DNA of 64,000 nucleotides from Phycisphaeraceae bacterium D3-23 (GTDB lineage: Bacteria; Planctomycetota; Phycisphaerae; Phycisphaerales; Phycisphaeraceae), in the NCBI GenBank assembly GCA_039555135.1, contig CP114179.1, positions 2,294,001 through 2,358,000 on the forward strand, written 5' to 3'. Position numbers and translations under genes: made by a program. The notes beneath the pieces are model-generated. The model was given only the letters and a program-made list of their open reading frames with translations. It did not search any database and had not been told where the DNA came from. This document shows, one piece after another, positions 1 through 64,000 of the stretch. Within the stretch, counting starts at the first letter, position 1, and the number at the start of each line of letters is the position of its first letter.

Positions 1-61
1 TACGTAATGGGTGGGCCCGTGCATGTTGGCCGTGGCGCGGCCTGCCGCAAGGCAGAGTGTA

Positions 62-385
62 CTACGACGTCGGCGTATTGTCATCGGCCTCTTCGTTTTT
101 TTCTGCGCCGTCTTCACCGCCCGAGAGGTCGACCTGCGACCAGTCGATGTTTTCTTTGGAGTGCGTGTAGTCGTCGAAGAGTTCTTTTGCCCGCGCGAGG
201 TCCGCCTTGCGCACGAGCACTTTGACCCGGCCCGGCGCTTCGGCACGGAACGAGCCGGTGAGGATCCCCGCGACCTCGGAGTGGATGCCTTCGAGGTTGA
301 GTGCATCGCTCAGCAGCTTGGCCTCGACCTCGCTATTGAGGAGCGCGAGGGTCACGATCTTGATGTCGTCGTTGTGGTTTTCCAT
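62..385 (-). CDS. DUF2007-type putative signal-transducing protein
   Basis: A 107-residue protein without signal peptide or membrane segment. Residues about 9-70 read as the small ferredoxin-like fold of the DUF2007 family: a beta strand (KIVTLALLNSEVEAKLL), a helix, and a strand with VKVLVRKADLARAKELFDDY near residues 53-72. The tail is acidic and probably disordered. Family members are assigned a signal-transducing role mainly from context, and the function is not established. The ATG at 385 is used. It stands alone, with a 96-base gap to the regulator whose stop is at 482. The family call is from recognition of the fold pattern, not a search. Confidence 0.75.
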   Translation of the reverse strand: MENHNDDIKIVTLALLNSEVEAKLLSDALNLEGIHSEVAGILTGSFRAEAPGRVKVLVRKADLARAKELFDDYTHSKENIDWSQVDLSGGEDGAEKNEEADDNTPTS

Positions 386-481
386 CGCTGCATTGTAGGC
401 GCATCAAGCGCTTGCACACGATGAAACAGCTTGGCTGGATGTGCGGGCCAGACGCTTTTGTAAGTTTTTGGTGGTGCCGTC

Positions 482-1945
482 CTACTCCGGCTCATCGAGC
501 CGATACAGCTTGATCTTTTTGTAGAGTGTCGTGCGGTTGATATCGAGCTGGCGTGCGGTCTCCTGCCGGTTCCAGGCGTTGGCCTCGAGCGCGGCGCGTA
601 GGATCTGCCGTTCGGGCTCCTTGAGCGCATCGACCAGCGGGGTCGGGGTCCAGCCGTCGGCCAGGCACGGCGCGACGACGGAATGTGCAGCCTCGGGCAG
701 CGCCCCCGCCGGGATCGTTGATAGCGCACGCGGCACCGCCAACCCCGTGAGCCCGCGCGTAAACGTCTCGGGCAGGTCGTCTACTTCGATCCAAGGCGAC
801 TGGGTTAAGACGACCGCCCGCTCAATCACGTTCTCGAGTTCCCGCACGTTACCGGGCCAGGCGTGCTGGCTCAGCGCGACTAGCGCCTCCTCGCTCAGCC
901 GACGCTCGCGGTTCATCTTCTTGCAGTACGACGCGAGGAAGTGCTCCGCCAGCAGCGGGATATCGCCCGGCCGATCACGCAGCGCGGGCATCGCGATGTT
1001 CACCACGTTGATGCGGTAGTACAGGTCCTGCCGGAACGTCCCCTGCTCGACAAGCTTCGAGAGGTCTTCGTTGGCCGCGACGACAAAACGCACATCGACG
1101 TGCCGTGTCTCGCTCGACCCGACCGGCTCGAAGCACTTCTCCTGCAACACTCGCAGCAGCTTGAGCTGTAGCGCGGGGGTCGCGCTGTTGATCTCGTCGA
1201 TCAGCAGCGTCCCGCCGTCGGCCTGGCTCACCTTGCCGGGCTTGTCGTAGTCCGCGCCCGTGAACGCGCCCTTGACGTGCCCGAACATCTCGCTCTCCAA
1301 AAGCGATTCGGGGATCGACCCGCAGGCAAACGTCACAAACGGCCCGGCCGCGTGCGCGCTGGCCGCATGGATCGCCCGGCCGACCATGGTCTTGCCCGTG
1401 CCCGACTCGCCATCGATCAGCACCGTCGTGTCGCTCGCGGCGACCGCCTCGACCAGGTCGTAGACCCGCTGCATCCGGTGGTCCCCGCCGATCAGGTTGC
1501 CCATGCCGAAACGCTCGTTGAGCTGTTCTTTGAGTACCCGGTTCTCGGCGACCAGCGCGTGCGACTGTAGGGCCTTCTCCACCGCCGCCTGGAGCTCTTC
1601 CTCGACCAGCGGCTTCATCAGGTAGTCGGCCGCGCCCAGCCGCATCGCCTGCACCGCGGTCTCGACCTTGCCAAAGCCCGTGATGAGGATCGGCACGACG
1701 TCGCTGTAATCCTGGCGCAGCCGCTTGACCAGGTCGAGCCCTTTCTGACGCGGCAGGTCCTGGTCGCTGATAACGATGCCGAAGTGCTCGGCCGCCCGGC
1801 ACGCGGCGTCCTCCAGCATCGACAGCGCGTGCTCGGCGTCCGGTGCGATCGCCGTCGCGTGGCCCCAGCTGTCCAGTGTCTGCGCGAGCGACTGCGCCAA
1901 GACCGGGTCGTCGTCCACGATCAAGATTCGATGGTTCGGCGGCAT
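482..1945 (-). CDS. Sigma-54-dependent NtrC-type response regulator
   Basis: A 487-residue regulator with three domains. Residues 1-120 are a receiver with the acidic triplet (LIVDDD), a phospho-acceptor Asp in SDQDLP and a KPL lysine. Residues about 145-385 are the AAA+ sigma-54 activation domain with Walker A GESGTGKT, an intact GAFTGA loop and Walker B GGTLLIDEI. The C-terminus is a Fis helix-turn-helix (RQLDINRTTLYKKI). It should activate RNA polymerase-sigma-54 when phosphorylated by a histidine kinase, but no kinase is adjacent, so its signal is unknown. The ATG at 1945 is chosen because GGAG lies about six bases upstream; an 18-codon extension upstream looks non-native. A GCCGATAA sigma-28-like -10 at 2050-2057 lacks a matching -35. 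Confidence 0.95.
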   Translation of the reverse strand: MPPNHRILIVDDDPVLAQSLAQTLDSWGHATAIAPDAEHALSMLEDAACRAAEHFGIVISDQDLPRQKGLDLVKRLRQDYSDVVPILITGFGKVETAVQAMRLGAADYLMKPLVEEELQAAVEKALQSHALVAENRVLKEQLNERFGMGNLIGGDHRMQRVYDLVEAVAASDTTVLIDGESGTGKTMVGRAIHAASAHAAGPFVTFACGSIPESLLESEMFGHVKGAFTGADYDKPGKVSQADGGTLLIDEINSATPALQLKLLRVLQEKCFEPVGSSETRHVDVRFVVAANEDLSKLVEQGTFRQDLYYRINVVNIAMPALRDRPGDIPLLAEHFLASYCKKMNRERRLSEEALVALSQHAWPGNVRELENVIERAVVLTQSPWIEVDDLPETFTRGLTGLAVPRALSTIPAGALPEAAHSVVAPCLADGWTPTPLVDALKEPERQILRAALEANAWNRQETARQLDINRTTLYKKIKLYRLDEPE

Positions 1946-2122
1946 GTCGGCTCCGAGGAACAAAGTGACCCACCGGGGCCGCGTCTTCAGCACGCCCACA
2001 CGCAGCCGTGCGGCGCATCAACGCGCATCTCCCAGCATCAACACTCTGTTTATCGGCACGTTGCATCGGCACCACACCCGCCGCGCGGCGTGTTGCCCGA
2101 CAACCTCACCCGCCCGGGATGG

Positions 2123-2560
2123 TTATGCCGCCTGTACGGATTCTTCCGACGGCTGTTCGTTCGCAGTGACTTCGTGCTCGACCGCTTCGCTTACTGCGGC
2201 CGAGGGGACATGGTCCAGCCAGTTGGTGACGTGCCACAGATGCTCGGCCCCGCCCTCGTTGAGCGAGCGCACCCGCGCCGTGCCGATGCCCGCCGACTGC
2301 ATTTTGCGCAGTACTGTGTCCGCCAACGGCTGCCCGAGTCCCGCGGCCTCGGCGTCATCGTTGAGCGCGAGCTCCATGACAAACCGCCCGCGCGCATCGC
2401 CCAGACAGAGCCCGTAGCCCACGGTCTCGCCGTTGTGGTTCACCGCCAAGCTCAGCCGGTGCCGCACTTGCGCCCGCTCGGCCGCGCTGCCGCGCGACTG
2501 CACAAACGCCAGCGCATCGTCCACATCGTCCAGCCGAATCTCACGATAAGTCGCGTCCAT
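2123..2560 (-). CDS. Hypothetical protein, possibly GNAT-like
   Basis: A 145-residue soluble protein. The alternating strands and helices (YREIRLDDVDDALAFVQ at the start; VGYGLCLGDARGRFVMELALNDD in the middle; GLGQPLADTVLRKMQSAGIGTARVRSL later) resemble an acyl-CoA N-acetyltransferase core, with the LGQPLADTVLRK stretch where the acetyl-CoA loop would lie. The canonical Q/RxxGxG/A loop is not convincing, so no enzymatic function is claimed. The ATG at 2560 is preferred because GGAGG lies seven bases upstream; a further upstream frame is not supported. It follows ileS on the same strand after a 26-base palindrome. Confidence 0.65.
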   Translation of the reverse strand: MDATYREIRLDDVDDALAFVQSRGSAAERAQVRHRLSLAVNHNGETVGYGLCLGDARGRFVMELALNDDAEAAGLGQPLADTVLRKMQSAGIGTARVRSLNEGGAEHLWHVTNWLDHVPSAAVSEAVEHEVTANEQPSEESVQAA

Positions 2561-2621
2561 CAGTCGCCCTCCGGGGCTCCCTATCGGACGGCGGGCAACA
2601 CGACTTAACAAGACACTGCTC

Positions 2622-2647
2622 GGACTGGTTGCTTAAGCAACCAGTCC
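2622..2647. repeat. 26-bp perfect palindrome downstream of ileS
   Basis: Positions 2622-2634 are the exact reverse complement of 2635-2647, centred on TTAA. It sits between the ileS stop and the next minus-strand gene. There is no T tract, so it is not a standard intrinsic terminator. It could stabilise the mRNA 3' end or bind a dimeric protein. Confidence 0.8.
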
Positions 2648-2688
2648 AGGACGGTTGATTGATCTAACTCATCCAACACGCACAACCC

Positions 2689-5556
2689 TCACACCCCGAG
2701 CGCTACCGCGTCCCGGTCGCAGAGCATCCCACCATCGCTGCGCGGCTTGACCGTGCCGTCGCGCTTCCACGACCGCTCGCAGCGCGGCTGGTCACGGAGG
2801 TCGGTGACGGTGATCGTGTCACCGCCGAAGGCGAACCGGCTCACGCCGCACAGGTCCGCAAGGTCGGCCGGGTCGTACCCCGCAAAGTCGCCCGGCACAT
2901 CGAGCCCGAGGTCGAGCGGGTTATCAACGCCCAGTGCTTTACGCTGGTCTTCGAGTTGCTTCATCCAGCCGTCGCGCTGCGCCATCGCATCCGCCCAGCG
3001 CGGGTCGGCCAGCGCGGCGATGGTGGAGCAGACGGTGCAGGCCGGTAGCACTTCGAGGTGGACGCAGTCGCTGCTGTCTTTGTCGCTGCCGCGCAGTACG
3101 CGCCACGCCTCATCGGCGGTATGTGGGCAGATCGGCCCGAGCAGGCGGGTCAGGCCGGACGTGATGCGGTGCAGCGCGGTCTGCGTGCGTCGCCGACGGG
3201 CGCTGGCCAGCGCGTCGCAGTACAGCCGATCCTTCACGGCAAACAGGTACACCGCGCTGAGCGTGTCGTTACAGAAGTTGAAGATCGCCCGGCTCACCCC
3301 ACGGAAGTTGAACGCCGCAAAATCTTCGTTGACCTTCAATGCGAAATCGACGTACGCCTTCATCGCCCACGCGTCGATGCTCGTCGCGTCCGCATCCGAC
3401 CACTCATGGGCATCGGTCTTCGGATCGAAGCCGTCCAGGTTGCTCAGCAGAAACCGCAGGGTATTGCGCACTTTCCGGTACTCCTCGCCGGCGAGCCGGA
3501 AGAAGTCGAGGTCGGCCTTGATGTCGTTGTCGGTATTCAGCGAGCAGACCCACCAGCGCGCGACGTCCGCGCCGAACTGCTCCATCAGCTTCTCGACCTT
3601 CAGCGCATTGCCCTCGGACTTGCTCATCTTTCGGCCGTTCTTATCGACCATGAAGCCGTGGGTCAGGACGGTCTTGAACGGCGATTGGCCGTGCAGCGCG
3701 ACGGCGGGGAGCAGCGAGTGCTGGAACCACCCGCGGTGCTGGTCGGACCCTTCGAGGTAGAGGTCGGTGGGGAAAGCCCCCGGAAGTGGGACTCCGTTGC
3801 CATCCACTTGTTCGGTTTGTTTGTCTGCCCAGCCGTGAAGCATGACCGCGTTCCACGACGAGCCGGACTCGAACCAGACGTCGAAGGTGTCGAAACTTTT
3901 TTCGAGAGAGGCGAGGTCTTTCCGGCTTCCCCCGTTCTTGGTCTGGAGCCATCCCAACGTATCCGGGTCTGTGTCGGGGTCATAGTGTTGCAGCAGTTCT
4001 TCCGCCGACATGTAGAACCACGCGTCACTGCCCTTCTCCGCAAAAACCTGTGCGACCGCGCGGACCGATGCTGCGGTCAGCAACACATCGCCTTGGTTGA
4101 AGAACGCGGGGATCGGGAGGCCCCAACTGCGTTGGCGCGAGATGCACCAGTCGGGGCGCGATTCGAGCATGCCGCGCATTCGGTTACGGCCCCACTCGGG
4201 GAGGAACTTCACGCGGTCGGCGGCTTCGGACATGGCCGCGTCGCGTAGGGCAGACTGATCGCCGTAGGGCTTATCGACGCCGATGAACCACTGCTCGGTG
4301 GCGCGGAAGATGACGGGTTTTTTGCCGCGCCAGTCGTGCGGGTAGCTGTGCATGAACTTGTTGGCGTGGAAGAGGTGCCCGCTCTCGCGCAGGTGATCGA
4401 CGACCTGTTCGTTGGCTTTGAAGATATGTTGGCCCTGGAGCCAGCCGGGCACGGTGTCGTCATAGGTCCCGTCCGCCTGCACCGGGCAGTACACTTCGAG
4501 CCCTTCGCGCAGGCCGGTCTGGTAGTCCTCGACGCCGTGGCCCGGCGCGGTGTGGACCAGCCCCGTGCCGTCTTCGAGCGTGACGTATTCGGCATGGACG
4601 AGCTTCCCGACACGCTGCATGAACGGGTGGCTGTAGGTCACGCCGACGAGGTCCTTGCCCTTGAACGTCTCCACCGGCTTGGCGTCTTCGACCCCCTCGG
4701 CCGCGAGCACCTTCGCCGCGAGTTCGACCGCCATCACGACACGCCGACCTCCGACTTCGTACACGCCGTAGTCGTAACGCTCGTGCACCGCCACCGACAG
4801 GTTCGCGGGGAGCGTCCACGGCGTCGTCGTCCAGATCATCACGCTGTCGAAGCGGTCTTTGTTTGGCGAGTCGACCGTCAGATCGAACACCACAAACACC
4901 GACGTATCTTCCTTGTCGTAGTACTCCAACTCCGCCTCGGCTAGGGCCGTCTGGTTCGCGATCGACCAGTGCACGGGTTTGAGTTGGCGGAACACGAGGC
5001 CCTTCTCGACGAGCCCGGCAAATACATCGAGCACACCGGCTTCGTACTTGGGCAGCATGGTCAGGTACGGGTCGTCGTAGTCCGCCATCGTGAGCAGCCG
5101 TTGCATCTGGCCTTTTTGCAGCTTCACGAATTTCTCGGCGTAGGTCTTGCACTTGCGGCGGACCTGGATCGGCTCCATGTCTTTGGCTTTTTCGCCCAGG
5201 TCTTGCATGACTTTGTGTTCGATGGGCAGGCCGTGGCAGTCCCACCCGGGCGTGTAGGGGCAGTCCTTGCCGAGCATGTTCTGGGAGCGGACGACGAGGT
5301 CTTTGAGGACTTTGTTGAGCAGATGGCCCAGGTGGATGTCGCCGTTGGCGTAGGGTGGGCCGTCGTGAAAGACGAAGGGTTTGGCGTTGTCGGCTTTGCG
5401 TTTCGCGCGCAGCTTCCCGTAGACGTCGAGCTTGTCCCAGCGCTTCATGGAGGCCGGCTCGTTCTGGACGAGGTTGGCCTTCATCGGGAACGCGGTCTTG
5501 GGGAGGTTGAGCGTTTTCTTATAACGCTTGGGATCTTTCGTGGTGGCGTCGGTCAT
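2689..5556 (-). CDS. ileS: Isoleucyl-tRNA synthetase
   Basis: A 955-residue class I aminoacyl-tRNA synthetase that charges tRNA-Ile with isoleucine in the cytosol. The signature HIGH motif appears as HLGH at residues 75-78 within PPYANGDIHLGH, and KMSKS is intact at residues 643-647. The large editing (CP1) domain lies between them, and a DQHRGWFQ stretch typical of IleS precedes KMSKS. The ATG at 5556 starts MTDATTKDPKRY. The frame stays open to 5658, but that stretch is not synthetase-like and overlaps the terminator, so it is rejected. The leader at 5656-5772 has the architecture of an Ile-responsive attenuator, so expression probably rises when charged tRNA-Ile is scarce. Confidence 0.98.
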   Translation of the reverse strand: MTDATTKDPKRYKKTLNLPKTAFPMKANLVQNEPASMKRWDKLDVYGKLRAKRKADNAKPFVFHDGPPYANGDIHLGHLLNKVLKDLVVRSQNMLGKDCPYTPGWDCHGLPIEHKVMQDLGEKAKDMEPIQVRRKCKTYAEKFVKLQKGQMQRLLTMADYDDPYLTMLPKYEAGVLDVFAGLVEKGLVFRQLKPVHWSIANQTALAEAELEYYDKEDTSVFVVFDLTVDSPNKDRFDSVMIWTTTPWTLPANLSVAVHERYDYGVYEVGGRRVVMAVELAAKVLAAEGVEDAKPVETFKGKDLVGVTYSHPFMQRVGKLVHAEYVTLEDGTGLVHTAPGHGVEDYQTGLREGLEVYCPVQADGTYDDTVPGWLQGQHIFKANEQVVDHLRESGHLFHANKFMHSYPHDWRGKKPVIFRATEQWFIGVDKPYGDQSALRDAAMSEAADRVKFLPEWGRNRMRGMLESRPDWCISRQRSWGLPIPAFFNQGDVLLTAASVRAVAQVFAEKGSDAWFYMSAEELLQHYDPDTDPDTLGWLQTKNGGSRKDLASLEKSFDTFDVWFESGSSWNAVMLHGWADKQTEQVDGNGVPLPGAFPTDLYLEGSDQHRGWFQHSLLPAVALHGQSPFKTVLTHGFMVDKNGRKMSKSEGNALKVEKLMEQFGADVARWWVCSLNTDNDIKADLDFFRLAGEEYRKVRNTLRFLLSNLDGFDPKTDAHEWSDADATSIDAWAMKAYVDFALKVNEDFAAFNFRGVSRAIFNFCNDTLSAVYLFAVKDRLYCDALASARRRRTQTALHRITSGLTRLLGPICPHTADEAWRVLRGSDKDSSDCVHLEVLPACTVCSTIAALADPRWADAMAQRDGWMKQLEDQRKALGVDNPLDLGLDVPGDFAGYDPADLADLCGVSRFAFGGDTITVTDLRDQPRCERSWKRDGTVKPRSDGGMLCDRDAVALGV

Positions 5557-5655
5557 GGTCGGTGTCTCGTTTGTCTCATGCCCGCGTCGTCGATGCGAGC
5601 TCCGCGAGCAGCAATGCCGCGGGAATTCTGAAGGTCTGTCGTCGCTGATGTTCAA

Positions 5656-5681
5656 CAAAAAAACCCCGCCTTACGGCAGGG
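5656..5681 (-). terminator. Intrinsic terminator in the ileS leader (attenuator 3:4 hairpin)
   Basis: On the minus strand the arm CCCTGCC (5681-5675), loop GTAA and arm GGCGGGG (5670-5664) form a seven-pair stem followed by seven T residues (5663-5657). It lies about 100 bases upstream of the ileS ATG and about 150 bases after the stop of the upstream gene, so it stands in front of ileS and can abort its transcript. The left arm can instead pair with bases at the leader-peptide stop codon. Confidence 0.85.
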
Positions 5682-5772
5682 CTCGTGGGGTGTGTTCCAA
5701 AGGAATCGCCCGGCCCTACCGGTGGGGGTCGTCAATCATAATCGCAATAATGATGGGCTGGGCGTAGGTCAT
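5675..5772 (-). promoter_or_regulatory. Putative ribosome-mediated attenuator of ileS (1:2 and 2:3 pairings)
   Basis: Number the leader RNA from the A of the leader ATG (5772). Segment 1, GCCCAGCCC (nt 10-18), can pair with GGGCCGGGC (nt 57-65) with one mismatch, enclosing the Ile codons. Segment 2, GGUAGGGC (nt 53-60, holding the peptide stop codon), can pair over eight positions, one of them U-G, with segment 3, GCCCUGCC (nt 91-98), which is the left arm of the terminator. A ribosome stalled at the Ile codons would leave segment 2 free and favour the antiterminator. A ribosome reaching the stop would mask segment 2 and favour termination. The pairings are read from the sequence; the mechanism is inferred from trp/his/pheST-type attenuators. 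Confidence 0.75.
5716..5772 (-). CDS. Ile-rich leader peptide of ileS (18 aa)
   Basis: ATG at 5772 opens an 18-codon frame, MTYAQPIIIAIMIDDPHR, ending in TAG at 5716-5718. Five of the 18 residues are Ile, three consecutive (ATC ATT ATT), followed by two more within four codons. The position, size and amino acid match what a leader peptide controlling isoleucyl-tRNA synthetase would need. A TATACT -10 box ends seven bases before the ATG, so the message may be leaderless. It is not known whether the peptide has any role beyond being translated. Confidence 0.75.
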   Translation of the reverse strand: MTYAQPIIIAIMIDDPHR

Positions 5773-5779
5773 GAGCGTC

Positions 5780-5785
5780 AGTATA
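5780..5785 (-). promoter_or_regulatory. -10 box (TATACT) for the ileS leader
   Basis: TATACT on the minus strand is preceded by GG and lies seven bases upstream of the leader-peptide ATG, placing the likely start of transcription at or next to that ATG. No good TTGACA-like -35 is seen at the usual distance. The same TATACT hexamer precedes the tRNA-Val gene at 60843-60848. Confidence 0.5.
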
Positions 5786-5832
5786 CCGGGTCTATCGGTG
5801 GATCGTCGTGGGGGCCTTGATGTCCGCGCGGG

Positions 5833-7188
5833 TTATGGAGTTTCGACCATGATCTCGTGCGCGATCCAGTCCCAGGTCGGGCGGGTCTCACCGTTGGACA
5901 AAACCAGTCCAGCATTACTCCGGGGGTGGATGTCTTCTAGGCCGGTCTGGGTGGTGGCGATGGAGCGCACGGCGGTGTCTTCGATGGGTGTGACTTCGCC
6001 GGGGTCGGAGATGGCGTTGGCGTTGCGGTCGTGCCAGAGGGCGAGGCCGAGGAGTTCGTCGCCGGCGAGTTGGCCGTCGCGGTTGTTGTCCAGGGCGTCG
6101 AGGGCCTGGTAGCCGTCGTCGAAGAGCATAAAGAAGGTCATGTTGCCAAAGAGCTGTTTGCCGCTGGTGATTTCGCCGGTGCGTTGCGGGTCCCACACGA
6201 GGAGGGCGGTGTCGGGGCGGACCCAGGGGCGGCGCTCGGCGGTGCCGTCGCCGTCGAGGTCGAAGTCCACCTGCAGCGCGGGGTCGAGGAGCTCGTCGAG
6301 GTGGGTGGGCGCATCGCCTTCGACGCGGAAGATAATCGGCGTGATGGCCTGGGGCTTGGCGTCGATCGCGGCGATGTCGGCGTTGATCTGTGCGGCGAGT
6401 TCCTCATCGACGGGCTCGACGCGGTGTTCTTCGACCAGGCGCAGGTAGGCCTTGCCCGCCTCGTAGGCGATCGGGAAGAACGGGTGCATGATGTGGTCGC
6501 TGGCCACGGCTTCTTCACGGTGCAATTCGTAGGCGCGGAAGTTTTCGTCGATCGCCCGGTCGATGTAGGTGTCGTAGAGCGGTTTGTCCCCGGATTCAGG
6601 GTCGGCGTCTCCCGCCTCTTCTGTTTCGCCCAGGTCTTCGTCGGACTTGGCTTCTGCGGCTTTCTCGGCGTCTTCGTCCGACTCACCTTCCGTAGCCGGG
6701 GATTCCGGGGCGAGGTCTTCGAGCGGGCCGATGAGGTCGGCGTAGTCGGCGGCCTGTTCGAGGATGCTGGCGAGGCCGAGGCGGTAGAGGGCGTTCTCTT
6801 GGTCGAGCGCGATCGCGTGCTCGAAGTGGGTGATGGCGTTGAGCGCGTGCTCGACGAGCGCATCTTCATCAAAGTCCGGCTGGTCGTCGAGCCCCCACTG
6901 GAGCTTGGGGTCGGCGAGGCGCGGGAGTTCCTGGGCGCTGCCTTCGGACATCGCGCGGATGACCGGAGAATTTTGTGCGAATGCGATGTAGTGGACCCGC
7001 GCGAGCATGAAGTGGGCCTCGGCGTTGTCGGGGTTTTCATCGAGGTAGGCACCGAGGTTGCGGGCGAGTCGTTCGACCGGGGCCTCGGGCGCGAGCATGA
7101 ACTGGCCGGGCACGGGGGTGGTGAGTGCGAAGACGCAGGTCGCGGTGAGGGTCAGTGTGGCGAGCTGGCGGAGGAGTCGGGTGCGCAT
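5833..7188 (-). CDS. Exported TPR-like protein with EF-hand-like segments
   Basis: A 451-residue protein with an N-terminal signal peptide (basic MRTRLLRQ, hydrophobic core, Ala/Pro-rich end by about residue 30). Residues about 40-160 look helical and TPR-like (ENPDNAEAHFMLARVHY; a later block with HFEHAIALDQENALYRLGLAS). A Glu/Asp/Ala-rich low-complexity stretch follows at about 165-205. The C-terminal third has two Ca-binding-type loops, DLDGDGTAERR and DNNRDGQLAGDELLGLALW, the second followed by DRNANAISDPGEV. A periplasmic or surface role is likely, but no function is assigned. ATG 7188 is preferred over an upstream TTG because AAGG precedes it. Its stop lies 48 bases before the ileS leader promoter. 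Confidence 0.8.
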   Translation of the reverse strand: MRTRLLRQLATLTLTATCVFALTTPVPGQFMLAPEAPVERLARNLGAYLDENPDNAEAHFMLARVHYIAFAQNSPVIRAMSEGSAQELPRLADPKLQWGLDDQPDFDEDALVEHALNAITHFEHAIALDQENALYRLGLASILEQAADYADLIGPLEDLAPESPATEGESDEDAEKAAEAKSDEDLGETEEAGDADPESGDKPLYDTYIDRAIDENFRAYELHREEAVASDHIMHPFFPIAYEAGKAYLRLVEEHRVEPVDEELAAQINADIAAIDAKPQAITPIIFRVEGDAPTHLDELLDPALQVDFDLDGDGTAERRPWVRPDTALLVWDPQRTGEITSGKQLFGNMTFFMLFDDGYQALDALDNNRDGQLAGDELLGLALWHDRNANAISDPGEVTPIEDTAVRSIATTQTGLEDIHPRSNAGLVLSNGETRPTWDWIAHEIMVETP

Positions 7189-7250
7189 GGGGTTGGCCTT
7201 TTGCAAGGATTGCTGCCGTCAATGTGTTTGTGGTGCGATACTTCCGGAAG

Positions 7251-7787
7251 TCAGACGCTTGGGCCGCGCAGAAGTTCCCCGAGCGGGACGCTGACCTGGT
7301 CGAATGCCTTGGCGGGGATGGAGACGGTGTCCCACTTGGCTGAGCGGTCGCGCATGTGCCGGGTGTAGTCGCCGAGTTTCACGGCCAGGACGGCGTACCA
7401 GCGTTCGCCGTACTCGAAGACCTCGTGGAACAGCGCGTCGGGTGGCTGGGCGTCGCACCAGAAGAGGAAGGCAAACGCGGGCTCGAACCCGTCGCCGAAG
7501 ATCTCGGCCCACTTGTCGAGCGAGGTGACGTCGTCGCGTGTGACCCAGTTCTGGAATGCGCGGCCCGATGTGCCGCTGTGCTTACGGCCCTTGACGTCAA
7601 TCAGGAGGTTCGCGCCTTGCTCGGCGTAGACCACGAAGTCGAAGCTTTTGAGCTTGGTGGGCAGGACTTTGGACTTGCGGTCGCCGGTGAGGGCGCGCTT
7701 GGCCTCATCGACGGCGACGTAGGGGATGGCGTTGGCGCGGAGGTAGTGCTCGAACGCGCGGTCGTAGTGGAAGCGTCGGTTGGCCAC
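7251..7787 (-). CDS. HYExAFE family protein, nuclease-like
   Basis: A 178-residue soluble protein whose N-terminus, HYDRAFEHYL (residues 7-16), fits the motif that names the planctomycete HYExAFE family. The pattern Glu (RAFE), then KSFDFVVY at about 47-54, then LLIDVKGRK at about 61-69 matches the order of a PD-(D/E)XK nuclease core: helix Glu, strand Asp, strand Asp-x-Lys. This suggests a restriction-endonuclease-like fold, although the family has no established activity. The C-terminal half is rich in aromatic residues. The ATG at 7787 starts the recognisable motif region. It is a single gene between hisS and the TPR-like protein. Confidence 0.8.
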   Translation of the reverse strand: MANRRFHYDRAFEHYLRANAIPYVAVDEAKRALTGDRKSKVLPTKLKSFDFVVYAEQGANLLIDVKGRKHSGTSGRAFQNWVTRDDVTSLDKWAEIFGDGFEPAFAFLFWCDAQPPDALFHEVFEYGERWYAVLAVKLGDYTRHMRDRSAKWDTVSIPAKAFDQVSVPLGELLRGPSV

Positions 7788-7819
7788 GCTTGGAGTTTAG
7801 CGGGTCAGGCGAAACGGAG

Positions 7820-9130
7820 TTATTGGGCGCCAGGATTGCGACGAGCAAGCGAATCTTTGACCACCTGCACAATCTGTTGTAGCGGGTGCGGGAGTTGTTG
7901 CCCCGTCGAAAGGTCCTTGACTTGTGCCCGATCGCGGTCCTCGATGATCACCGCGAGTCGAGCATTGCTCTTTTCGGCCTCTTTGAGGAGTTTCCCAATA
8001 TTGCGCGTGCTTTTATAGCTCATTCTTGCATGCAGACCCGACCGACGGAGCTCCATGGTCGTGGATGAGAGGACGGCAACAGTGTCTTCGCCTGCTGCGG
8101 CGACGAAGACATCAGGGTTTAGTGAATCATCTGTAAGTGGCAAGTTTTGGTCTTCGAGGAGATTGGAGAGGACTACATCGCCCATACCAAAACCAACGCC
8201 GGACATGGCGGGTCCGCCAAAAAGCTCGATAAGTTTGTCATAGCGTCCGCCGCCGCCCAGCGCACGCTCCTTGCCTGTCGTGACGTGCAATTCGAAGACC
8301 GTTCCGGTGTAGTATGCCAGCCCGCGGACAATGCCCAGATCGTACTGGCACCATTCGTGAAGACCTAGATTATCTAACTCGGTATCCAGCAACGCAAAGT
8401 CATTCAGTGCGTCATCTAGCCCGGCGTCATCGCGCAGTGCATTGATTTCCTTGATTGGATAGGATTTTTCACAGAGCGTGTTGAAGCGATCAACCGCCTT
8501 GCTATCGAGCCCGAGGGCTTTGGCCTTATCGACAAAAAGACTCAGGGGCATCTTCCCCTTTGCGTCAAGTAGCGTGAATGCGTCTTGTATCTTGTCATCG
8601 TGAACGCCTAACGATGTGAGGATCGCGCGAGCGGCTTCGCGGTGACTGATACGGCACTGAACCATGTCGGGAGTCACGCCGAGTTCTCGTAGTAGATCAC
8701 AAGCCAGGGCGATGACCTCGGCGTCTGCCAGGGGGTCATCGAGCCCCAGCAAATCCACGTTCCACTGGTCGAATTCGCGCAATCTTCCACGCTGTGGTTT
8801 TTCTGCCCGGCAAAGGTTGGGGATGGTGAACCATCGAATGGGTCTGGGCAGAGCATTGGCTTTCGCCGCGACCATGCGCGCCAGCGTGGGTGTGAACTCA
8901 GGGCGGATGGCAAGCTCACGCCCGCCTCGATCCTGAAAATGGAACAGTTCGCTGACAATGCCTTCACCGGATTTGGCCCGGTAGAGATCCAGTGACTCGA
9001 AGATTGGGCCATCGACTTCATCAAAGCCGTGACGGATCGACACCCGTCGCCAGGCATCATGCAGGTAACGCCTACGAGCCATCTCAGTGGGGTAGAAGTC
9101 GCGGGTGCCTTTGGGGCCTTGGAGTTTCAT
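7820..9130 (-). CDS. hisS: Histidyl-tRNA synthetase
   Basis: A 436-residue class II synthetase that charges tRNA-His. It begins with the family-typical KLQGPKGTRDFYP, has motif 2 in the LCRAEKPQRGR region, the HisA motif RGLAYYTGTVFE, and GGGGRYDKLI before the C-terminal anticodon-binding domain. ATG 9130 is used because conserved sequence starts there; the upstream open stretch is repeat-derived. The gene is clearly less GC-rich than its neighbours, with many AT-ending codons over 7860-8700, which may reflect recent replacement. The 120-base upstream gap holds a pair of heptamer-periodic repeat arms. Confidence 0.97.
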   Translation of the reverse strand: MKLQGPKGTRDFYPTEMARRRYLHDAWRRVSIRHGFDEVDGPIFESLDLYRAKSGEGIVSELFHFQDRGGRELAIRPEFTPTLARMVAAKANALPRPIRWFTIPNLCRAEKPQRGRLREFDQWNVDLLGLDDPLADAEVIALACDLLRELGVTPDMVQCRISHREAARAILTSLGVHDDKIQDAFTLLDAKGKMPLSLFVDKAKALGLDSKAVDRFNTLCEKSYPIKEINALRDDAGLDDALNDFALLDTELDNLGLHEWCQYDLGIVRGLAYYTGTVFELHVTTGKERALGGGGRYDKLIELFGGPAMSGVGFGMGDVVLSNLLEDQNLPLTDDSLNPDVFVAAAGEDTVAVLSSTTMELRRSGLHARMSYKSTRNIGKLLKEAEKSNARLAVIIEDRDRAQVKDLSTGQQLPHPLQQIVQVVKDSLARRNPGAQ

Positions 9131-9252
9131 TTCGATTTGTCGTTCTGGCGATTGGGTGAAGTGGCGATTGACAGAAGCGGTGAGTTTAGCGGGAGTAGTG
9201 AGGGATGTGGCCGAATTCGCACAAACCGTACGTCGCCAAATCGCCAAATCCT
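9131..9252. repeat. Heptamer-periodic inverted repeat pair upstream of hisS
   Basis: Bases 9131-9170 and 9231-9252 carry GGCGATT-like and GCCAAAT-like units spaced about seven bases apart in opposite sense. This is one of nine loci in the window with the same seven-base periodicity. The unit sequence differs between loci but the period does not. Confidence 0.6.
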
Positions 9253-9958
9253 ACTGGCCGAACCACTGCTCCAGCGTCTCGAGTGTCACGCCTTCCAGGT
9301 TTTCGATGACACGGTCGGCGATGGCGACGGTCTGGGCGGGGCCCGTCGTCGTGAGGCCGAGGGTCATGAGCCCCGCGCCTTTGGCCGACGCGAGGCCGGC
9401 GGAGGTGTCTTCGATGGCGAGGGTGGTCGCGGGATCGAGCTTGGCGTCGGGGTGTTTGGCGGCGAGCTTCTCGAACGCGATGCGGTACGTCGCGGGGTCG
9501 GGCTTGCTGTGCTCGACGTCGTCGGCGGCGACGATGATGTCGAAGCGGTCGCGTCGGCCCAAGATGCTGAGCATCTGCTCGATGTCGGCGTGGGTCGCGC
9601 CGCTGGCGATAGCGATGGGCAGTCCGGCCTTGTGCGCTTCGTCGATGAGGTCGAGCGTGCCGGGGACCGCAACGGTCTGCATCGCGGCGATCGCCTCGAA
9701 GGCGACACGTTTCTTCTCGCAAAGCTGGGCGATGGTCTGCTCCACATCCTCGATGTCGGGCGCTTCGCCGGCCTCGATCGCCTGGGCGAGCATGTACTTG
9801 AACGCATCGCGGTCGTCGAAGCCGATGAACTGGGCCATGTACTGCTCCCAAGTGAAGTCGTATCCGATCGACTTGCCGGTGAGGACAAAGGCCTGGTAGT
9901 GCAGGGGCTCGGAATCGACGATGACGCCGTCGAAGTCGAAGATGATGGCGTTGGGCAT
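9251..9958 (-). CDS. HAD-superfamily phosphatase / beta-phosphoglucomutase-like
   Basis: A 235-residue haloacid-dehalogenase hydrolase. Motif I is IFDFDGVIVDSEPLHY at residues 5-20 with both nucleophile and acid Asp. Motif II is IASGATHADI at about 115, a Lys follows in HSKPDP (about 152), and motif III is AIEDTSAGLASAK (about 180). The cap inserted after motif I makes it subclass I, the group of phosphoglycolate phosphatase and beta-phosphoglucomutase. Substrate cannot be read from the sequence. The ATG at 9958 immediately precedes motif I. Confidence 0.92.
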   Translation of the reverse strand: MPNAIIFDFDGVIVDSEPLHYQAFVLTGKSIGYDFTWEQYMAQFIGFDDRDAFKYMLAQAIEAGEAPDIEDVEQTIAQLCEKKRVAFEAIAAMQTVAVPGTLDLIDEAHKAGLPIAIASGATHADIEQMLSILGRRDRFDIIVAADDVEHSKPDPATYRIAFEKLAAKHPDAKLDPATTLAIEDTSAGLASAKGAGLMTLGLTTTGPAQTVAIADRVIENLEGVTLETLEQWFGQ

Positions 9959-9984
9959 GGGGCTGCTCTAATAAAGTTCAAGGC

Positions 9985-10032
9985 AATCCCACGGCATCGG
10001 CGCTCGTAATACTGGCGTCAACGCCATGGGCA
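9985..10032. repeat. REP-like palindromic element, copy A
   Basis: A 48-base element starting AATCCCACGGCAT and ending GCGTCAACGCCATGGGCA. A second 48-base copy with the same ends lies at 27475-27522. Both sit between genes. CCCACGGC and GCCATGGG form its outer inverted repeat. Confidence 0.75.
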
Positions 10033-10052
10033 TAAGAGTTGGGGGACTGGAT

Positions 10053-11555
10053 TTACATCGACGCGATGAGTTCGACGGTCAGCCGCACGCCGAAGCCGGT
10101 GGGGCCTTTTTCCATCAGTGTGCCGCCGTCGGTGTTGGAGGTACCCGCGATATCGACGTGTGCCCAGGGGGTGGTGGGCAGCTGCTTGGGTGCATCGTCG
10201 CCGACGAAGTAGCTGAGGAACGCGGCGCCCTGGATCGGGTGGGCCTCTCGGACGGGGGCGGAGTTGTGGAGGTCGGCGTGCTTGGCCTGCATCATCTTGC
10301 GGTAGTCGTCGTCGAGGGGAAGCTGCCAGACGGGCTCGCCGGCGGTTTCGCCCGCCTTTTCCAGTGATTTCATGAGCTTGTCGTCGGTGCACCAGACCCC
10401 GGCGATCTTCTTGCCCAGCGCGACGACGACCCCGCCGGTGAGCGTCGCGTAGTCGACCACGGCCGAGGGCTTGTAGGTCTTCGTGCCGTAGGCCAGGCAG
10501 TCGGCGAGGACGAGCCGGCCCTCGGCGTCGGTGTTGGTGACTTCGCAGGTCACGCCGTTGCAGAGGGTAATGATGTCATCGACGCGGTAGGCGTTGGTGT
10601 CGACCATGTTCTCTGCGAGCCCGACGATGCCGACGACGCGGCGCTTGAGTTTGAGGTTGGCAATGGATTGCATCGCGCCGATGACGTTCATGCCGCCGCA
10701 CTTGTCGTACTTCATCCCCTTGCCGCCGTCGGGCTTGAGCGAGTACCCGCCGGTGTCGAAGGTGACGCCCTTGCCCACAAGCAGGACGGGCTTGTCTTTC
10801 GCAGTCCCCGTCGGTGACCACTCGAGCACGACCATGCAGGGCGGTGTCGACCCGCCCGCGCCGACTGCGAGCAGCCCGCCCATCTGGTGCTGCTTGGCCT
10901 TCGCGACATCGATGACGCTGCACTTGAGCCCGCTCTTCTTGGCGAGGTTCTTGCAGTAGTTAGCGATGTACTTGGGGTTGGCGACGTTGGGCGGGGTGCA
11001 GGCGAGCGTCCGCGCGGTCGCGGCGCCCTCGGCGACGCTGAGCCCGCGCTTGAACCCGCGCATCTCGGCGGCGGGGAGTTGTACGCTCAGGTCGCTTTGC
11101 TTCGGCGCTTTGTCGGGGCGCTTGGCCTTGCCGTGGTACGCATCGAATGTGAAGTTGGCGAGCGACATCCCGTCGGCCAACGCATTGCCCAGCGTCTCGC
11201 CGGCGAGCTTCGCTGGCAGCTTGTCGCTGACGACCCTAACCGACGCCGCCTTCTCGCCATCAAGCGCACGCAGCGCGGCCGCGCCTGCAAGGCGGAGCGT
11301 GTCCGCATCCAGCTTCGCGCTGTCGCCCAGCCCGACGACGAGCGTCATGGCTGGCTTGCCCTTGCCCCCGGGCTTGCCGTGGTGGAGCACATGCACCTTG
11401 CCGGCTTCGAGCGAGGCCGAGCTACGGCCGAGCAGCGCCTTGACCGCATCCGGGTCGGGCAGCCCGGCGGGCGGGGTCTTGGTCTTGGCGGTCAGCAGCA
11501 CGGCGACGGCGTTGGTCGTGGTGGATGCGGCGGCGGGTTTGATGCGGCGGTACAT
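10053..11555 (-). CDS. pepA: Leucyl aminopeptidase, family M17
   Basis: A 500-residue cytosolic metallo-aminopeptidase that removes N-terminal residues from peptides. The catalytic C-terminal half carries GKGVTFDTGGYSLKP (metal-binding Asp and the Lys), followed by the family signature NTDAEGRLVLADCLAY with metal-binding Asp and Glu. The N-terminal domain is less conserved, as usual for M17. The length matches the family. The ATG at 11555 has GGAG seven bases upstream. It is transcribed divergently from the exported protein at 11758. Confidence 0.95.
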   Translation of the reverse strand: MYRRIKPAAASTTTNAVAVLLTAKTKTPPAGLPDPDAVKALLGRSSASLEAGKVHVLHHGKPGGKGKPAMTLVVGLGDSAKLDADTLRLAGAAALRALDGEKAASVRVVSDKLPAKLAGETLGNALADGMSLANFTFDAYHGKAKRPDKAPKQSDLSVQLPAAEMRGFKRGLSVAEGAATARTLACTPPNVANPKYIANYCKNLAKKSGLKCSVIDVAKAKQHQMGGLLAVGAGGSTPPCMVVLEWSPTGTAKDKPVLLVGKGVTFDTGGYSLKPDGGKGMKYDKCGGMNVIGAMQSIANLKLKRRVVGIVGLAENMVDTNAYRVDDIITLCNGVTCEVTNTDAEGRLVLADCLAYGTKTYKPSAVVDYATLTGGVVVALGKKIAGVWCTDDKLMKSLEKAGETAGEPVWQLPLDDDYRKMMQAKHADLHNSAPVREAHPIQGAAFLSYFVGDDAPKQLPTTPWAHVDIAGTSNTDGGTLMEKGPTGFGVRLTVELIASM

Positions 11556-11757
11556 GGGCGTCTCCGTGCGGGGGGCTTGCGTTCGGGGCGGGCATCATAA
11601 CGTCGTGAGGAGTCGATACACGGGCTGGGATGCGTTTATCGTGCGGTTTCATTGACAAACCGGGCCCCGGGCTGATAGCTTGGGTGGGCAGGTGGACGCA
11701 CGGTGGGCCGATGCGTCGCCAACCTTATTCATAAACCCTCTCGCGTGGAGCTTTCTG

Positions 11758-12807
11758 ATGACCCTCGCCCGGCGAATTTCTAATATCGCAGCCGTCGCTT
11801 TTACGATCGCGGGCTTGCTGTCTTCCCCCGTGTCCGCGCAGCAGATCGCGCAGGACGCGAAGGTCGCGGAGGGCTCTCTCACGGCCGATCAGACCCAGAA
11901 CGTGCGCGACTTCGTCGAGGCGTGGATGGGCCGGCTCATCGGGGGCGACCCTGCAGAGGTGACCGAGTCGCGCAACGCGATCCTGCGTGAGTTTCGGACG
12001 CCGGGCATCACCGAGACGTTCCGCGAGGCGTTCTCCGAAGAGGTCTCGCGGATGATGGGCGAGGCCGTCCAGGCCCAGAGCGACCTGGTACGGATCAACG
12101 CGATGATCATCGCGACACAGCTGACGAACGAGGGTGCCGAGCAGTTCCTGAACGCCGGGCTGAGCGACGATAACGCGGCGGTGCAGTACTGGAGCGCCAA
12201 GGCGTACCAGGAACGCGTCGACCGCGCAACGGCCGACGACGGCCCGGGCATGCCCGCCGCCGAGCAACGCGCCGTCATCGGCAAGGTCAATGCGATCTTT
12301 GCGAACGACCCCTCGACCCCGGTCGCGCGGGTCGGGGTCGAGATTTTGAGTAAGCTCGATGTCCCCGGGGCCCGCGCGGCGATGCTGTCGCTGCTGCACG
12401 ACCGCATCGCGTACCACGCCGCGAATCCACAGGCGTCCTACCTTGCCGAAGAGACCGCGATCCAGCTCCTCACCGCCGAGATCTCCCGCGAGCGTCGGGC
12501 GGACGCCGACCAAATCGCCGAGCTCGTCCGCGCGGCCTACCGCTATTTCGTGCAGATCCACGGCGAGCTGTTGGCGGGCAACATCCTCGACGGCTCGATG
12601 GCGGGGCACAAGGCCATGCTCGACTGGTGCAACAAGTGCCTCCAGGCAATGGGCGCGAAAGTCGAAGCGAACATGCCCGCAGACACCGCCGAGGTCAACG
12701 ACTGGATCCGCCTCAACGAGTGGGATGACATCACCAATGTCGCCGCCGGTTGGCGGCTGACCCTGATGGGCGAGCCGTTCAACATGACGGCGGACGACCT
12801 GGACTAA
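11758..12807 (+). CDS. Exported hypothetical protein, helical
   Basis: A 349-residue protein with a signal peptide (MTLARRISNIAAVAFTIAGLLSSPVSA, cleavage expected after VSA). The mature part is almost entirely helical with repeated Ala/Asp/Glu-rich segments (NVRDFVEAWMGRLIG; EAVQAQSDLVRINAMII; AEQRAVIGKVNAIFAND), suggesting an alpha-solenoid of the HEAT type. No catalytic motif is visible. ATG 11758 is supported by GTGGAG about eight bases upstream. It ends at a strong bidirectional terminator and is a single-gene unit. The function is unknown. Confidence 0.8.
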   Translation: MTLARRISNIAAVAFTIAGLLSSPVSAQQIAQDAKVAEGSLTADQTQNVRDFVEAWMGRLIGGDPAEVTESRNAILREFRTPGITETFREAFSEEVSRMMGEAVQAQSDLVRINAMIIATQLTNEGAEQFLNAGLSDDNAAVQYWSAKAYQERVDRATADDGPGMPAAEQRAVIGKVNAIFANDPSTPVARVGVEILSKLDVPGARAAMLSLLHDRIAYHAANPQASYLAEETAIQLLTAEISRERRADADQIAELVRAAYRYFVQIHGELLAGNILDGSMAGHKAMLDWCNKCLQAMGAKVEANMPADTAEVNDWIRLNEWDDITNVAAGWRLTLMGEPFNMTADDLD

Positions 12808-12844
12808 GCATCCAGCCACACCCCATCAACCGACGCAGTAACAC

Positions 12845-12880
12845 AACAAGCACCGGCCTCGCGCCGGTGCTTGTTTCTTT
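12845..12880. terminator. Bidirectional intrinsic terminator
   Basis: AACAAGCACCGGC (12845-12857) pairs perfectly over 13 bases with GCCGGTGCTTGTT (12863-12875) around a five-base loop, followed by a T-rich tract on the plus strand. It lies between the convergent genes ending at 12807 and 12917 and can serve both. Confidence 0.9.
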
Positions 12881-12916
12881 AAAGGGTTAGAAAAGAAACA
12901 CGATCGCCCGACAGAG

Positions 12917-13321
12917 TTACATCCCCGGCCCGACAATCGGACTCGGTCCAGGCCCTGCACCCGGGCCCGCAGCGCCGGCCGCCTCGTCCGCCGGCCGCCC
13001 TGTGATCGCGTCGTCGATCTTGCGCATCAGGTCGACGTAGGCCATCTGCGACCGCTGGAAGTTCGCCATCAACGGGTTCAACACCACCGCCTGCTGGAGC
13101 TCTTCCATCTTGCGCTTGTCCGCCACCTCGATCGGCTTACCCTGCGCGGCCTTGGCTTCGAGACCGGCCGCGTACTGGTTCAACTCGGTCAGCGCCTGCT
13201 GTGACGCGGGGTCGTTCTGCAGCGCCGTCACCGCAGACTCCATCGACTTGGACGCCTCGTGCTCGGCGAGCAGGTCGCCCAACTCGGCCGCCTGTTTTAA
13301 TATCTCTTCGGTGCTAGCCAT
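12917..13321 (-). CDS. YlbF/YmcA-like (DUF964) helical protein
   Basis: A 134-residue all-helical protein. The N-terminus (TEEILKQAAELGDLLAEH), a middle segment with ALQNDPASQQALTEL and a later one with LNPLMANFQRSQMAYVDLMRK have the spacing of the YlbF/YmcA family, including the hydrophobic FQRSQMAY helix. Relatives are helical regulatory proteins that bind partners; the Bacillus members act in the RNase Y-associated Y-complex. A Gly/Pro-rich C-terminal tail is unusual. ATG 13321 is chosen because it directly precedes the first family helix. It is divergent from rnr, which fits an RNA-decay link, but that is only context. Confidence 0.75.
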   Translation of the reverse strand: MASTEEILKQAAELGDLLAEHEASKSMESAVTALQNDPASQQALTELNQYAAGLEAKAAQGKPIEVADKRKMEELQQAVVLNPLMANFQRSQMAYVDLMRKIDDAITGRPADEAAGAAGPGAGPGPSPIVGPGM

Positions 13322-13519
13322 GGGCCGCCTTTCGCAAAATCGGTGAGTAGCAGGGTTCTCCGGTAGCATAGCGTCCTATCCTTGAGCCGGGGCAGCACCA
13401 ACCCGCCGCCCCCAAGCCCGCGGCTTTGACGCGAGCCCCGTAGGCGACACCGCCGCAGGATCAACGCCCGTCAATATGATTTCCGCGATCTCTTTCCCAT
13501 AACACCCGACCCCACCCCC

Positions 13520-15964
13520 ATGTCCGACCGACACACCAGCCGTATCCTTGACCACATCGCCGACCGCCGCTACGAGCCCCGCACCCTCCGCCAGCTCATG
13601 GCCGAGCTCGGCATCCCCAAAGACCAGCGCGAAGACTTCCGACGCGCCGCCGAGAAACTTCTCAAGGAAGACCAGATCGTCCTGGGCTCCGAAAACACGG
13701 TCGGGCTCCCGCCTGTCGGCGACACCATGGTCGGCCGATACCGCTCCCACGAACGCGGCTTCGGCTTCATCATCCCCGACGCGCTCACCGAGCACGGCGA
13801 CCTCTTCGTCCCCCCCGGCAACATGGCCGACGCCATGGACGGCGACCGCGTCCGCGCGAAAGTGATCCGCTCGCGCGGCGGACGCGGCGCAGGCAAGTCC
13901 CCCTACACCGGCCGCATCGTCGAAGTCCTCCAACGCGCCGACCGACAGTTCGTCGGCACCCTCATCAAACGTGGCAAGACCTTCCTCGTCCAGCCCGACG
14001 GCCGAAAGCTCGGCGACCCGATCGTCGTCCGCGACGCGCAGTCCACCAACGCGAAGCTCGGCGACAAGGTCGTCGTCGACATCATCGACTACCCCGACGC
14101 CAACAAGAACGAGCTGGCCGAGGGCGTCATCACCGACGTCTTGGGCGAGTCCGGCGTGCCCGACGTCGAGACGCAGTCCATCATCCGCGCCTACGGCTTG
14201 GGGGGGAAGTTTTCCAAGGAAGTCATGCAGCAGGCCCGCGACGCCGCGCTCAAGATGGATGGCACCGAGGACCAGATCCCCGACGACCGCGAAGACCTCC
14301 GCGAAGAACTCATCCTCACCATCGACCCGCCTGATGCCAAGGACTTCGACGACGCGATCTCGATCACGAAGATGGACAAGGGCGAAGCCGCCTGGGAGTT
14401 GGGCGTCCACATCGCCGACGTCGCCCACTTCGTCGAGCCCGGCAGCGCGCTGGATCAGGAGGCCTACGAACGCGGGAACTCGACCTACCTCCCGCGCAAA
14501 GTCATCCCGATGCTGCCCGAGGTGCTGAGTAACGGCGTGTGCTCGCTGCAGGAAGGCGTCGACCGCTACGCGAAGTCGGTCTTCATCACCTACGACAAGG
14601 CCGGCAACGTCCTCACGCAGCGCTTCGCCAAGACCGTGATCCGGTCGTCCAAACGCCTGACCTATCTCGAAGCCCAGGCCCTGATCGACGACGACATCCG
14701 AGAAGCCAAAAAGCACACGCGCTCGGCCCAGAGCCCGGTCAAGTACCCCCGCGAGGTGATCCAGGCCCTCAAGCTGATGGACGAGCTGGCCAAAGTCATC
14801 CGCAAACGCCGGCTGAGCGACGGCATGATCTCGCTCGGACTGCCCGATGTCGAGCTGGTGTTTGGCGACTCCGGGCACGTCGTCGATGCGGTCGAGGAGG
14901 ACGACGCATTCACTCACACGCTCATCGAGATGTGCATGGTCGAGGCCAACGAAGCCGCCGCGCGGGTGTTCAATGCGATCGGCGTGCCGATGATTCGGCG
15001 GACCCACCCCGACCCCGACAGCCACGGGCTCAAGGACCTGCGCATGTTCGCCCGCGTCGCGGGCTACAACATCCCTGCCAACCCGTCGCGCCAGGAGATG
15101 CAGTGGCTGCTCGACAAGGTGCGCGACACGCCGGCCCAGCACGCAGTGCATATGGCCGTGCTCAAGACGCTGAGCAAGGCGGAGTACTCGCCCGCGCTCA
15201 TCGGCCACTTCGCGCTGGCGAGCGACCACTACAGCCACTTCACCAGCCCGATCCGCCGGTACCCCGACTTCGTCGTCCACCGCGCGCTCAACGCCGTGCT
15301 CGAGGCCGCCGCGAACGACAAGGCGCTCAGTAAACCCATCAAGCCCCGCGCCTCGACACCCGCGCTCAAGAAGCTGGGCAAGAAGGCCGCGAAAGACAAA
15401 CGCATCCCGAGTGAGGACGATCTCAAGGTCATTGGCCGGCACTGCTCCGATACCGAGCGCAACAGCGAGCAGGCCGAGCGCGAGCTACGCAAGTATCTCG
15501 TCTTGCAACTATTGGAGACGATGCTGGGTGACGACTTCGCCGCGACCGTCACCGGCGTCACGGGTCAGGGCGCGTTCCTGCAGATCGACCGCTACCTCGT
15601 GGACGGCTTTGTGAAGCTCGACGCGCTGCCCGGCGACAAGGCGGACCGCTGGAAGCTCAACCCCAACACCGGGGCACTGGTCGCGCAGCGCTCGGGCCGA
15701 ACGATCTCGATCGGCGACCGCTTCACGGTGCGGATCGCGGACATCGACCTGCCCCGCCGGCAGATGGAACTCGTCGTGCTCGATGACCGTAACCCCAAGC
15801 GCGACGGCAACACCCACCAGCCCGACAAGAAAGGCAAGAAACGCCGGGGCGACCCCAAGTCCCACGAATTCGCCCGCGCCAAAGGCAAGCCCAAGAGCGG
15901 CAAAGTCGGCAAACGCAAGAAGCCCAGCACGATGCAGAAGAAGCGGCCGCGCAAGCGGCGGTGA
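13520..15964 (+). CDS. rnr: Ribonuclease R
   Basis: An 814-residue 3'-5' exoribonuclease that degrades structured RNA. The N-terminal winged-helix region (residues 1-60) precedes two cold-shock domains (RYRSHERGFGFIIPD at about 74). The RNB catalytic domain carries DPPDAKDFDDAISI at about 270, with the metal-binding Asp cluster, and HYSHFTSPIRRYPD near 570. An S1 domain follows at about 670-755. The tail is very basic (KKGKKRRGDPK and KKRPRKRR), as is common in RNase R and probably RNA-binding. The ATG at 13520 fits family start positions. A 688-codon open frame on the opposite strand is a composition artefact. Confidence 0.97.
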   Translation: MSDRHTSRILDHIADRRYEPRTLRQLMAELGIPKDQREDFRRAAEKLLKEDQIVLGSENTVGLPPVGDTMVGRYRSHERGFGFIIPDALTEHGDLFVPPGNMADAMDGDRVRAKVIRSRGGRGAGKSPYTGRIVEVLQRADRQFVGTLIKRGKTFLVQPDGRKLGDPIVVRDAQSTNAKLGDKVVVDIIDYPDANKNELAEGVITDVLGESGVPDVETQSIIRAYGLGGKFSKEVMQQARDAALKMDGTEDQIPDDREDLREELILTIDPPDAKDFDDAISITKMDKGEAAWELGVHIADVAHFVEPGSALDQEAYERGNSTYLPRKVIPMLPEVLSNGVCSLQEGVDRYAKSVFITYDKAGNVLTQRFAKTVIRSSKRLTYLEAQALIDDDIREAKKHTRSAQSPVKYPREVIQALKLMDELAKVIRKRRLSDGMISLGLPDVELVFGDSGHVVDAVEEDDAFTHTLIEMCMVEANEAAARVFNAIGVPMIRRTHPDPDSHGLKDLRMFARVAGYNIPANPSRQEMQWLLDKVRDTPAQHAVHMAVLKTLSKAEYSPALIGHFALASDHYSHFTSPIRRYPDFVVHRALNAVLEAAANDKALSKPIKPRASTPALKKLGKKAAKDKRIPSEDDLKVIGRHCSDTERNSEQAERELRKYLVLQLLETMLGDDFAATVTGVTGQGAFLQIDRYLVDGFVKLDALPGDKADRWKLNPNTGALVAQRSGRTISIGDRFTVRIADIDLPRRQMELVVLDDRNPKRDGNTHQPDKKGKKRRGDPKSHEFARAKGKPKSGKVGKRKKPSTMQKKRPRKRR

Positions 15965-16024
15965 GGGGCAGTTTTGTTGGCTCGGAGTTGTTGACGGGAT
16001 AACGGGATCGGCAGGATCAACGGG

Positions 16025-16444
16025 ATGAAAAGCAAGTTCGACCGGCAGATTGCCGCCTCGTTGGACAGTTTGCTCACTCCGGTAGAACGTGCCAGGGTAC
16101 TGGCCAGATGCCGAGATAAGCGTGGCTGTTTGTTTGTCATCACGGCTGTCACAGCCGTGATGCTGATGGTTTTGATTCTCGCATTCCTCGCGAAGCCTTA
16201 TCTTTCATATGTGGAAAACCGCGTTCTTTTCTTTGTATCGACGTTCGTGGCGGCGGTGATCGGTGTTTCTGCCCGCGAATGGCATGAAAGACGGAAGGGG
16301 CGACGGATCATGGAATACCTCAAAGAGATTCGAGTCCGTCCTCACCTCTGTCTGAACTGTGAGTATGACCTCCGGGGTTCGACCGCCGACCACTGCCCTG
16401 AATGCGGGACGGCGTTGGCGTTGGAGGATGGCGCCGCTGTTTAG
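16025..16444 (+). CDS. Small membrane protein with C-terminal zinc ribbon
   Basis: A 139-residue protein with two predicted membrane segments (about residues 38-60 and 68-85) followed by a cytosolic tail. The tail carries CLNCEYDLRGSTADHCPECG at about 111-130, two Cys pairs of a zinc ribbon with the YDLRG signature frequent in planctomycete proteins. Such tails resemble rubredoxin-type metal knuckles. The role is unknown. The stop overlaps the left arm of a REP-like element. Confidence 0.75.
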   Translation: MKSKFDRQIAASLDSLLTPVERARVLARCRDKRGCLFVITAVTAVMLMVLILAFLAKPYLSYVENRVLFFVSTFVAAVIGVSAREWHERRKGRRIMEYLKEIRVRPHLCLNCEYDLRGSTADHCPECGTALALEDGAAV

Positions 16445-16516
16445 CGGGTGACGCGCAGCGTCCCGTGTAGAGGACGCACGGCGCAATCCAAGCGGGACGC
16501 TTCGCGTCGCCCGCTA
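16441..16516. repeat. REP-like inverted repeat (TTAGCGGG family)
   Basis: Arms 16441-16465 and 16492-16516 are reverse complements over 25 bases with two mismatches. The same TTAGC/GCTAA ends recur in the elements at 39981-40058 and near 32013-32036. It sits between convergent genes and may also end transcription. Confidence 0.75.
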
Positions 16517-16524
16517 AACGTTTG

Positions 16525-18021
16525 TTACACCTTCGCCTTCAACCAGCCACTGCCCTGGTAGCGTGCGATGAAGACGCAGCCGCGGACGAAGAGCTCGGTA
16601 CACAGCGCGACCCAGATGCCGTAGAGCCCCCACTCCATGTAGAGGCCGAAGAACACGGCGAGCGGGAGGCGGAAGCCCCAGGTCAGGGAGTTGGAGAGGA
16701 TGGCGGGCATGCGGGTGTCGCCCGCGCCGCGCATCGCGCCTTGGAGGACGATCGCGCTGGCGAAGAAGAACTGGACAAAGCCGCACAGCCGGACGAGTTG
16801 TGGCGAGTTGTCGAGGAAGACCTGCTTGTCGGTGTAGAGCGCGACGAGGGGTTCGGGGATGGCGATGAAGACCAGGCCGATGGTGGCCATGATGCCGGCC
16901 CCGATGAGCCAGCACTGTCGCGCGGCGCGTCGTGCCATCTCGGGGTCGTGCGCGCCGAGGTACTGGCCGGTGAGTGTGCCGGCGGCGGCGGCGAAGGCGA
17001 GGGCGGGGAGGAAGCTGATGGCCTCGATGCGGATGGCGATGATGTGAGCGCCCTGGACGTTGTCGCCGATGGCGGTGGTGACGCCGATGTAGCCGACGAT
17101 CATGATGATGATCCAGTTGCCCAGCCAGTGGCCGCCGCGGTCCAGGAGGTTGGGGTAGGCGACGCGCCAGATGCGTTTGAGCGTGTGCCAGTGCGGCCGC
17201 AGGCGGTGGGGGTGGAGGCGGACGGCCGCGTTCTTGCGGGTGAGCAGCACGGCCATGAGCCCCGCGCCGACGGTCCAGCCGATGCACGTGCCCCAGGCGA
17301 TGCCGGTGACGCCCCAGCCCAGCCCGATCGTGACGGGCTCGCCGTTGAGGTTGAGCGTGACGCCGGCGAGGGAGACGGTGGCGACGAGGTTGACGGCGTT
17401 CATCGCGACCATGACGAAGAACGGCGCCTTGGTATCGCCCGCGGCGGTGAGGCAGTGGCCCGAGACAAAGAGCAGCGCGGCGACGGGGGTGAACGCGGCG
17501 ATGATGCGGAGGTAGATGCTGGACATGGCGAGCGACTGGCCCTCGAGCCCTGCGGCCGCGCCGAGCACATCCGCCAGCGCGATGACGGCGAGCCCGACGA
17601 TACCGCCGCCGACCATGCCCATGAGCAGGGTCTGCCCGACGCCGGCGTTGGCGAGGCCTTTGTGCCCCCCGCCGATCGCGCGGGCGATCAGCGCCGCGCC
17701 GCCTGCGCCGATGCCCATGACCATGATGCCCATGAACCAGTTGAGGTAGCCGGCCACGGCGATCGCGTTGGCCGCGTCTTCGCTCGCCTGCCGGCCCGCG
17801 ACGGCGGTATCGACCGACGATACCATCCAGTTCAAGAGCTGCTGGAGGAACGGCCACAGCGCGAGTACAAAGATCTGCCGACGCAGCGACAGCCCGGCCA
17901 ACCGCCCCAGCAACTCCTTGGGGGCACGCCCCTCGGTCGCGACCGCCACCGCGCCGACCGACGCGTCGGTGCCGTCGGCCGGGTCGTCGCTTGGGATGGG
18001 GGGCGGCGGGGGGTCGGGCAT
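16525..18021 (-). CDS. MATE-family efflux transporter
   Basis: A 498-residue inner-membrane exporter with about twelve hydrophobic segments arranged as two six-helix halves. GAGGAALIARAIGGGHKG near residue 100 and the repeated VDTAVAGR- and QYLGAHDPEMARRA-type motifs are typical of MATE/MatE proteins, which expel cationic drugs or metabolites using Na+ or H+ gradients. The N-terminal 35 residues are Pro/Asp-rich and extra to the family. It lies downstream of a second, related MATE gene on the same strand, separated by a heptamer-repeat hairpin. Substrate unknown. Confidence 0.93.
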   Translation of the reverse strand: MPDPPPPPIPSDDPADGTDASVGAVAVATEGRAPKELLGRLAGLSLRRQIFVLALWPFLQQLLNWMVSSVDTAVAGRQASEDAANAIAVAGYLNWFMGIMVMGIGAGGAALIARAIGGGHKGLANAGVGQTLLMGMVGGGIVGLAVIALADVLGAAAGLEGQSLAMSSIYLRIIAAFTPVAALLFVSGHCLTAAGDTKAPFFVMVAMNAVNLVATVSLAGVTLNLNGEPVTIGLGWGVTGIAWGTCIGWTVGAGLMAVLLTRKNAAVRLHPHRLRPHWHTLKRIWRVAYPNLLDRGGHWLGNWIIIMIVGYIGVTTAIGDNVQGAHIIAIRIEAISFLPALAFAAAAGTLTGQYLGAHDPEMARRAARQCWLIGAGIMATIGLVFIAIPEPLVALYTDKQVFLDNSPQLVRLCGFVQFFFASAIVLQGAMRGAGDTRMPAILSNSLTWGFRLPLAVFFGLYMEWGLYGIWVALCTELFVRGCVFIARYQGSGWLKAKV

Positions 18022-18062
18022 GAGCTAAGGGGATGATACCGGGACGCGGTGTGTTACAGCAG

Positions 18063-18153
18063 GGATCGGGCCTGGGGTCTCGGGTTTCGCAATCCGCGCC
18101 AACTGTTTGGTCAAGCATCCCAAACCCGAGACCCCAGACCCCAAGCCCGATCC
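18063..18153. repeat. Heptamer-repeat inverted pair between the MATE genes
   Basis: The left arm, 18063-18087, is the reverse complement of 18122-18153 except that the right arm has one extra seven-base unit (CCCCAGA). This shows that the seven-base unit can be gained or lost. The right arm abuts the stop codon of the upstream MATE gene, so a transcript would fold it into a long hairpin. Confidence 0.85.
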
Positions 18154-19686
18154 TCACACCTTCGCCATCGCCCATCGCCCAGTGCGGTAGTAGAGGAGGA
18201 ACAGCACGCCGCGGATGCCGAGGTCGGCCATCATCCCGATCCACACGCCGCGCAGCCCCAGGCCCAGCGGGAAGGCGAGCACGTACGCGCCGATCAGGCG
18301 CGTTGTGAGCAGGCCCGAGAAGTTGATGACGGCGGTGGCCTTGGTATCGCCCGCGCCCTGCATCGCGCTGCCGATGATGATGCAGACGGCAAACATCGGC
18401 ATGACCGGCGCGGCGATCTTCAAGAGCGGCGGCGCCAGCGCGAGGTGCTCGGGGGTATTGGGACTCAAGAGCGCGACCAGTGGCTCGGGCGTGAAGAAGA
18501 AAAAGAGCGAGCAGAACGACATCAGCGCCACGGCCGCGCCGGCGGACCAGTACGTCGCCTGACGCGCGCGGTCGGGGTCGCCTAGCCCGAGGTACTGGCC
18601 CGTCAGGGTTGAGGCCGCCACGGCGATCGCGAAGCCCGGCAGAAATGCGACCGACTCGATACGGATCGCGATCATGTGCGCCCCGAATGCGCCGTCGATG
18701 TTGAGTCGGCTGACATAGAAAAGCAGGACGAAGTTGATCGACCAGAACCCGAGCTGCGAGGCGAGGTTGGGCAGCGCGATACGGATGATGCGGCGCATCA
18801 TGGTCGGGTGGGGCAGTAGCCGGTGCTTGCGCAGTCGGATGTCGGATTTGCCCGAGAGGAGGATGGCGATGACGAGGAACCCGCCGAAGGTCCATGCGAT
18901 GGCGGTGCCTGCGGCGATGCCGGTGACGCCGAGCCCGAGGCCGAAGGTCTTTGACGCGTCGGCTGGGCCGTAGCTGATGCCCGCGAGGTAGACGCTGACC
19001 CCGATGTTGAGGATGTTGACCAGCAGCATCGCGAAGAAGGGGCTGCGTGTATCGCCTGCGGCGCGGAGGCACGCCCCGCCGACGAAGAGCGCGCCGCACA
19101 TCGGGATCGACAGCGCGGTGATGCGGATGTAGGTCACGGCCATCGCGGCCGCCTCGCCCCTGAGCCCGAGCCCCTGCGCGATCCACGGGGCGGCGAGCAG
19201 CACGAGCCCGCCGGCGACGATGCCCGACGCGACCCCGAGCACCAGCGCCTGGCCGACGCCTGCGTTGGCGAGCCGGCGGTGGCTTGCGCCGATCGCGCGC
19301 GACACGATCGCGGACGCGCCCACGCCGACCGCCGCCTGGAGCAGCGTCATCAGCCAGGTGAAGTACGAGCCGACGGTGATGGCGTCCATCGCGGCGAGCT
19401 GGACATCGGTGCCGGGCAGTCGGCCGGCGATCGCGACGTCGACCGTGCCGACGAGGAAGTTGAGCAGCTGTTCGAGCAGGGGCCACAGCGAGAGCACCCA
19501 GACTTGGCGTGGCAGCGACAGCCCCGCGAGTCGGCCGGTGAGTTGTTTTTGCTGCGACTTGTTGGGCGCGGAGCGCGCGGGTGGCGCGGGCTCGCCAGCG
19601 CCGATGAGGACACCACGCAGCCCAAGCCGGGTCCAGCGGCTTTTGCGCGGGGGCTGCGGGTCGGGTTGCGGGGGATCGGGCATCAT
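18154..19686 (-). CDS. MATE-family efflux transporter (paralogue)
   Basis: A 510-residue MATE exporter, a divergent paralogue of the next gene downstream. Both share the cytosolic segment LTGRLAGLSLPRQVWVLSLW / LLGRLAGLSLRRQIFVLALW before the first membrane helix, and the VDVAIAGRLPGTD / VDTAVAGRQASED pair. About twelve hydrophobic segments are visible, with VSRAIGASHRR and GQYLGLGDPDRAR motifs. The ATG at 19686 begins a Pro-rich N-terminal extension. The two tandem copies might act as a heterodimer or be separate pumps. They point away from the aguB operon. Confidence 0.92.
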   Translation of the reverse strand: MMPDPPQPDPQPPRKSRWTRLGLRGVLIGAGEPAPPARSAPNKSQQKQLTGRLAGLSLPRQVWVLSLWPLLEQLLNFLVGTVDVAIAGRLPGTDVQLAAMDAITVGSYFTWLMTLLQAAVGVGASAIVSRAIGASHRRLANAGVGQALVLGVASGIVAGGLVLLAAPWIAQGLGLRGEAAAMAVTYIRITALSIPMCGALFVGGACLRAAGDTRSPFFAMLLVNILNIGVSVYLAGISYGPADASKTFGLGLGVTGIAAGTAIAWTFGGFLVIAILLSGKSDIRLRKHRLLPHPTMMRRIIRIALPNLASQLGFWSINFVLLFYVSRLNIDGAFGAHMIAIRIESVAFLPGFAIAVAASTLTGQYLGLGDPDRARQATYWSAGAAVALMSFCSLFFFFTPEPLVALLSPNTPEHLALAPPLLKIAAPVMPMFAVCIIIGSAMQGAGDTKATAVINFSGLLTTRLIGAYVLAFPLGLGLRGVWIGMMADLGIRGVLFLLYYRTGRWAMAKV

Positions 19687-19827
19687 GCGTGCTACGAAAG
19701 AAGGAAACGGGGGATCATACCGGGCGAGACGACGTCGGCGCAATGTTGTCCGCGCTGGCGTGATCGTAAGTCGGTGGACGGCGGACGCTATGATCTGCAA
19801 ATACCGTCACGGCCCGGACGACCACCC

Positions 19828-20735
<908 letters not shown>

Positions 20736-20736
<1 letters not shown>

Positions 20737-20897
20737 TGCATCCACTGTTTTTCATCCTGCCGATCCTGACCGGATACTTGGTCTTCCGCGCCGTCCTCCA
20801 CCACAAGGCCGGGCGGCGCAAGTGGTGTATCCAGTACCTGTTTGTTGCCGGTTTTTTCGTCTGTGTTTTCCTATTTGAGCTGTGGCTGCAGCGCTGA
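20736..20897 (+). CDS. Small two-helix membrane protein in the polyamine operon
   Basis: A 53-codon frame (MHPLFFILPILTGYLVFRAVL... ending in FELWLQR) starts in the stop codon of aguB and overlaps the start of the deiminase gene. It has two hydrophobic segments separated by a basic loop HHKAGRRKW. Its position, with overlaps on both sides, and its clean membrane topology support a real gene. It may bind a partner enzyme or a transporter, or simply couple translation. No family was recognised. Confidence 0.65.
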
Positions 20898-21997
20898 CCT
20901 TCGTCACGAGTCGTACTTTGCTTGAGCCCCACCCCACGATTGAAGCGATCGACTCGATCGATCGGCCGACACGCACGGCGCGTGAGTTGGGCTACCGCAT
21001 GCCCGCGGAGTGGGAGCCGGCGGCGTGTGTGTGGGTGGTGCCGCCGCACAACCCGGAGACCTGGCCGGGGTGTCTGGAGCAAGCGCAGGCGCAGCACGCG
21101 GATTGGGTGGATGCGATGCGGCCGTACGTCGAGGTGCGGACGCCGGGGTCGCTGGGGATCGATACGGACGACTCGTGGATCCGTGATTTTGGTCCGGTGT
21201 TTGTTGTGAATCGCGCTGGGCCAAGGGACTTAGGTCCCTTGGCCGCGCACGACTTCCGCTTCAACGCGTGGGGCTCGAAGTACGAGGGCGCGCGCGACCG
21301 TGACGATGTGGTGCCCCAGCACCTGGCCGACAAGCTCGGCTTCCCGCTGTGGGTCCACGACTTTGTGCTTGAAGGCGGCAGCATCGAGGTCAACGGCAAA
21401 GGCACGGTGATGACCACGCAGCAGTGCCTGTACAACGCGAACCGAAACCCCTGGGCGACGCCCGAGGCGATCGAACAGACCCTGCACGATGCGCTGGGCA
21501 CGCGGCACGTCGTCTGGCTGCCCGGCGGGATCGCGGGCGATGACACCGATGGGCACATCGACGACGTCGCGCGTTTTGTGGATGCGCATACGGTCGCGGT
21601 CGTTGTTGCGTCCGAGGGCCACGCGGACCATGCGATGACGCGGCGCAACTTCGAGGCCTTGCAGCAGGCGACGGACCAGGACGGCGTCGCGCTGAATATC
21701 GTGGGGCTCCCCACGCCCGAGCCGGTGCTGTACGCCTACCCCGCCCCGCCGCCGGGCGTTGCGCCGCACCAAGGCGACCCGGTGGGGCTGCACCCGGTGC
21801 CCGCGAGCTATGCGAACTTCCTGATTGCGAATGAGGCGGTGTTCGTTCCCGTGTTTGGGCAGGCGAGCGACGACATCGCGTGTGGGGTGTTGGAGAAGGT
21901 GTTGCCGGGCCGGGCGGTCGTGCCGGTGCGTGCGGACGACCTGGTGGTCGGGCTCGGGGCGCTGCACTGCTTGAGCATGCAGCAGCCGGCGGTGTGA
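20882..21997 (+). CDS. aguA: Agmatine deiminase
   Basis: A 371-residue guanidino-modifying enzyme that converts agmatine to N-carbamoylputrescine. It has GYRMPAEWEP at about 38, the substrate-binding DDSWIRDFGPVFVVN at about 98, FVLEGGSIEVNGKG near 162, and LHCLSMQQP at the C-terminus with the catalytic Cys at residue 363. The start is uncertain: GTG 20882 is given, but TTG 20915 or ATG 20999 are possible. Residues 113-121 (the GPRDLGPLA region) are encoded by a 26-base palindrome that recurs after the stop codon at 22018, so a repeat has entered the coding frame without breaking it. Confidence 0.92.
   Translation: MAAALTFVTSRTLLEPHPTIEAIDSIDRPTRTARELGYRMPAEWEPAACVWVVPPHNPETWPGCLEQAQAQHADWVDAMRPYVEVRTPGSLGIDTDDSWIRDFGPVFVVNRAGPRDLGPLAAHDFRFNAWGSKYEGARDRDDVVPQHLADKLGFPLWVHDFVLEGGSIEVNGKGTVMTTQQCLYNANRNPWATPEAIEQTLHDALGTRHVVWLPGGIAGDDTDGHIDDVARFVDAHTVAVVVASEGHADHAMTRRNFEALQQATDQDGVALNIVGLPTPEPVLYAYPAPPPGVAPHQGDPVGLHPVPASYANFLIANEAVFVPVFGQASDDIACGVLEKVLPGRAVVPVRADDLVVGLGALHCLSMQQPAV
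21219..21244. repeat. Palindromic element inside agmatine deiminase gene
   Basis: A near-perfect 26-base palindrome beginning GGCCAAGGGACTTAG. Its reverse complement matches the intergenic copy at 22018-22043 at about 24 of 26 bases. It encodes about nine residues at a position where related enzymes have a shorter loop. Confidence 0.85.
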
Positions 21998-22017
21998 GAA
22001 TCTTCTAGGAAGACCAA

Positions 22018-22043
22018 GGCCGAGGGACATAAGTCCCTTGGCC
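22018..22043. repeat. Palindromic element, intergenic copy
   Basis: A 26-base palindrome (GGCCGAGGGAC...GTCCCTTGGCC) between agmatine deiminase and the NfeD gene, matching the copy inside the coding sequence at 21219-21244. Confidence 0.85.
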
Positions 22044-22089
22044 CGGAGTCCTATCCACCGCTACGTCCTTGTGCGCTATACTTTGCCGT

Positions 22090-23877
22090 ATGACCGTCAC
22101 CCTCCGCCGCATCCTGTGCCTGCTGATCGTGGTCGCGCTTGCCGCGGGCTGGCAGGCCGAGTCCGTCGCCCCCGAGTCGCCCGCCGCCCCGCCGACGGGC
22201 ACGCCCGGCGCGGGCGCCGCGACGCCGAGCACCGCCGGGCCGACGAGCATCCCCAGCGGGGCGCGCATGGCCGTGGTCCAGATCGAGGGCGGGATCCTTT
22301 ACGCCTACCAGTTCGACAGCTTGCAGGCCCGTGTCGACCGCGCGGTGGCCGGCGGCGCGGACGTGATCGTCTTCGAGATCGATACGCCCGGCGGCCGGCT
22401 CGACCTCGCGCTCAAGATCGCCAAGTACATCAAGTCCCTCCAGGTCCGCACCGTCGCGTGGGTCCACCCCACCGCCTACTCGGCCGGCTCACTGATCGCG
22501 ACGGCCTGCGACGAGATGGTCATGTCGCGCAACTCCGCCACGGGCGACTGCGCACCGATCGCGATGGGCCAGAACCTCGCCGCGACCGAACGCGCTAAGG
22601 CGCTCTCCCCCCTGCTCGCCGAGTTCCGTGACAACGCGGCGCAGAACTACGCCGGGGCGTCGGGCAGCGACTACGCCGCCTTCCACGCGATGTGCGTCCT
22701 GGGCATCCCCGTCTACAAGGTTCGCCACACCGAGACCGGCGAGGTTCGGCTGGTCAACGCCGTCGACCTCGAAGTCCTGGTCAATGATGTCCTGCCCAAC
22801 GATGCGCTCGACCTTGTCGAGGGCTCGTCCAACCCCGCGGCGGCGATCGCCTCGGGCGGCAACTCCGGCGCGTCGCAGTCCGGCGGGAGCTACGCGGGCA
22901 CCGAAAACCTCGACCTTCGGCAGGTCGCCGGTCCGTCGCTCGTGATCGGCAACGACCAGCAGCGCGGCAAGTGGGAACTCGTCGAGCAGGTCCACGACGG
23001 CGGGACGTTGCTGACCGTCAGCGACCAGGAGGCGGCGGCGATGGGGCTCAGCCGGGCGACCGTATCGAGCATGGCCGAGCTCAAGCAGCACTACAACGCC
23101 GCAGATGTTTACGAGGTCAAGCCGACCTGGTCCGAGGCGATCGCGTGGTTCCTTATTCACCCCTGGGTCCGCGGCGTGCTTGTGCTGCTGCTCCTGGTCG
23201 GCGGGTTCCTCGAATACGTCAGCCCCGGACTGATCCTGCCCGGCACGGTTGCGGGCATCGCGCTGGTCTTGCTGATCGGTGCGCCCTATGTCATCGGCCT
23301 CGCGAGTATCTGGCATATCGTCGTCGTCGTGCTCGGCCTCATGATCCTGATCTTCGAGCTTGTCACGTTGTCGACCGGCGGCATCCTCGTGATCGTCGGG
23401 CTCGCGATGATCCTCGTCGGGCTCGCGCTCGCGGCGGTGCAGTCCGCGCCCAACGGCCTGCCCGCGGCGGGGACGGCTGATCAGCTACTCGTCTCCGCGC
23501 TCTCGATGGGCGGCGGGCTCATCATCGCCGTGCCCGCGTTTATCCTGATCGTCCGCTACTTCGGCGAGCTGCCCGGGCTCAAACGCCTCGTCCTAGAAGA
23601 TGAGTCCGCCGCCGATGCCGTGAACAGCGCCGGCGAACCGATCAACGCGCCCGAGCAGCGTGTGACGGGCGACGAGGCGGTCGGTGCGGGCTGGGTCAAG
23701 GTCGGTATGACGGGCACCGTGACGCGCACGGGCCTGCGGCCGACGGGCCGGGTCGAGATCGACGACAAACTCATCGACGTCACCTCGACCGGCGGCTGGG
23801 TCGAGGCGGGGACGGCCGTCACGATCACCGAAGTACACGGCAACGTCGTGGTGGTTGAGGCCGTAGAAGAAGCGTAG
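22090..23877 (+). CDS. NfeD family membrane-bound serine protease
   Basis: A 595-residue protein. A signal anchor (residues 1-25) and Ala/Pro-rich linker precede a ClpP/S49-like protease domain with EIDTPGGRLDLA at about 97-108, the presumed nucleophile Ser in PTAYSAGSLIA at about 130-140 and a Lys later in the domain. Long NfeD proteins then have four to five membrane helices (about 365-490) and a C-terminal OB-like domain (VKVGMTGTVTRTGLRPTGRVEIDDKLIDV region, split here at several motifs). Members cleave or chaperone stomatin/SPFH partners at the membrane. No stomatin gene is adjacent in the window. Confidence 0.93.
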   Translation: MTVTLRRILCLLIVVALAAGWQAESVAPESPAAPPTGTPGAGAATPSTAGPTSIPSGARMAVVQIEGGILYAYQFDSLQARVDRAVAGGADVIVFEIDTPGGRLDLALKIAKYIKSLQVRTVAWVHPTAYSAGSLIATACDEMVMSRNSATGDCAPIAMGQNLAATERAKALSPLLAEFRDNAAQNYAGASGSDYAAFHAMCVLGIPVYKVRHTETGEVRLVNAVDLEVLVNDVLPNDALDLVEGSSNPAAAIASGGNSGASQSGGSYAGTENLDLRQVAGPSLVIGNDQQRGKWELVEQVHDGGTLLTVSDQEAAAMGLSRATVSSMAELKQHYNAADVYEVKPTWSEAIAWFLIHPWVRGVLVLLLLVGGFLEYVSPGLILPGTVAGIALVLLIGAPYVIGLASIWHIVVVVLGLMILIFELVTLSTGGILVIVGLAMILVGLALAAVQSAPNGLPAAGTADQLLVSALSMGGGLIIAVPAFILIVRYFGELPGLKRLVLEDESAADAVNSAGEPINAPEQRVTGDEAVGAGWVKVGMTGTVTRTGLRPTGRVEIDDKLIDVTSTGGWVEAGTAVTITEVHGNVVVVEAVEEA

Positions 23878-23889
23878 CTCTTTGGGTAT

Positions 23890-23999
23890 GGGTGCCACAC
23901 AACTGCCCTGCTCGGAGGGATGCTGTGTGCGGGGCCACATAGCGTTTTGTATCAACGAACACACAGCAGCCCGGCGGACCGGGCAGTTGTGTGGCACCC
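23890..23999. repeat. Nested palindromic repeat element
   Basis: Outer arms 23890-23908 and 23981-23999 are a perfect 19-base inverted repeat (GGGTGCCACACAACTGCCC and its complement). Inside, TGCTGTGT (23921) and ACACAGCA (23961) form a second pair. It fills the gap between two convergent genes. Confidence 0.85.
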
Positions 24000-24003
24000 G
24001 GAT

Positions 24004-25404
24004 TTACAACCCCAACACCGCGCGCACCTGCGCGACCAGCGCTTCCGCGTCCGCCTGCCCGCGCGCCTCGGCGATGACGCGGATGATCGGCTCGGTGTTG
24101 CTCGGGCGCACATGCACCCAACGGTCGTCCCAGTCCACGCGGATGCCGTCCTGCGTGTCGATCCGCTGGTCGGCAAACGCGGCCGCCATCTTCGCGGGCA
24201 TCGCTTCGAGGACCGCCGGGTCGATGTCGGCCTTGTCTTTCACGATCGCGTAGCTCGGCTGCTCGGCGACAATCGCGCTCAGTGTCTGCTTGCGCATCGC
24301 CAGCATCTCGCAGAGGTACGCCATGCCGATGAGCGAGTCGCGGACCTGGCTGACCCGGCTGTCGATGATGCCGCCGTTGCCCTCGCCGCCGAGCGTGGCG
24401 TGGTGAGCGCGCATGCCTTCGGTCACGTTCGCCTCGCCGACGGGGGTGCGGATGACCGACCCGCCGACCGACGCGGCGACATCGTCGACCATCCGGCTGG
24501 TCGAAAGGTTCGCCGCGATGGCCTCGCCTTGGCCCAGCTTATGCAGCGCGCACAGCGCGAGCGTGTACTCCTCGCCGATGTAGGTGCCCAGCTCATCCAC
24601 CACCGCCAGGCGGTCGGCGTCAGGGTCCTGCGCGAAGCCGATGTCGGCCCCTTTATCTTTGACAGCGTCGCAGAGCTCGGTCAGGTTTTCCTTCGTCGGC
24701 TCGGGCACATGCGGAAAATCGCCCGTCGGCTCGGCGTAGAGGTGATGGACGCTGACACCCAGCGCATCGAGCAGCGCACGCGCCTCGGCCCCGCCCGCGC
24801 CGTGGACCGAATCGACCACGGCCGAGAGTTTGGCGGCGCGGATCGCCTCGGCATCGACGAGCTTCAAGACGCGCTCGACATGCACGGCCGTGCCCGAGCC
24901 GTCTTGTGTCGCGGCTTGTAGCGCTGGCACATCGGCGTAAGCGAGGTCGTGGTCGCGGAAGCGGCGGATGATGTCGTTGGCCTGGTCGGGTGGCGGCGCG
25001 ACCCCGTCGTGGCGCAGGGCCTTGACGCCGTTCCACGGGAACGGGTTGTGGCTGGCGGTGATGACTATCCCGCCGTCGGCCTGGAGCTGATCGCCCATGA
25101 CCGCGACGCCTGGCGTCGAGAGGACGCCGACGCGTGTGACCCGGCAGCCGGCGGCGAGCAGCCCGGCGACGGCGGCGTGCTCGATCATCGGCCCGGACCC
25201 GCGTGAGTCGCGCCCGATCACAACATGCGGCGCGGACTCGGGGTCGTGCCCGGGCCGGCGGTGACTTGGATCACTGAGCCAGTTGCCAAAAGCGGTGGCG
25301 TAGCGGGTTGCGACTTCGGGCGTGAGCGATCGGCCGATGAGCCCGCGCATGCCGGAGATCGAGAGCATCAGCGGCGCGTCGGTGGGTTGGGTGGGGGTCG
25401 TCAT
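24004..25404 (-). CDS. glmM: Phosphoglucosamine mutase / phosphohexomutase
   Basis: A 466-residue alpha-D-phosphohexomutase. The N-terminus has SISGMRGLIG, VVIGRDSRGSG at about 61-71, and the phosphoserine loop TASHNP with Ser118. The Mg2+-binding DPDADRLAVV lies near 265, the sugar-binding EGNGGIIDSR loop near 335, and the phosphate-binding RPSNTEPIIRVIAEA near 435. GlmM function (GlcN-6-P to GlcN-1-P for peptidoglycan and LPS) is the most likely, but phosphomannomutase cannot be excluded because the sugar loop is not diagnostic here. The ATG at 25404 fits the family N-terminus. Confidence 0.9.
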   Translation of the reverse strand: MTTPTQPTDAPLMLSISGMRGLIGRSLTPEVATRYATAFGNWLSDPSHRRPGHDPESAPHVVIGRDSRGSGPMIEHAAVAGLLAAGCRVTRVGVLSTPGVAVMGDQLQADGGIVITASHNPFPWNGVKALRHDGVAPPPDQANDIIRRFRDHDLAYADVPALQAATQDGSGTAVHVERVLKLVDAEAIRAAKLSAVVDSVHGAGGAEARALLDALGVSVHHLYAEPTGDFPHVPEPTKENLTELCDAVKDKGADIGFAQDPDADRLAVVDELGTYIGEEYTLALCALHKLGQGEAIAANLSTSRMVDDVAASVGGSVIRTPVGEANVTEGMRAHHATLGGEGNGGIIDSRVSQVRDSLIGMAYLCEMLAMRKQTLSAIVAEQPSYAIVKDKADIDPAVLEAMPAKMAAAFADQRIDTQDGIRVDWDDRWVHVRPSNTEPIIRVIAEARGQADAEALVAQVRAVLGL

Positions 25405-25441
25405 GCGCGTAGTTTAGCGGGTGAACGGACAACAAGGCACT

Positions 25442-25473
25442 AACGCCAAGGCCGCCAAGACGCCAAGAGCGCC
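25442..25473. repeat. GCCAAG-rich repeat, left flank of small gene
   Basis: AACGCCAAGG... with repeated CGCCAAGA units. Together with 25802-25835 it forms an inverted pair around the small gene 25491-25790. Confidence 0.8.
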
Positions 25474-25490
25474 ATGAAATGCAGCATCAT

Positions 25491-25790
25491 TCACGCGGTC
25501 ATCGGCGTTGCTGCGCCTGTTGCGCGCAGGAACCTGCAGGTTGCGTTTAAGAGTTCAACTGAACTGGCTCTGATATGGAGTGTGTCGTGGTCGGATTCCA
25601 ATGGATCGATGACGACACGTTCACGCAACTCGGGCCGAAGTCTCACCGTGAGCTCACGCCAGCAGTTTGAGTCATAGGGGTCCGAATCCCCATCGGAATC
25701 AAAGTCGCAATCGCGCCCCCAGAGCGCAAAAGCCAGTTCGTAATACGGCGGCATCTCACCGACGACTCTCATGTAGGCAGCGTATGTCAC
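25491..25790 (-). CDS. Hypothetical protein between inverted GCCAAG repeats
   Basis: A 99-residue protein with GTG start at 25790 (AAGGAAGG upstream) or ATG at 25772. It has an aromatic N-terminal helix (MPPYYELAFALWG), an Asp-rich loop DCDFDSDGDSDPYDSNCW, and a C-terminal strand-helix part (ERVVIDPLESDHDTLHIRAS). The composition is protein-like and differs from the GC-rich antisense shadows, and the gene is lower in GC than its neighbours. It is bounded on both sides by inverted GCCAAG-type repeats, as if carried as a cassette. No family was recognised; a small immunity-like protein is one possibility without proof. Confidence 0.55.
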   Translation of the reverse strand: MTYAAYMRVVGEMPPYYELAFALWGRDCDFDSDGDSDPYDSNCWRELTVRLRPELRERVVIDPLESDHDTLHIRASSVELLNATCRFLRATGAATPMTA

Positions 25791-25801
25791 CTGCCCACCT
25801 T

Positions 25802-25835
25802 CCTTGGCGTCTTGGCGTCTCTGCGCCTTGGCGTT
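25802..25835. repeat. GCCAAG-rich repeat, right flank of small gene
   Basis: The reverse complement reads AACGCCAAGGCGCAGAGACG..., matching the start of the left-flank element at 25442-25473. Confidence 0.8.
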
Positions 25836-25842
25836 GCAACTC

Positions 25843-26748
25843 TCACTTCTGCGCCACGATGTACGCGATCCAGCTCGGGTCGGCCGGGCCCTCGGTGGCG
25901 GGGTTGAAGTTGCCGTCGCCTTCGCCGTCGTCGCCCTCGTCTTCCCAGTAGACCTCCACCTTGCTGAAGCCGGTTTCGCGGAGCAGTTCACATGTCTCGG
26001 GCAGGGTCCAGAAGCGCCAGTCGTAGGTGAAGGCCTTGTCGATCTTGCTGCCGTCTTTGAACTTGAAGTGGATGTGGAACAGCGCATCCGCCAGGATCGG
26101 ATTGAAGCGGGCCTGCTCCCAGATGTACTTGAACTTCTTGTAGCCCAGCCGTTTGGCCAGGGCCTTATCTTCGACGTCGATCGTGCGGATGTCTTTGTGG
26201 TCCTCGATGTGGCACTCGCTGCCGCCCATCATGTCCATGACCATGATCCCGCCGTCGGCGAGGTTGCCACGGGCGTGCTCGAAGTAGTCGCGCAGCGCAT
26301 CGCGCGTTTTGAACAGGAAGAACGAGAAGTTCTGCGCCGCCAGGACGTCTGCCCCGCCGGCCTCGACAAAGGCGTCTTCGGTGTTGCCTGTGCGTACGTC
26401 TTTTTCTTCGAGCGTGATGCGTCTGCGCTGCTCGGTGTTGAGTTTGGTCTGCAGGTTATCTTCGCCCCAGCCCAGCGGCTCGGGATCGAGGTCGATGCCG
26501 TAGGCCCGGTTGTCGGGGTGGGCCTTGACCCACTCGCAGCAGACGGCGTGGGTGCCGCAGAAGTCTTCGCGCAGCAGGTGCGGCGGCTTGCCATTGAGCT
26601 TCTGGTACGTCTCGCAAAAGAACTCGACCTCGTTTGAGGGTTCCTGCACGGACATGCCGTAGAGCAGGTACTTGTCGGCCCGCTGGGCCATGGTGCGCTT
26701 GTCGTCCTCGGCGGGTCGGGTCTTGGGCTTATCTTTGAGTTTAGGCAT
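25843..26748 (-). CDS. Class I SAM-dependent methyltransferase
   Basis: A 301-residue soluble protein. LLREDFCGTHAVCCEWVK at about 59-76 is the place of motif I (AdoMet loop; usually E/DxGxGxG, here DFCGTHAV, as in a known uncharacterised branch). YGIDLDPEPLGWG (about 85) supplies the acidic ribose-binding residue, and LAAQNFSFFLFKTRDALRDYF and GGIMVMDMMGGSE follow as motifs IV-V. The substrate is unknown. ATG 26748 follows a heptamer-repeat region shared with the divergent rsmD gene. Confidence 0.85.
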   Translation of the reverse strand: MPKLKDKPKTRPAEDDKRTMAQRADKYLLYGMSVQEPSNEVEFFCETYQKLNGKPPHLLREDFCGTHAVCCEWVKAHPDNRAYGIDLDPEPLGWGEDNLQTKLNTEQRRRITLEEKDVRTGNTEDAFVEAGGADVLAAQNFSFFLFKTRDALRDYFEHARGNLADGGIMVMDMMGGSECHIEDHKDIRTIDVEDKALAKRLGYKKFKYIWEQARFNPILADALFHIHFKFKDGSKIDKAFTYDWRFWTLPETCELLRETGFSKVEVYWEDEGDDGEGDGNFNPATEGPADPSWIAYIVAQK

Positions 26749-26750
26749 GG

Positions 26751-26855
26751 GGACAGGATAGTGTGGAAGGGGCTGAGGGGCCAAGGGGCAAAGTGCTGCG
26801 TGGCCAACATAACCTTTCAACACTTGGCCCCTCGGCCCCTGGGCCCCTATCCTGT
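26751..26855. repeat. Heptamer-repeat inverted pair between divergent methyltransferase genes
   Basis: Arms 26751-26795 and 26821-26855 are complementary in type: ACAGGATAG outermost, GGGGCC-containing heptads inside, CAAAGTG/CACTTGG innermost. The left arm carries extra heptads. The arms lie directly next to both start codons, so any promoter for either gene must be inside or overlap them. Confidence 0.8.
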
Positions 26856-26859
26856 GACC

Positions 26860-27465
26860 ATGCGCATCATTGCCGGCACCCATCGCGGACGCAGGATCCT
26901 CCCGCCCAAGGACGACACGACCACTCGGCCGATCACGGACCGGGTGCGGGAAAACCTGTTTAACCGCCTGCACTCGCTGGGCATGTTTACCGAGGACGAT
27001 GGCCCCTGGTCGGTGCTCGATATCTTCAGCGGGACCGGGACGCTGGGGATTGAGTCGCTGTCGCGCGGCGCGTCGCATTGCACATTCGTCGATCAGGACC
27101 GCGACATCGTCGACCTGCTCAAACAGAACTTGGCGGCGCTGGGCGAGACGGAGCGGGCGCACATCGTGAATGCCTCGGCGCTGGCGGGGTACTGGGCCGC
27201 GTCGCTGGCGGCGGGGTCGGTCCGGGTGGCGTTTGTCGACCCGCCCTATCGGCTGGTCGAGGACAAGGCGACGCGCGAACAGGTGTTGCTGCTGGTTGAG
27301 CGTTTGCTGCCGACACTGGAGGCGGGCGGGGTCACGGTTGTGCGGACGCCGGTGGAGGTCGAGCTGCCGGAGGTCGTGGGCTACGACGGCCCGGGCGTCG
27401 CGGCGTATGGCGGGATGCGGCTGCATTTTTATCAATCGCCGTTGGGTGCTGAAGACGCGGGTTAG
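26860..27465 (+). CDS. rsmD: 16S rRNA (guanine966-N2)-methyltransferase
   Basis: A 201-residue RNA methyltransferase. It starts MRIIAGTHRGRRI, the RsmD N-terminal signature, then TRPITDRVRENLFN, AdoMet motif I VLDIFSGTGTLGIESLSRGA at about 48-67, VDQDRD for the ribose, and the catalytic DPPYR (family NPPY/DPPY). It methylates N2 of G966 in 16S rRNA in the assembling 30S subunit. ATG 26860 follows the repeat arm directly. Confidence 0.95.
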   Translation: MRIIAGTHRGRRILPPKDDTTTRPITDRVRENLFNRLHSLGMFTEDDGPWSVLDIFSGTGTLGIESLSRGASHCTFVDQDRDIVDLLKQNLAALGETERAHIVNASALAGYWAASLAAGSVRVAFVDPPYRLVEDKATREQVLLLVERLLPTLEAGGVTVVRTPVEVELPEVVGYDGPGVAAYGGMRLHFYQSPLGAEDAG

Positions 27466-27474
27466 GCGATGCGG

Positions 27475-27522
27475 AATCCCACGGCATTGCCGCTCGCGGA
27501 TCTCGCGTCAACGCCATGGGCA
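27475..27522. repeat. REP-like palindromic element, copy B
   Basis: A 48-base copy of the element at 9985-10032, located between rsmD and the convergent MFS gene. Confidence 0.75.
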
Positions 27523-27562
27523 TGTGTGTCTACGATTCGCTCACCACACATCACACATCGAC

Positions 27563-28933
27563 TCACTTGTCTTCGATCTGTCTTGTGAGCTGGACGAACC
27601 CGAGCCAAGCGACCAGTGAGCCGGCGGCGGTGAGGGCGAAGACCCACGGGCCGATGCCGTGGAACGCGGGCAGGCGGAGCGTCTCGACGAAGAAGCCTTC
27701 GCCGCCCCAGCCGGCGAGGAGCAGGACGCCGAGGTAGGGCGCGACGATGCCGCGTACGCCGGTGAGTGTCTGGTGGATTCCCATGTAGGTGGCGGCGAGC
27801 CGGCGGTCGGCGAAGTCGTGGTGACCGAGTTGCCAGGCGAGCGAGCCCCCGCCGGTGGTGATGCCTTGGGCGAGGCGCGGGACGATGAACATCAGCGGGT
27901 TGCCGGTGAGTCCGGCCACGAGGTACATCGACTGGCAGACCATCCACATGATGCCGTGACGGACGCGGAAGCGGACGATGTGGACGCCGTCGAGCAGGCG
28001 TGCCCAGAGCGGGACGCTGAGGGTTGTCATGGCCATCGGGAGGGTGGCGGTGAGCAGGGTCGAGAGCCCGTAGCCCTGGTCGCCGTGGCGTTCTTCGATG
28101 AGCCCGATGATGAGGCGGACGACGGCGACGTTGCCCGCCATGTTGGCCATCCCGGCGACGAACTGCCAGGTCATGTATCGGCGGAACAGGTGGTCGCGGC
28201 GCAGGACCTGCAGGAACGACTCGCGCTGGAGCGCGGCGGGGTCGGCCGCGTCCTGTTCGGGGAACGGCTCGGTGTTTTCCTGGCGTTCGAAATCCAGCAG
28301 CGACTTCTCCCGCCGAACACGCAGGCGGGCGACAGCGATGACGCTGATGAGCCCGATCGCGGCCCCGACGGGGTAGATCACACGGAATCGCTCGGGCGCA
28401 TCGTTGAGCCAGCTGTAGGCCGTGAACGGCACGGCCGCAAGGAGGAGCGTGGTGAGGACGGTGAATCGGCCGGTGATGCGGGCGCGCTGGTCGCGGCGGT
28501 AGTTGGCGCGCCAGATGATCGAGCGGACGTTGAGCATGCCGGCGATCAGGCAGCGCGCGGCGACGACGATGACGACGAGCATCGTGGCCCCCCACTCGTT
28601 GGTGGGCAGCAGTGCGATTGAGCCGACGAGCAGCATCAGCAGCCCCTGGATCACGGCCAGCGCCGGTGCCTTGGGCAGCCCGCGCATCCCCTTGGCCCAG
28701 AGCCCGGAGGTGATGTTGGCGAACATCGGCGCGGCGACGATGGTGGCGAAGCCGAAGTCACTAACCTCGAAGTGGATTTTGGCGAGGACGGCGATGACCG
28801 AGCCCTCGATGAGGGCGGTCGCGAAGGGCAGGGTGCTGAAGCTGACGAGTTCTCGGCGGTACCCGGGCCGGGCCATCGCCGGCTGCCGGGACGGCGCGAA
28901 GCCACGCAGGTATTGGATCAGTGCGTTGAGCAT
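27563..28933 (-). CDS. Major facilitator superfamily transporter
   Basis: A 456-residue membrane protein with about twelve hydrophobic segments and a long cytosolic loop near the middle (about residues 215-255, with REKSLLDFERQEN). GLWAKGMRGLPK after the second helix is in the place of the MFS loop 2-3 motif. The family and topology are clear but the substrate is not. The long central loop and the RGDQGYGLSTLL-type region do not match any specific subfamily I recognise. It is convergent with rsmD. Confidence 0.85.
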   Translation of the reverse strand: MLNALIQYLRGFAPSRQPAMARPGYRRELVSFSTLPFATALIEGSVIAVLAKIHFEVSDFGFATIVAAPMFANITSGLWAKGMRGLPKAPALAVIQGLLMLLVGSIALLPTNEWGATMLVVIVVAARCLIAGMLNVRSIIWRANYRRDQRARITGRFTVLTTLLLAAVPFTAYSWLNDAPERFRVIYPVGAAIGLISVIAVARLRVRREKSLLDFERQENTEPFPEQDAADPAALQRESFLQVLRRDHLFRRYMTWQFVAGMANMAGNVAVVRLIIGLIEERHGDQGYGLSTLLTATLPMAMTTLSVPLWARLLDGVHIVRFRVRHGIMWMVCQSMYLVAGLTGNPLMFIVPRLAQGITTGGGSLAWQLGHHDFADRRLAATYMGIHQTLTGVRGIVAPYLGVLLLAGWGGEGFFVETLRLPAFHGIGPWVFALTAAGSLVAWLGFVQLTRQIEDK

Positions 28934-28987
28934 GAGGGCGTGCCATCATGCATATCGCCGACGACGTGTCGAACCCCCGGGCACTTG

Positions 28988-30160
28988 CTACAGCTTCACG
29001 CGGTGCAGCACGCGGATCAGCGCGTTGACCTGCTGCTTGATCTTTTCCATGTCGCGCCTCTCGTTTTCGACGACCTTGAGCACTTCGCCGGCCTGCTCGG
29101 TGATCGGGTCGAAGCCGTAGCCCGAGCCCGCGCCTTTGAGGATGTGCGTCATGCCTTCAACCGCGTCGAGGTCGTCCTTGGCGTTGGCGTCTCGCAGCTT
29201 CGTGATGTAGCCGCTAAGCCCGCGCACAAACTCGGTCAGCAGCGGGGCCATCTCCTCATCATCCTTGACGGTCGAGAAGATCGGCTGCTGGTCCTCATCG
29301 CTCGTCAGGTCGATGCCAAGCAGGGACTGCGCATGCTCAAGCAGCTGGTCGACGGTGAAGGGTTTGGTCAGGAAGGCGTTCGCCCCAGCCTCCTTGGCGG
29401 CGTCGCCGACCTTGGCCTCCTCGTCGGCCGAGACCGCCACGATCGGCGCGGAGAAGCCTGCGGCGCGGAGCGACTTGATCAGGTCCAGCCCGTTCTCTTT
29501 GCTCAGTCGAAGGTCGATCACGGCCAGGTCGAAGTTTTCACTGTCCACCTGCTTGCGGGCCTGCGCCGCGTCCGACGCCGAGTGCGTCTCGAACCCCGCG
29601 CGGCCGAGCCAGAGCCCGAAGAGCTTGCGGTCGGTCGGGAAGTCGTCCACCACCAGCACCGACCCGACGTTGCGGGCGACGCTGTCGTCGGCGCCTTCGG
29701 GGATGTCGGCCGCGAGTTCCTGCAGATGGATCATCTCTTCCTCGGGCGACAGGTGGCAGTACTCGCTCAGGTCGATCGCCCCATCAAACACCACCGCCAC
29801 CTCGTGTACGATCCCGCTGACGTGTCGGCAGCTGCGGATCACGCCGGGCAACGTCTCCCACTCTCCCGCCAATGTCTTGAGCATCACCTCGCAGCGGGCG
29901 TCGGCGTAGATGAATCGGCCGTGAACAAAGGCCATGCCCCGCCGGCTCAGGTTCCGCGGGACGACGGCCAGCCGGGTGGACCCGCCGGTCTCCATGTGCA
30001 GCGTCAGGATCGCCTTGGCCTCGGTGTACTGGACCCGCAGCGCGCGGCGTTCGTGTTTGACCGACTTGCCGCCGCCCGCGTTGACCGAATTGACCAGCTT
30101 CTGCTTGTCGCGGTCGCTGATCCGCAGCGTCTCGATCGGTTCGTGATCCCGTGACTTCAT
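28988..30160 (-). CDS. PilZ - receiver - HPt multidomain signalling protein
   Basis: A 390-residue cytosolic protein. Residues about 35-135 resemble a PilZ domain: ERRALRVQY for the RxxxR-type c-di-GMP site, and NLSRRGMAFVHG in the place of the D/NxSxxG motif. Residues about 165-285 are a receiver with VLVVDDFPTD, phospho-Asp in AVIDLRLS and KPF. Residues about 295-390 are a histidine phosphotransfer domain with MTHILKGAGSGYGF and a likely phospho-His in that motif. Such a chain can join c-di-GMP binding to a phosphorelay. ATG 30160 has GAGGAAG upstream. No kinase is adjacent. Confidence 0.85.
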   Translation of the reverse strand: MKSRDHEPIETLRISDRDKQKLVNSVNAGGGKSVKHERRALRVQYTEAKAILTLHMETGGSTRLAVVPRNLSRRGMAFVHGRFIYADARCEVMLKTLAGEWETLPGVIRSCRHVSGIVHEVAVVFDGAIDLSEYCHLSPEEEMIHLQELAADIPEGADDSVARNVGSVLVVDDFPTDRKLFGLWLGRAGFETHSASDAAQARKQVDSENFDLAVIDLRLSKENGLDLIKSLRAAGFSAPIVAVSADEEAKVGDAAKEAGANAFLTKPFTVDQLLEHAQSLLGIDLTSDEDQQPIFSTVKDDEEMAPLLTEFVRGLSGYITKLRDANAKDDLDAVEGMTHILKGAGSGYGFDPITEQAGEVLKVVENERRDMEKIKQQVNALIRVLHRVKL

Positions 30161-30357
30161 CGCGCTTCCTCGGGTGTTCGGCGGGCAAGACTTGCCCATC
30201 TCTTTGAACATCGGTCAGAACAGCGCGCCGTTTCAGGCCTGCCACGCGACGCTTTTTCGCGCCGCCGGATCGATCGGCCGATAATGGCTAGCATCCGGGA
30301 CAGTTACGCGATTCCACGCACCCTCGCCACGCACCCCCCACGGACACCCGACGGACG

Positions 30358-31968
30358 ATGCTGCCTGCCGACCTGATTGCACGGCTCCCGATCACCCGCG
30401 CTGCCGGGCCGGGCGATGATGTGGCGGTCGCCGACCTCACGGACGACTCGCGCCGAGTCGTGCCTGGCGGGCTGTTTGTCTGCCGGGGCCCGGTGGACGA
30501 TCGCGCGGCCGGCTTTATCGAACAGGCGATCGCGGGTGGCGCATCGGCGGTGTTGACCCAGGCGGTCTGCGGTGAGGCCTTGCCGATCGTGATCCCCGAT
30601 CGCGTGGTCCACCTCGTTGCAGATGATGGCGATGTGGTAGATCAACGCCTCGCCGGCCAACTCGCCGAGCGGTTCTTCGACCAGCCGGCATCCAAGCTCC
30701 GTCTCATCGGCATCACGGGGACCAACGGCAAGACGACCACAGCGACGATCACGCAGCACCTGCTCCGCGCAACGGGCGAGGCCTGTGGGCTCTTGGGCAC
30801 GGTCCATGTCGACACCGGCCACGCCGACGGCCCACGCGCCGCTGAGCTCACTACGCCCGGGGCGATCGAATTGTCGCGCCTGCTCGCGGAGATGGTGGCC
30901 AACGGCTGCACCTGCGCGGTGATGGAGGTGTCCAGCCACGCCCTGCACCAGGGCCGGGCCGACCACCTGCGGTTTGCCGCGGCCGGGTTCACGAATCTGA
31001 CGCAGGACCACCTCGACTACCACGGCACGATGGCCGACTACGCCGATGCGAAGGCCCTGCTGTTCGAGTCGCTCGACGCCGACGCAACAGCCGTGCTCAA
31101 CGGCGATGACGCCACGTCGAAGCGCATGGCACAGGACTGCAAGGCGGGCGTCGTCACGACACATGTCACGAATGACTCGCGCACGATGGATGACGCTTGT
31201 TCACCGAGTGTTTGCTCTGCGTATGCCTTGGTGACCGAGTTGTTCGCATCACACAGCCGAGCGCGGTTCGTCGGGCCTTGGGGAGATGTAGAGGCCGTAT
31301 TGCCGCTCGTAGGGCCGCATAATCTGGCGAACGCGATTCAGGCGGCGGCGCTGGCGCACGCGGTGACGGGGATCGAAGCCGAGCGATTGCGAACCGCGCT
31401 CGACGCCTGCCCGCCCGTGCCGGGGCGTTTGGAGTCGGTGGGGTCCGATTGGCCGGAGGTCGTCTCGACCCGCGACTCGAAGCACAGCCCGGCGGTGCTG
31501 GTGGACTACGCACATACGCCCGATGCACTCCAGAATGTCGCCGCAGCGCTGCGCTCGCTCACGGCACAGGACGGCCGACTCATCATCGTCTTCGGCTGCG
31601 GCGGCGATCGCGACCGCGCCAAGCGCCCACTCATGGCCCAGGCCGCCTGCCGGTACGCGGATGTCGTCGTGCTCACCAGTGATAACCCCCGCACCGAATA
31701 CCCGCAACAGATCCTTGACGATGCCCAGACCGGGTTTGCACAAGCGGAGGCCGCACGCGAAGTTCGGCCCGAGACGCACATTGAGATTGACCGTGCCAAA
31801 GCGATTTGCTTAGCGATCGAACTTGCCACCCCCATCGACACCGTCCTCATCGCCGGCAAGGGGCACGAGGACTACCAGGTCCTCGGCACGGCCAAGGTAC
31901 ACTTCGACGACCGCGAACACGCCGCCGCCGCGCTGCGCGCGCGACAGAGCGCCAAGCCCCACGCCTAG
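30358..31968 (+). CDS. murE: UDP-MurNAc-tripeptide synthetase (meso-DAP adding)
   Basis: A 536-residue Mur ligase that adds the third amino acid to UDP-MurNAc-L-Ala-D-Glu with ATP. ATP loop GITGTNGKTTTATI at about 117-130, HALHQGR at about 199, the carbamylated-Lys region, and DNPRTEYPQQI near residue 442. DNPR is the signature of meso-diaminopimelate specificity, so the organism makes Gram-negative-type peptidoglycan. ATG 30358 is used. It is followed by murF after a 78-base gap with a small hairpin (CCGCCGCGT/ACGCGGCGG near 32013). Confidence 0.95.
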   Translation: MLPADLIARLPITRAAGPGDDVAVADLTDDSRRVVPGGLFVCRGPVDDRAAGFIEQAIAGGASAVLTQAVCGEALPIVIPDRVVHLVADDGDVVDQRLAGQLAERFFDQPASKLRLIGITGTNGKTTTATITQHLLRATGEACGLLGTVHVDTGHADGPRAAELTTPGAIELSRLLAEMVANGCTCAVMEVSSHALHQGRADHLRFAAAGFTNLTQDHLDYHGTMADYADAKALLFESLDADATAVLNGDDATSKRMAQDCKAGVVTTHVTNDSRTMDDACSPSVCSAYALVTELFASHSRARFVGPWGDVEAVLPLVGPHNLANAIQAAALAHAVTGIEAERLRTALDACPPVPGRLESVGSDWPEVVSTRDSKHSPAVLVDYAHTPDALQNVAAALRSLTAQDGRLIIVFGCGGDRDRAKRPLMAQAACRYADVVVLTSDNPRTEYPQQILDDAQTGFAQAEAAREVRPETHIEIDRAKAICLAIELATPIDTVLIAGKGHEDYQVLGTAKVHFDDREHAAAALRARQSAKPHA

Positions 31969-32046
31969 CCGCTGTGTCATACATGGCGGGCGGCGTCGAA
32001 CCCCCAAGCCCCGCCGCGTGTGACGCGGCGGCTAAACTTCCAGCCC

Positions 32047-33696
32047 ATGACAACCTTCTGGACCTACAAAAACCTCGCCCGCATCACCGCCGGCACTTGG
32101 CGCGTCCCGCCCGCAGACGCCGAAGCCGTCCTCCCCGCCGCCTCGCGCGCGGACGCCCGCTCCTGCGGACCCGTCCTCTGGCACGACACCCGCGACCTGA
32201 CGCCCGGCCAGTGCTACCTCGCGATCCAGGGCGAAAACTTCGACGGCCACGACTTCGTCGAACAAGCGTTCAAGCAAGGCGCCGCGATGGCCATCGTCAA
32301 CGCCGATTCCCCTCCCCAATCATCAATCATTAATCATCAATCAGCAATTCTCGAAGTCCCCGACACCGTGGCCGCCCTGCAAGACCTCGCCCGCGCCTAC
32401 CGCGACGAACTTTTTTCCGGGGGCTGCAAAGTCATCGGCGTCGCCGGGTCCAACGGCAAGACGACCACGCGCCACCTGATCCACCACGTCCTGACCCATG
32501 CCGGCAAGGTCGGCACCCAGAGCCCCAAGAGTTTCAACAACCACCTCGGCGTCCCGTTGACGCTTCTCGCCGCCCGGCCGACGGACGACTTCGTCGCCTG
32601 CGAAATCGGCACCAACCACCCCGGCGAGATCGACTTCCTCAGCGCTATCTGCCGCCCCGACATCGCCGTCATCACGAGCATCGGGGAGGAGCACCTGGAG
32701 TTTTTTGGGGACATCGAGGGGGTGGCGCGGGAAGAGTCAGACATCCTCAAGCACATCGTTAAAAGAGGTGTTGCGATTACACCGGGCCCACAAGTTGTGC
32801 GTGGTGAACTTGTTTGGCATTACCATCGCAAGTGTCGTGACTGTGTCGGTGTGATCCGCGTCAATGGGTTCGGACGGTGTGAGCCGAAGGGATTTGAGGA
32901 ACCAGAAGAGCTTGAACAGATCGCACGCGCTACAGCTGAGTGGCGATACTGTGTTGTAAAGCCTGACCGAAATGCCACCTTGTTTGTAAACAAGTTCAGA
33001 TTCTGGCATTGGGAAGATGATGACGATGTGCTCAATGCTCGGATGCTACCGATCTCGGTACCCGGCCCACATAACTGCTTCAATGCGGCGTATGCCCTGT
33101 TAGTGGCACACCAGTTGGGAGTTTGCATTGACGAAGCAACTTCGTCACTTGGTAGTGCAAGTTTGCCCAGCCAACGAATGAACATCCACACCATTGGTGA
33201 GGATGAAGATTCAGTCGCGCTGATTGACGACGCCTACAACGCGAATCCGGATTCAGTGCAGATTGCGCTCCGCGCAATGGCCGACCTTGGGAAAGATAGT
33301 TCTGAAAGGGTAGTTGTTGTGCTGGGAGACATGTTAGAACTGGGTGATGCTTCGGAATCAAAGCACTACGAGATCGGCCAGCAACTCGCGTACTTTGATA
33401 GCGACTATACCGGTGCGAGGCAGCCTTGTGTCGGTTTGGTCATCCTCATCGGGTCGATGATTCAACGTGCGGCCGGTCCGATTGAGATTGCATGGACACG
33501 CAGTGGTGCAGGCCGGTTACACCGTTTCCCCGAATGGACCGACGATCTCCCCGACCAAGTCGCGGCGCTGCTCCAGCCCGGGGATACCGTTCTGCTCAAA
33601 GCCTCGCGCGGGATGCGTTTGGAACGGCTGATCCCGGCGATTGAGAAGCGGTTTGGCAAGCCCACACCCACGGTTGGAAACCGTGGGCTTCAATAA
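32047..33696 (+). CDS. murF: UDP-MurNAc-tripeptide:D-Ala-D-Ala ligase
   Basis: A 549-residue Mur ligase that adds D-Ala-D-Ala to complete the UDP-MurNAc pentapeptide. ATP loop GVAGSNGKTTTRHLI at about 131-145, SFNNHLGVPLTLL with the conserved NN, and the C-terminal DDAYNANPDS at about 397. Three oddities are visible. Residues 91-102 are encoded by five AATCAT-type heptads (32317-32351). The segment about 32750-33530 is near 50 percent GC while the rest is about 65 percent. The last dozen codons overlap a CCCACGGTT palindrome. The gene is also longer than usual for MurF (about 450-470). ATG 32047 is used. Confidence 0.93.
   Translation: MTTFWTYKNLARITAGTWRVPPADAEAVLPAASRADARSCGPVLWHDTRDLTPGQCYLAIQGENFDGHDFVEQAFKQGAAMAIVNADSPPQSSIINHQSAILEVPDTVAALQDLARAYRDELFSGGCKVIGVAGSNGKTTTRHLIHHVLTHAGKVGTQSPKSFNNHLGVPLTLLAARPTDDFVACEIGTNHPGEIDFLSAICRPDIAVITSIGEEHLEFFGDIEGVAREESDILKHIVKRGVAITPGPQVVRGELVWHYHRKCRDCVGVIRVNGFGRCEPKGFEEPEELEQIARATAEWRYCVVKPDRNATLFVNKFRFWHWEDDDDVLNARMLPISVPGPHNCFNAAYALLVAHQLGVCIDEATSSLGSASLPSQRMNIHTIGEDEDSVALIDDAYNANPDSVQIALRAMADLGKDSSERVVVVLGDMLELGDASESKHYEIGQQLAYFDSDYTGARQPCVGLVILIGSMIQRAAGPIEIAWTRSGAGRLHRFPEWTDDLPDQVAALLQPGDTVLLKASRGMRLERLIPAIEKRFGKPTPTVGNRGLQ
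32317..32351. repeat. Heptamer array inside murF
   Basis: Five consecutive seven-base units: CAATCAT, CAATCAT, TAATCAT, CAATCAG, CAATTCT. They encode a Ser/Ile/Asn/Gln loop between the N-terminal and ATP domains. A related CAATCAA/TAATCAT-type array is found at 45243-45277 before the capsid gene. Confidence 0.85.
33667..33688. repeat. CCCACGGTT palindrome at the murF stop
   Basis: CCCACGGTT and AACCGTGGG form a nine-base inverted repeat inside the last codons of murF. The same CCCACGG type recurs at 9985, 27475 and 55895. Confidence 0.75.
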
Positions 33697-33701
33697 AATC
33701 C

Positions 33702-33757
33702 CGACACCCGACACCCGACACCCGACACCCGACACCCGACACCCGACACCCGACACC
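33702..33757. repeat. Eight perfect tandem heptamers (CGACACC)8
   Basis: Eight exact copies of CGACACC fill the gap between murF and mraY, ending ten bases before the presumed mraY start. The purity of the array suggests recent expansion, so copy number is likely to vary among strains. Confidence 0.97.
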
Positions 33758-33766
33758 CCAACCCCC

Positions 33767-34978
33767 TTGATCTACCTCCTCATCAATTCGCTTGAAGCGT
33801 CGCTAGAAGACTCGCTCTTCAGCTTCCTGCGGGTGTTCACGTTTATCGAGTTCCGGGCGGCGCTGGCGATGATCGTGTCGTTCTGCTTTGTTCTCGTCGC
33901 GGGGCCGCGTGTCATCCGCTGGCTGGTGTCGCAGAAGATCGGCGACAACCCGGAGTTCTTCAACAAAGACATTAACGAGCTGATGAAGTCCAAGGCCAAC
34001 ACGCCGACGATGGGCGGGATTTTGATCGTCGGGTCGGTCGCGCTCACGACGCTGCTGCTCGCGGATATCAGCCGAACCAGCGGGTTCTACGTGTGGATGG
34101 GGCTGATCTGTTTGTTGGCGATGGCGGGGATCGGCGCGGCCGACGACTGGCTCAAGCTCACGACGGCGCGGCGAAAGCCCGGCTCGCGCGAGGGGCTCTA
34201 CTCCTGGGAAAAACTTGTCTTCCAGGTCGGGCTCGCCGCGCTCCTGGGTATCTTCATCTTCCATCACGGCACGTCCAAGTTTGTCGAGTCCAACCCCTTT
34301 GGCGAGATGTCGCACACGCTTAACCTGCCCGGGCTCAAGACCTGGGTCTTCGCCGAGGGGGCCTGGCAGCCCTCGCCCAACCTGATCACGCTGTCGGTCG
34401 GCGTGTTCGTCACGCTGACTGTGATGTTCATCGCGGGCACGTCGAACGCGGTGAACCTGACCGACGGGATGGACGGGCTCGCCTCGGGCATCACGGTGAT
34501 CGTCGCGTTCGCGTTCATGGTGCTCTGCCTGATCGCGGGGTACGAGAAGGGCGAGTTTGTGTTAGCGCAGTACCTGCTCGTGCCGCACATCCCGCATGCG
34601 GATGAGCTCGCGGTGTTGGCCGGCGCGATGGCCGGGGCCTGCCTCGGGTTTTTGTGGTTCAACTGCTACCCCGCGCAGGTGTTCATGGGCGACACGGGCT
34701 CGCTCGCGCTGGGCGGGACGCTGGGCTACCTCGCGATCGTGATCCGCCAGGAACTGCTATTGCTCATCATCGGCGGGGTGTTCTTCTTCGAGATGCTGTC
34801 GGTCATCCTGCAAGTCGGCTCGTTCAAGCTCCGCGGGGGCAAGCGCATCTTCAAGTGCGCCCCGATCCACCACCACTACCACCAGCTCGGGATGACCGAG
34901 CAGAAGATCGTCGTGCGCTTCTGGGTCGTGACTGCGATGCTCGTCGCGATCGCGCTGGCGACGATCAAGCTGCGGTGA
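33767..34978 (+). CDS. mraY: Phospho-MurNAc-pentapeptide transferase
   Basis: A 403-residue inner-membrane enzyme that moves phospho-MurNAc-pentapeptide onto undecaprenyl phosphate, giving lipid I. About ten membrane helices, TPTMGGI at about 78, the Mg-site DDWLK, NLTDGMDGLASG at about 230, and the C-terminal HHHYHQLGMTEQKIVVRFW. TTG at 33767 is taken as start because the family N-terminal sequence begins there and no ATG is near. It lies directly after eight tandem heptamers and without a Shine-Dalgarno, so translation initiation may be sensitive to the repeat. murE-murF-mraY is a shortened dcw order. Confidence 0.93.
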   Translation: MIYLLINSLEASLEDSLFSFLRVFTFIEFRAALAMIVSFCFVLVAGPRVIRWLVSQKIGDNPEFFNKDINELMKSKANTPTMGGILIVGSVALTTLLLADISRTSGFYVWMGLICLLAMAGIGAADDWLKLTTARRKPGSREGLYSWEKLVFQVGLAALLGIFIFHHGTSKFVESNPFGEMSHTLNLPGLKTWVFAEGAWQPSPNLITLSVGVFVTLTVMFIAGTSNAVNLTDGMDGLASGITVIVAFAFMVLCLIAGYEKGEFVLAQYLLVPHIPHADELAVLAGAMAGACLGFLWFNCYPAQVFMGDTGSLALGGTLGYLAIVIRQELLLLIIGGVFFFEMLSVILQVGSFKLRGGKRIFKCAPIHHHYHQLGMTEQKIVVRFWVVTAMLVAIALATIKLR

Positions 34979-35019
34979 AAGCACCGCCGGCAATGTTGAT
35001 GTGAGCTTAGACTTTTCGT

Positions 35020-35904
35020 ATGCATGACCCTGCCGCCATCCTGCCGCGCCACGCCGACGACGCGCCGGTGCTGATGGGGATCCTCAACGTGACGCCCGAC
35101 AGCTTCTCCGACGGCGGGCGTTATGTCGATATCGACGCGGCTGTGGCGCATGGCCTCGCGATGGCGCGGGAAGGCGCGGGCATCATTGATGTCGGCGGCG
35201 AGTCCACTCGGCCTGGTGCAGCGCGCATCGGTGCCGACGAACAGTGCCGACGAGTCGTCGATGTGCTTGGATCGCTGCGAAAGTCGCTTGATGCCGAGGG
35301 CTTCCGGGGGGTTGCGGTCAGCATCGACACGACGCTTGCGCCGGTTGCGGCGGCGGCCCTAGACGCCGGCGCGTCGATCGTCAATGATGTCTCCGCCGGC
35401 CGGGGGGACGACGCGATGCTGCCACTGGTCGCGCAGCGCGAAGCGTCGGTTGTGCTGATGCACATGCTCGGCGAGCCGGGCACGATGCAGGATGCGCCGG
35501 TCTACGATGATGTTGTCGGTGAGGTGCTTGCTTTCTTGCAGGAGCGCGCGTCGGCGGCGGAGCAGGCGGGGATCGCTCCTGATCGCATCGCGATCGATCC
35601 GGGCATTGGCTTTGGCAAGACGCTTGACCACAACCTCACGCTGCTGGCGGCATTGGATCGGTTCGTCGCCACGGGGTACGCGGTGCTGCTGGGCACTAGC
35701 CGGAAGCGGTTGATCGCCCAGCTAGATACGGCCTCGGGAGTTACGCCGGGTTTAGTCTCGGAGGATCGCGTGGGTGGGACGGTCGCCACGACGGTGCTGG
35801 GCTATACGGCTGGGGTGCGCGGGTTCCGGGTCCACGATGTCGCTGCGAACCGCCAAGCCCTGGCGGTAGTGTCGGCGATCCGTGTATCGGACCCGAAGCA
35901 CTAA
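35020..35904 (+). CDS. folP: Dihydropteroate synthase
   Basis: A 294-residue TIM-barrel enzyme that joins p-aminobenzoate to hydroxymethyl-dihydropterin diphosphate in folate synthesis. MGILNVTPDSFSDGG at about 25-39, DVGGESTRPGA at about 62, SIDTT at about 108, a DV(S) loop and FGKTLDHN later all match the family. ATG 35020 begins before a Pro/Ala-rich N-terminus. It follows mraY by 41 bases and may be in the same transcript. Confidence 0.95.
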   Translation: MHDPAAILPRHADDAPVLMGILNVTPDSFSDGGRYVDIDAAVAHGLAMAREGAGIIDVGGESTRPGAARIGADEQCRRVVDVLGSLRKSLDAEGFRGVAVSIDTTLAPVAAAALDAGASIVNDVSAGRGDDAMLPLVAQREASVVLMHMLGEPGTMQDAPVYDDVVGEVLAFLQERASAAEQAGIAPDRIAIDPGIGFGKTLDHNLTLLAALDRFVATGYAVLLGTSRKRLIAQLDTASGVTPGLVSEDRVGGTVATTVLGYTAGVRGFRVHDVAANRQALAVVSAIRVSDPKH

Positions 35905-36256
35905 ATTTTTCCGAACAAACAACAAATTTTTGTTTTGGGAGAACGGCGCTCATTAATTTGGGTAAGCGCAGTCAAGAGCAGGGTTTGTGCGCGGTTTGGC
36001 ACCCCAGGCCGGGTGTGGATTATTGGACGACTTGCCGGGCGTTCTGCACGTAAATAAATGTTAATGAACGGTTTAGGTGTGTGATACGTCCCCGCGTGAT
36101 ATCTTCAAGACTCCCGAAAGTATTGGGCGATAAGACTGGTGGCGACAGCACTGCGACGCTCGGCCGACCCAAGACCGGTGGCCGAGGCAGGGCAGCGCGG
36201 AGCCGACCCGAACCGACCCACACGCAGGCCACCCGGCCAAGCCAAGGAAGCCAACG
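35905..36256. other. Intergenic region upstream of the FlgM-like gene
   Basis: The first 40 bases are AT-rich with an ACAAA/TTTGT hairpin that may end the folP transcript. Further on, a weak sigma-28-like promoter (AAGA, 15 bases, GGCGATAA at 36126-36133; 9 of 12 consensus bases) lies 123 bases before the FlgM-like start. No coding sequence or other RNA was recognised. Confidence 0.4.
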
Positions 36257-36532
36257 ATGAGCGACATCAGCCCGATCCACCGACCCAGCCCCACGACCCT
36301 GGACGCGGTTGCCAAGACCGCACGACCCGACACGCCGGCCAAGGCCAGCGCCCGCAAGGACGACCGTGTCGAGCTCTCGAACCACGCCCGCCTCTTGAGC
36401 AAGCTCAACGAGCTGCCCGACATCCGCGAAGGGCTCGTCGAGTCCGTCAAGGCCGAGATCGAGGCAGGCCGATACGAGACCGACGAACGCATCGAGGCGG
36501 CGATCGAAGCGCTGGTCGAAGACCTCGCGTAA
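36257..36532 (+). CDS. flgM: FlgM-like anti-sigma-28 factor
   Basis: A 91-residue protein. The disordered N-terminus has Pro/Ala/Thr and an RKDDRVELSNHAR stretch, in FlgM the start of the sigma-binding region. The C-terminal helices (LNELPDIREGLVESVKAEI and GRYETDERIEAAIEALVEDL) fit the FlgM pattern RxxKVxxIKxxIxxGxYxVdxxxIAxxLL. It should hold the flagellar sigma factor FliA inactive until the hook is complete. It stands alone and ends in a terminator. A weak sigma-28-type promoter precedes it. Confidence 0.8.
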   Translation: MSDISPIHRPSPTTLDAVAKTARPDTPAKASARKDDRVELSNHARLLSKLNELPDIREGLVESVKAEIEAGRYETDERIEAAIEALVEDLA

Positions 36533-36568
36533 CGTACCGCCCGCAACGACAACCTGCGACTACTCTTG

Positions 36569-36595
36569 CACGCGGCCTCGGCCGCGTGTTTTTTT
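36569..36595 (+). terminator. Intrinsic terminator of the FlgM-like gene
   Basis: CACGCGGCC and GGCCGCGTG pair over nine bases around a two-base centre, followed by seven T residues. Confidence 0.9.
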
Positions 36596-36632
36596 CAAAT
36601 TTTTTGGGTGCTATCCCGCAAGCGATCATGCG

Positions 36633-37481
36633 CTACAACAACACCTGCACCAGCAGCATCGCGCAGAACCCGATCGTAAACGCCCATGCCGTCTTGCCCG
36701 GCGACTCGCACTCGAGCGCTTCGGGGATGAGTTCTAAGACGACCAGAAAGATCATCGCACCGGCGGCGAAGCCCATCAACAGCGGCATCAGCGGCTGGAA
36801 GAACCACGCCAGCAGAACGGCCGGGACCGCCGCGATCGGCTGGGGCAGGCTGGTAATCACGGCCGCGAGGAAACACCGTCCCATGGAGACGCCCGCGCTG
36901 CGGAGCGGGATCGCGACCGCGAGCCCCTCGGGGATGTTGTGCAGCGCGATCGCCAGCGCGATCGTCGGGCCCATCTGGCCGTCCACGCTTTTCTGCGCCG
37001 CGTCGGCGGTGTAGGCCACGCCGACGGCGACGCCTTCGGGGATCGAGTGGATCGTCATCGCGATAAACACCAGCAGCCCGACCGTGCCGCCCCACCCCTT
37101 GGCGCGGACCGGCAGGTTCGCGGCGGGCAGGTAGTTGATCGCTTCGCCCCCGTCGTACAGGTCGTCGTGCGCCTGATCGTGGTGGATCAGCTTGGCGGTG
37201 AGCGCGAGGAAGGCCGCGCCCAGCAGGATGCCCAGGATCACGGGCGAGACCGTGCGCAGCGACCACCCGTCGGCGGCCGGGTCCATCCCCATGCCCGGCA
37301 GGATCAGGTTGTACACGCTGGCGGAAAACATGAGCCCGCCGGCGACGGCGTAGCCCAGCCCGCGGTGACGCGCCGGGTCGATCCCCTTGATAAACAGGGG
37401 CAATACGCCCAGCCCGCACGCCAACGCCGCGGCGATGCCCGCGAGCGCTGCCGACACCAGTGCATTGGAAGGCAGGTCCAT
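36633..37481 (-). CDS. ZIP-family metal transporter
   Basis: A 282-residue membrane protein with eight predicted helices. Two ZIP signature helices are visible: TIHSIPEGVAVGV and ALHNIPEGLAVAIPL, with the HxxxE metal-binding pairs. A cytosolic loop has His/Asp (KLIHHDQAHDDLYDGGE), which may bind metal. Members import zinc or iron. It is convergent with the FlgM-like gene and shares no obvious operon. Confidence 0.92.
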   Translation of the reverse strand: MDLPSNALVSAALAGIAAALACGLGVLPLFIKGIDPARHRGLGYAVAGGLMFSASVYNLILPGMGMDPAADGWSLRTVSPVILGILLGAAFLALTAKLIHHDQAHDDLYDGGEAINYLPAANLPVRAKGWGGTVGLLVFIAMTIHSIPEGVAVGVAYTADAAQKSVDGQMGPTIALAIALHNIPEGLAVAIPLRSAGVSMGRCFLAAVITSLPQPIAAVPAVLLAWFFQPLMPLLMGFAAGAMIFLVVLELIPEALECESPGKTAWAFTIGFCAMLLVQVLL

Positions 37482-37502
37482 GTAGAAGTCTCTATCGGTC
37501 GG

Positions 37503-37958
37503 CTACGACGTATTGTCTCCAGTCGCCTTGGGGTCCATGTCCGCGAGCTCCAGCGGGTCCGCGGGGATGTTGAAGATGCTCGGCTTCACTTTCGCGCCGA
37601 GCTTGAGGTCCAGGCCCGGGGCCTCGAGGTCGCCCTTGAATGTTGCGCTCTTGCCGATCACGACGAGCCGGCCGCTGAGTACCTTCTTGGCGTCGATGAT
37701 GCCGTCGCAGATGATCCCGCCGTGCGCCTCGATGCGCTCGGCCATGATCCGGCCCTTCTTCTTGACCGTGATCGACCCGCAGGTACGCAATTCGATGAGC
37801 CCGGCCTTGAGCTTGTCGACGACGATGTCCTCGACAATGACCGGCTTGTTGCAGCCCGGGCACGACGTACTCTGTGCGCGGCCACCGACCTCAAACCGTT
37901 GCCGGCAGTGGTAGCACTGGACCTGGTGGGGTCCGGCGGATTTTGCTTTGCGGGCCAT
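37503..37958 (-). CDS. Bactofilin with N-terminal zinc ribbon
   Basis: A 151-residue protein. Residues about 15-36 have two Cys pairs (CYHCRQRF...CPGCNKP), a zinc ribbon. The rest is a right-handed beta-helix of the bactofilin type with short repeating strands (GSITVKKKGRIMAERIEAHG, IICDGIIDAKKVLSGRLVV, KSATFKGDLEAPGL). Bactofilins polymerise without nucleotide and organise cell shape or envelope enzymes. The added ribbon is unusual and may attach the filament to another factor. It lies 167 bases downstream of a second bactofilin on the same strand. Confidence 0.85.
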   Translation of the reverse strand: MARKAKSAGPHQVQCYHCRQRFEVGGRAQSTSCPGCNKPVIVEDIVVDKLKAGLIELRTCGSITVKKKGRIMAERIEAHGGIICDGIIDAKKVLSGRLVVIGKSATFKGDLEAPGLDLKLGAKVKPSIFNIPADPLELADMDPKATGDNTS

Positions 37959-38072
37959 GCGCGCAGCGGTGTCGGTTGGCTTCGAGCATCCAGCGCAAAT
38001 GCAACAGCCCGGCCGCGGTCGGCCGACTGCGCGTGCGCACGATCATCCGCCCCAACCATGGGGCGGCGACGG

Positions 38073-38094
38073 GCCCCGCTTCAAGAAGCGGGGC
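38073..38094. repeat. Hairpin between the two bactofilin genes
   Basis: GCCCCGCTT and AAGCGGGGC pair around a CAAG loop. There is no T tract. It lies between the stop of the upstream bactofilin and the start of the next. Confidence 0.7.
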
Positions 38095-38125
38095 GCAGAC
38101 TCAACTCAAGTTGGGCGCATCGCGC

Positions 38126-38542
38126 TTACTTCTTGCCCGACTGCCCGCCCCCGCCGCTGTCGCCGCCCGAGGACTTGGACGGCGGAGCGCTTGCCGCGCC
38201 GGCCTGCTTCTGCGCTTCAGGCCCGACCGCGCACATCCCCATAAAGCTTGCGCCCTCCACCACGACCATCTTTGCCGCGGTGATATCGCCCTTGACGACG
38301 CCGCTGCCGCCGAGCTTGACCGTATCGCTCACCGTCACGTTGCCCTCGACCCGGCCATCGACCGCGACCGTGCCGGCCTTGACGTCGGCCATGCACTTGG
38401 CGTTCTTGGAGACCTGCAACTCCCCCTTGCCCGTGATTGTCCCATCGAACTTGCCCACGATCTTCGCGGTCGAGTCAAACATGAGTTCGCCCTTGAAGTG
38501 AGAGTCCGAACCGACAACCGTGGTTTCGCTTGCTTCTGCCAT
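38126..38542 (-). CDS. Bactofilin
   Basis: A 138-residue polymer-forming cytoskeletal protein. The beta-helix spans about residues 8-105 with alternating Val/Gly turns (SHFKGELMFDSTAKIVGKFD, then ITGKGELQVSKNAKC and MADVKAGTVAVDGRVEGNV). The tail is Gly/Ser-rich. ATG 38542 has AGGAG eight bases upstream. Together with the zinc-ribbon bactofilin it forms a same-strand pair. Confidence 0.92.
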   Translation of the reverse strand: MAEASETTVVGSDSHFKGELMFDSTAKIVGKFDGTITGKGELQVSKNAKCMADVKAGTVAVDGRVEGNVTVSDTVKLGGSGVVKGDITAAKMVVVEGASFMGMCAVGPEAQKQAGAASAPPSKSSGGDSGGGGQSGKK

Positions 38543-38818
38543 GATCCATCTCCTGAATGATGCCCGCTTGGGCGACCTATAGAACAACACCGCCCACCAC
38601 AGCGGTGGGTCGGTCCGGCCAGTGTAGAGCAACCTCTGTGCGCACGACGGGAGGCAGCCCGCGAAAAGCCGACCCCAGAATTTCGACTGATCCGCACCCC
38701 CCTACCTGTCGGTTTATCAACGCCTTATGCACCGGGTGCCCACCGATCGCCATAGTTTGTGCGCACCCAGGCGAATTCGAGCCATGGGTAATCACCCCCC
38801 CTTTTTAGGAGCAATAAC

Positions 38819-39340
38819 GTGAAACCACTCGCCCTCTGGATCGTTATCGCCGGCCTGCTCATCGCCATGTCCCTGGCTGGCGGCTGCGCGCTCGACGAGA
38901 TCGTCTCCGTCGATGTCCCGCCCAACACACGGGCCCATTTCCGTGAAACGCTCGACACCGAGATCCCGCCGACTCTGACCCTGCGCGACGCCCGGATCCT
39001 CCGCCGCGAGGGCGACCGGCGGATCGAACAGCGCGTCAAAGCCCAGCTCGCCAACCACGCCGCAAGCAACGAGGCCCTCGACGCCGAGATCACCGATGGC
39101 GCCTTCATCGAGTCCATGATCGGCTCGGCCATCAACACCGGCATCGAGACCGCCCTCCCCGGCCTGTCGAGCGTCCCCGGCGGCGCGATCCTGACGACGT
39201 TGCTGGCCGGTATGGGGATGTGGTTCGCCCCGCGCCCGGGCGAAGCCAAACGCCAGGCCAAGCAGACCAAGCAGGCCGAAGACAAGGGTTACGATATGGG
39301 CAGGCAAGAGACGCTCGAGCTGGTGCGGAATCAAGGTTGA
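38819..39340 (+). CDS. Lipoprotein, unknown
   Basis: A 173-residue protein with a lipoprotein signal (hydrophobic core LWIVIAGLLIAMSLAGG and lipobox LAGGC, Cys at about 23). The mature part has a charged helix (RILRREGDRRIEQRVKAQ), a hydrophobic stretch (IGSAINTGIETALPGLSS and AILTTLLAGMGMWFA) and a Lys/Gln-rich C-terminus. GTG 38819 is used with AGGAG seven bases upstream. The hydrophobic centre could enter the membrane. Divergent from the bactofilin pair. No family recognised. Confidence 0.75.
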   Translation: MKPLALWIVIAGLLIAMSLAGGCALDEIVSVDVPPNTRAHFRETLDTEIPPTLTLRDARILRREGDRRIEQRVKAQLANHAASNEALDAEITDGAFIESMIGSAINTGIETALPGLSSVPGGAILTTLLAGMGMWFAPRPGEAKRQAKQTKQAEDKGYDMGRQETLELVRNQG

Positions 39341-39464
39341 ACGCGAGGCATGGGCTCGATGAGCGTGGGCTTCTTCATCGAGTACCCAGCGGAACTTGGC
39401 CTGCTCTTGTGCGTCTGATTTCGGCCCTCAGGACCCTCCCGACAATCAGGAGCTATCAAGCAAG

Positions 39465-39953
39465 ATGAACTTCCCCACCGCCCTGCTCGCCTGCCCGTTT
39501 GCTCTCGCGATGATCTGCCCGCTTACGGCCTGCTCATCCGATGACTCGCAGGCCGTGAGCCACAACGCCGACGACCGCCAGCCCGAACCCGAGGCACCCG
39601 AGACCTTGCCGATCACGCGGCCCAACGGCGACATCGATATCGCCACCGTCCACAACGACCCGTTCCAACTGGGCGGGGTCGCGATCGAAGGCGACACCCT
39701 CCTCATCACCGTCAGCTACGGCGGCGGTGCGGAAGACCACGACTTTACTCTCTACTGGAACGGCATCACCGCCCGCAGCTTCCCCGGCCAGATCAACGTC
39801 CAGCTCAAACACAACGCCAATGGTGACACGGCCGAGGCCTACCTCACCGAAACACTCCGTTTCGACCTGAGCGGCATGCAGCAGCCGCTCGTCATCCATG
39901 TCCACGGCCACGGCGCGGATGACCGCTCGACCGTGCAGTACGGCGAGCGCTAA
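39465..39953 (+). CDS. Lipoprotein, unknown
   Basis: A 162-residue predicted lipoprotein: signal with hydrophobic core and lipobox CPLTAC, Cys at about residue 23, followed by SSDDSQ. The mature domain is rich in beta strands (DTLLITVSYGGGAEDHDFTLYWNG, NVQLKHNANGD) like a small immunoglobulin-type or META-like fold. ATG 39465 is supported by the signal. A REP-like palindrome and a bidirectional terminator follow. Confidence 0.78.
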   Translation: MNFPTALLACPFALAMICPLTACSSDDSQAVSHNADDRQPEPEAPETLPITRPNGDIDIATVHNDPFQLGGVAIEGDTLLITVSYGGGAEDHDFTLYWNGITARSFPGQINVQLKHNANGDTAEAYLTETLRFDLSGMQQPLVIHVHGHGADDRSTVQYGER

Positions 39954-39980
39954 ACACCAAGACTACGTCAGGTGCACCAC

Positions 39981-40058
39981 GTTTAGCCGACCGCCCAGCG
40001 GGCGGCGCGTAGGCGTGAAGTACACCCAACGCGCCGCCCGTTGGGCGGTCGGCTAAAC
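39981..40058. repeat. REP-like inverted repeat (GTTTAGC family)
   Basis: Arms 39981-40009 and 40030-40058 are complementary over 29 bases with one mismatch. The GTTTAGC/GCTAAAC ends are shared with the element at 16441-16516. Confidence 0.85.
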
Positions 40059-40060
40059 AA

Positions 40061-40092
40061 CAAAGCCCGCACTCAACCGAGCGCGGGCTTTG
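40061..40092. terminator. Bidirectional intrinsic terminator
   Basis: CAAAGCCCGC (40061-40070) pairs with GCGGGCTTTG (40083-40092). It lies between the convergent genes ending at 39953 and 40135. Confidence 0.8.
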
Positions 40093-40134
40093 CTTGCTTG
40101 CGTTCTGGCTGACAATAGCCCTCAGGCCGCTTCT

Positions 40135-40713
40135 TCAATACACAATCGCGACGGCGTCTTCGACCGACTCGACGACCTGGCGGACGTGGAACGGTTTCTT
40201 GAGGTAGCCGTCGAAGCCGTTGTGCAGCAGGTGCTGGGCCTGGCCGTCGGTCAGCTTGCCGGACATCGCCAGGACTTTGGTGAGTTGGAGGTCGTTGTTG
40301 GCGCGCACGAGCTTGAGCACGTCTTCGCCCTTGATGTCGTCGAGGTGCATGTCCAGGAGCATGACGTGCGGACGGAACTTCTCGCACTCGACACCCGCGG
40401 CGAAGCCGGAGTGCGCGACCTGGACTTCATAGCCGGCCTGCTCGGCGAGGACTTTTTTAAGCACGTCCACGATTTCCGATTCGCCGTCAACGATGAGCAC
40501 GCGGGTCTTGCCCGACTGCAACCCGTCGAGCGGGATGTTGTGCTGCTTCATGAAGCGGATGAGGTTGGCCATCGGGATCCGCCGGTCTTTGCTGCCGGGG
40601 ATGCGGTAGCCCTTGAGCTGTCCCGAGTCGAACCATTTGCTGACGGTGCGCGGGGCGACGTTGCAGATGGTGGCGACTTCGCCGGTGGTCAGGATGTCTT
40701 TTTGTCGTGCCAT
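40135..40713 (-). CDS. HTH (BldC/excisionase-type) - receiver regulator
   Basis: A 192-residue protein with an unusual order: residues 5-60 are a MerR/excisionase-type helix-turn-helix (TTGEVATICNVAPRTVSKWFDSGQLKGYRIPGS split as recognition helix and wing) like BldC. Residues 70-190 are a receiver with phospho-Asp in LLDMHLD and Lys in KKPF. The first acidic pocket reads VDGES instead of DD, so the Mg2+ site lacks one acid. ATG 40713 is chosen because the HTH starts there, with AGAGG upstream. A sigma-28-type promoter lies about 220 bases upstream. Confidence 0.88.
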   Translation of the reverse strand: MARQKDILTTGEVATICNVAPRTVSKWFDSGQLKGYRIPGSKDRRIPMANLIRFMKQHNIPLDGLQSGKTRVLIVDGESEIVDVLKKVLAEQAGYEVQVAHSGFAAGVECEKFRPHVMLLDMHLDDIKGEDVLKLVRANNDLQLTKVLAMSGKLTDGQAQHLLHNGFDGYLKKPFHVRQVVESVEDAVAIVY

Positions 40714-40942
40714 AGGTGCCTCTTTTCTCGGTGTCTCCTGGCCACGCGTCCGCGACGGGTGGCTAGTAGCACCATCGGTCCGCCGCGTAGGGCGGTTAAC
40801 CGGCACAGCACGAAAAGATGCCACGAGCGGGCGCAGTGCCCCGCCCGCTACGCCCGGGCCGGTCGGCCCAGACGATAGAGAGGTGCCCCAGGCGTCGGCG
40901 AAAACACGCGAAAAACTTGACATGCGCGCGGAACTGCCGGGG

Positions 40943-40969
40943 TTATCGGCCCCTGTCAATGTTGGGTTA
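40943..40969 (-). promoter_or_regulatory. Sigma-28 (FliA)-type promoter
   Basis: On the minus strand TAAC (40969-40966), 15 bases, then GCCGATAA (40950-40943): 11 of 12 consensus bases for TAAA-N15-GCCGATAA at exact spacing. It points to the HTH-receiver gene starting at 40713. Confidence 0.65.
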
Positions 40970-40987
40970 CAACTTCACCGGGCCGAA

Positions 40988-41188
40988 CTACCCCAGCCGG
41001 ATCATCAGCGCGATGAATTGGACCAGTGTCAAAAAAACACACGCGCCGACCGACCCAAACAACAGCAGGATGTCGCGGTCGGTCCCGGTCGTGCGTTTGA
41101 TGCGCCACACCCCGACCCCGATGGCAAGGGAAAACGTCGCCGCGATGCCGATGAGTTGGACGATCGTGAGGGTGTCGAGTTCGGGCAT
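40988..41188 (-). CDS. Small membrane protein with two helices
   Basis: A 66-residue protein with two clear hydrophobic segments (TIVQLIGIAATFSLAIGVGVW and ILLLFGSVGACVFLTLVQFI) separated by a basic/acidic loop RIKRTTGTDRD. Start ATG 41188. It lies between the NifA-type activator and the HTH-receiver gene on the same strand. Function unknown. Confidence 0.65.
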   Translation of the reverse strand: MPELDTLTIVQLIGIAATFSLAIGVGVWRIKRTTGTDRDILLLFGSVGACVFLTLVQFIALMIRLG

Positions 41189-41259
41189 GGTCTTTTCTAT
41201 GAGAAGGTGCCTTGCGTCCGCCGAGTACGGGGACTTTCGGACTTGTGACGCTCGCGTCC

Positions 41260-42849
<1,590 letters not shown>

Positions 42850-42850
42850 A

Positions 42851-42869
42851 GTCTGCCTATTATCCAGAC
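42851..42869. promoter_or_regulatory. Dyad GTCTG-N9-CAGAC upstream of the activator
   Basis: A perfect five-base dyad one base upstream of the NifA-type start, in the gap between the activator and the particle gene cluster. A possible operator; no other evidence. Confidence 0.35.
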
Positions 42870-43094
42870 ATTTTGATTTGAAGCAAGCAGATTTTGACGT
42901 GTGCGCACAGCGAGACCGGTGTACGGACTTCGTTCGGAATTCAGGTTCATTTTTTATTGAACGCGGCGGAGCAAGGACTTAGCGCCGTTTCGCAGGCCAT
43001 GGTACGCAGAAATGTGCGCACGCGACGGGCATCCCGGCCCAGGGTGTACCCCGCCACCTCCTCGGCGGGCACCCCTCCGCCGGAGCCGCACGCG

Positions 43095-44567
43095 ATGCCC
43101 CCACTGTTCGCCCGACCTACGCGACACAATGAATCGTCTTGCCCTGCATCCGAGGAGGCGGAGATCGTCGGGCTGCTTGACGACCATGTCCAACTCAAGC
43201 GTCCGCGTCTTCGACGGCTGTGGGACTACTACCGAAACCCCGTGCGCCGCGACGTATCCGTGGGCGTGACTGGGGGGCATGCGCTCGCGCAAGCCGATGG
43301 ATTGCCGGGTCGGCTGCGCTCGACACCCGGCCGGGAGCGTGAGGTCGTCATCGAGAACGACATCGCCTGGCGCATCGACACGATCGTCGACTTCATGTTC
43401 GGCAAGCCGCCGATGATCCGCTCGCTCGCGCCGGACACGGGCCGTGCGGCCGAGCTCTCACAATTCCTACGCGCGGTCTTCGACGCTTCAGGCGGCGCCG
43501 CGCTGCTCCAGGACATTGCGCTGATCGGCACGGTGTACGGCCACGTCGACCTGCTGCTCAACCTCCGGCCGATCCCTTCCGCCAACCGCGCAGACCCCGC
43601 CGACTGCGCAGCGTGCTTCAAGATCGAGGCCATCGACGCACAGCGCGGCATCCCGGTTGTTGCGCAAGACGATTACCGCGCGCTGCAAGGCTACCTGGTC
43701 CTGCACAATGACGCCGGGCGCAACCCAATGTGTCGCCCCGGCATCCTCCGGCGTGTGAGCGAGTCGATCCACGGCGGCGATGCAGCATCATCTGCGCGGG
43801 CCGGGATCACACACTGGATGCCGGAGGCCGTTTCGGTCTATCAGCCGGGCCGTAAGGGCGGTCGGTTGCAGGTCGTGTACTCGGAGCGCAACGCGCTTGG
43901 CCGGGTGCCGATCGTGCATATCCAGAACCTGCCCCAGCCGTTGATCTATGAAGGGCTCAGCGAAGTCGAGCCGCTGATCCCGCTGCAGGATGAGCTCAAC
44001 ACCCGGCTGTCCGACCGCGCCAACCGCGTCACGCTCCAGGCCTTCAAGATGTACTTGGGGCGGGGGATCGAGCAGTTCACCGAGCGGCCGATCACGCCCG
44101 GCCAGATGTGGCACACCGACAACGCCGACGCGTCGATCCAGGAGTTCGGCGGCGACACGGCGAGCCCATCGGAAGAAACGCACATCCGCGAGGTGCGCGA
44201 CGCGATGGACAAGACCTCCGGTGTTTCGCCCGTCGCGGCGGGCGTGTTGCGCGGCAAGGTCGGCAACCTCACGAGCCAGAACGCCGTGCGGCTTGTTTTG
44301 ATGGGCCTGCTCGCCCGGGTCGAGCGCAAACGCCTGACCTACGGCAGCGGGATCGAACGCCTGTGCGAACTGATCCTGCACGCCGCGGATGTGCACGGCG
44401 TCCTACCCAACACCCCCGACGAACGGCGGGTCCGGCTCGACTGGCCCGACCCCGTGCCCGAGAACCGGCAGGAACAGCTCGAACTTGCCGAGCGCAAGAT
44501 CGCGCTGGGGGTTCCACGCGACACCGTGCTCAATGAGCTGGGCTACGGCGACTGTGGGGCGGCGTAA
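43095..44567 (+). CDS. Phage portal protein, SPP1 gp6-like
   Basis: A 490-residue portal of the gp6 family, which forms the ring through which DNA enters the capsid. The N-terminus has RLWDYYRNPVRRD; VIENDIAWRIDTIVDFMFGKPPMI at about 96 is the family wing/stem start; SEVEPLIPLQDELNTRLSDRANRV at about 285 and TSGVSPVAAGVLRGK later are also typical. Start ATG 43095 is the first with recognisable sequence. No terminase gene precedes it; the NifA-type activator does. Confidence 0.9.
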   Translation: MPPLFARPTRHNESSCPASEEAEIVGLLDDHVQLKRPRLRRLWDYYRNPVRRDVSVGVTGGHALAQADGLPGRLRSTPGREREVVIENDIAWRIDTIVDFMFGKPPMIRSLAPDTGRAAELSQFLRAVFDASGGAALLQDIALIGTVYGHVDLLLNLRPIPSANRADPADCAACFKIEAIDAQRGIPVVAQDDYRALQGYLVLHNDAGRNPMCRPGILRRVSESIHGGDAASSARAGITHWMPEAVSVYQPGRKGGRLQVVYSERNALGRVPIVHIQNLPQPLIYEGLSEVEPLIPLQDELNTRLSDRANRVTLQAFKMYLGRGIEQFTERPITPGQMWHTDNADASIQEFGGDTASPSEETHIREVRDAMDKTSGVSPVAAGVLRGKVGNLTSQNAVRLVLMGLLARVERKRLTYGSGIERLCELILHAADVHGVLPNTPDERRVRLDWPDPVPENRQEQLELAERKIALGVPRDTVLNELGYGDCGAA

Positions 44568-44657
44568 CGCTCGATCAACGTTTCTCGATTCGGCGCAGAC
44601 CGCTCAACGGCTGACGCATCAACCCACTCAACATCACACCCACGGAAAAGGAACACG

Positions 44658-45194
44658 ATGACTACAGCGACAACCACGACGCATGAACCCAGCAACAACA
44701 GCGACACGCCAGCCCCGGCCGACGACCTCACCACCGATGACGGCACGGACAAGCTCGTCCCCGTGACCGAGGCGATCCGCTACCGCCGACGCGCGCAGCA
44801 GGCCGAGCAGCGTCTGGCCGACCTGGAGCGGGAGGTCGGCGAGCTGCGGTCGGCCTACGACGCGTCGCAGGAAACGATTACGGCGCTGGAGCGCCGCGAG
44901 CGCATCGATGCGCTACTTAACGAGGCCCACACCGTCGACCTCGAAGCCGCCCGCCTGCTGACCGAAGTCGCGGTGGCCGGCATGGACGAGCCCGACGTCG
45001 CTTCGGCCGTCACCGACCTGCGTCGGCACAAGCCCTACCTCTTCGAGTCGGGCGGCGTGGGGCTGCCGTCCGCGATGGGTCCGCGCGACCCCGACCAAGA
45101 CAACGACCCGGTGGTCGAAGCCGCAAGCCAGGCCCGCGTAACCGGCGACCGCCGCGACCTGCTGCGTTACCTGCGCCTGCGGAGAAGCAGTTAG
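44658..45194 (+). CDS. Scaffold-like protein of the particle cluster
   Basis: A 178-residue acidic protein. Thr/Asp-rich N-terminus, then a coiled coil at about 42-80 (EAIRYRRRAQQAEQRLADLEREVG) and a helical C-terminus ending in basic RDLLRYLRLRR. Position between portal and major capsid, size and coiled coil fit a phage scaffolding protein. AAGGA precedes ATG 44658. The call rests on position and shape, not on family similarity. Confidence 0.75.
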   Translation: MTTATTTTHEPSNNSDTPAPADDLTTDDGTDKLVPVTEAIRYRRRAQQAEQRLADLEREVGELRSAYDASQETITALERRERIDALLNEAHTVDLEAARLLTEVAVAGMDEPDVASAVTDLRRHKPYLFESGGVGLPSAMGPRDPDQDNDPVVEAASQARVTGDRRDLLRYLRLRRSS

Positions 45195-45277
45195 CCAATA
45201 GCTGTTAGCCAGAAGCATGACGGCAAGTCTGCCGCGGTCCCCAATCAATAATCATCCATTAGCAACCATCAATCAAG
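45190..45277. repeat. Heptamer-periodic repeats before the capsid gene
   Basis: GTTAGCC AATAGCT GTTAGCC AGAAGCA (45190-45217) and AATCAAT AATCATC CATTAGC AACCATC AATCAAG (45243-45277). The same CAATCAT type is found inside murF. Confidence 0.75.
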
Positions 45278-45285
45278 GAAACCCC

Positions 45286-46422
45286 ATGCCCTTCACCGGA
45301 AAAGCAACCTACACCGCCGGCAGCACCCTGCCCGAACTCGTTGAAGACGTCGGCGAGATCGTCGGCATCGTCAGCCCGTATGAAACGCCCCTCCTCGACC
45401 ACCTCGGCGACCCGCAACGCAGCGCGACCTCGACCGTCCATCAGTGGCTTGAAGACACACTGCTCCCCAACACCGACACGATCGACGACCAGTCGTTCTC
45501 TGACCCCGATGTCGATACCAGCTTCGACGTCGAAAACGGCGAACGCTTCCGCGCCGGCGACCAGGTCCAGGCCGACGGCTCGCGCGAGGTGATGTTCGTC
45601 ACCGGCGTATCGAGTAACACCGTCACTGTTGTGCGCGGCTACGGCGGTACGACGGCCGAGGACCTGGCCGACAACCAGACGCTTCGGATCCTCGGCAACG
45701 CCGCGCTCGAAGGCGACGACGCCCCGGCCGCGCGGTTCACCAACCGCGTGCGCAAGAGCAACACGACGCAGATCTTCACGGCAGGTGTCGAGGTCTCGGG
45801 CTCGCAGCTCGCCGCCCAGCAGCACGCCATCGCCGACGAGATGGACTACCAGAAGCAGGAGCGCCTGCGCGAGCTGATCCGCGACCTGGAGAACTGCGTC
45901 CTCAATGGGACCCAGCCCGCCGCCGATACGGAGGGGTCGGCCAGCGTCCGGCGGACGATGCGCGGCATCATCCCATCGATCGCGACCAACATCGACGATG
46001 CCGGCGCGGCCGACCTCACCGAGGACCTGCTCAACGAAGTGATGCGCGGCATCTGGGACCAGTCGGCCGGGTCGATCGACACGATCGTCGTCGGCGGGTT
46101 CCAGAAACGCGCGATCAACCAGTTCATCGCCTCGGCCCGCGGGTACGACGCGCGCAACACGCGTTTCCGCGACATGGTCAGCGTGTACGAAAGCGATTTC
46201 GGCGTCTGCCGGGTCGTGCTCAGCCGGTGGATGCCCAGCGATTCGGTTTTGCTGCTCGACAGCTCGCGCGTCGATGTGCTCCCGCTCGCCGGCCGCAGCT
46301 TCCACTTCAAGAAACTCGCCAGCACCGGCGACGCCGAATCGGGCCAGGTCATCGGCGAGTACACCACCGAGGTGCGCAACGAAAACGCGCACGGCCTGAT
46401 CCGGAACCTCTCGACGAGCTAA
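45286..46422 (+). CDS. Major capsid protein, SU10/DUF5309 type
   Basis: A 378-residue HK97-fold-type major capsid. The N-terminus (FTGKATYTAGSTLPELVEDV and GIVSPYETPLLDHLG) and the SATSTVHQWLEDTLLPNTD stretch are hallmarks of the SU10/DUF5309 group. VVRGYGGTTAEDL and the spine helix YQKQERLRELIRDLENCVLNG follow. Many copies would form the shell. ATG 45286 is preceded by AAGG. No protease gene or N-terminal delta domain is seen, so scaffold removal must work otherwise. Confidence 0.9.
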   Translation: MPFTGKATYTAGSTLPELVEDVGEIVGIVSPYETPLLDHLGDPQRSATSTVHQWLEDTLLPNTDTIDDQSFSDPDVDTSFDVENGERFRAGDQVQADGSREVMFVTGVSSNTVTVVRGYGGTTAEDLADNQTLRILGNAALEGDDAPAARFTNRVRKSNTTQIFTAGVEVSGSQLAAQQHAIADEMDYQKQERLRELIRDLENCVLNGTQPAADTEGSASVRRTMRGIIPSIATNIDDAGAADLTEDLLNEVMRGIWDQSAGSIDTIVVGGFQKRAINQFIASARGYDARNTRFRDMVSVYESDFGVCRVVLSRWMPSDSVLLLDSSRVDVLPLAGRSFHFKKLASTGDAESGQVIGEYTTEVRNENAHGLIRNLSTS

Positions 46423-46445
46423 CGATCGCCTCCTTTCCCCCGCGG

Positions 46446-46475
46446 CCCGGCGGCGCAACGCCGCCGCCGGGTCGT
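46446..46475 (+). terminator. Possible terminator after the major capsid gene
   Basis: A GC-rich hairpin, CGGCGGCG-CAA-CGCCGCCG with further CCCGG/CCGGG pairs outside, is followed by a short TTT. It could reduce read-through so that capsid is made in excess. Confidence 0.55.
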
Positions 46476-46482
46476 TTCTGCG

Positions 46483-46585
46483 AGTGGTTAGGCCCTAGGG
46501 CCTAGGGCCTAGTCGGAACCACAGACACAACCAGCTTTCGTTTTTTGCCTTCTTCCTAGGCCCTAGGCCCCAACCCCTAGCCACT
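46483..46585. repeat. Heptamer-repeat inverted pair (CCTAGGG units)
   Basis: Arms 46483-46512 and 46555-46585 carry CCTAGGG-type heptads in opposite orientation with shared ends AGTGG(T/C)TAGG. It lies between the capsid and the next gene. Confidence 0.85.
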
Positions 46586-46588
46586 ACC

Positions 46589-47227
46589 ATGAACTTCTCC
46601 ACCGACCGCGACCTTCTTGCTTACGAGCCGACACTCTTTAACGATGTCCCCTTCGTCGCGCAGCAGCGCGTTAGCGTTGCGGACGCCGATGTGACGGGCA
46701 CGACTGTGTTCTCGATCACCGCCGATTTCGTCGCGGCGCAGATCGGGCCGGGCTCGGTGGTGCTGATCGACCGTCGGCCGTTCGAGGTCGTGACGCGCAT
46801 CGACGAAGCGACCCTCACCGTTTCGCTCCCGCGCACAGTGACGAGCGACCCGCCCATCCCCGGAGGCGACGGCACGGCCCTCTCCCTCATCGCCCGCACC
46901 TTCGCGCCCCAGGCGGCGCTCGTCCGCGAGGCGCTCCTGCGCATGCTCGGCATCGACGCGAGCGACCCCGACAGCACGCTCGACGAAGAGTCCGTCGTCT
47001 CGCTGGGCGCGATGGCCCGGCTCGAAGCGCAGGGCACCCTCGAACGCGTTTACAGCAGCGCCGCCGCGCTCACCGGCAACAACGAGCACCACCTGCTCAA
47101 GGCCGGCGAATACCGCAAACGCTTCCTCCGCAGCGCCGCGCAGTCGGCGATCCAGATCGATACCAACGCCGACGGCCTCCCGGATGAGAAACGTTACCTC
47201 GGCCTGATGCGCATGACACGCGGATAA
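46589..47227 (+). CDS. Particle-cluster protein, connector-like
   Basis: A 212-residue protein. The first 90 residues are beta-rich (TVFSITADFVAAQIGPGSVVLIDRRP; VVTRIDEATLTVSLPRTV), the second half helical (LVREALLRMLGIDASD; AMARLEAQGTLERVY) with a DTNADGLPDEKR loop near the end. Position after the capsid suggests a head-completion or adaptor role. No specific family was recognised. Confidence 0.7.
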   Translation: MNFSTDRDLLAYEPTLFNDVPFVAQQRVSVADADVTGTTVFSITADFVAAQIGPGSVVLIDRRPFEVVTRIDEATLTVSLPRTVTSDPPIPGGDGTALSLIARTFAPQAALVREALLRMLGIDASDPDSTLDEESVVSLGAMARLEAQGTLERVYSSAAALTGNNEHHLLKAGEYRKRFLRSAAQSAIQIDTNADGLPDEKRYLGLMRMTRG

Positions 47228-47231
47228 ACCG

Positions 47232-47329
47232 TGGGGCAGACATTCCTGTCTGCCATCGGCCGAAGGCCGGTTCATGCCCAACCCAGATTCCCGGCTACGC
47301 CGGGATGGCAGACAGGAATGTCTGCCCCA
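47232..47329. repeat. REP-like inverted repeat (GGGCAGACA family)
   Basis: Arms 47232-47256 and 47305-47329 are a perfect 25-base inverted repeat around inner short hairpins. It lies between two particle genes. Confidence 0.9.
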
Positions 47330-47366
47330 TGTCTCGACATTCAAACCACTCTTTACACACGACCCC

Positions 47367-47735
47367 ATGACCACCTTCAACACCCACCCCCTCTTCGCCT
47401 CCGGCCCATCGCGCACCTCGCCCGGCCCAACCGAGCTGCGCACCGCCAAACAAGACGCCCCCGCCGGCGTCGGCGCCGCCCTGCTCAGCCAGGGCACCCA
47501 CGCCCGCACGATCACCCAGCGTGGCCAGCTCCACGCCGACAACGTCGCCGAGCTCTACGAACTGATGGACGCCATCGAAGACATGGTCGATGGCCGCCCC
47601 TACACCCTCATCGACGAGCACGGCCGCGCCCACCCCGACTGCGTCATGACCCGCTTCGCCCCCGGCACGGTGACGCGCCGCGGGACGCGCGTCATGGTCG
47701 ACTACGAAATCCATTACACCCAGGTGCTGCCTTGA
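47367..47735 (+). CDS. Particle-cluster protein, tail-completion-like
   Basis: A 122-residue protein with a helix (GQLHADNVAELYELMDAIED) followed by beta strands (GRPYTLIDEHGR; HPDCVMTRFAPGTV; MVDYEIHYTQVLP). The pattern YTLIDEHGR...Y resembles small tail or tail-tip proteins, but the family is not certain. ATG 47367; its stop overlaps the next start (TGATG). Confidence 0.65.
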   Translation: MTTFNTHPLFASGPSRTSPGPTELRTAKQDAPAGVGAALLSQGTHARTITQRGQLHADNVAELYELMDAIEDMVDGRPYTLIDEHGRAHPDCVMTRFAPGTVTRRGTRVMVDYEIHYTQVLP

Positions 47736-48436
47736 TGCAATCTGCCCATGCCAACCTGTTCAGGCGCATCCTCGTCAGGCAGGTCGATACAAATGATTCG
47801 CTTCACGGCGCACTAACCCACCTCTGGTGGTCTGCGCCAAACCAGGGCGACCTTGTCGTGCAGGTCTACGCCAATGGTCAGCTGCACGCGGTGACGATCG
47901 ATCCGGCGCAGCGCGAACTGTGGCTGGTGTTCCCGCCCGGCCGGCCGATGCGTCTCGCCTTGTGCGCTGTGGATCGCGCGGAAGCGTGGGTCCCGCAAGA
48001 CCTAGATGCTGAGTCGTCGCCGCGCGACACGGTATCGGCCATCGTGCTGCGTGACCCCGCAGTACCGATCGGTGCGCGTGTGGGGATATCCACCGACGGC
48101 CAGTCGGCCGAACAAGCGCCGCTGTTTAGGGGCGACAGTACACGGATCGGGTTTGGCTCGGTGTTCGGCTATGGCGGATTTGGTATCGACGCCGCGACGG
48201 GGCCGGGCCTGGGGCTTGGGGAGCTAGGGTTTGGCCCGCTGGGTTCCGACGGCTCGGCCTGGCGCTGGCGGCGCGACGACCTCCCGGTAGGGGCGCACGC
48301 ACTCGTGTTGTCACTTACCGATGCCGACGACCAGCCGATCGCTGATCCGGCGCAGATTGACATCGAGATCGATCGTCTCCCCCCGCCGCCGATACAGCTT
48401 GCGGTGGATGACAACCTCACACTTTCCTGGTCATGA
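47735..48436 (+). CDS. Particle-cluster protein, unknown
   Basis: A 233-residue beta-rich protein, ATG overlapping the stop of the previous gene. Strands such as GDLVVQVYANGQLHAVTID and DPAQRELWLVFPPG, a Gly-rich centre (GFGSVFGYGGFGID) and a C-terminal Ig-like strand set. Probably a structural part of the tail or fibre. No family recognised. Confidence 0.7.
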   Translation: MQSAHANLFRRILVRQVDTNDSLHGALTHLWWSAPNQGDLVVQVYANGQLHAVTIDPAQRELWLVFPPGRPMRLALCAVDRAEAWVPQDLDAESSPRDTVSAIVLRDPAVPIGARVGISTDGQSAEQAPLFRGDSTRIGFGSVFGYGGFGIDAATGPGLGLGELGFGPLGSDGSAWRWRRDDLPVGAHALVLSLTDADDQPIADPAQIDIEIDRLPPPPIQLAVDDNLTLSWS

Positions 48437-48463
48437 CCCCTTCTTTTTAGCGAGTTCCTTCCG

Positions 48464-49636
48464 ATGCCCGAGACCTTTCCTGATGACACGACCCTGCTGG
48501 CCCAGAGCGAGGATGCCGCGACCGGCGTGCCCTACATCGCGACGGGAGCGTCTCCGTACTTTCTTGAGTTCCGGCGAATGTTGCATCGGTTGCTGCGTGC
48601 GGGGGAGCGCGCAAACGACTTGAGGGTGTATCACGCGGGCGGCCGGATGGTCGGGGTGCGCGGCGGGCGTTGTTTTGTCGGCGAGCAGGCGCGCGTGGTC
48701 GCGGCGCAGGAGCCGATCGAGCTTGACGCTATGGACACGACGCACCTCTTTATCGATGCAGCCGGGACGGTGCAGGTCGGTACGGCCGGGCTCCCGGCTG
48801 ACCGCGCGACCTTCATCCCGCTTGCGGTTGCGACGACTGACGCCAATACAGTCGTGTCGCTGACCGACCTGCGCGGCGAGGCGATGCTGCAAGCGCAGAC
48901 CGCAGCGCTCGCGGGCATCTCCGCGACTTCCGAGGAGATTAACCGTGCGCTCGATGGTGCGGGATCGACCGTCACCGCCTCGAACCTGGACGTGCTAACC
49001 GCCGGATCGCAGAGCTCGGCTAACGCGCAGCACCGCCACACCGACACGAGCCAGACGGTGGACGGCGAGTCGGCTGTCCAGATCACCAACCTCAGCTCCG
49101 ACCCGGCCGCGACGGTGTCGCTCGACTTCTCGCTACCCAACCTGCTCCCCGACGCGACACATCTGGTGGTCGATACGTCGAGCGGTACGCTGCGGCAGCG
49201 GCACATGAACGTGACTCGCAGTTTGGTCGGCAGCGCGACCGTGCAGCATGTCGTTGACGGGGTGCTGTCGGTCGGCGTTACCACCGAGTTGGCGGGGGTT
49301 GTGCCGATCACGGGCACCGTCAGCTCGGTTGTTCTGTCGTGTAGGGTGAACACCGAGTCGAGCGTCTTAGCCGACGGCGTGAGCGCTCGTGTCATGGTCA
49401 ATGGGAGCGCCCTCACGACGTCCGATCCCGAGTTGACCTCGGCCGACGGTGCAGGCTTTGCGAGCACCGACCAGGGCTCGGGGACGGCTGGCGTCATCGA
49501 TGCCGGCGGCGTCGCGGACGTCTCACGCGGCGATGTGGTCACGGTGCAGTGGACCTACTCACCGACCGGCACGATTACACAAGCACCGACCGATGTGGCC
49601 GTGTTGGTCGTGATTCGCGCGGCGCTGCCTGAGTAA
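48464..49636 (+). CDS. Tail-fibre-like protein
   Basis: A 390-residue protein. The N-terminal 130 residues (FLEFRRMLHRLLRAGERANDLRV; TTHLFIDAAGTVQVGT; FIPLAVATTDANTVVSLTDLR) share their layout with the whole of the next protein (49672), so this is a common particle-attachment module. Coil and trimer-like region around 140-200 (Ala/Ser/Thr-rich), then a beta-sandwich domain with a Gly/Asp-rich loop. Best read as a tail fibre or spike. Function not proven. Confidence 0.72.
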   Translation: MPETFPDDTTLLAQSEDAATGVPYIATGASPYFLEFRRMLHRLLRAGERANDLRVYHAGGRMVGVRGGRCFVGEQARVVAAQEPIELDAMDTTHLFIDAAGTVQVGTAGLPADRATFIPLAVATTDANTVVSLTDLRGEAMLQAQTAALAGISATSEEINRALDGAGSTVTASNLDVLTAGSQSSANAQHRHTDTSQTVDGESAVQITNLSSDPAATVSLDFSLPNLLPDATHLVVDTSSGTLRQRHMNVTRSLVGSATVQHVVDGVLSVGVTTELAGVVPITGTVSSVVLSCRVNTESSVLADGVSARVMVNGSALTTSDPELTSADGAGFASTDQGSGTAGVIDAGGVADVSRGDVVTVQWTYSPTGTITQAPTDVAVLVVIRAALPE

Positions 49637-49671
49637 CTCGTTTTTCGAAAAACACCAAGCAAGGAACCAGG

Positions 49672-50124
49672 ATGACACCACGCGATCTCACCCCCGAACA
49701 AGTCCAGCAGCTGATCAATACCCACGATCCAGCCACGGGACTGCTCTACCCGCCAGCCGGGCTGCAGCCCTATCACGACTGGCTGATTCAGACGCTGCAT
49801 CGCCTGGCGTCGAATAGCGCGGCGGACCTGCGCGTCAGTCTGAGCGCATCGGCCCAGACAGACTGCATCGTTGCGCCGGGTCGGGCGTCGCTTGATGGTA
49901 CGGAGATCGCGTATCCCGGCGGCACGCTCGCGCTAGGGGCTTACAACAACGATACCGCGCTTGTTTGGCTCGAAGAGGACGGCGGTGTCGCGTCGGTCGG
50001 CGTGACGGACACCGCGTCGGCTTGGCCGACGGGTGTCCACCTCAAGCTCGCGGAAGTCACCCTCGTCAGTGGCGTGATCACCGGCGTCCTCGACCGGCGT
50101 TTCGAAACGATTTTCAAGGTCTGA
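49672..50124 (+). CDS. Fibre attachment-type protein (paralogue of previous N-terminus)
   Basis: A 150-residue protein with DPATGLLYPPAGLQPYHDWLIQTLHRLA and a beta-rich second half (DTALVWLEEDGGVASVGV; HLKLAEVTLVSGVITGV). It parallels the N-terminal module of the protein at 48464 in length and order of elements, without the distal domain. AAGGAACC precedes ATG 49672. Confidence 0.72.
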   Translation: MTPRDLTPEQVQQLINTHDPATGLLYPPAGLQPYHDWLIQTLHRLASNSAADLRVSLSASAQTDCIVAPGRASLDGTEIAYPGGTLALGAYNNDTALVWLEEDGGVASVGVTDTASAWPTGVHLKLAEVTLVSGVITGVLDRRFETIFKV

Positions 50125-50175
50125 TGGGCGCTACGTCTAAGTCGCAGCGTTTCAATCCATGTGGACGAATCGGAC

Positions 50176-50910
50176 ATGATCTACAAACACACAGACTTTC
50201 AGGTGCCTGGTTTCGGCGAGTTCACGCATGAGCCGCGCGAAGCCCTTGGCTATCGCGATGCGCTGTTGTCGCTGTCGCCCGAGGCGTATTGGCCGCTCGG
50301 GGAGGACAGCGGGACGCAGCTCGCCGACTTGGCGGGGAGCCATATCCTTGCGCTCAGCGGTGAGTACACGCTGAGCCGTCCGGCCGCATCCCTCTCGGCC
50401 GATGACGGTGCGCTTCAGTTACTCAATGGCAAGGCGGCGGCGGCGGGTGCGGTCTTGCCGACGGCGCTTAATGCTGGGTTTTCAGTGGTGTTTTGGGTCC
50501 GCCGCCTGGTCCCTAACACGGCCGGTCGGTTTTTGAGCCAGTACGACGACGGTGTGCCGGGCAGGACCTCCATCACGCTGCGCGGCGACGGCCGGCTACG
50601 ACTATCTGTCACCGGCGACCCCGTGTTCCATTCCACGGCCGCGCCGGTCGATAGCTGGACCCACGCCGTACTAACGCGCGATGATTCCGGCAACGCCACT
50701 TGGTATGTCAACGGCGTGGCCGACACCACGATCTCGGGGCAAAACCGCGCGATCGCGGATGTCCCGTTCATCCTCGGGCTTCACGTCGAGTCCGCGATTG
50801 ATGTCGAGCTTGACGAGGTCGCGGTCTTTCATGCTGCGCTGTCGCCGGCACAGATCACATGGCTCTACCGCGTCGGGGCCGACCAACCCGTTCCTGCTCT
50901 GGGAGTTTGA
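50176..50910 (+). CDS. LamG/concanavalin-like domain protein
   Basis: A 244-residue protein. Residues about 30-230 are a laminin-G-like beta-sandwich: SPEAYWPLGEDSGTQLADLAG, FSVVFWVRRL, RTSITLRGDGRLRLSV, SWTHAVLTRDDSGNATWYVNG, and VELDEVAVFHAALSPAQITWLY at the end are the typical steps. Such domains bind glycans and are common in fibres. ATG 50176 or GTG 50161 could be the start. The stop overlaps the next start (TGATG). Confidence 0.88.
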   Translation: MIYKHTDFQVPGFGEFTHEPREALGYRDALLSLSPEAYWPLGEDSGTQLADLAGSHILALSGEYTLSRPAASLSADDGALQLLNGKAAAAGAVLPTALNAGFSVVFWVRRLVPNTAGRFLSQYDDGVPGRTSITLRGDGRLRLSVTGDPVFHSTAAPVDSWTHAVLTRDDSGNATWYVNGVADTTISGQNRAIADVPFILGLHVESAIDVELDEVAVFHAALSPAQITWLYRVGADQPVPALGV

Positions 50911-53036
50911 TGATGCCGACGACGCTTGAACAAACGATACTGGCGGGCTTCCCGGACGACGGCCCCGGCGCAGTCGGGCTGCGCGCCACGATGACGGTGG
51001 GGACCGGCGGGAGCTACCTTTCGCACACACTGGGCGCGACGCCGACGGTTCTGCATGTCCGGTTGCTCCTGGCACCGGGCAGCGCTGCTGGCGGATCGGC
51101 ACATGTTGCGGGCGGCTGGTCGGCAAGCGGCGCGGTGCGCTGGTCGATCGTGTGGGATGCAGACGCGCGGCAGCTATCGCTCAACGTGCCGGGCTCAACG
51201 CCGCTGTCGGCAATGCTCCCGCCCGTGATCGGCTGGCACGCGGTCGAGGTCGCGCTCGATTCGGCTGGCGGGTCGGCTTCACTGCGTCTCAACGGGCTGC
51301 CCGTGGGCTCGATCAGCGGGGCAGCGATTGGTGGGACCGATGTTGCCTGGCTCGGTGTGCAGGCGAAGTCCAATGCGCTGGCCGGGACGCTCGACCTGGA
51401 CGGCTGGGTCATTGCGGACGCGCCGATCGGCCTGCGGCTCATCGAGGCGACGCATCCCCACGCGGGCGACCCGGCCCGCTGGCTGGTGGTCTACAACGCG
51501 GATCACGCCGACGGCGCAGCATGGGCCGACTACTACCGCAACGCGCGCGACGTGCCGTATGCGAACCTCTGCGGGCTATCGCTCCCGCTGGACGAGACGA
51601 TCACGTCGGCCCAGTACGACGCGCTGCGCGACGCGGTCTTGGCGTATCTGTCGGACAATGGTTTGGCGACGCAGGTGGTCGGGGTGCTGCTGGGGCTGGG
51701 CGTGCCGGGCTACGTTGACGCTTCGGGGCTGGGGCAGGTGACGGCGGTGTCGTCACTGCTGCACGGGGATGCGTCGGGGGACGGGATGCATGTCAATGCG
51801 TTGCACCGTGATCCGCCGATCGATCGGCCGAGCGCGGGTGCGCTGGCGGGGCTGAGGTTCACGGGCCGGATCGATGGGGCAGATTTTGCCGAGGCGGTCG
51901 CGTTGGTGGACCGCGCGACGGCCTTGATGGCCTCCCCGCCACGCGCGGAGGACGGCGCGACGGTCTGGCTTGATCCGGTGACCGAGGATGAGAACGTGAA
52001 CCCGTTGTTCGGCGCCCCGATGTCGGCGTGGGCCACGGGGCCCGGGCCGGCGACGCTCCGGCTGCCGGTTGAGTTGACGCTGGATGGTCAACACGATGCC
52101 GTTCACGATGACTTCGTGTTCTGGGGCTGGGGCCAGGCGTCGGTGCCGACCGGATTCTTTGCGCAGCCGCGGGGTCGGCGCGGTGTCTGTGTGCAGCTCG
52201 AGAGCACGAGCCCGGAGGCGAAGGACCAGCGATCGCCGGGCGCGACGCACTGGCTTCGCCAGGCGGTGGATGCGGGTTATGCCGCGGCGTCGGCGTCGAG
52301 CCGGGTGTATACCCTGAGTGCGCTGCCGCAGCCTGGCGTCTTCTTTGAAGCGCTGCGTTTGGGTTGGACACTCGCAGAGGCGTGGATGGTGTGTCAGCCG
52401 TTCGTGCGCAGCGGGATGCAGATGCTGGGCGACCCGCTGCTGGTGTTTGACCTGCCGCGTTCGGGGTTTGATATCTACGGCCCGGCGGAGGCGCTTGAGC
52501 AGATTGATATCACGACGCCGACCTTGCGCCTCCCGGACACTGCGGCGTCGGTTGTGTTGTCTGATGCGTTGGCACCGCCGGATGATTCGCCCGCGCTGTA
52601 TCTCGTTCGGCGAGTGGATGGCGCGGGGCGTAACGACGGCGGGTCTTCAGCCGTGCGGGTCCAGGTGGTGGGCAATCAGGTGTTGACGCCGCCTGCGCTG
52701 CCGGCCTGGCCTGATGTTGCGGGTTGGCCGGCGCGTGTGATTAGGGGGGAGGCCCGGGTGGTAGCGGTGTGGGCGAGTGCGCTTCAGCTTCGCGGGGTCA
52801 CACGGGTTGAGGCTGAGGCGGATACGCCGAGCGGCGTGCAAGGGGTGTGGGACGGCGAGCCAACACCGGGCGTACGAAGCATCTCCGCACGGTTCGATGT
52901 ACCCGACGATGCCTCGCGTGTGCGATGGCGTGTGCATCACGCGGATGGGGCGCAGGGTGTTTCGCCTTGGTCCGCCGCGTTGATTGATTCGCCGACGTCG
53001 GTAGCGAGTTTTCCTGAATACGAGGTGCAACCATGA
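50910..53036 (+). CDS. Large LamG-like / TIGR03790-like protein
   Basis: A 708-residue protein. The first 180 residues are LamG-like again (WHAVEVALDSAGGSASLRLNG). At about 190-300 WLVVYNADHADGAAWADYY, RNARDVPYANLCGLSLP, DALRDAVLAYL and VGVLLGLGVPGYVD match the pattern of the TIGR03790 family, known mostly from planctomycetes and myxobacteria and without a defined role. The C-terminus has Fn3/Ig-type repeats. A TIGR03790-like domain inside a particle cluster is unusual. Two ATGs (50910, 50913) are possible. Confidence 0.75.
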   Translation: MMPTTLEQTILAGFPDDGPGAVGLRATMTVGTGGSYLSHTLGATPTVLHVRLLLAPGSAAGGSAHVAGGWSASGAVRWSIVWDADARQLSLNVPGSTPLSAMLPPVIGWHAVEVALDSAGGSASLRLNGLPVGSISGAAIGGTDVAWLGVQAKSNALAGTLDLDGWVIADAPIGLRLIEATHPHAGDPARWLVVYNADHADGAAWADYYRNARDVPYANLCGLSLPLDETITSAQYDALRDAVLAYLSDNGLATQVVGVLLGLGVPGYVDASGLGQVTAVSSLLHGDASGDGMHVNALHRDPPIDRPSAGALAGLRFTGRIDGADFAEAVALVDRATALMASPPRAEDGATVWLDPVTEDENVNPLFGAPMSAWATGPGPATLRLPVELTLDGQHDAVHDDFVFWGWGQASVPTGFFAQPRGRRGVCVQLESTSPEAKDQRSPGATHWLRQAVDAGYAAASASSRVYTLSALPQPGVFFEALRLGWTLAEAWMVCQPFVRSGMQMLGDPLLVFDLPRSGFDIYGPAEALEQIDITTPTLRLPDTAASVVLSDALAPPDDSPALYLVRRVDGAGRNDGGSSAVRVQVVGNQVLTPPALPAWPDVAGWPARVIRGEARVVAVWASALQLRGVTRVEAEADTPSGVQGVWDGEPTPGVRSISARFDVPDDASRVRWRVHHADGAQGVSPWSAALIDSPTSVASFPEYEVQP

Positions 53037-54784
53037 CGCAGCATGTGACCGCGACGCCGACCCCGCTTGTTTCGGCTGCGCCTGTGGCACAGCCGGTGGT
53101 TTTGATTGACGGCGTGCCCGAGCCGGGGCTGTACGCGATCGCGTACGAATCGGCTGCACCGCTAGATGCGCGGTCGGCGGGTATCGGGGTCGCGCCCGAG
53201 TTGTGGCAAGACCGCCGGGTGTTGTTGAATCGTCCGGCGACGTTGGCGATCGCGCATGGCTTGTCGGATGGGGCGTCGCGTTTTGAGGTGTTGGCTCGGG
53301 GTGTGCTGCGCTTACCCGGGCGTGGCCGTCGGCCGGGCCGGGCGCATCGCGAGCTGGAGCTGGTAGATGATTGGGCGGCGCGTTTGGCGCGGCCGATTGG
53401 GCCTGGCTGGGGGTGGGTGGCGCAGGCGTTGGAGAGGGTTTTGGATGGCCGGCTCGGTTTAGGGGAGGGGGCGAATCGTTCGCGTGACCGTCACGTCATT
53501 CATGGCCGATCGGTGTATGTGATTGAGGACGGCGGCGAGCTGTGGACGCTGGGGGATGCGTTCGAGACGGTTTCAGCGTTTGCGGATGTGTCGTTGGATG
53601 CTTCGATGCTGGGCGACGCGTTGCGCAGGCGAAGGCTGTCGGTTGCGCTCGACCTGACGCAGCCGCTGGGCGATGTCTTGCGTCGGCTGCTGGGCTCGGT
53701 GTCTTGCCGGGTGCGGTGTGAGCGGTGGCGCGTGGGTGCGTCGGTACGCGCTGCGCAGGCGGTGTGGCCTGGGGCGTCGGGCCGGCGTTTCTGGCTGCCT
53801 TGGGGCGGTGAGGATGCGGGCAGCTCGCGGGTGGGTCGGGTGTCACTGGTGGAGGATGTTTCGCCGCCCCGGCGTTGGGTGCTGCGTGGGGCTCGGCCTC
53901 GGGTGGAGTCGACGTTCGGGCTGGTGCACGGCTGGGACGCATCGCTCGAAGGCGAGGTGGACGCCGAATATGGCCGCGCGACGAGCAGCGATTTCGCGGC
54001 GTTTGGTGCGGTGTTTCGTCGGTGGGTGCTCAATGAGGACGGCGCATTCTCGGTTGCACCGTTTTCGGCGGGCGCTGCGTTTGACCTTTCGGCGCTGTTT
54101 GACGACCCGCGTGTAGTGGCGACACCGTTGCGTTTTGAAAACTGTCTGACGCGGGACGACTCGGGGCGATCGATTTCACCTGTGGTGGAGGTGAGCTTGG
54201 ACAACGGCGCATCATGGTCGCGCTATGAAGGCGAAGCGTCGGTCCTGCCGGACCGGGCGGGGGTTTTCTTCGAGGACGCGGTGCTGCCTGCGGCGGTGTT
54301 GTCGGCCGCGCAGTCGGGCCAGCTCCGGGTGCGGGTGACGGCGACGCTGCGCTCGCCGGCGGCGCTGGAGCAGTCGCGGTGGCGTGGTAACCCGTTCGCC
54401 GGGGCGGGGAGCGACCGGGTGATCGAGCGGGGCGAGGCGTACCGCTGGCAGCGGGTGGATAGCGCGAGCCTCCACGCCGACGCGATCGACCTGGGCGAGC
54501 TTTCGGCCGACGAGGTGGATGACCGGCCTGCGCTGTTGTCGGACCTGCTCATGCGGATGTCTGCGGATGATGACGCGGGGGTGACGGGCGAGGTGGAGTT
54601 GATCGGTGCCTGGCCGACGGTGGGCGCGGGGGACCGTGTACTGGACCTCGGGGGCGCGGGTGTTTCGGCGTCGGGTGTGCCGACATCGATTGAAGAGGAT
54701 GCGGTATCGGTCGCTTCTGTGCGTGTTCGGTTTGAGGTGTCGGGGGGTGGGCCCAGGACACGGCTGGTGTTGGGCGCGGGCTGA
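53033..54784 (+). CDS. Tail hub/tip-like protein
   Basis: A 583-residue protein, ATG overlapping the previous stop (ATGA). DALRRRRLSVALDLTQPLGDVLRRLLGSVSCRVRCERWRVG (listed as two motifs, at about 196-215 and 216-236) has the hub pattern in which a helix before WRVG is followed by a barrel. Beta strands at the C-terminus (GEVELIGAWPTVGAGDRV). This is the last large structural gene. A baseplate-hub role is the best reading, with modest confidence. Confidence 0.65.
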   Translation: MTQHVTATPTPLVSAAPVAQPVVLIDGVPEPGLYAIAYESAAPLDARSAGIGVAPELWQDRRVLLNRPATLAIAHGLSDGASRFEVLARGVLRLPGRGRRPGRAHRELELVDDWAARLARPIGPGWGWVAQALERVLDGRLGLGEGANRSRDRHVIHGRSVYVIEDGGELWTLGDAFETVSAFADVSLDASMLGDALRRRRLSVALDLTQPLGDVLRRLLGSVSCRVRCERWRVGASVRAAQAVWPGASGRRFWLPWGGEDAGSSRVGRVSLVEDVSPPRRWVLRGARPRVESTFGLVHGWDASLEGEVDAEYGRATSSDFAAFGAVFRRWVLNEDGAFSVAPFSAGAAFDLSALFDDPRVVATPLRFENCLTRDDSGRSISPVVEVSLDNGASWSRYEGEASVLPDRAGVFFEDAVLPAAVLSAAQSGQLRVRVTATLRSPAALEQSRWRGNPFAGAGSDRVIERGEAYRWQRVDSASLHADAIDLGELSADEVDDRPALLSDLLMRMSADDDAGVTGEVELIGAWPTVGAGDRVLDLGGAGVSASGVPTSIEEDAVSVASVRVRFEVSGGGPRTRLVLGAG

Positions 54785-54864
54785 GGTTGTGGGGCTCAAC
54801 CGGGTCTTCGATGCGCCCCGATGTTGGCTTATGGAATGATGCTTGATCTATCGAGGAGCTTGTG

Positions 54865-55140
54865 ATGCCTGTTGAATCGTTTGAGTCGTTGACACAGTTT
54901 GGGGTGGCGGGCTTGATGGGGGTGCTTTGGACATGGGAGCGGTGGTTTTCACGTCGCCGTGAGCGTGAGTTGTCCGAGGCGCACGTGCGGCTGATGCGTC
55001 AGCATGACGAGCTTGAGACTCTCATTGACCTGGTTCGGAAGAACACCGAGGCGATTGAGCGGTTCGCGGGCGCGCAGCAGCGGGTGGGCGAGCTGCTTGA
55101 GAGCATGTGGGAGGACGCGAAGGACCGGCGTGCGGCTTAG
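54865..55140 (+). CDS. Holin-like single-span membrane protein with coiled coil
   Basis: A 91-residue protein: hydrophobic segment FGVAGLMGVLWTWERWF at about 12-28, then a long charged coiled coil to the end. This order is that of BhlA/UviB-type holins. ATG 54865 with GAGGAG six bases upstream is preferred over GTG 54862. Position after the tail hub gene supports release of particles, but an anchor or regulator is also possible. Confidence 0.65.
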   Translation: MPVESFESLTQFGVAGLMGVLWTWERWFSRRRERELSEAHVRLMRQHDELETLIDLVRKNTEAIERFAGAQQRVGELLESMWEDAKDRRAA

Positions 55141-55235
55141 GTGGAGGCGTGTCGGCGGTGATTGTCGCGCAGAACAAGGACCCGTGAGGTCGGCTGGGGC
55201 TTGTCCGCATTGTTCCGGGGGCGTATGCTCGGTTG

Positions 55236-55811
55236 ATGCGGGACGCGGTGCGAGCGGTGATGATGTCGGGGCTGCTATTGGTGGCCGGTGCAGCTTGCGC
55301 GCCCAAGGGTGGGCCGATTGATCCCGACACGCGCACGCCGCGGACGGGGCCGGGGGATGTGCCGCGGCGGATGGCGATGCCGGACTGGTTCCCGCGGGCG
55401 GTGAATGTGCGGGTGCACCCGGCGACGCGGTATGTGGTGGACCATGATGAGCTGATTCTTGAAGCGCGCATCGAGCTTCTGGATCAGTCGGACGAGCCGA
55501 TCAAGGATGTCGGGCGGTTTATCTGTGAGCTTGCGTCGGTGGATGACAACGGCGAGGTCGAGGTGGTGAACGGTCGGCCTCGGCTGATCCATTTTGAGCT
55601 GGATGTGTTGACGGCCGAGGACCACGCGGAGTACTGGGACCCGATCGCGCGGGCGTACGTGCTGCCGCTGGAGGTCGGGCCGACGGACATCGAGATGGCG
55701 GGCGGTTTGTCGCGGCTGTGGGTGACGTTTGAGCCGGCGTGGCCGGGGGCCGGTGTGGTGCCCAGCGGGGAGGCGGACCGCGGGCCGGTGGATGTGCGGG
55801 TGGATTGGTAG
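55236..55811 (+). CDS. Lipoprotein, unknown
   Basis: A 191-residue lipoprotein: hydrophobic core VMMSGLLLVAGAAC with lipobox and Cys at about 21, then Pro/Arg-rich linker, then a beta domain (VNVRVHPATRYVVDHDELILEAR; RFICELASVDDNGEVEVVNG; GGLSRLWVTFEPAWPG) of immunoglobulin type. ATG 55236 preferred over the TTG one codon earlier. It ends at a heptamer-repeat block and a terminator. Confidence 0.75.
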   Translation: MRDAVRAVMMSGLLLVAGAACAPKGGPIDPDTRTPRTGPGDVPRRMAMPDWFPRAVNVRVHPATRYVVDHDELILEARIELLDQSDEPIKDVGRFICELASVDDNGEVEVVNGRPRLIHFELDVLTAEDHAEYWDPIARAYVLPLEVGPTDIEMAGGLSRLWVTFEPAWPGAGVVPSGEADRGPVDVRVDW

Positions 55812-55812
55812 G

Positions 55813-55993
55813 GGGCAGTAGTCAGGAGATAGGAGTTAGGAGATAGAAGTTGGCGATGGGGTTGGTGTATTGAAGTTGGTGTGTTGGTGTTGGATCCCAC
55901 GGTATTGCTTTCGCAACACCGTGGGCTTGTTTTTTGGTTTGGTTCCCCCCAACTCCCAATCCCCAACTCCTAGCTCCCGCTCCTAACTCCTTC
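55813..55993. repeat. Compound heptamer repeat with REP-like terminator
   Basis: Left arm 55813-55853 (GGAGATA GGAGTTA units), a GTTGGTG block (55861-55890), and right arm 55944-55993 (CCAACTC/CTAGCTC/CCGCTCC units) complementary in type to the left. Inside, CCCACGGTATTGC and GCAACACCGTGGG (55895-55925) form a hairpin followed by CTTGTTTTTT, a good terminator for the lipoprotein. Confidence 0.8.
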
Positions 55994-57137
55994 CCACCCG
56001 ATAGTCCAGCAGCACATCGTCTTCAATGCGTTCGACGCTGTTGAGCTTCAGCGTGGTGGCGTCGTCGATCTGGTCGCGTGAGAAGCCGGTGACGGCGTTG
56101 AGCGCGTTGTCGTCGCCCAGGAGCTTCGGGGCGATGAAGACGAGGAGCTGGTCGACGAGGTTTTGTTTGAGCATCGAGCCGACGAGCCCCGCGCCGCCTT
56201 CGACGAGGATGTTGGTGGCGTCGTGCGCGGCGACGAGGTGTTTGAGCAGCGGCGCGAGGTCGAGGTGTTGGTCGGGGAGTTGGGGGAGCGGGACGATCTC
56301 GAGGCCGTGGTCGCGGTAGTCGTGGATGCGTTTGGCGGGGCCGTCGATGAGGTGTTCATCAACGGCGAAGGTGATGGGCGGGTCGCCGAGTTCGCTGGCG
56401 AGGGTGAGCTGGGTGTGCGGGGGCGTTCGCAGTTCGGGGTCGACGACGACGCGGCGGGCGGTGCGTAGGACTTCGACATCGCGTGCGGTGAGTTTGGGGT
56501 CGTCGGCGAGGACGGTGCCGACGCCGACCATGATGGCGTCGACGCGTGCTCGGAGTTCGTGGACGCGTTGGCGTGACGCGGGGCTGCTGATCCATCGGCT
56601 GTCGCCGGTGTGCGTGGCGATGCGGCCGTCGAGGGTGGAGGCCCACTTGACGATGACCCACGGCAGGCCGGTGGCGATGCGTTTGAGGTAGGGCGCGTTG
56701 ACTGCGCGGGCCTGTGCTTCGCACACACCACAGACGACTTCGATGCCCGCTTCGCGCAGGCGGGTGAGCCCCTGGCCCGCGACGCGTTCGAACGGGTCGG
56801 CCATCGCGACGACGGCCCGGGCGATGTGCGCCTCGACCAGCGCGTCGGCGCAGGGCGGGGTCTTGCCGTGGTGGCTGCACGGCTCAAGCGTGACGTAGCA
56901 CGTCGCCCCGGCGGGGTCTTCGTTGCGTTGGCGGGCGTCTTCGAGCGCGACGGCCTCGGCGTGTGGCCCGCCGAAGGGCGCGGTGTGCCCCCGGCCGATC
57001 TCGCGGCCGTCTTTGACCAGGACGCAGCCGACCATCGGGTTGGGCTCGACGCGTCCGCGGCCCTGCTCGGCCAGCGCGAGCGCCTGCCACATCCACGCCT
57101 CGTCCTGCGGGTTGGGCTGCCGGGTCGCCTGTGCCAT
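55983..57137 (-). CDS. ribD: Bifunctional riboflavin biosynthesis deaminase/reductase
   Basis: A 384-residue two-domain enzyme. Residues 1-150: pyrimidine deaminase with zinc motifs HAEAVALED and PCSHHGKTPPC. Residues 155-384: reductase with VKWASTLDGRIATHTGDSRW at about 163-182, VEGGAGLVGSML near 325 and DYRVG at the end. It performs the second and third steps from GTP toward riboflavin. ATG 57137. The other rib genes are not in the window. Confidence 0.96.
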   Translation of the reverse strand: MAQATRQPNPQDEAWMWQALALAEQGRGRVEPNPMVGCVLVKDGREIGRGHTAPFGGPHAEAVALEDARQRNEDPAGATCYVTLEPCSHHGKTPPCADALVEAHIARAVVAMADPFERVAGQGLTRLREAGIEVVCGVCEAQARAVNAPYLKRIATGLPWVIVKWASTLDGRIATHTGDSRWISSPASRQRVHELRARVDAIMVGVGTVLADDPKLTARDVEVLRTARRVVVDPELRTPPHTQLTLASELGDPPITFAVDEHLIDGPAKRIHDYRDHGLEIVPLPQLPDQHLDLAPLLKHLVAAHDATNILVEGGAGLVGSMLKQNLVDQLLVFIAPKLLGDDNALNAVTGFSRDQIDDATTLKLNSVERIEDDVLLDYRVGRS

Positions 57138-57287
57138 CGGGCTCTTCTCCTGCCCATTTGTGAGAAAACACAACCATACCCCGCACTTGGGGCCGACGCC
57201 ATCATAAGATACAGCGATACATGCGTGGACCTTTCGGATCACGATCCCCCGCCGGCCGCCTCGGCCGCGCCCCCATGGAGCCCTCCT

Positions 57288-58238
57288 ATGAAAAAACTGA
57301 TCAAAGTCTTTGTCGTCCTGATTGTGCTCGTGCTGATCACCGCGGTCGCCGGGTTCTTCTACATGGACTCGATCGCGACGACGGCGGTTAAGAAGGCCGT
57401 GGCTTATGCGACCGAGTGCGAGGTTGAGGTGGGTAAGGTGGATGTGAAGCCGATGTCCGGTGAGGCCGTGATCACCGACCTCGAGATCAAGAACCCGGCC
57501 GACTACCAGTCGATACACGAGAGCTTTTTGAAGCTGGACACTGGCGAGGCGGGCGTGTCGCTGGGCACGCTGCGCAGCGACCTGGTCGAGATCCCCGAGG
57601 TCACGATCGACGGCGTCGAGCTCTCGCTCATCGGGCGCGACGGCAAGACGAACTACGAGACGATCCTTGAGTCTCTGAAGCGCATGCAGGGCGAGGAGGC
57701 CCCGGCCGATACCGCCGCGGACGGCAAGCAGTTCGTCATCAAGACGGTCACCATCACGAACGTCAGCGTCTGGGTCGATATGGATGCGGACCCCGCGACC
57801 GGGTTGTTGCCCGTGCAGTTCGACGAGCCGATCACGCTCAAGCCGATCACGCTGACCGACGTCGGCGCCGGGGGTGTGCCGCTGTCGCAGATCTCCGCCG
57901 ACCTGATCCTCGATATCCTCGTGCAGGTTGTCGCGCAGCTGGGCAACCAGCTGGGCGACCGGCTCCTGAACGGTCTGACGTCGGAGCTGTCGGGCATCCT
58001 CGGCGCGGATGTGTTGCAGGGCCAGCTCTCCGACATCACCAGCTCGCTCGGGCTGGACAGCATCGACCTCGGCAACCTCGGCAACCTCGGCGACGGCGCG
58101 GGCGAGGCCTTGGAAGGCACGATCGACGGCGCACGCGACGCGGTCGAGGACCTGATCCCCGGCGGCGGTGGCGACGACGAAGACGGCGGCAACCCCATCG
58201 ACGGGATCCGCGGGCTCATCGGCGGGGACGACGAGTAG
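57288..58238 (+). CDS. AsmA-like membrane-anchored protein
   Basis: A 316-residue protein with one N-terminal membrane segment (LIKVFVVLIVLVLITAVAGFFY) and a periplasmic part that matches the N-terminal AsmA pattern: VGKVDVKPMSGEAVITDLEIKNP, then SLGTLRSDLVEIPEVTIDGVELSL and TNVSVWVDM. The C-terminal third is Gly/Asp-rich and amphipathic (LGNLGNLGDGAGEAL). AsmA-type proteins move lipids or hold the outer membrane. ATG 57288 follows a TCCT-rich stretch. Confidence 0.82.
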   Translation: MKKLIKVFVVLIVLVLITAVAGFFYMDSIATTAVKKAVAYATECEVEVGKVDVKPMSGEAVITDLEIKNPADYQSIHESFLKLDTGEAGVSLGTLRSDLVEIPEVTIDGVELSLIGRDGKTNYETILESLKRMQGEEAPADTAADGKQFVIKTVTITNVSVWVDMDADPATGLLPVQFDEPITLKPITLTDVGAGGVPLSQISADLILDILVQVVAQLGNQLGDRLLNGLTSELSGILGADVLQGQLSDITSSLGLDSIDLGNLGNLGDGAGEALEGTIDGARDAVEDLIPGGGGDDEDGGNPIDGIRGLIGGDDE

Positions 58239-58267
58239 CTCACTGGTCAAGCCGGCCCGATCCATTC

Positions 58268-58298
58268 AACCTCAGACCCCAGACACGAGACCCTGACC
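58268..58298. repeat. Short heptamer-periodic stretch before the Pmp3-type gene
   Basis: CCTCAGA CCCCAGA CACGAGA CCCTGAC units with a period of seven immediately before the start at 58302. Related in type to 18122-18153. Confidence 0.7.
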
Positions 58299-58301
58299 GC
58301 G

Positions 58302-58463
58302 ATGAACATTGTCAAAATCCTCCTTGCCATCTTCCTCCCGCCCGTCGCGGTCTTCATGCAGGTCGGCCTGGGCGTCCACTTCTGGCTCAACATTGTGCTG
58401 ACCCTGATGTTCGGGCTCCCGGGCGTGGTCCACGCGCTGTGGCTGATCGTGACGGACAAGTAA
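58302..58463 (+). CDS. YqaE/Pmp3-family small membrane protein
   Basis: A 53-residue protein with two helices: IVKILLAIFLPPVAVFMQVG and FWLNIVLTLMFGLPGVVHALW, the full signature of the YqaE/Pmp3 (UPF0057) family, including PP in helix 1 and PG(V/I)(V/I)HA in helix 2. Known members help membrane potential and stress tolerance. ATG 58302 follows a heptamer stretch. Confidence 0.9.
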   Translation: MNIVKILLAIFLPPVAVFMQVGLGVHFWLNIVLTLMFGLPGVVHALWLIVTDK

Positions 58464-58481
58464 GCCCGACGACGTTGCCCA

Positions 58482-59441
58482 CTACCCAAGCAGCGCATCC
58501 ACCGCTTGGGTCGCCTGCTCGAACCGCTCGGGCCAGCCGCCTCGGATGACGACATAGTCGCGCCCCAGCCGGCGGAGCTCCGCCTCGCACGCGGCGAAGA
58601 ACGCAGCCCGCTGTGCCGGTTCGCCGAGGCAGCGCTGGTGGTCATCGACCCAGGGCACATCGACATCCAGCAGCAACGTCAGGTCGTATTGCCGCTGTGC
58701 CGCGATGCGATCGATCCATGCGGGGCATTCGCCAAACAGGTGCCGGCTCCAGACCGCTGTGGTCGCCACATCGGTGTCGCAGAACAACACCCGGCTTGCG
58801 CGTTTGGCGAGCGCTTCTTCGGTCGCGACCTGGCCCCGGACGATGCGCGGGATATCGTCGGCCGATGCTTCACCCTGTTTGAAGTCCAGCAGCGGCCGGG
58901 CGTACTCCCAGGCGTAGACCGTGCCGTAGTGCCCGGCGAGCTGCGCCGCGAGCGTGGACTTCCCGGTTGATTCGGGGCCGAAGACGCACACGCGCTTGAC
59001 GTAGTGCGGCCGAACACATTCGGGTAATCCGTCCCAATAGCCCATCGGGTCCGCGCGGATCGCCGATCCACTCACCGGCACGAGCGATCGGGCGTGGTCG
59101 ACCGGCACATACTCGGCGTCAAGCACCTCGGCGAGCTTCCAGCCGTAGTCCTCGGACGCGAATACAAAGTCGATCGGGTGCGCGACGTGATGCTCGACCG
59201 TCGCTTTCCAGATCGTCCAAAAGTCCGGATGGTCGGCGGGCTCCTGGGGCAGGTCGTCGGTGACATGGACGACGCTGACGCCAGGGCACATGGTGCGCAC
59301 CCAGTCAAAGCGCAGATGTCCGGGGATCGGCTCGCGGTCGAGCGTGCAGACGAGGACGGTCAGGTCGTCGCAGTAGTGTCGGCCAAACTCGATCAACAGC
59401 TCGTGCCCGCGGTGCGGCGGCATGAACTTCCCCAGAATCAT
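58482..59441 (-). CDS. nadR: Nicotinamide-nucleotide adenylyltransferase / ribosylnicotinamide kinase
   Basis: A 319-residue two-domain enzyme. N-terminus ILGKFMPPHRGHELLIEF with the HxGH-type site of NMN adenylyltransferase, YVPVDHARSLVPVSGSAIR at about 119-137 with the ISxxxIR-type motif, then P-loop GPESTGKST (about 161) of the ribosylnicotinamide kinase domain. There is no N-terminal HTH, so it lacks the repressor part found in enterobacterial NadR. ATG 59441 overlaps the pnuC stop as ATGA. It makes NAD from the nicotinamide riboside imported by PnuC. Confidence 0.94.
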   Translation of the reverse strand: MILGKFMPPHRGHELLIEFGRHYCDDLTVLVCTLDREPIPGHLRFDWVRTMCPGVSVVHVTDDLPQEPADHPDFWTIWKATVEHHVAHPIDFVFASEDYGWKLAEVLDAEYVPVDHARSLVPVSGSAIRADPMGYWDGLPECVRPHYVKRVCVFGPESTGKSTLAAQLAGHYGTVYAWEYARPLLDFKQGEASADDIPRIVRGQVATEEALAKRASRVLFCDTDVATTAVWSRHLFGECPAWIDRIAAQRQYDLTLLLDVDVPWVDDHQRCLGEPAQRAAFFAACEAELRRLGRDYVVIRGGWPERFEQATQAVDALLG

Positions 59442-60031
59442 TCCGCCGGTGCGGGCGGAGTGATCGGAGCGGGCTGGGGCGTCATGCTGCGTTTCCATGC
59501 GAACCATCCCATCACGGCGAGTCCTAGAAACACAGCATACAGGCCGGCCGTGAGGTACAGCTCTTTCACCGTATAGATGCCGACCGCCAGGACATCGACC
59601 ACGATCCACACCGCCCAGCTCTCGAGGACCTTCCGCGCCATCCACACCTGCGCGACGAGACTCAGCACCGTCGTCACCGCGTCCCAGTACGGCAGCGCCG
59701 CGTCGGTCTGTGTCTGCATCACAACTCCCAGCGCGACCACACAGCCCGCCGCGCCGATCCCCCACAGCGCGACCGTCAGCGCCGACGCCCGCGTCACGCC
59801 GAGCTTGCTCCGCCGGGGACCGCCCCTGAGCCACTGGTGCCAGCCGAAGAGCTGCAGCCCGACATACACGACTTGCAGCCCCATGTCCGAGTATAGCTTC
59901 GCGCGGTAGAAGATGACGATGTACAGCGACACCATCAGCAGCCCCACCGGCCAGCACCAGATGTTCTGCCGTGTCGTTAGCCAGACACACACGAGCCCGC
60001 TGAGCACCGCGACGATCTCGATCCGGCTCAT
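59438..60031 (-). CDS. pnuC: PnuC nicotinamide riboside transporter
   Basis: A 197-residue membrane protein with six to seven helices. TRQNIWCWPVGLL at about 20 and GLQVVYVGLQLFGWHQW at about 51 are PnuC signatures, and WVDVLA-type and YTVKELYLTAGLYAVFLGLAVMGW segments follow. Imports nicotinamide riboside by facilitated diffusion driven by NadR phosphorylation. ATG 60031 overlaps the stop of the macro-domain gene. Confidence 0.95.
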   Translation of the reverse strand: MSRIEIVAVLSGLVCVWLTTRQNIWCWPVGLLMVSLYIVIFYRAKLYSDMGLQVVYVGLQLFGWHQWLRGGPRRSKLGVTRASALTVALWGIGAAGCVVALGVVMQTQTDAALPYWDAVTTVLSLVAQVWMARKVLESWAVWIVVDVLAVGIYTVKELYLTAGLYAVFLGLAVMGWFAWKRSMTPQPAPITPPAPAE

Positions 60032-60585
60032 CGGGTGTCTCCTTCGCGTGGGGCCAAGCCGGGCGCGGGCCGCGAAGCCGCAAGCTGGGTTTGGGCCAGC
60101 CGTGCTTCATCGGCATCACGCACCGCGAGTGTGATGGCGTCGAAGCTCCGGGGGCAATCGGCAAGCCCGGCCGACCAGCCGGCCAGAAAATCGGCGAACG
60201 TGAGATGGCCGTACCCGGTCGCGAGCGCGGGGAACACGATGGATCGGCAGCCCGCGGCGGCCGCGGCATCTAGCGACCGGCGAACAACCTGTGTCACAAC
60301 ATCCACCGTCGAATCGTACATCCCGTCGACCGCGACCGCGTGGAGGACCCGTCGGTACGGCGTGTTGGCGGGGGATGTTACGACGACATCGCCGCGTGTG
60401 GTGTAGCGGATCGCACGTGTTGAGAGATAGTGTTGCAAAGGGGCCTGCGTTTCCGTGCCGTAGCGGCGCAGGAGTTCACCGCCGACGCCGCCGGAGAGCG
60501 TCAGAAACACGTTGGCCGAGCAGACCAGGCAGTCTGCTTTGACGTCGAAGATGTCGCCGTGATAGGCCGTGATTGTTGTTGGCAA
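60028..60585 (-). CDS. Macro domain protein
   Basis: A 185-residue macro domain. ITAYHGDIFDVKADCLVCSAN at about 5-25 and LTLSGGVGGELLRRYG at about 28-43 form the ADP-ribose loops, and IVFPALATGYGHLTF at about 127 is the second phosphate loop. TTG 60585 is the start with AAGAGG upstream. The stop overlaps pnuC. Macro domains bind or hydrolyse ADP-ribose, O-acetyl-ADP-ribose or ADP-ribosyl groups, so the operon joins NAD import and synthesis with handling of an NAD breakdown product. Confidence 0.88.
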   Translation of the reverse strand: MPTTITAYHGDIFDVKADCLVCSANVFLTLSGGVGGELLRRYGTETQAPLQHYLSTRAIRYTTRGDVVVTSPANTPYRRVLHAVAVDGMYDSTVDVVTQVVRRSLDAAAAAGCRSIVFPALATGYGHLTFADFLAGWSAGLADCPRSFDAITLAVRDADEARLAQTQLAASRPAPGLAPREGDTR

Positions 60586-60668
60586 GTTAGGCCTCTTCCC
60601 AATCGACCGACAGGTACCCCGGCGGCCCCGGGGAAGCACGCCGGATTCACAGCCCCCCCCCGCCAAAG

Positions 60669-60723
60669 GCAACGCCCCCGGCCGCATCTGCCTGACGGGA
60701 GGCAAACACGGCCGGGGGCGTTG
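60669..60723 (-). terminator. Long hairpin downstream of tRNA-Val
   Basis: CAACGCCCCCGGCCG (about 60670-60684) pairs with CGGCCGGGGGCGTTG (about 60708-60722), with an inner TGCCT/AGGCA stem. It lies directly downstream of tRNA-Val and may end its transcript or process it. No strong T tract follows. Confidence 0.65.
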
Positions 60724-60725
60724 GA

Positions 60726-60799
60726 TGGGCCATACTGGACTTGAACCAGTGACCTCCTCGATGTCAACGAGGCGCGCTAGCCAACTGCGCCAATGGCCC
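60726..60799 (-). tRNA. tRNA-Val (anticodon GAC)
   Basis: A 74-base cloverleaf: acceptor GGGCCAT / ATGGCCC with discriminator A, D arm GGCGCAG...GCGC, anticodon stem CCTCG/CGAGG around TTGACAT (anticodon GAC), and T arm CTGGTTCAAGTCCAG. The CCA end is not encoded. A TATACT -10 box lies about 44 bases upstream. Confidence 0.95.
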
Positions 60800-60842
60800 G
60801 TGTGCGGTCCGGGGGTCGGCGGTGGGGGCCGCCGAGCGAGAT

Positions 60843-60848
60843 AGTATA
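60843..60848 (-). promoter_or_regulatory. -10 box (TATACT) of tRNA-Val
   Basis: TATACT on the minus strand 44 bases upstream of the tRNA 5' end. No clear TTGACA -35. Same hexamer as the ileS leader promoter. Confidence 0.5.
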
Positions 60849-60937
60849 GCGAGGTCGGTGCAGGGTCGCTACGGGCTATTCTGCCACATCTCGACAACGC
60901 TGTGGTCCCCTGCTTTGCACGGCGGCGAAGCTGAGCA

Positions 60938-60968
60938 ATAAAAAACCAAGCCCCGGGATGGGGCTTGG
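60938..60968 (-). terminator. Intrinsic terminator of the prepilin-like gene
   Basis: On the minus strand CCAAGCCCC (60968-60960), loop, GGGGCTTGG (60954-60946), then TTTTTTATT. Confidence 0.92.
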
Positions 60969-61017
60969 TGGAGGGAGGCGGTCGAATCAACCTTCGGGAA
61001 CGAAGGCGGGGTGCGTT

Positions 61018-61770
61018 CTACCAGGGGGGGAGGTTCAACTGGCTGGTGCGGTAGTAGGGGTCGTCTTCCTGGTTCTTCTGCGACGCGCTGCCGTCCATGT
61101 GAACGACATTGTGGCGGGCGAATTCGTGGTGGGCGCTGGGGTTGAAGGTGGGGTAGAAGATCCATGCTTCCATGAAGAAAATCTCGCCCATGAAGATCGC
61201 GCGGGAGTCGCCTTCATCGAAGGAGGCGCCTTCGATGTTGCGTTCGTTGAAGGGGTCGGCGATGTAGGAGGTGCCGCTGGTTTCGTAACCCGAGTACGAG
61301 TTCGAGCCCGGGTCCTGCCAGCCGCCGTTCCAGAGTTGCTGGTAGATGCCGCTTGGGCTGTTGTCGTCGTCCGGGCACTCGGCGATGGGGACTTCTTGGC
61401 GGGTTCCGCCGACGTCGGCTTTGGGCTGTGCACCGATGATGTACTCGTTGAGCGGGCGTGTTTCGATGGGGCCCTCGCCGTAGCCAGTGCCCAGGCCAGG
61501 CGCGTAGGTTTTACCGCTGATGACCGGGCTCTCATCGATGATGAGTGGATCGGGGTTATAGTCGTGGAAGGTTGGGCTGTTGAGTTTGTTGTCGGTGAAG
61601 TACGAGTGGCCTGCCTGTCCGTGGTTGCGGAGGTTGGTGAGGCACTGGCTGTTGCGCGCAGTTTTTCGGGCCGAGCCCAACGCGGGCAGGAGGATACCGA
61701 TCAGCAGCGCGATGATCGAGATCACCACGAGCAGTTCGATGAGTGTAAATCCAACACGTCGTTGTTTCAT
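61018..61770 (-). CDS. Prepilin-type protein with N-terminal methylation motif
   Basis: A 250-residue protein with the type IV prepilin leader: short basic MKQRRVG, cleavage G before [20 protein letters not shown], then a long helix. The C-terminal domain ([10 protein letters not shown] with HxxFAR before it) has the planctomycete prepilin-like type (DUF1559-related, H-X9-DG end). Its role is pseudopilus or an exported structural protein; many such paralogues exist per genome. AAGGAG nine bases upstream of ATG 61770. Confidence 0.92.
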
Positions 61771-61821
61771 GAGAGGAACTCCTTAGGGGGACAATAGAAT
61801 GAAAATGCGTATGTTCGGGGG

Positions 61822-62238
61822 TTAGCGGACGATGGCGTCGCGGCTGGTGGATTCGGGTTGTGCGTCCTCGCTGAGGTCCCACGACTCATCGACCTCGATG
61901 GGCTCACCAGTTTCGGGATTGGGCATGAAGCATGACATGCGATTGCACTTCGGGCAGCGCACGCGGGTGGGGATGACCCCGCCACGGCTGATGAAAGCGT
62001 CGCCCTCACGTTCTTTTTCCCACAGCGCTTCGCCGCCGACCTCGATCGGGGTCTGGTCGAAGTGGCAGACGTAGGTGAGGCCGGTGATGGCTGGGACATC
62101 ACGGCCGCTGGTCGAGGTGTCGGCCGATGTCTTGGTATAGACCAAGACACCTACCCCGACCACTAGGATGACGGGTATCGCCACGATCAGGCGGTAATCG
62201 ACGACTTCCTGTTCTTTGATTTTTTCCCAAAAGCTCAT
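61822..62238 (-). CDS. Membrane-anchored metal-binding protein
   Basis: A 138-residue protein: cytosolic MSFWEKIKEQEVVD, one membrane segment (LIVAIPVILVVGVGVLVYT), then a periplasmic part with RVRCPKCNRMSCF, a Cys cluster, and an acidic tail. ATG 62238 is preferred, as the basic upstream extension is not family-like. It lies 51 bases downstream of the prepilin gene on the same strand and may be co-transcribed. No family recognised. Confidence 0.72.
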   Translation of the reverse strand: MSFWEKIKEQEVVDYRLIVAIPVILVVGVGVLVYTKTSADTSTSGRDVPAITGLTYVCHFDQTPIEVGGEALWEKEREGDAFISRGGVIPTRVRCPKCNRMSCFMPNPETGEPIEVDESWDLSEDAQPESTSRDAIVR

Positions 62239-62712
62239 ATGTCGTGGTATTCGTGTTGGTGGGGCCCGACATCGGGCGATTGCGTCTACTTCTGCGGCAT
62301 GACCGCAGTTCAACTTCCAATTCGGGTCAGAGAGCCGTCCAGATCAGCGGTGCGTACAGATTTACCTGTATCAAGTTAGCTCATACTACTAAATATATCA
62401 GGCATTACCCTAAGTATCCAGTAGAAAACTAGGAAAATCCTGATTTATCGGGCTGCTGTTGCCTAACAGCCCTCAAGGAGCTCAATTGCCGGGGGGGGGG
62501 CATGCCAGTCGGGTGTCTCTCTTGTCGCATCGGCACGGATGGTCAGTTTTTTGGTCTCGGTCAGCTTCTTGGCCGTCGATGACTGGATGGCGTCCTTCGG
62601 GCCAACCCAGGGCAAAATATATAAAAATTTGCGAAATCATTGCTTGTCGAATCTTGCGGTGGTAACTTGGGGTATGGCTTGGAGGCCTTTTTCCTCTTTC
62701 AAGGAGTTTTCC
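62239..62712. other. Intergenic region with G10 tract upstream of PEP-CTERM gene
   Basis: AT-rich over 62330-62450. A hairpin GGGCTG-CTGTT/AACAG-CCC is near 62450-62475. Ten G residues follow at 62491-62500. A TATATAAAA stretch near 62620 may be a -10 for the gene at 62713. No other gene was recognised; the frame continuing upstream of 62713 is open but not signal-like. Confidence 0.5.
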
Positions 62713-63699
62713 ATGGCGTATCTGACACATTCTTCCCCGATGTCAACCATGGCGGCGGTTGCGCTGCTGGGTGCGGCCCCGACAGTCTTGTTGGCCGGGG
62801 GGGCAGAGGCCCAGCAGGACATCCTGGTTCGGTTCGGGACGGCCGGCGGGTCGCCGGGCCTCCCCGCCATCGCTGACGTCTTTATCCCTCAGGGCCAGTT
62901 GTCCCCCCTCTCGACCACGGCCCAGGAGCAGAGTTCGGTCGGGCTCGGGCTGCCGAAGTTTGACCCGGCCTGGGGGACACTGGATTCGGTCTCGCTCGAG
63001 ATCGCGCCCCAAGTCCTGAACACCTGGGAGATCACGATCGGCGGCGGCAGCGCTGACGGAGAAGTGACATCAAGCATCTCGGTATCGGTGAACATCCCAC
63101 AAAACACTGGGCCGGATGTCAGCGGGCTGCTTTTTAGCGATTCCTGGGGCGGATTTGCCGACAACGCTGCGGTGGATGGCTGGTTCTCGTCCACGACGGT
63201 GGCCGACTCGGGGTCGGATTACCAGATTCCGTCGCCGATCGTGATGGGGGTGGGCCCGGTCGGCACGACGGCTGCCTACACCGGCGGCGGGATGTTTACC
63301 GTCGATATGGAGACGACCGTGTCGGCTCTACTAAACCATAACCGTTTCAACCACGGCGGGGGCGACCGTGACCACCACGCGGAGATCGCGCCGGTCTCCA
63401 CCAACTTCGCCTGGGTCGAGTATCAGTTCGACAGCACCTCGCTGCTGGCGGGGGATGTGGACCTGGATGGGGATGTGGACGCGGACGACCTGGCGATCGT
63501 GGATGGCAACTTCGGCCAGGCGTTACCGTTCTGGAACGAAGGCGACCTCAACGCCGACGGCCTCGTGGGCAAGCCAGACCGACTTATTGTGAATGCCAAC
63601 ATGGGCGCGGGCGGGACGCGCTCGTCGTCGGTGCCTGAGCCCGGGGCACTGAGTCTGTTGGCGCTGGGCGGGGCCGCGCTGCTTCGTCGGCGTCGGTGA
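62713..63699 (+). CDS. PEP-CTERM sorting-domain protein with dockerin-like repeats
   Basis: A 328-residue exported protein. Signal peptide to about 35 (AAVALLGAAPTVLLAGGAEA), a beta-sandwich of the choice-of-anchor type (about 40-245), then a dockerin-like pair at about 250-300 (GDVDLDGDVDADDLAIVDGNF; GDLNADGLVGKPDRLIV) and a C-terminal sorting signal VPEPGALSLLALGGAALLRRRR-type end (PEP, hydrophobic, basic). Sorted by an exosortase and usually found in exopolysaccharide-making bacteria. AAGGAG precedes ATG 62713. Confidence 0.93.
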   Translation: MAYLTHSSPMSTMAAVALLGAAPTVLLAGGAEAQQDILVRFGTAGGSPGLPAIADVFIPQGQLSPLSTTAQEQSSVGLGLPKFDPAWGTLDSVSLEIAPQVLNTWEITIGGGSADGEVTSSISVSVNIPQNTGPDVSGLLFSDSWGGFADNAAVDGWFSSTTVADSGSDYQIPSPIVMGVGPVGTTAAYTGGGMFTVDMETTVSALLNHNRFNHGGGDRDHHAEIAPVSTNFAWVEYQFDSTSLLAGDVDLDGDVDADDLAIVDGNFGQALPFWNEGDLNADGLVGKPDRLIVNANMGAGGTRSSSVPEPGALSLLALGGAALLRRRR

Positions 63700-64000
63700 C
63701 AGGGTGAGGGATCGCAGACTGATTCAGCCGGGCGGGGGCAGTCGACCCCCGCCTGGCTCTTTTCAGAGGATTCGCCGGCGGCACCCGAACCCGCCGCCCG
63801 CATGCGTTTTTGGCTTAGCCCAGTTCCGAGTCGCCGGCAGTCCTGGCAGCACGGGGTGGTATCGGGACGGGCTGGGCGCAAGGTAATCTGGGGGAGATAC
63901 GCCCTTGATTAGGGGAACGTACTAGGATACGATGCGTTGTGCATCTATTATTGGTTTCTATTGGTTTGTTCAGGCCGAATCTTAGGTAAACGACATTATG
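63700..64000. other. 3' end of the window
   Basis: After the terminator of the PEP-CTERM gene there is no convincing gene. The last bases (63998-64000) are ATG, which may start a gene beyond the window. AT content rises after 63890, as for a promoter region. Confidence 0.5.
63726..63764 (+). terminator. Intrinsic terminator of the PEP-CTERM gene
   Basis: AGCCGGGCGGGGG (63726-63738) pairs with CCCCCGCCTGGCT (63746-63758) with one mismatch, followed by CTTTTC. Confidence 0.88.

Follow-up and report, generated by a model that had tools for sequence, protein, structure and literature searches.

A probable isoleucine-sensing leader-peptide attenuator upstream of ileS and cimA in Planctomycetota

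The mechanism of leader-peptide attenuation has been described together with leader-gene statistics that include Planctomycetes, and neither isoleucine nor ileS appears in the accessible part of that text (PMC4833913). To the authors of a 2010 survey, leader-peptide systems were known from Proteobacteria and Actinobacteria alone, and the survey itself contributed hisS paralogues in bacilli (Firmicutes); Planctomycetes and ileS go unmentioned in the available excerpt (PMC2965389). Actinobacteria are reported to use leader attenuators at trp, trpS and leuS, with ileS under T-boxes (PMC1262725). The open-access full-text literature, which holds few subscription papers, yielded no leader peptide upstream of either ileS or cimA, nor any in Planctomycetota with amino-acid logic. 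This agrees with a preliminary description of the present DNA, whose author knew of no such case for ileS. Although the kind of mechanism is known, the phylum, the targets and the conserved RNA design described here look new within the open-access literature.

The DNA analyzed is a 64-kb stretch (the window) of Phycisphaeraceae bacterium D3-23. All elements of its ileS leader lie on the minus strand (Table 1). The inventory given in the preliminary description is accurate: a frame of 18 codons, five of them Ile and three of these consecutive, sits between TATACT and an intrinsic terminator, segments 2 and 3 can form eight pairs including one U-G, seven U follow the 3:4 hairpin, and the stop codon falls inside segment 2. 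Judged from sequence, the leader is probably (about 0.85) a ribosome-mediated transcription attenuator of the trp/his/pheST type that would sense charged tRNA-Ile. This reading is based on the parts, their conservation, their spacing, their co-variation and the logic of the pathway. The attenuation proposed earlier thus largely survives as the most likely function, with cimA as a second target and a probable leaderless start now added.

Table 1. Features of the ileS leader in the window, with the thrS leader of the same genome
Feature	Position	Strand	Evidence or remark
Likely -10 box TATACT	5785-5780	-	7 nt between box end and leader ATG
Leader peptide frame MTYAQPIIIAIMIDDPHR, ATG to TAG, 18 codons, 5 Ile	5771-5715	-	sequence; Ile-rich frame kept in 26 genomes
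Leader stop UAG	inside segment 2 GGUAGGGC	-	sequence
Ile codons 7-9, consecutive, ATC ATT ATT, start of putative stall cluster	5753-5745	-	sequence
Ile codons 11 and 13, ATT and ATT	5741-5733	-	sequence; codon 13 ends 13 nt upstream of segment 2
Segment 1 (source species) CGCCCAGCCC	5763-5754	-	9/10 pairs with 5706-5715 in predicted fold
Segment 2' GGGCCGGGCG, partner of segment 1	5715-5706	-	predicted fold; four bases in common with segment 2
Segment 2 GGUAGGGC, putative antiterminator 5' arm, stop codon inside	5719-5712	-	near-invariant across relatives
Segment 3 GCCCUGCC, common to antiterminator and terminator	5682-5675	-	sequence, conservation
Segment 4 GGCGGGG, terminator 3' arm	5670-5664	-	fold, terminator scan, conservation
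U run, seven U, end of intrinsic terminator	5663-5657	-	sequence
Whole terminator	5684-5657	-	stem 5684-5661, 10 pairs, 4-base loop (GUAA), then 7 U
ileS, isoleucine-tRNA ligase, putative regulated gene	2689-5556, start 5556	-	TIGR00392 818.5 bits, cut-off 621.4
thrS leader of the source genome (G000)	L250:990, G000:C1 ~2020400-2020531

The frame is exceptional in its surroundings. The window holds 362 ATG-initiated frames of 10-30 codons, both strands counted, and no other combines five or more Ile codons with three in succession. Segment 1 can pair as GCCCAGCCC:GGGCCGGGC (8/9 pairs), which the minimum-energy fold lengthens to CGCCCAGCCC:GGGCCGGGCG (9/10). The leader folds moderately better than its shuffles (z -1.98, equalled by 6/200), so the claim is carried by conservation and not by folding energy alone.

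Conservation was assessed in ileS upstream DNA from 91 genomes of the order, comprising 48 of the source family (f1), 6 of a sister family (f6), 16 of f2, 6 of f5, 14 of f3 and 1 of f4; two of the stretches are short (222 nt in G031, 278 nt in G064). The full element was defined as an Ile-rich frame, GGYAGGG at or just past the stop, and a terminator with a CCTGCC arm. It precedes ileS in 24/48 genomes of the source family, the comparison for Ile-rich frames that the preliminary description had proposed, and in 2/6 of the sister family; the remaining half of the source family is without it upstream of ileS. These 26 include the degenerate leader of G026, with two Ile codons, several Met codons and an altered segment 2. 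Outside the order, the element precedes ileS at three loci of family f11 (L211, L260 and L263; TIGR00392 above cut-off). Most relatives carry GGTAGGG followed by GGCGAT, the counterpart of segment 2'. In G009 and G071 the stop has been relocated upstream as UGA and segment 2 is retained as GGCAGGGC; because this sequence persists past the moved stop, the RNA segment appears to be kept for its own sake.

Other Ile-rich frames, outside the element count, occur in front of ileS. All six f5 upstream regions contain a differently built short frame, for example MKPLTAAISIRIGITTPH, and at these loci (L049-L052, L061 and L073) the hairpin is weaker and has no clear U run; this is possibly a second design. 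A short frame with four Ile codons is present in 3/14 f3 upstream regions. One record titled Rickettsiales bacterium isolate MED721 (L039) encodes an IleRS about 50% identical to that of the source planctomycete and may be mislabelled.

The terminator might simply end the upstream gene, with ileS transcribed from its own promoter further down and the Ile-rich frame a product of chance. The upstream gene, ending at 5833, does run in the same direction as ileS, and orphan or bidirectional terminators are common. However, the leader persists where the gene upstream of ileS changes from one genome to the next. The source genome's own neighbour lies beside ileS in just two of the 26 leader rows, its own and that of G002, some rows covering stretches of 0.1-1 kb. 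The same element also stands before cimA in other neighbourhoods, and its Ile codons hold their position across genera. The changing neighbours led us to reject an orphan terminator of the upstream gene, an account that we consider very improbable.

The leader might also be a tRNA-binding T-box or another RNA-only riboswitch. In Firmicutes, T-boxes classically control ileS, and Actinobacteria have translational T-boxes at this gene (PMC1262725). The T-box model RF00230 nevertheless has no match in the source genome and matches in 5/14 controls, and a T-box identity was rejected. No Rfam 15 family exceeds its gathering threshold at the leader, and the known leaders in that collection (Trp, His, Phe, Thr, Leu and others) were rejected on this ground; its sole match in the window is a tRNA at 60726-60799, and 12 related loci have none. 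The transcript upstream of the terminator would also measure just ~90-110 nt, with a conserved, translated-looking frame in it. The probability left to an RNA-only sensor is close to nil.

The attenuator reading places the sensor in the peptide frame, where Ile codons recur at fixed distances from the stop. Counted back from the stop in 23 leaders, Ile occupies codon -7 in 19, -8 in 16, -9 in 20 and -12 in 16. The last Ile of the cluster lies 16 nt from segment 2 in 17 of 25 leaders and 13 nt in 5, the others having 10, 14 and 22 nt, under a rule that ignores Ile codons closer than 10 nt to segment 2 (G069, G035 and G022). A ribosome extends roughly this far, 13-16 nt, beyond its A site; a stall at the Ile cluster would therefore leave segment 2 free, and a ribosome finishing at the stop would cover it.

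Codon choice within the frame is unusual. Genes of the window use ATC 578 times for isoleucine, ATT 83 times and ATA 30 times. The rare AUU is preferred in the leaders: across the 14 genomes with a readable ileS, ATT accounts for 42/64 leader Ile codons against 58/337 within ileS (Fisher P 2.8e-14). Constraints on the RNA may also help to retain AUU. At the three codon positions the mismatch rates are 0.44, 0.55 and 0.50, unlike the pattern of an ordinary coding frame, and the conservation of in-frame Ile codons is better evidence for the frame than these rates; its translation is putative.

How translation would begin is suggested by the promoter. A TATAAT, TATACT or TATGAT box ends 6-10 nt upstream of the in-frame start in 20/26 leaders and 13 nt upstream in two more; G032 was counted as lacking a -10 box, since its apparent one belongs to a far longer frame. 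Such a fit occurs at 201/20000 random positions of the same upstream DNA, a comparison somewhat favoured by the choice of start codon among in-frame candidates. The promoter scan found no sigma-70 promoter with a -35 box at the ileS leader. As the usual gap from a -10 box to the first transcribed base is 6-7 nt, the leader mRNA would begin at the start codon or a few bases from it, and leader translation is probably leaderless.

The RNA pairings differ in how far they co-vary. For 2:3, 76 of 83 ileS and cimA leaders could be anchored, the seven left out as unanchorable being the cimA leaders of G002, G410, G015, G856 and G453 and the ileS rows of G488 and G026. Seven inner pairs form a nearly invariant core. 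The pair at the stop-codon U is U-G in 70 leaders, C-G in 4 and U-A in 2, a standard pair in every case. The co-variation anticipated for this helix is found at the outermost pair, in which the last codon contributes its first base and the terminator loop the other; a partner in that loop leaves the pair free of any 3:4 constraint. The outermost pair is C-G in 30 leaders, G-C in 23, U-A in 1 and U-G in 1, giving 55/76 standard pairs where shuffles, which ignore relatedness, average 33.1 and never reach that count (0/5000). The types largely follow families, with switches within f1 (G033, G-C) and within f11 (G512, C-G). The last amino acid goes from Arg to Gly along with the switch of the outer pair, which argues that the pairing and not the peptide is kept. 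Taken whole, the 2:3 helix gives P 0.19 in a duplex permutation over 25 ileS leaders and 0.098 over 15 (one per genus); its near-invariance keeps both values from significance.

The 3:4 hairpin, located between frame and gene, is conserved as an intrinsic terminator and is followed by a U run. The co-variation expected of it exceeds permutation over 25 rows (0/5000) but not over one row per genus (15 rows, P 0.10). Complementarity of segments 1 and 2' is higher within than between genomes in the ileS leaders (P 0.019 over 25 rows, 0.017 over 15 with one per genus; a control stretch gave 0.81 and 0.91). The 1:2 pairing was first placed at codons 4-6 with 8 of 9 pairs, an arrangement specific to the source species; in relatives GGCGAU mostly pairs with an AUCGCC that coincides with the Ile codons or adjoins them. 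Variants are AACGCC:GGCGUU (G001), AUCGGC:GCCGAU (G035) and the longer CGAUCGCC:GGCGAUCG (G029).

Folds were predicted for 25 leaders with and without a ribosome, a stalled ribosome being placed on the last clustered Ile codon. With the ribosome stalled and segment 4 not yet made, the mean P(2:3) is 0.94; with the ribosome at the stop, the mean P(3:4) is 0.96. At equilibrium on the full-length RNA, a stalled ribosome gives mean P(2:3) 0.29 and P(3:4) 0.67 (0.03 and 0.96 in the source species). Because these full-length folds favour the terminator, antitermination must be kinetic, with 2:3 forming first. In the absence of a ribosome, the mean P(2:3) is 0.72 before segment 4 is made (0.96 in the source species), and P(3:4) is 0.69 at full length. 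Arm 1 thus blocks little in nested folds, where 2:3 forms even with no ribosome present and segment 4 still to come; the 1:2 arm is the weakest part of the attenuator reading.

This weakness bears on a further account, in which the Ile codons act by another step (Rho, translation initiation, or a pseudoknot of 1:2 with 2:3) and not by strict three-way exclusion. In most relatives GGCGAU adjoins segment 2 without overlapping it, which makes 1:2 and 2:3 topologically compatible as an H-type pseudoknot; the weak blocking of 2:3 by arm 1 in nested folds also speaks for this account. Yet the relatives conserve an intrinsic terminator with its U run, the source species has a 1:2 pairing that overlaps segment 2 by four bases, and a ribosome stalling at the Ile codons would disrupt a required pseudoknot, so that a synthetase gene would respond with the wrong sign. 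We regard such a step as unlikely.

Under attenuation, RNA polymerase would start at most a few bases from the ATG of the leader, whose new 5' end would then be loaded with a ribosome. With Ile-tRNA plentiful, the ribosome would reach UAG and mask segment 2, 3:4 would pair, and transcription would terminate upstream of ileS. With Ile-tRNA short, it would halt at the AUU/AUC cluster, 13-16 nt before segment 2, which could then take segment 3 before segment 4 exists and allow read-through into ileS. If the leader is not translated, segment 1 may tie up the region just past segment 2 and favour termination, the least certain step.

A second target emerged from a covariance model built solely from the 26 ileS leaders. 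The model was searched against overlapping sets drawn from the order (400 genomes), the class (397) and the phylum (392), and 77 loci among the matches listed were opened, some of them short or partial. In 53/77 the next gene is cimA (citramalate synthase), recognized by its N-terminal motif. This target was unsought: the Ile-richness of the matches is partly selected, as the model includes the Ile codons, but the identity of the gene is not. Of 13 cimA proteins checked against NCBIfam, 11 exceed the TIGR00977 cut-off and two are contig-end fragments with TIGR00977 as best or sole match. Within the source family, cimA is above cut-off in 46/51 genomes, and a model match lies directly upstream of it in at least 36 of those 46 (two lists compared by hand). 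One cimA match outside the class, L255 (G856), has a citramalate synthase scoring 692.6 bits and a diverged terminator. A few cimA leaders are poor in isoleucine (L192, L223, L224 and L268, two Ile codons each), and a search of the L227 cimA leader for an Ile-rich frame found none. Ten of the 77 opened matches have no recognized target (L229, L234, L235, L251, L253, L254, L256, L258, L269 and L270). A G488 match labelled ileS (L262) was left out of the count, as ileS begins ~1.4 kb downstream.

The copies before cimA sit in other gene neighbourhoods than those before ileS, and the sensed amino acid matches the regulated genes, ileS and cimA (TIGR00977). CimA catalyzes the first step of isoleucine synthesis from pyruvate; ileS and cimA would therefore answer the same signal, and an element before cimA fits an isoleucine signal. 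The source genome has no cimA above cut-off and has ilvA above its cut-off, which suggests that it has changed to another route to isoleucine. No leader was found upstream of its ilvA in 450 nt read and 500 nt scanned.

Leaders rich in other amino acids were seen along the way. The source genome carries a Thr-rich leader, MPQQQTTTTATPLTLTPTRSGRPTR, ending in CGGTAG, with a terminator-like hairpin upstream of thrS (thrS above cut-off). Five f2 loci (L230, L231, L232, L233 and L237) have Thr-rich leaders, for example MHRPTTTTTTTTATRHRG, and terminators before thrS, identified by TIGR00418 in L231, L232, L233 and L237 and a candidate in L230. Locus L236 (G187) has an Asn-rich leader end, NTNTINNANR..., and a terminator before asparagine synthase B (above cut-off), and at L209 (G025) and L210 (G010) aspS (above cut-off in L210, a fragment in L209) is preceded by leaders that resemble GGTAGGGC and contain Asn or Asp codons; an Asn signal before aspS would fit a non-discriminating AspRS. 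Two loci come from other classes of the phylum: L252 (G868), with a Leu-rich leader (KLLLLSP) and terminator before leuA, and L257 (G1043), with a leader rich in Ile, Leu and Val and a terminator before ilvD.

We lean towards a broader proposal, that leaderless leader-peptide attenuators with the stop codon built into the antiterminator arm serve Planctomycetota, Phycisphaerae above all, as general sensors of amino-acid starvation in place of T-boxes. Isoleucine would be read at ileS and cimA (one regulon), threonine at thrS (source genome included), asparagine at asnB and aspS, leucine at leuA, and branched-chain codons at ilvD.

A two-gene isoleucine regulon in Planctomycetota would extend leader-peptide attenuation to a distant phylum, and the leader covariance model finds new members. 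The system would allow ribosome stalling coupled to transcription to be tested in cells of an odd plan, and with it whether leaderless initiation is suited to such coupling. It would also be an example of one RNA segment acting together as stop codon, antiterminator and terminator partner.

Among known systems, the trp, his and pheST attenuators of Proteobacteria are alike in their short frame with many codons for the amino acid sensed, their 2:3 antiterminator and 3:4 intrinsic terminator and, in pheST, a synthetase target. The Planctomycetota leader differs from them in its phylum, in sensing isoleucine for ileS and cimA, in a stop codon within antiterminator arm 2, in its probably leaderless start, and in an arm 1 that mostly consists of or adjoins the Ile codons and blocks weakly; Rfam gave no sign of sequence kinship. 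The leaders of ilvGMEDA (E. coli) and ilvBNC (Corynebacterium) likewise place branched-chain codons in control of branched-chain amino acid genes, but they target ilv biosynthesis through Ile, Leu and Val codons, whereas the present leaders are mainly Ile-rich and precede ileS and cimA. The trpS and leuS leaders of Actinobacteria provide a parallel for synthetase attenuation outside Proteobacteria; in the available portion of that study, ileS is under T-boxes there and leader peptides serve trpS and leuS, unlike the ileS leader here (PMC1262725). The leaderless trp leader peptide of Sinorhizobium shares an mRNA starting at or near the start codon and differs in sensed amino acid, target and phylum.
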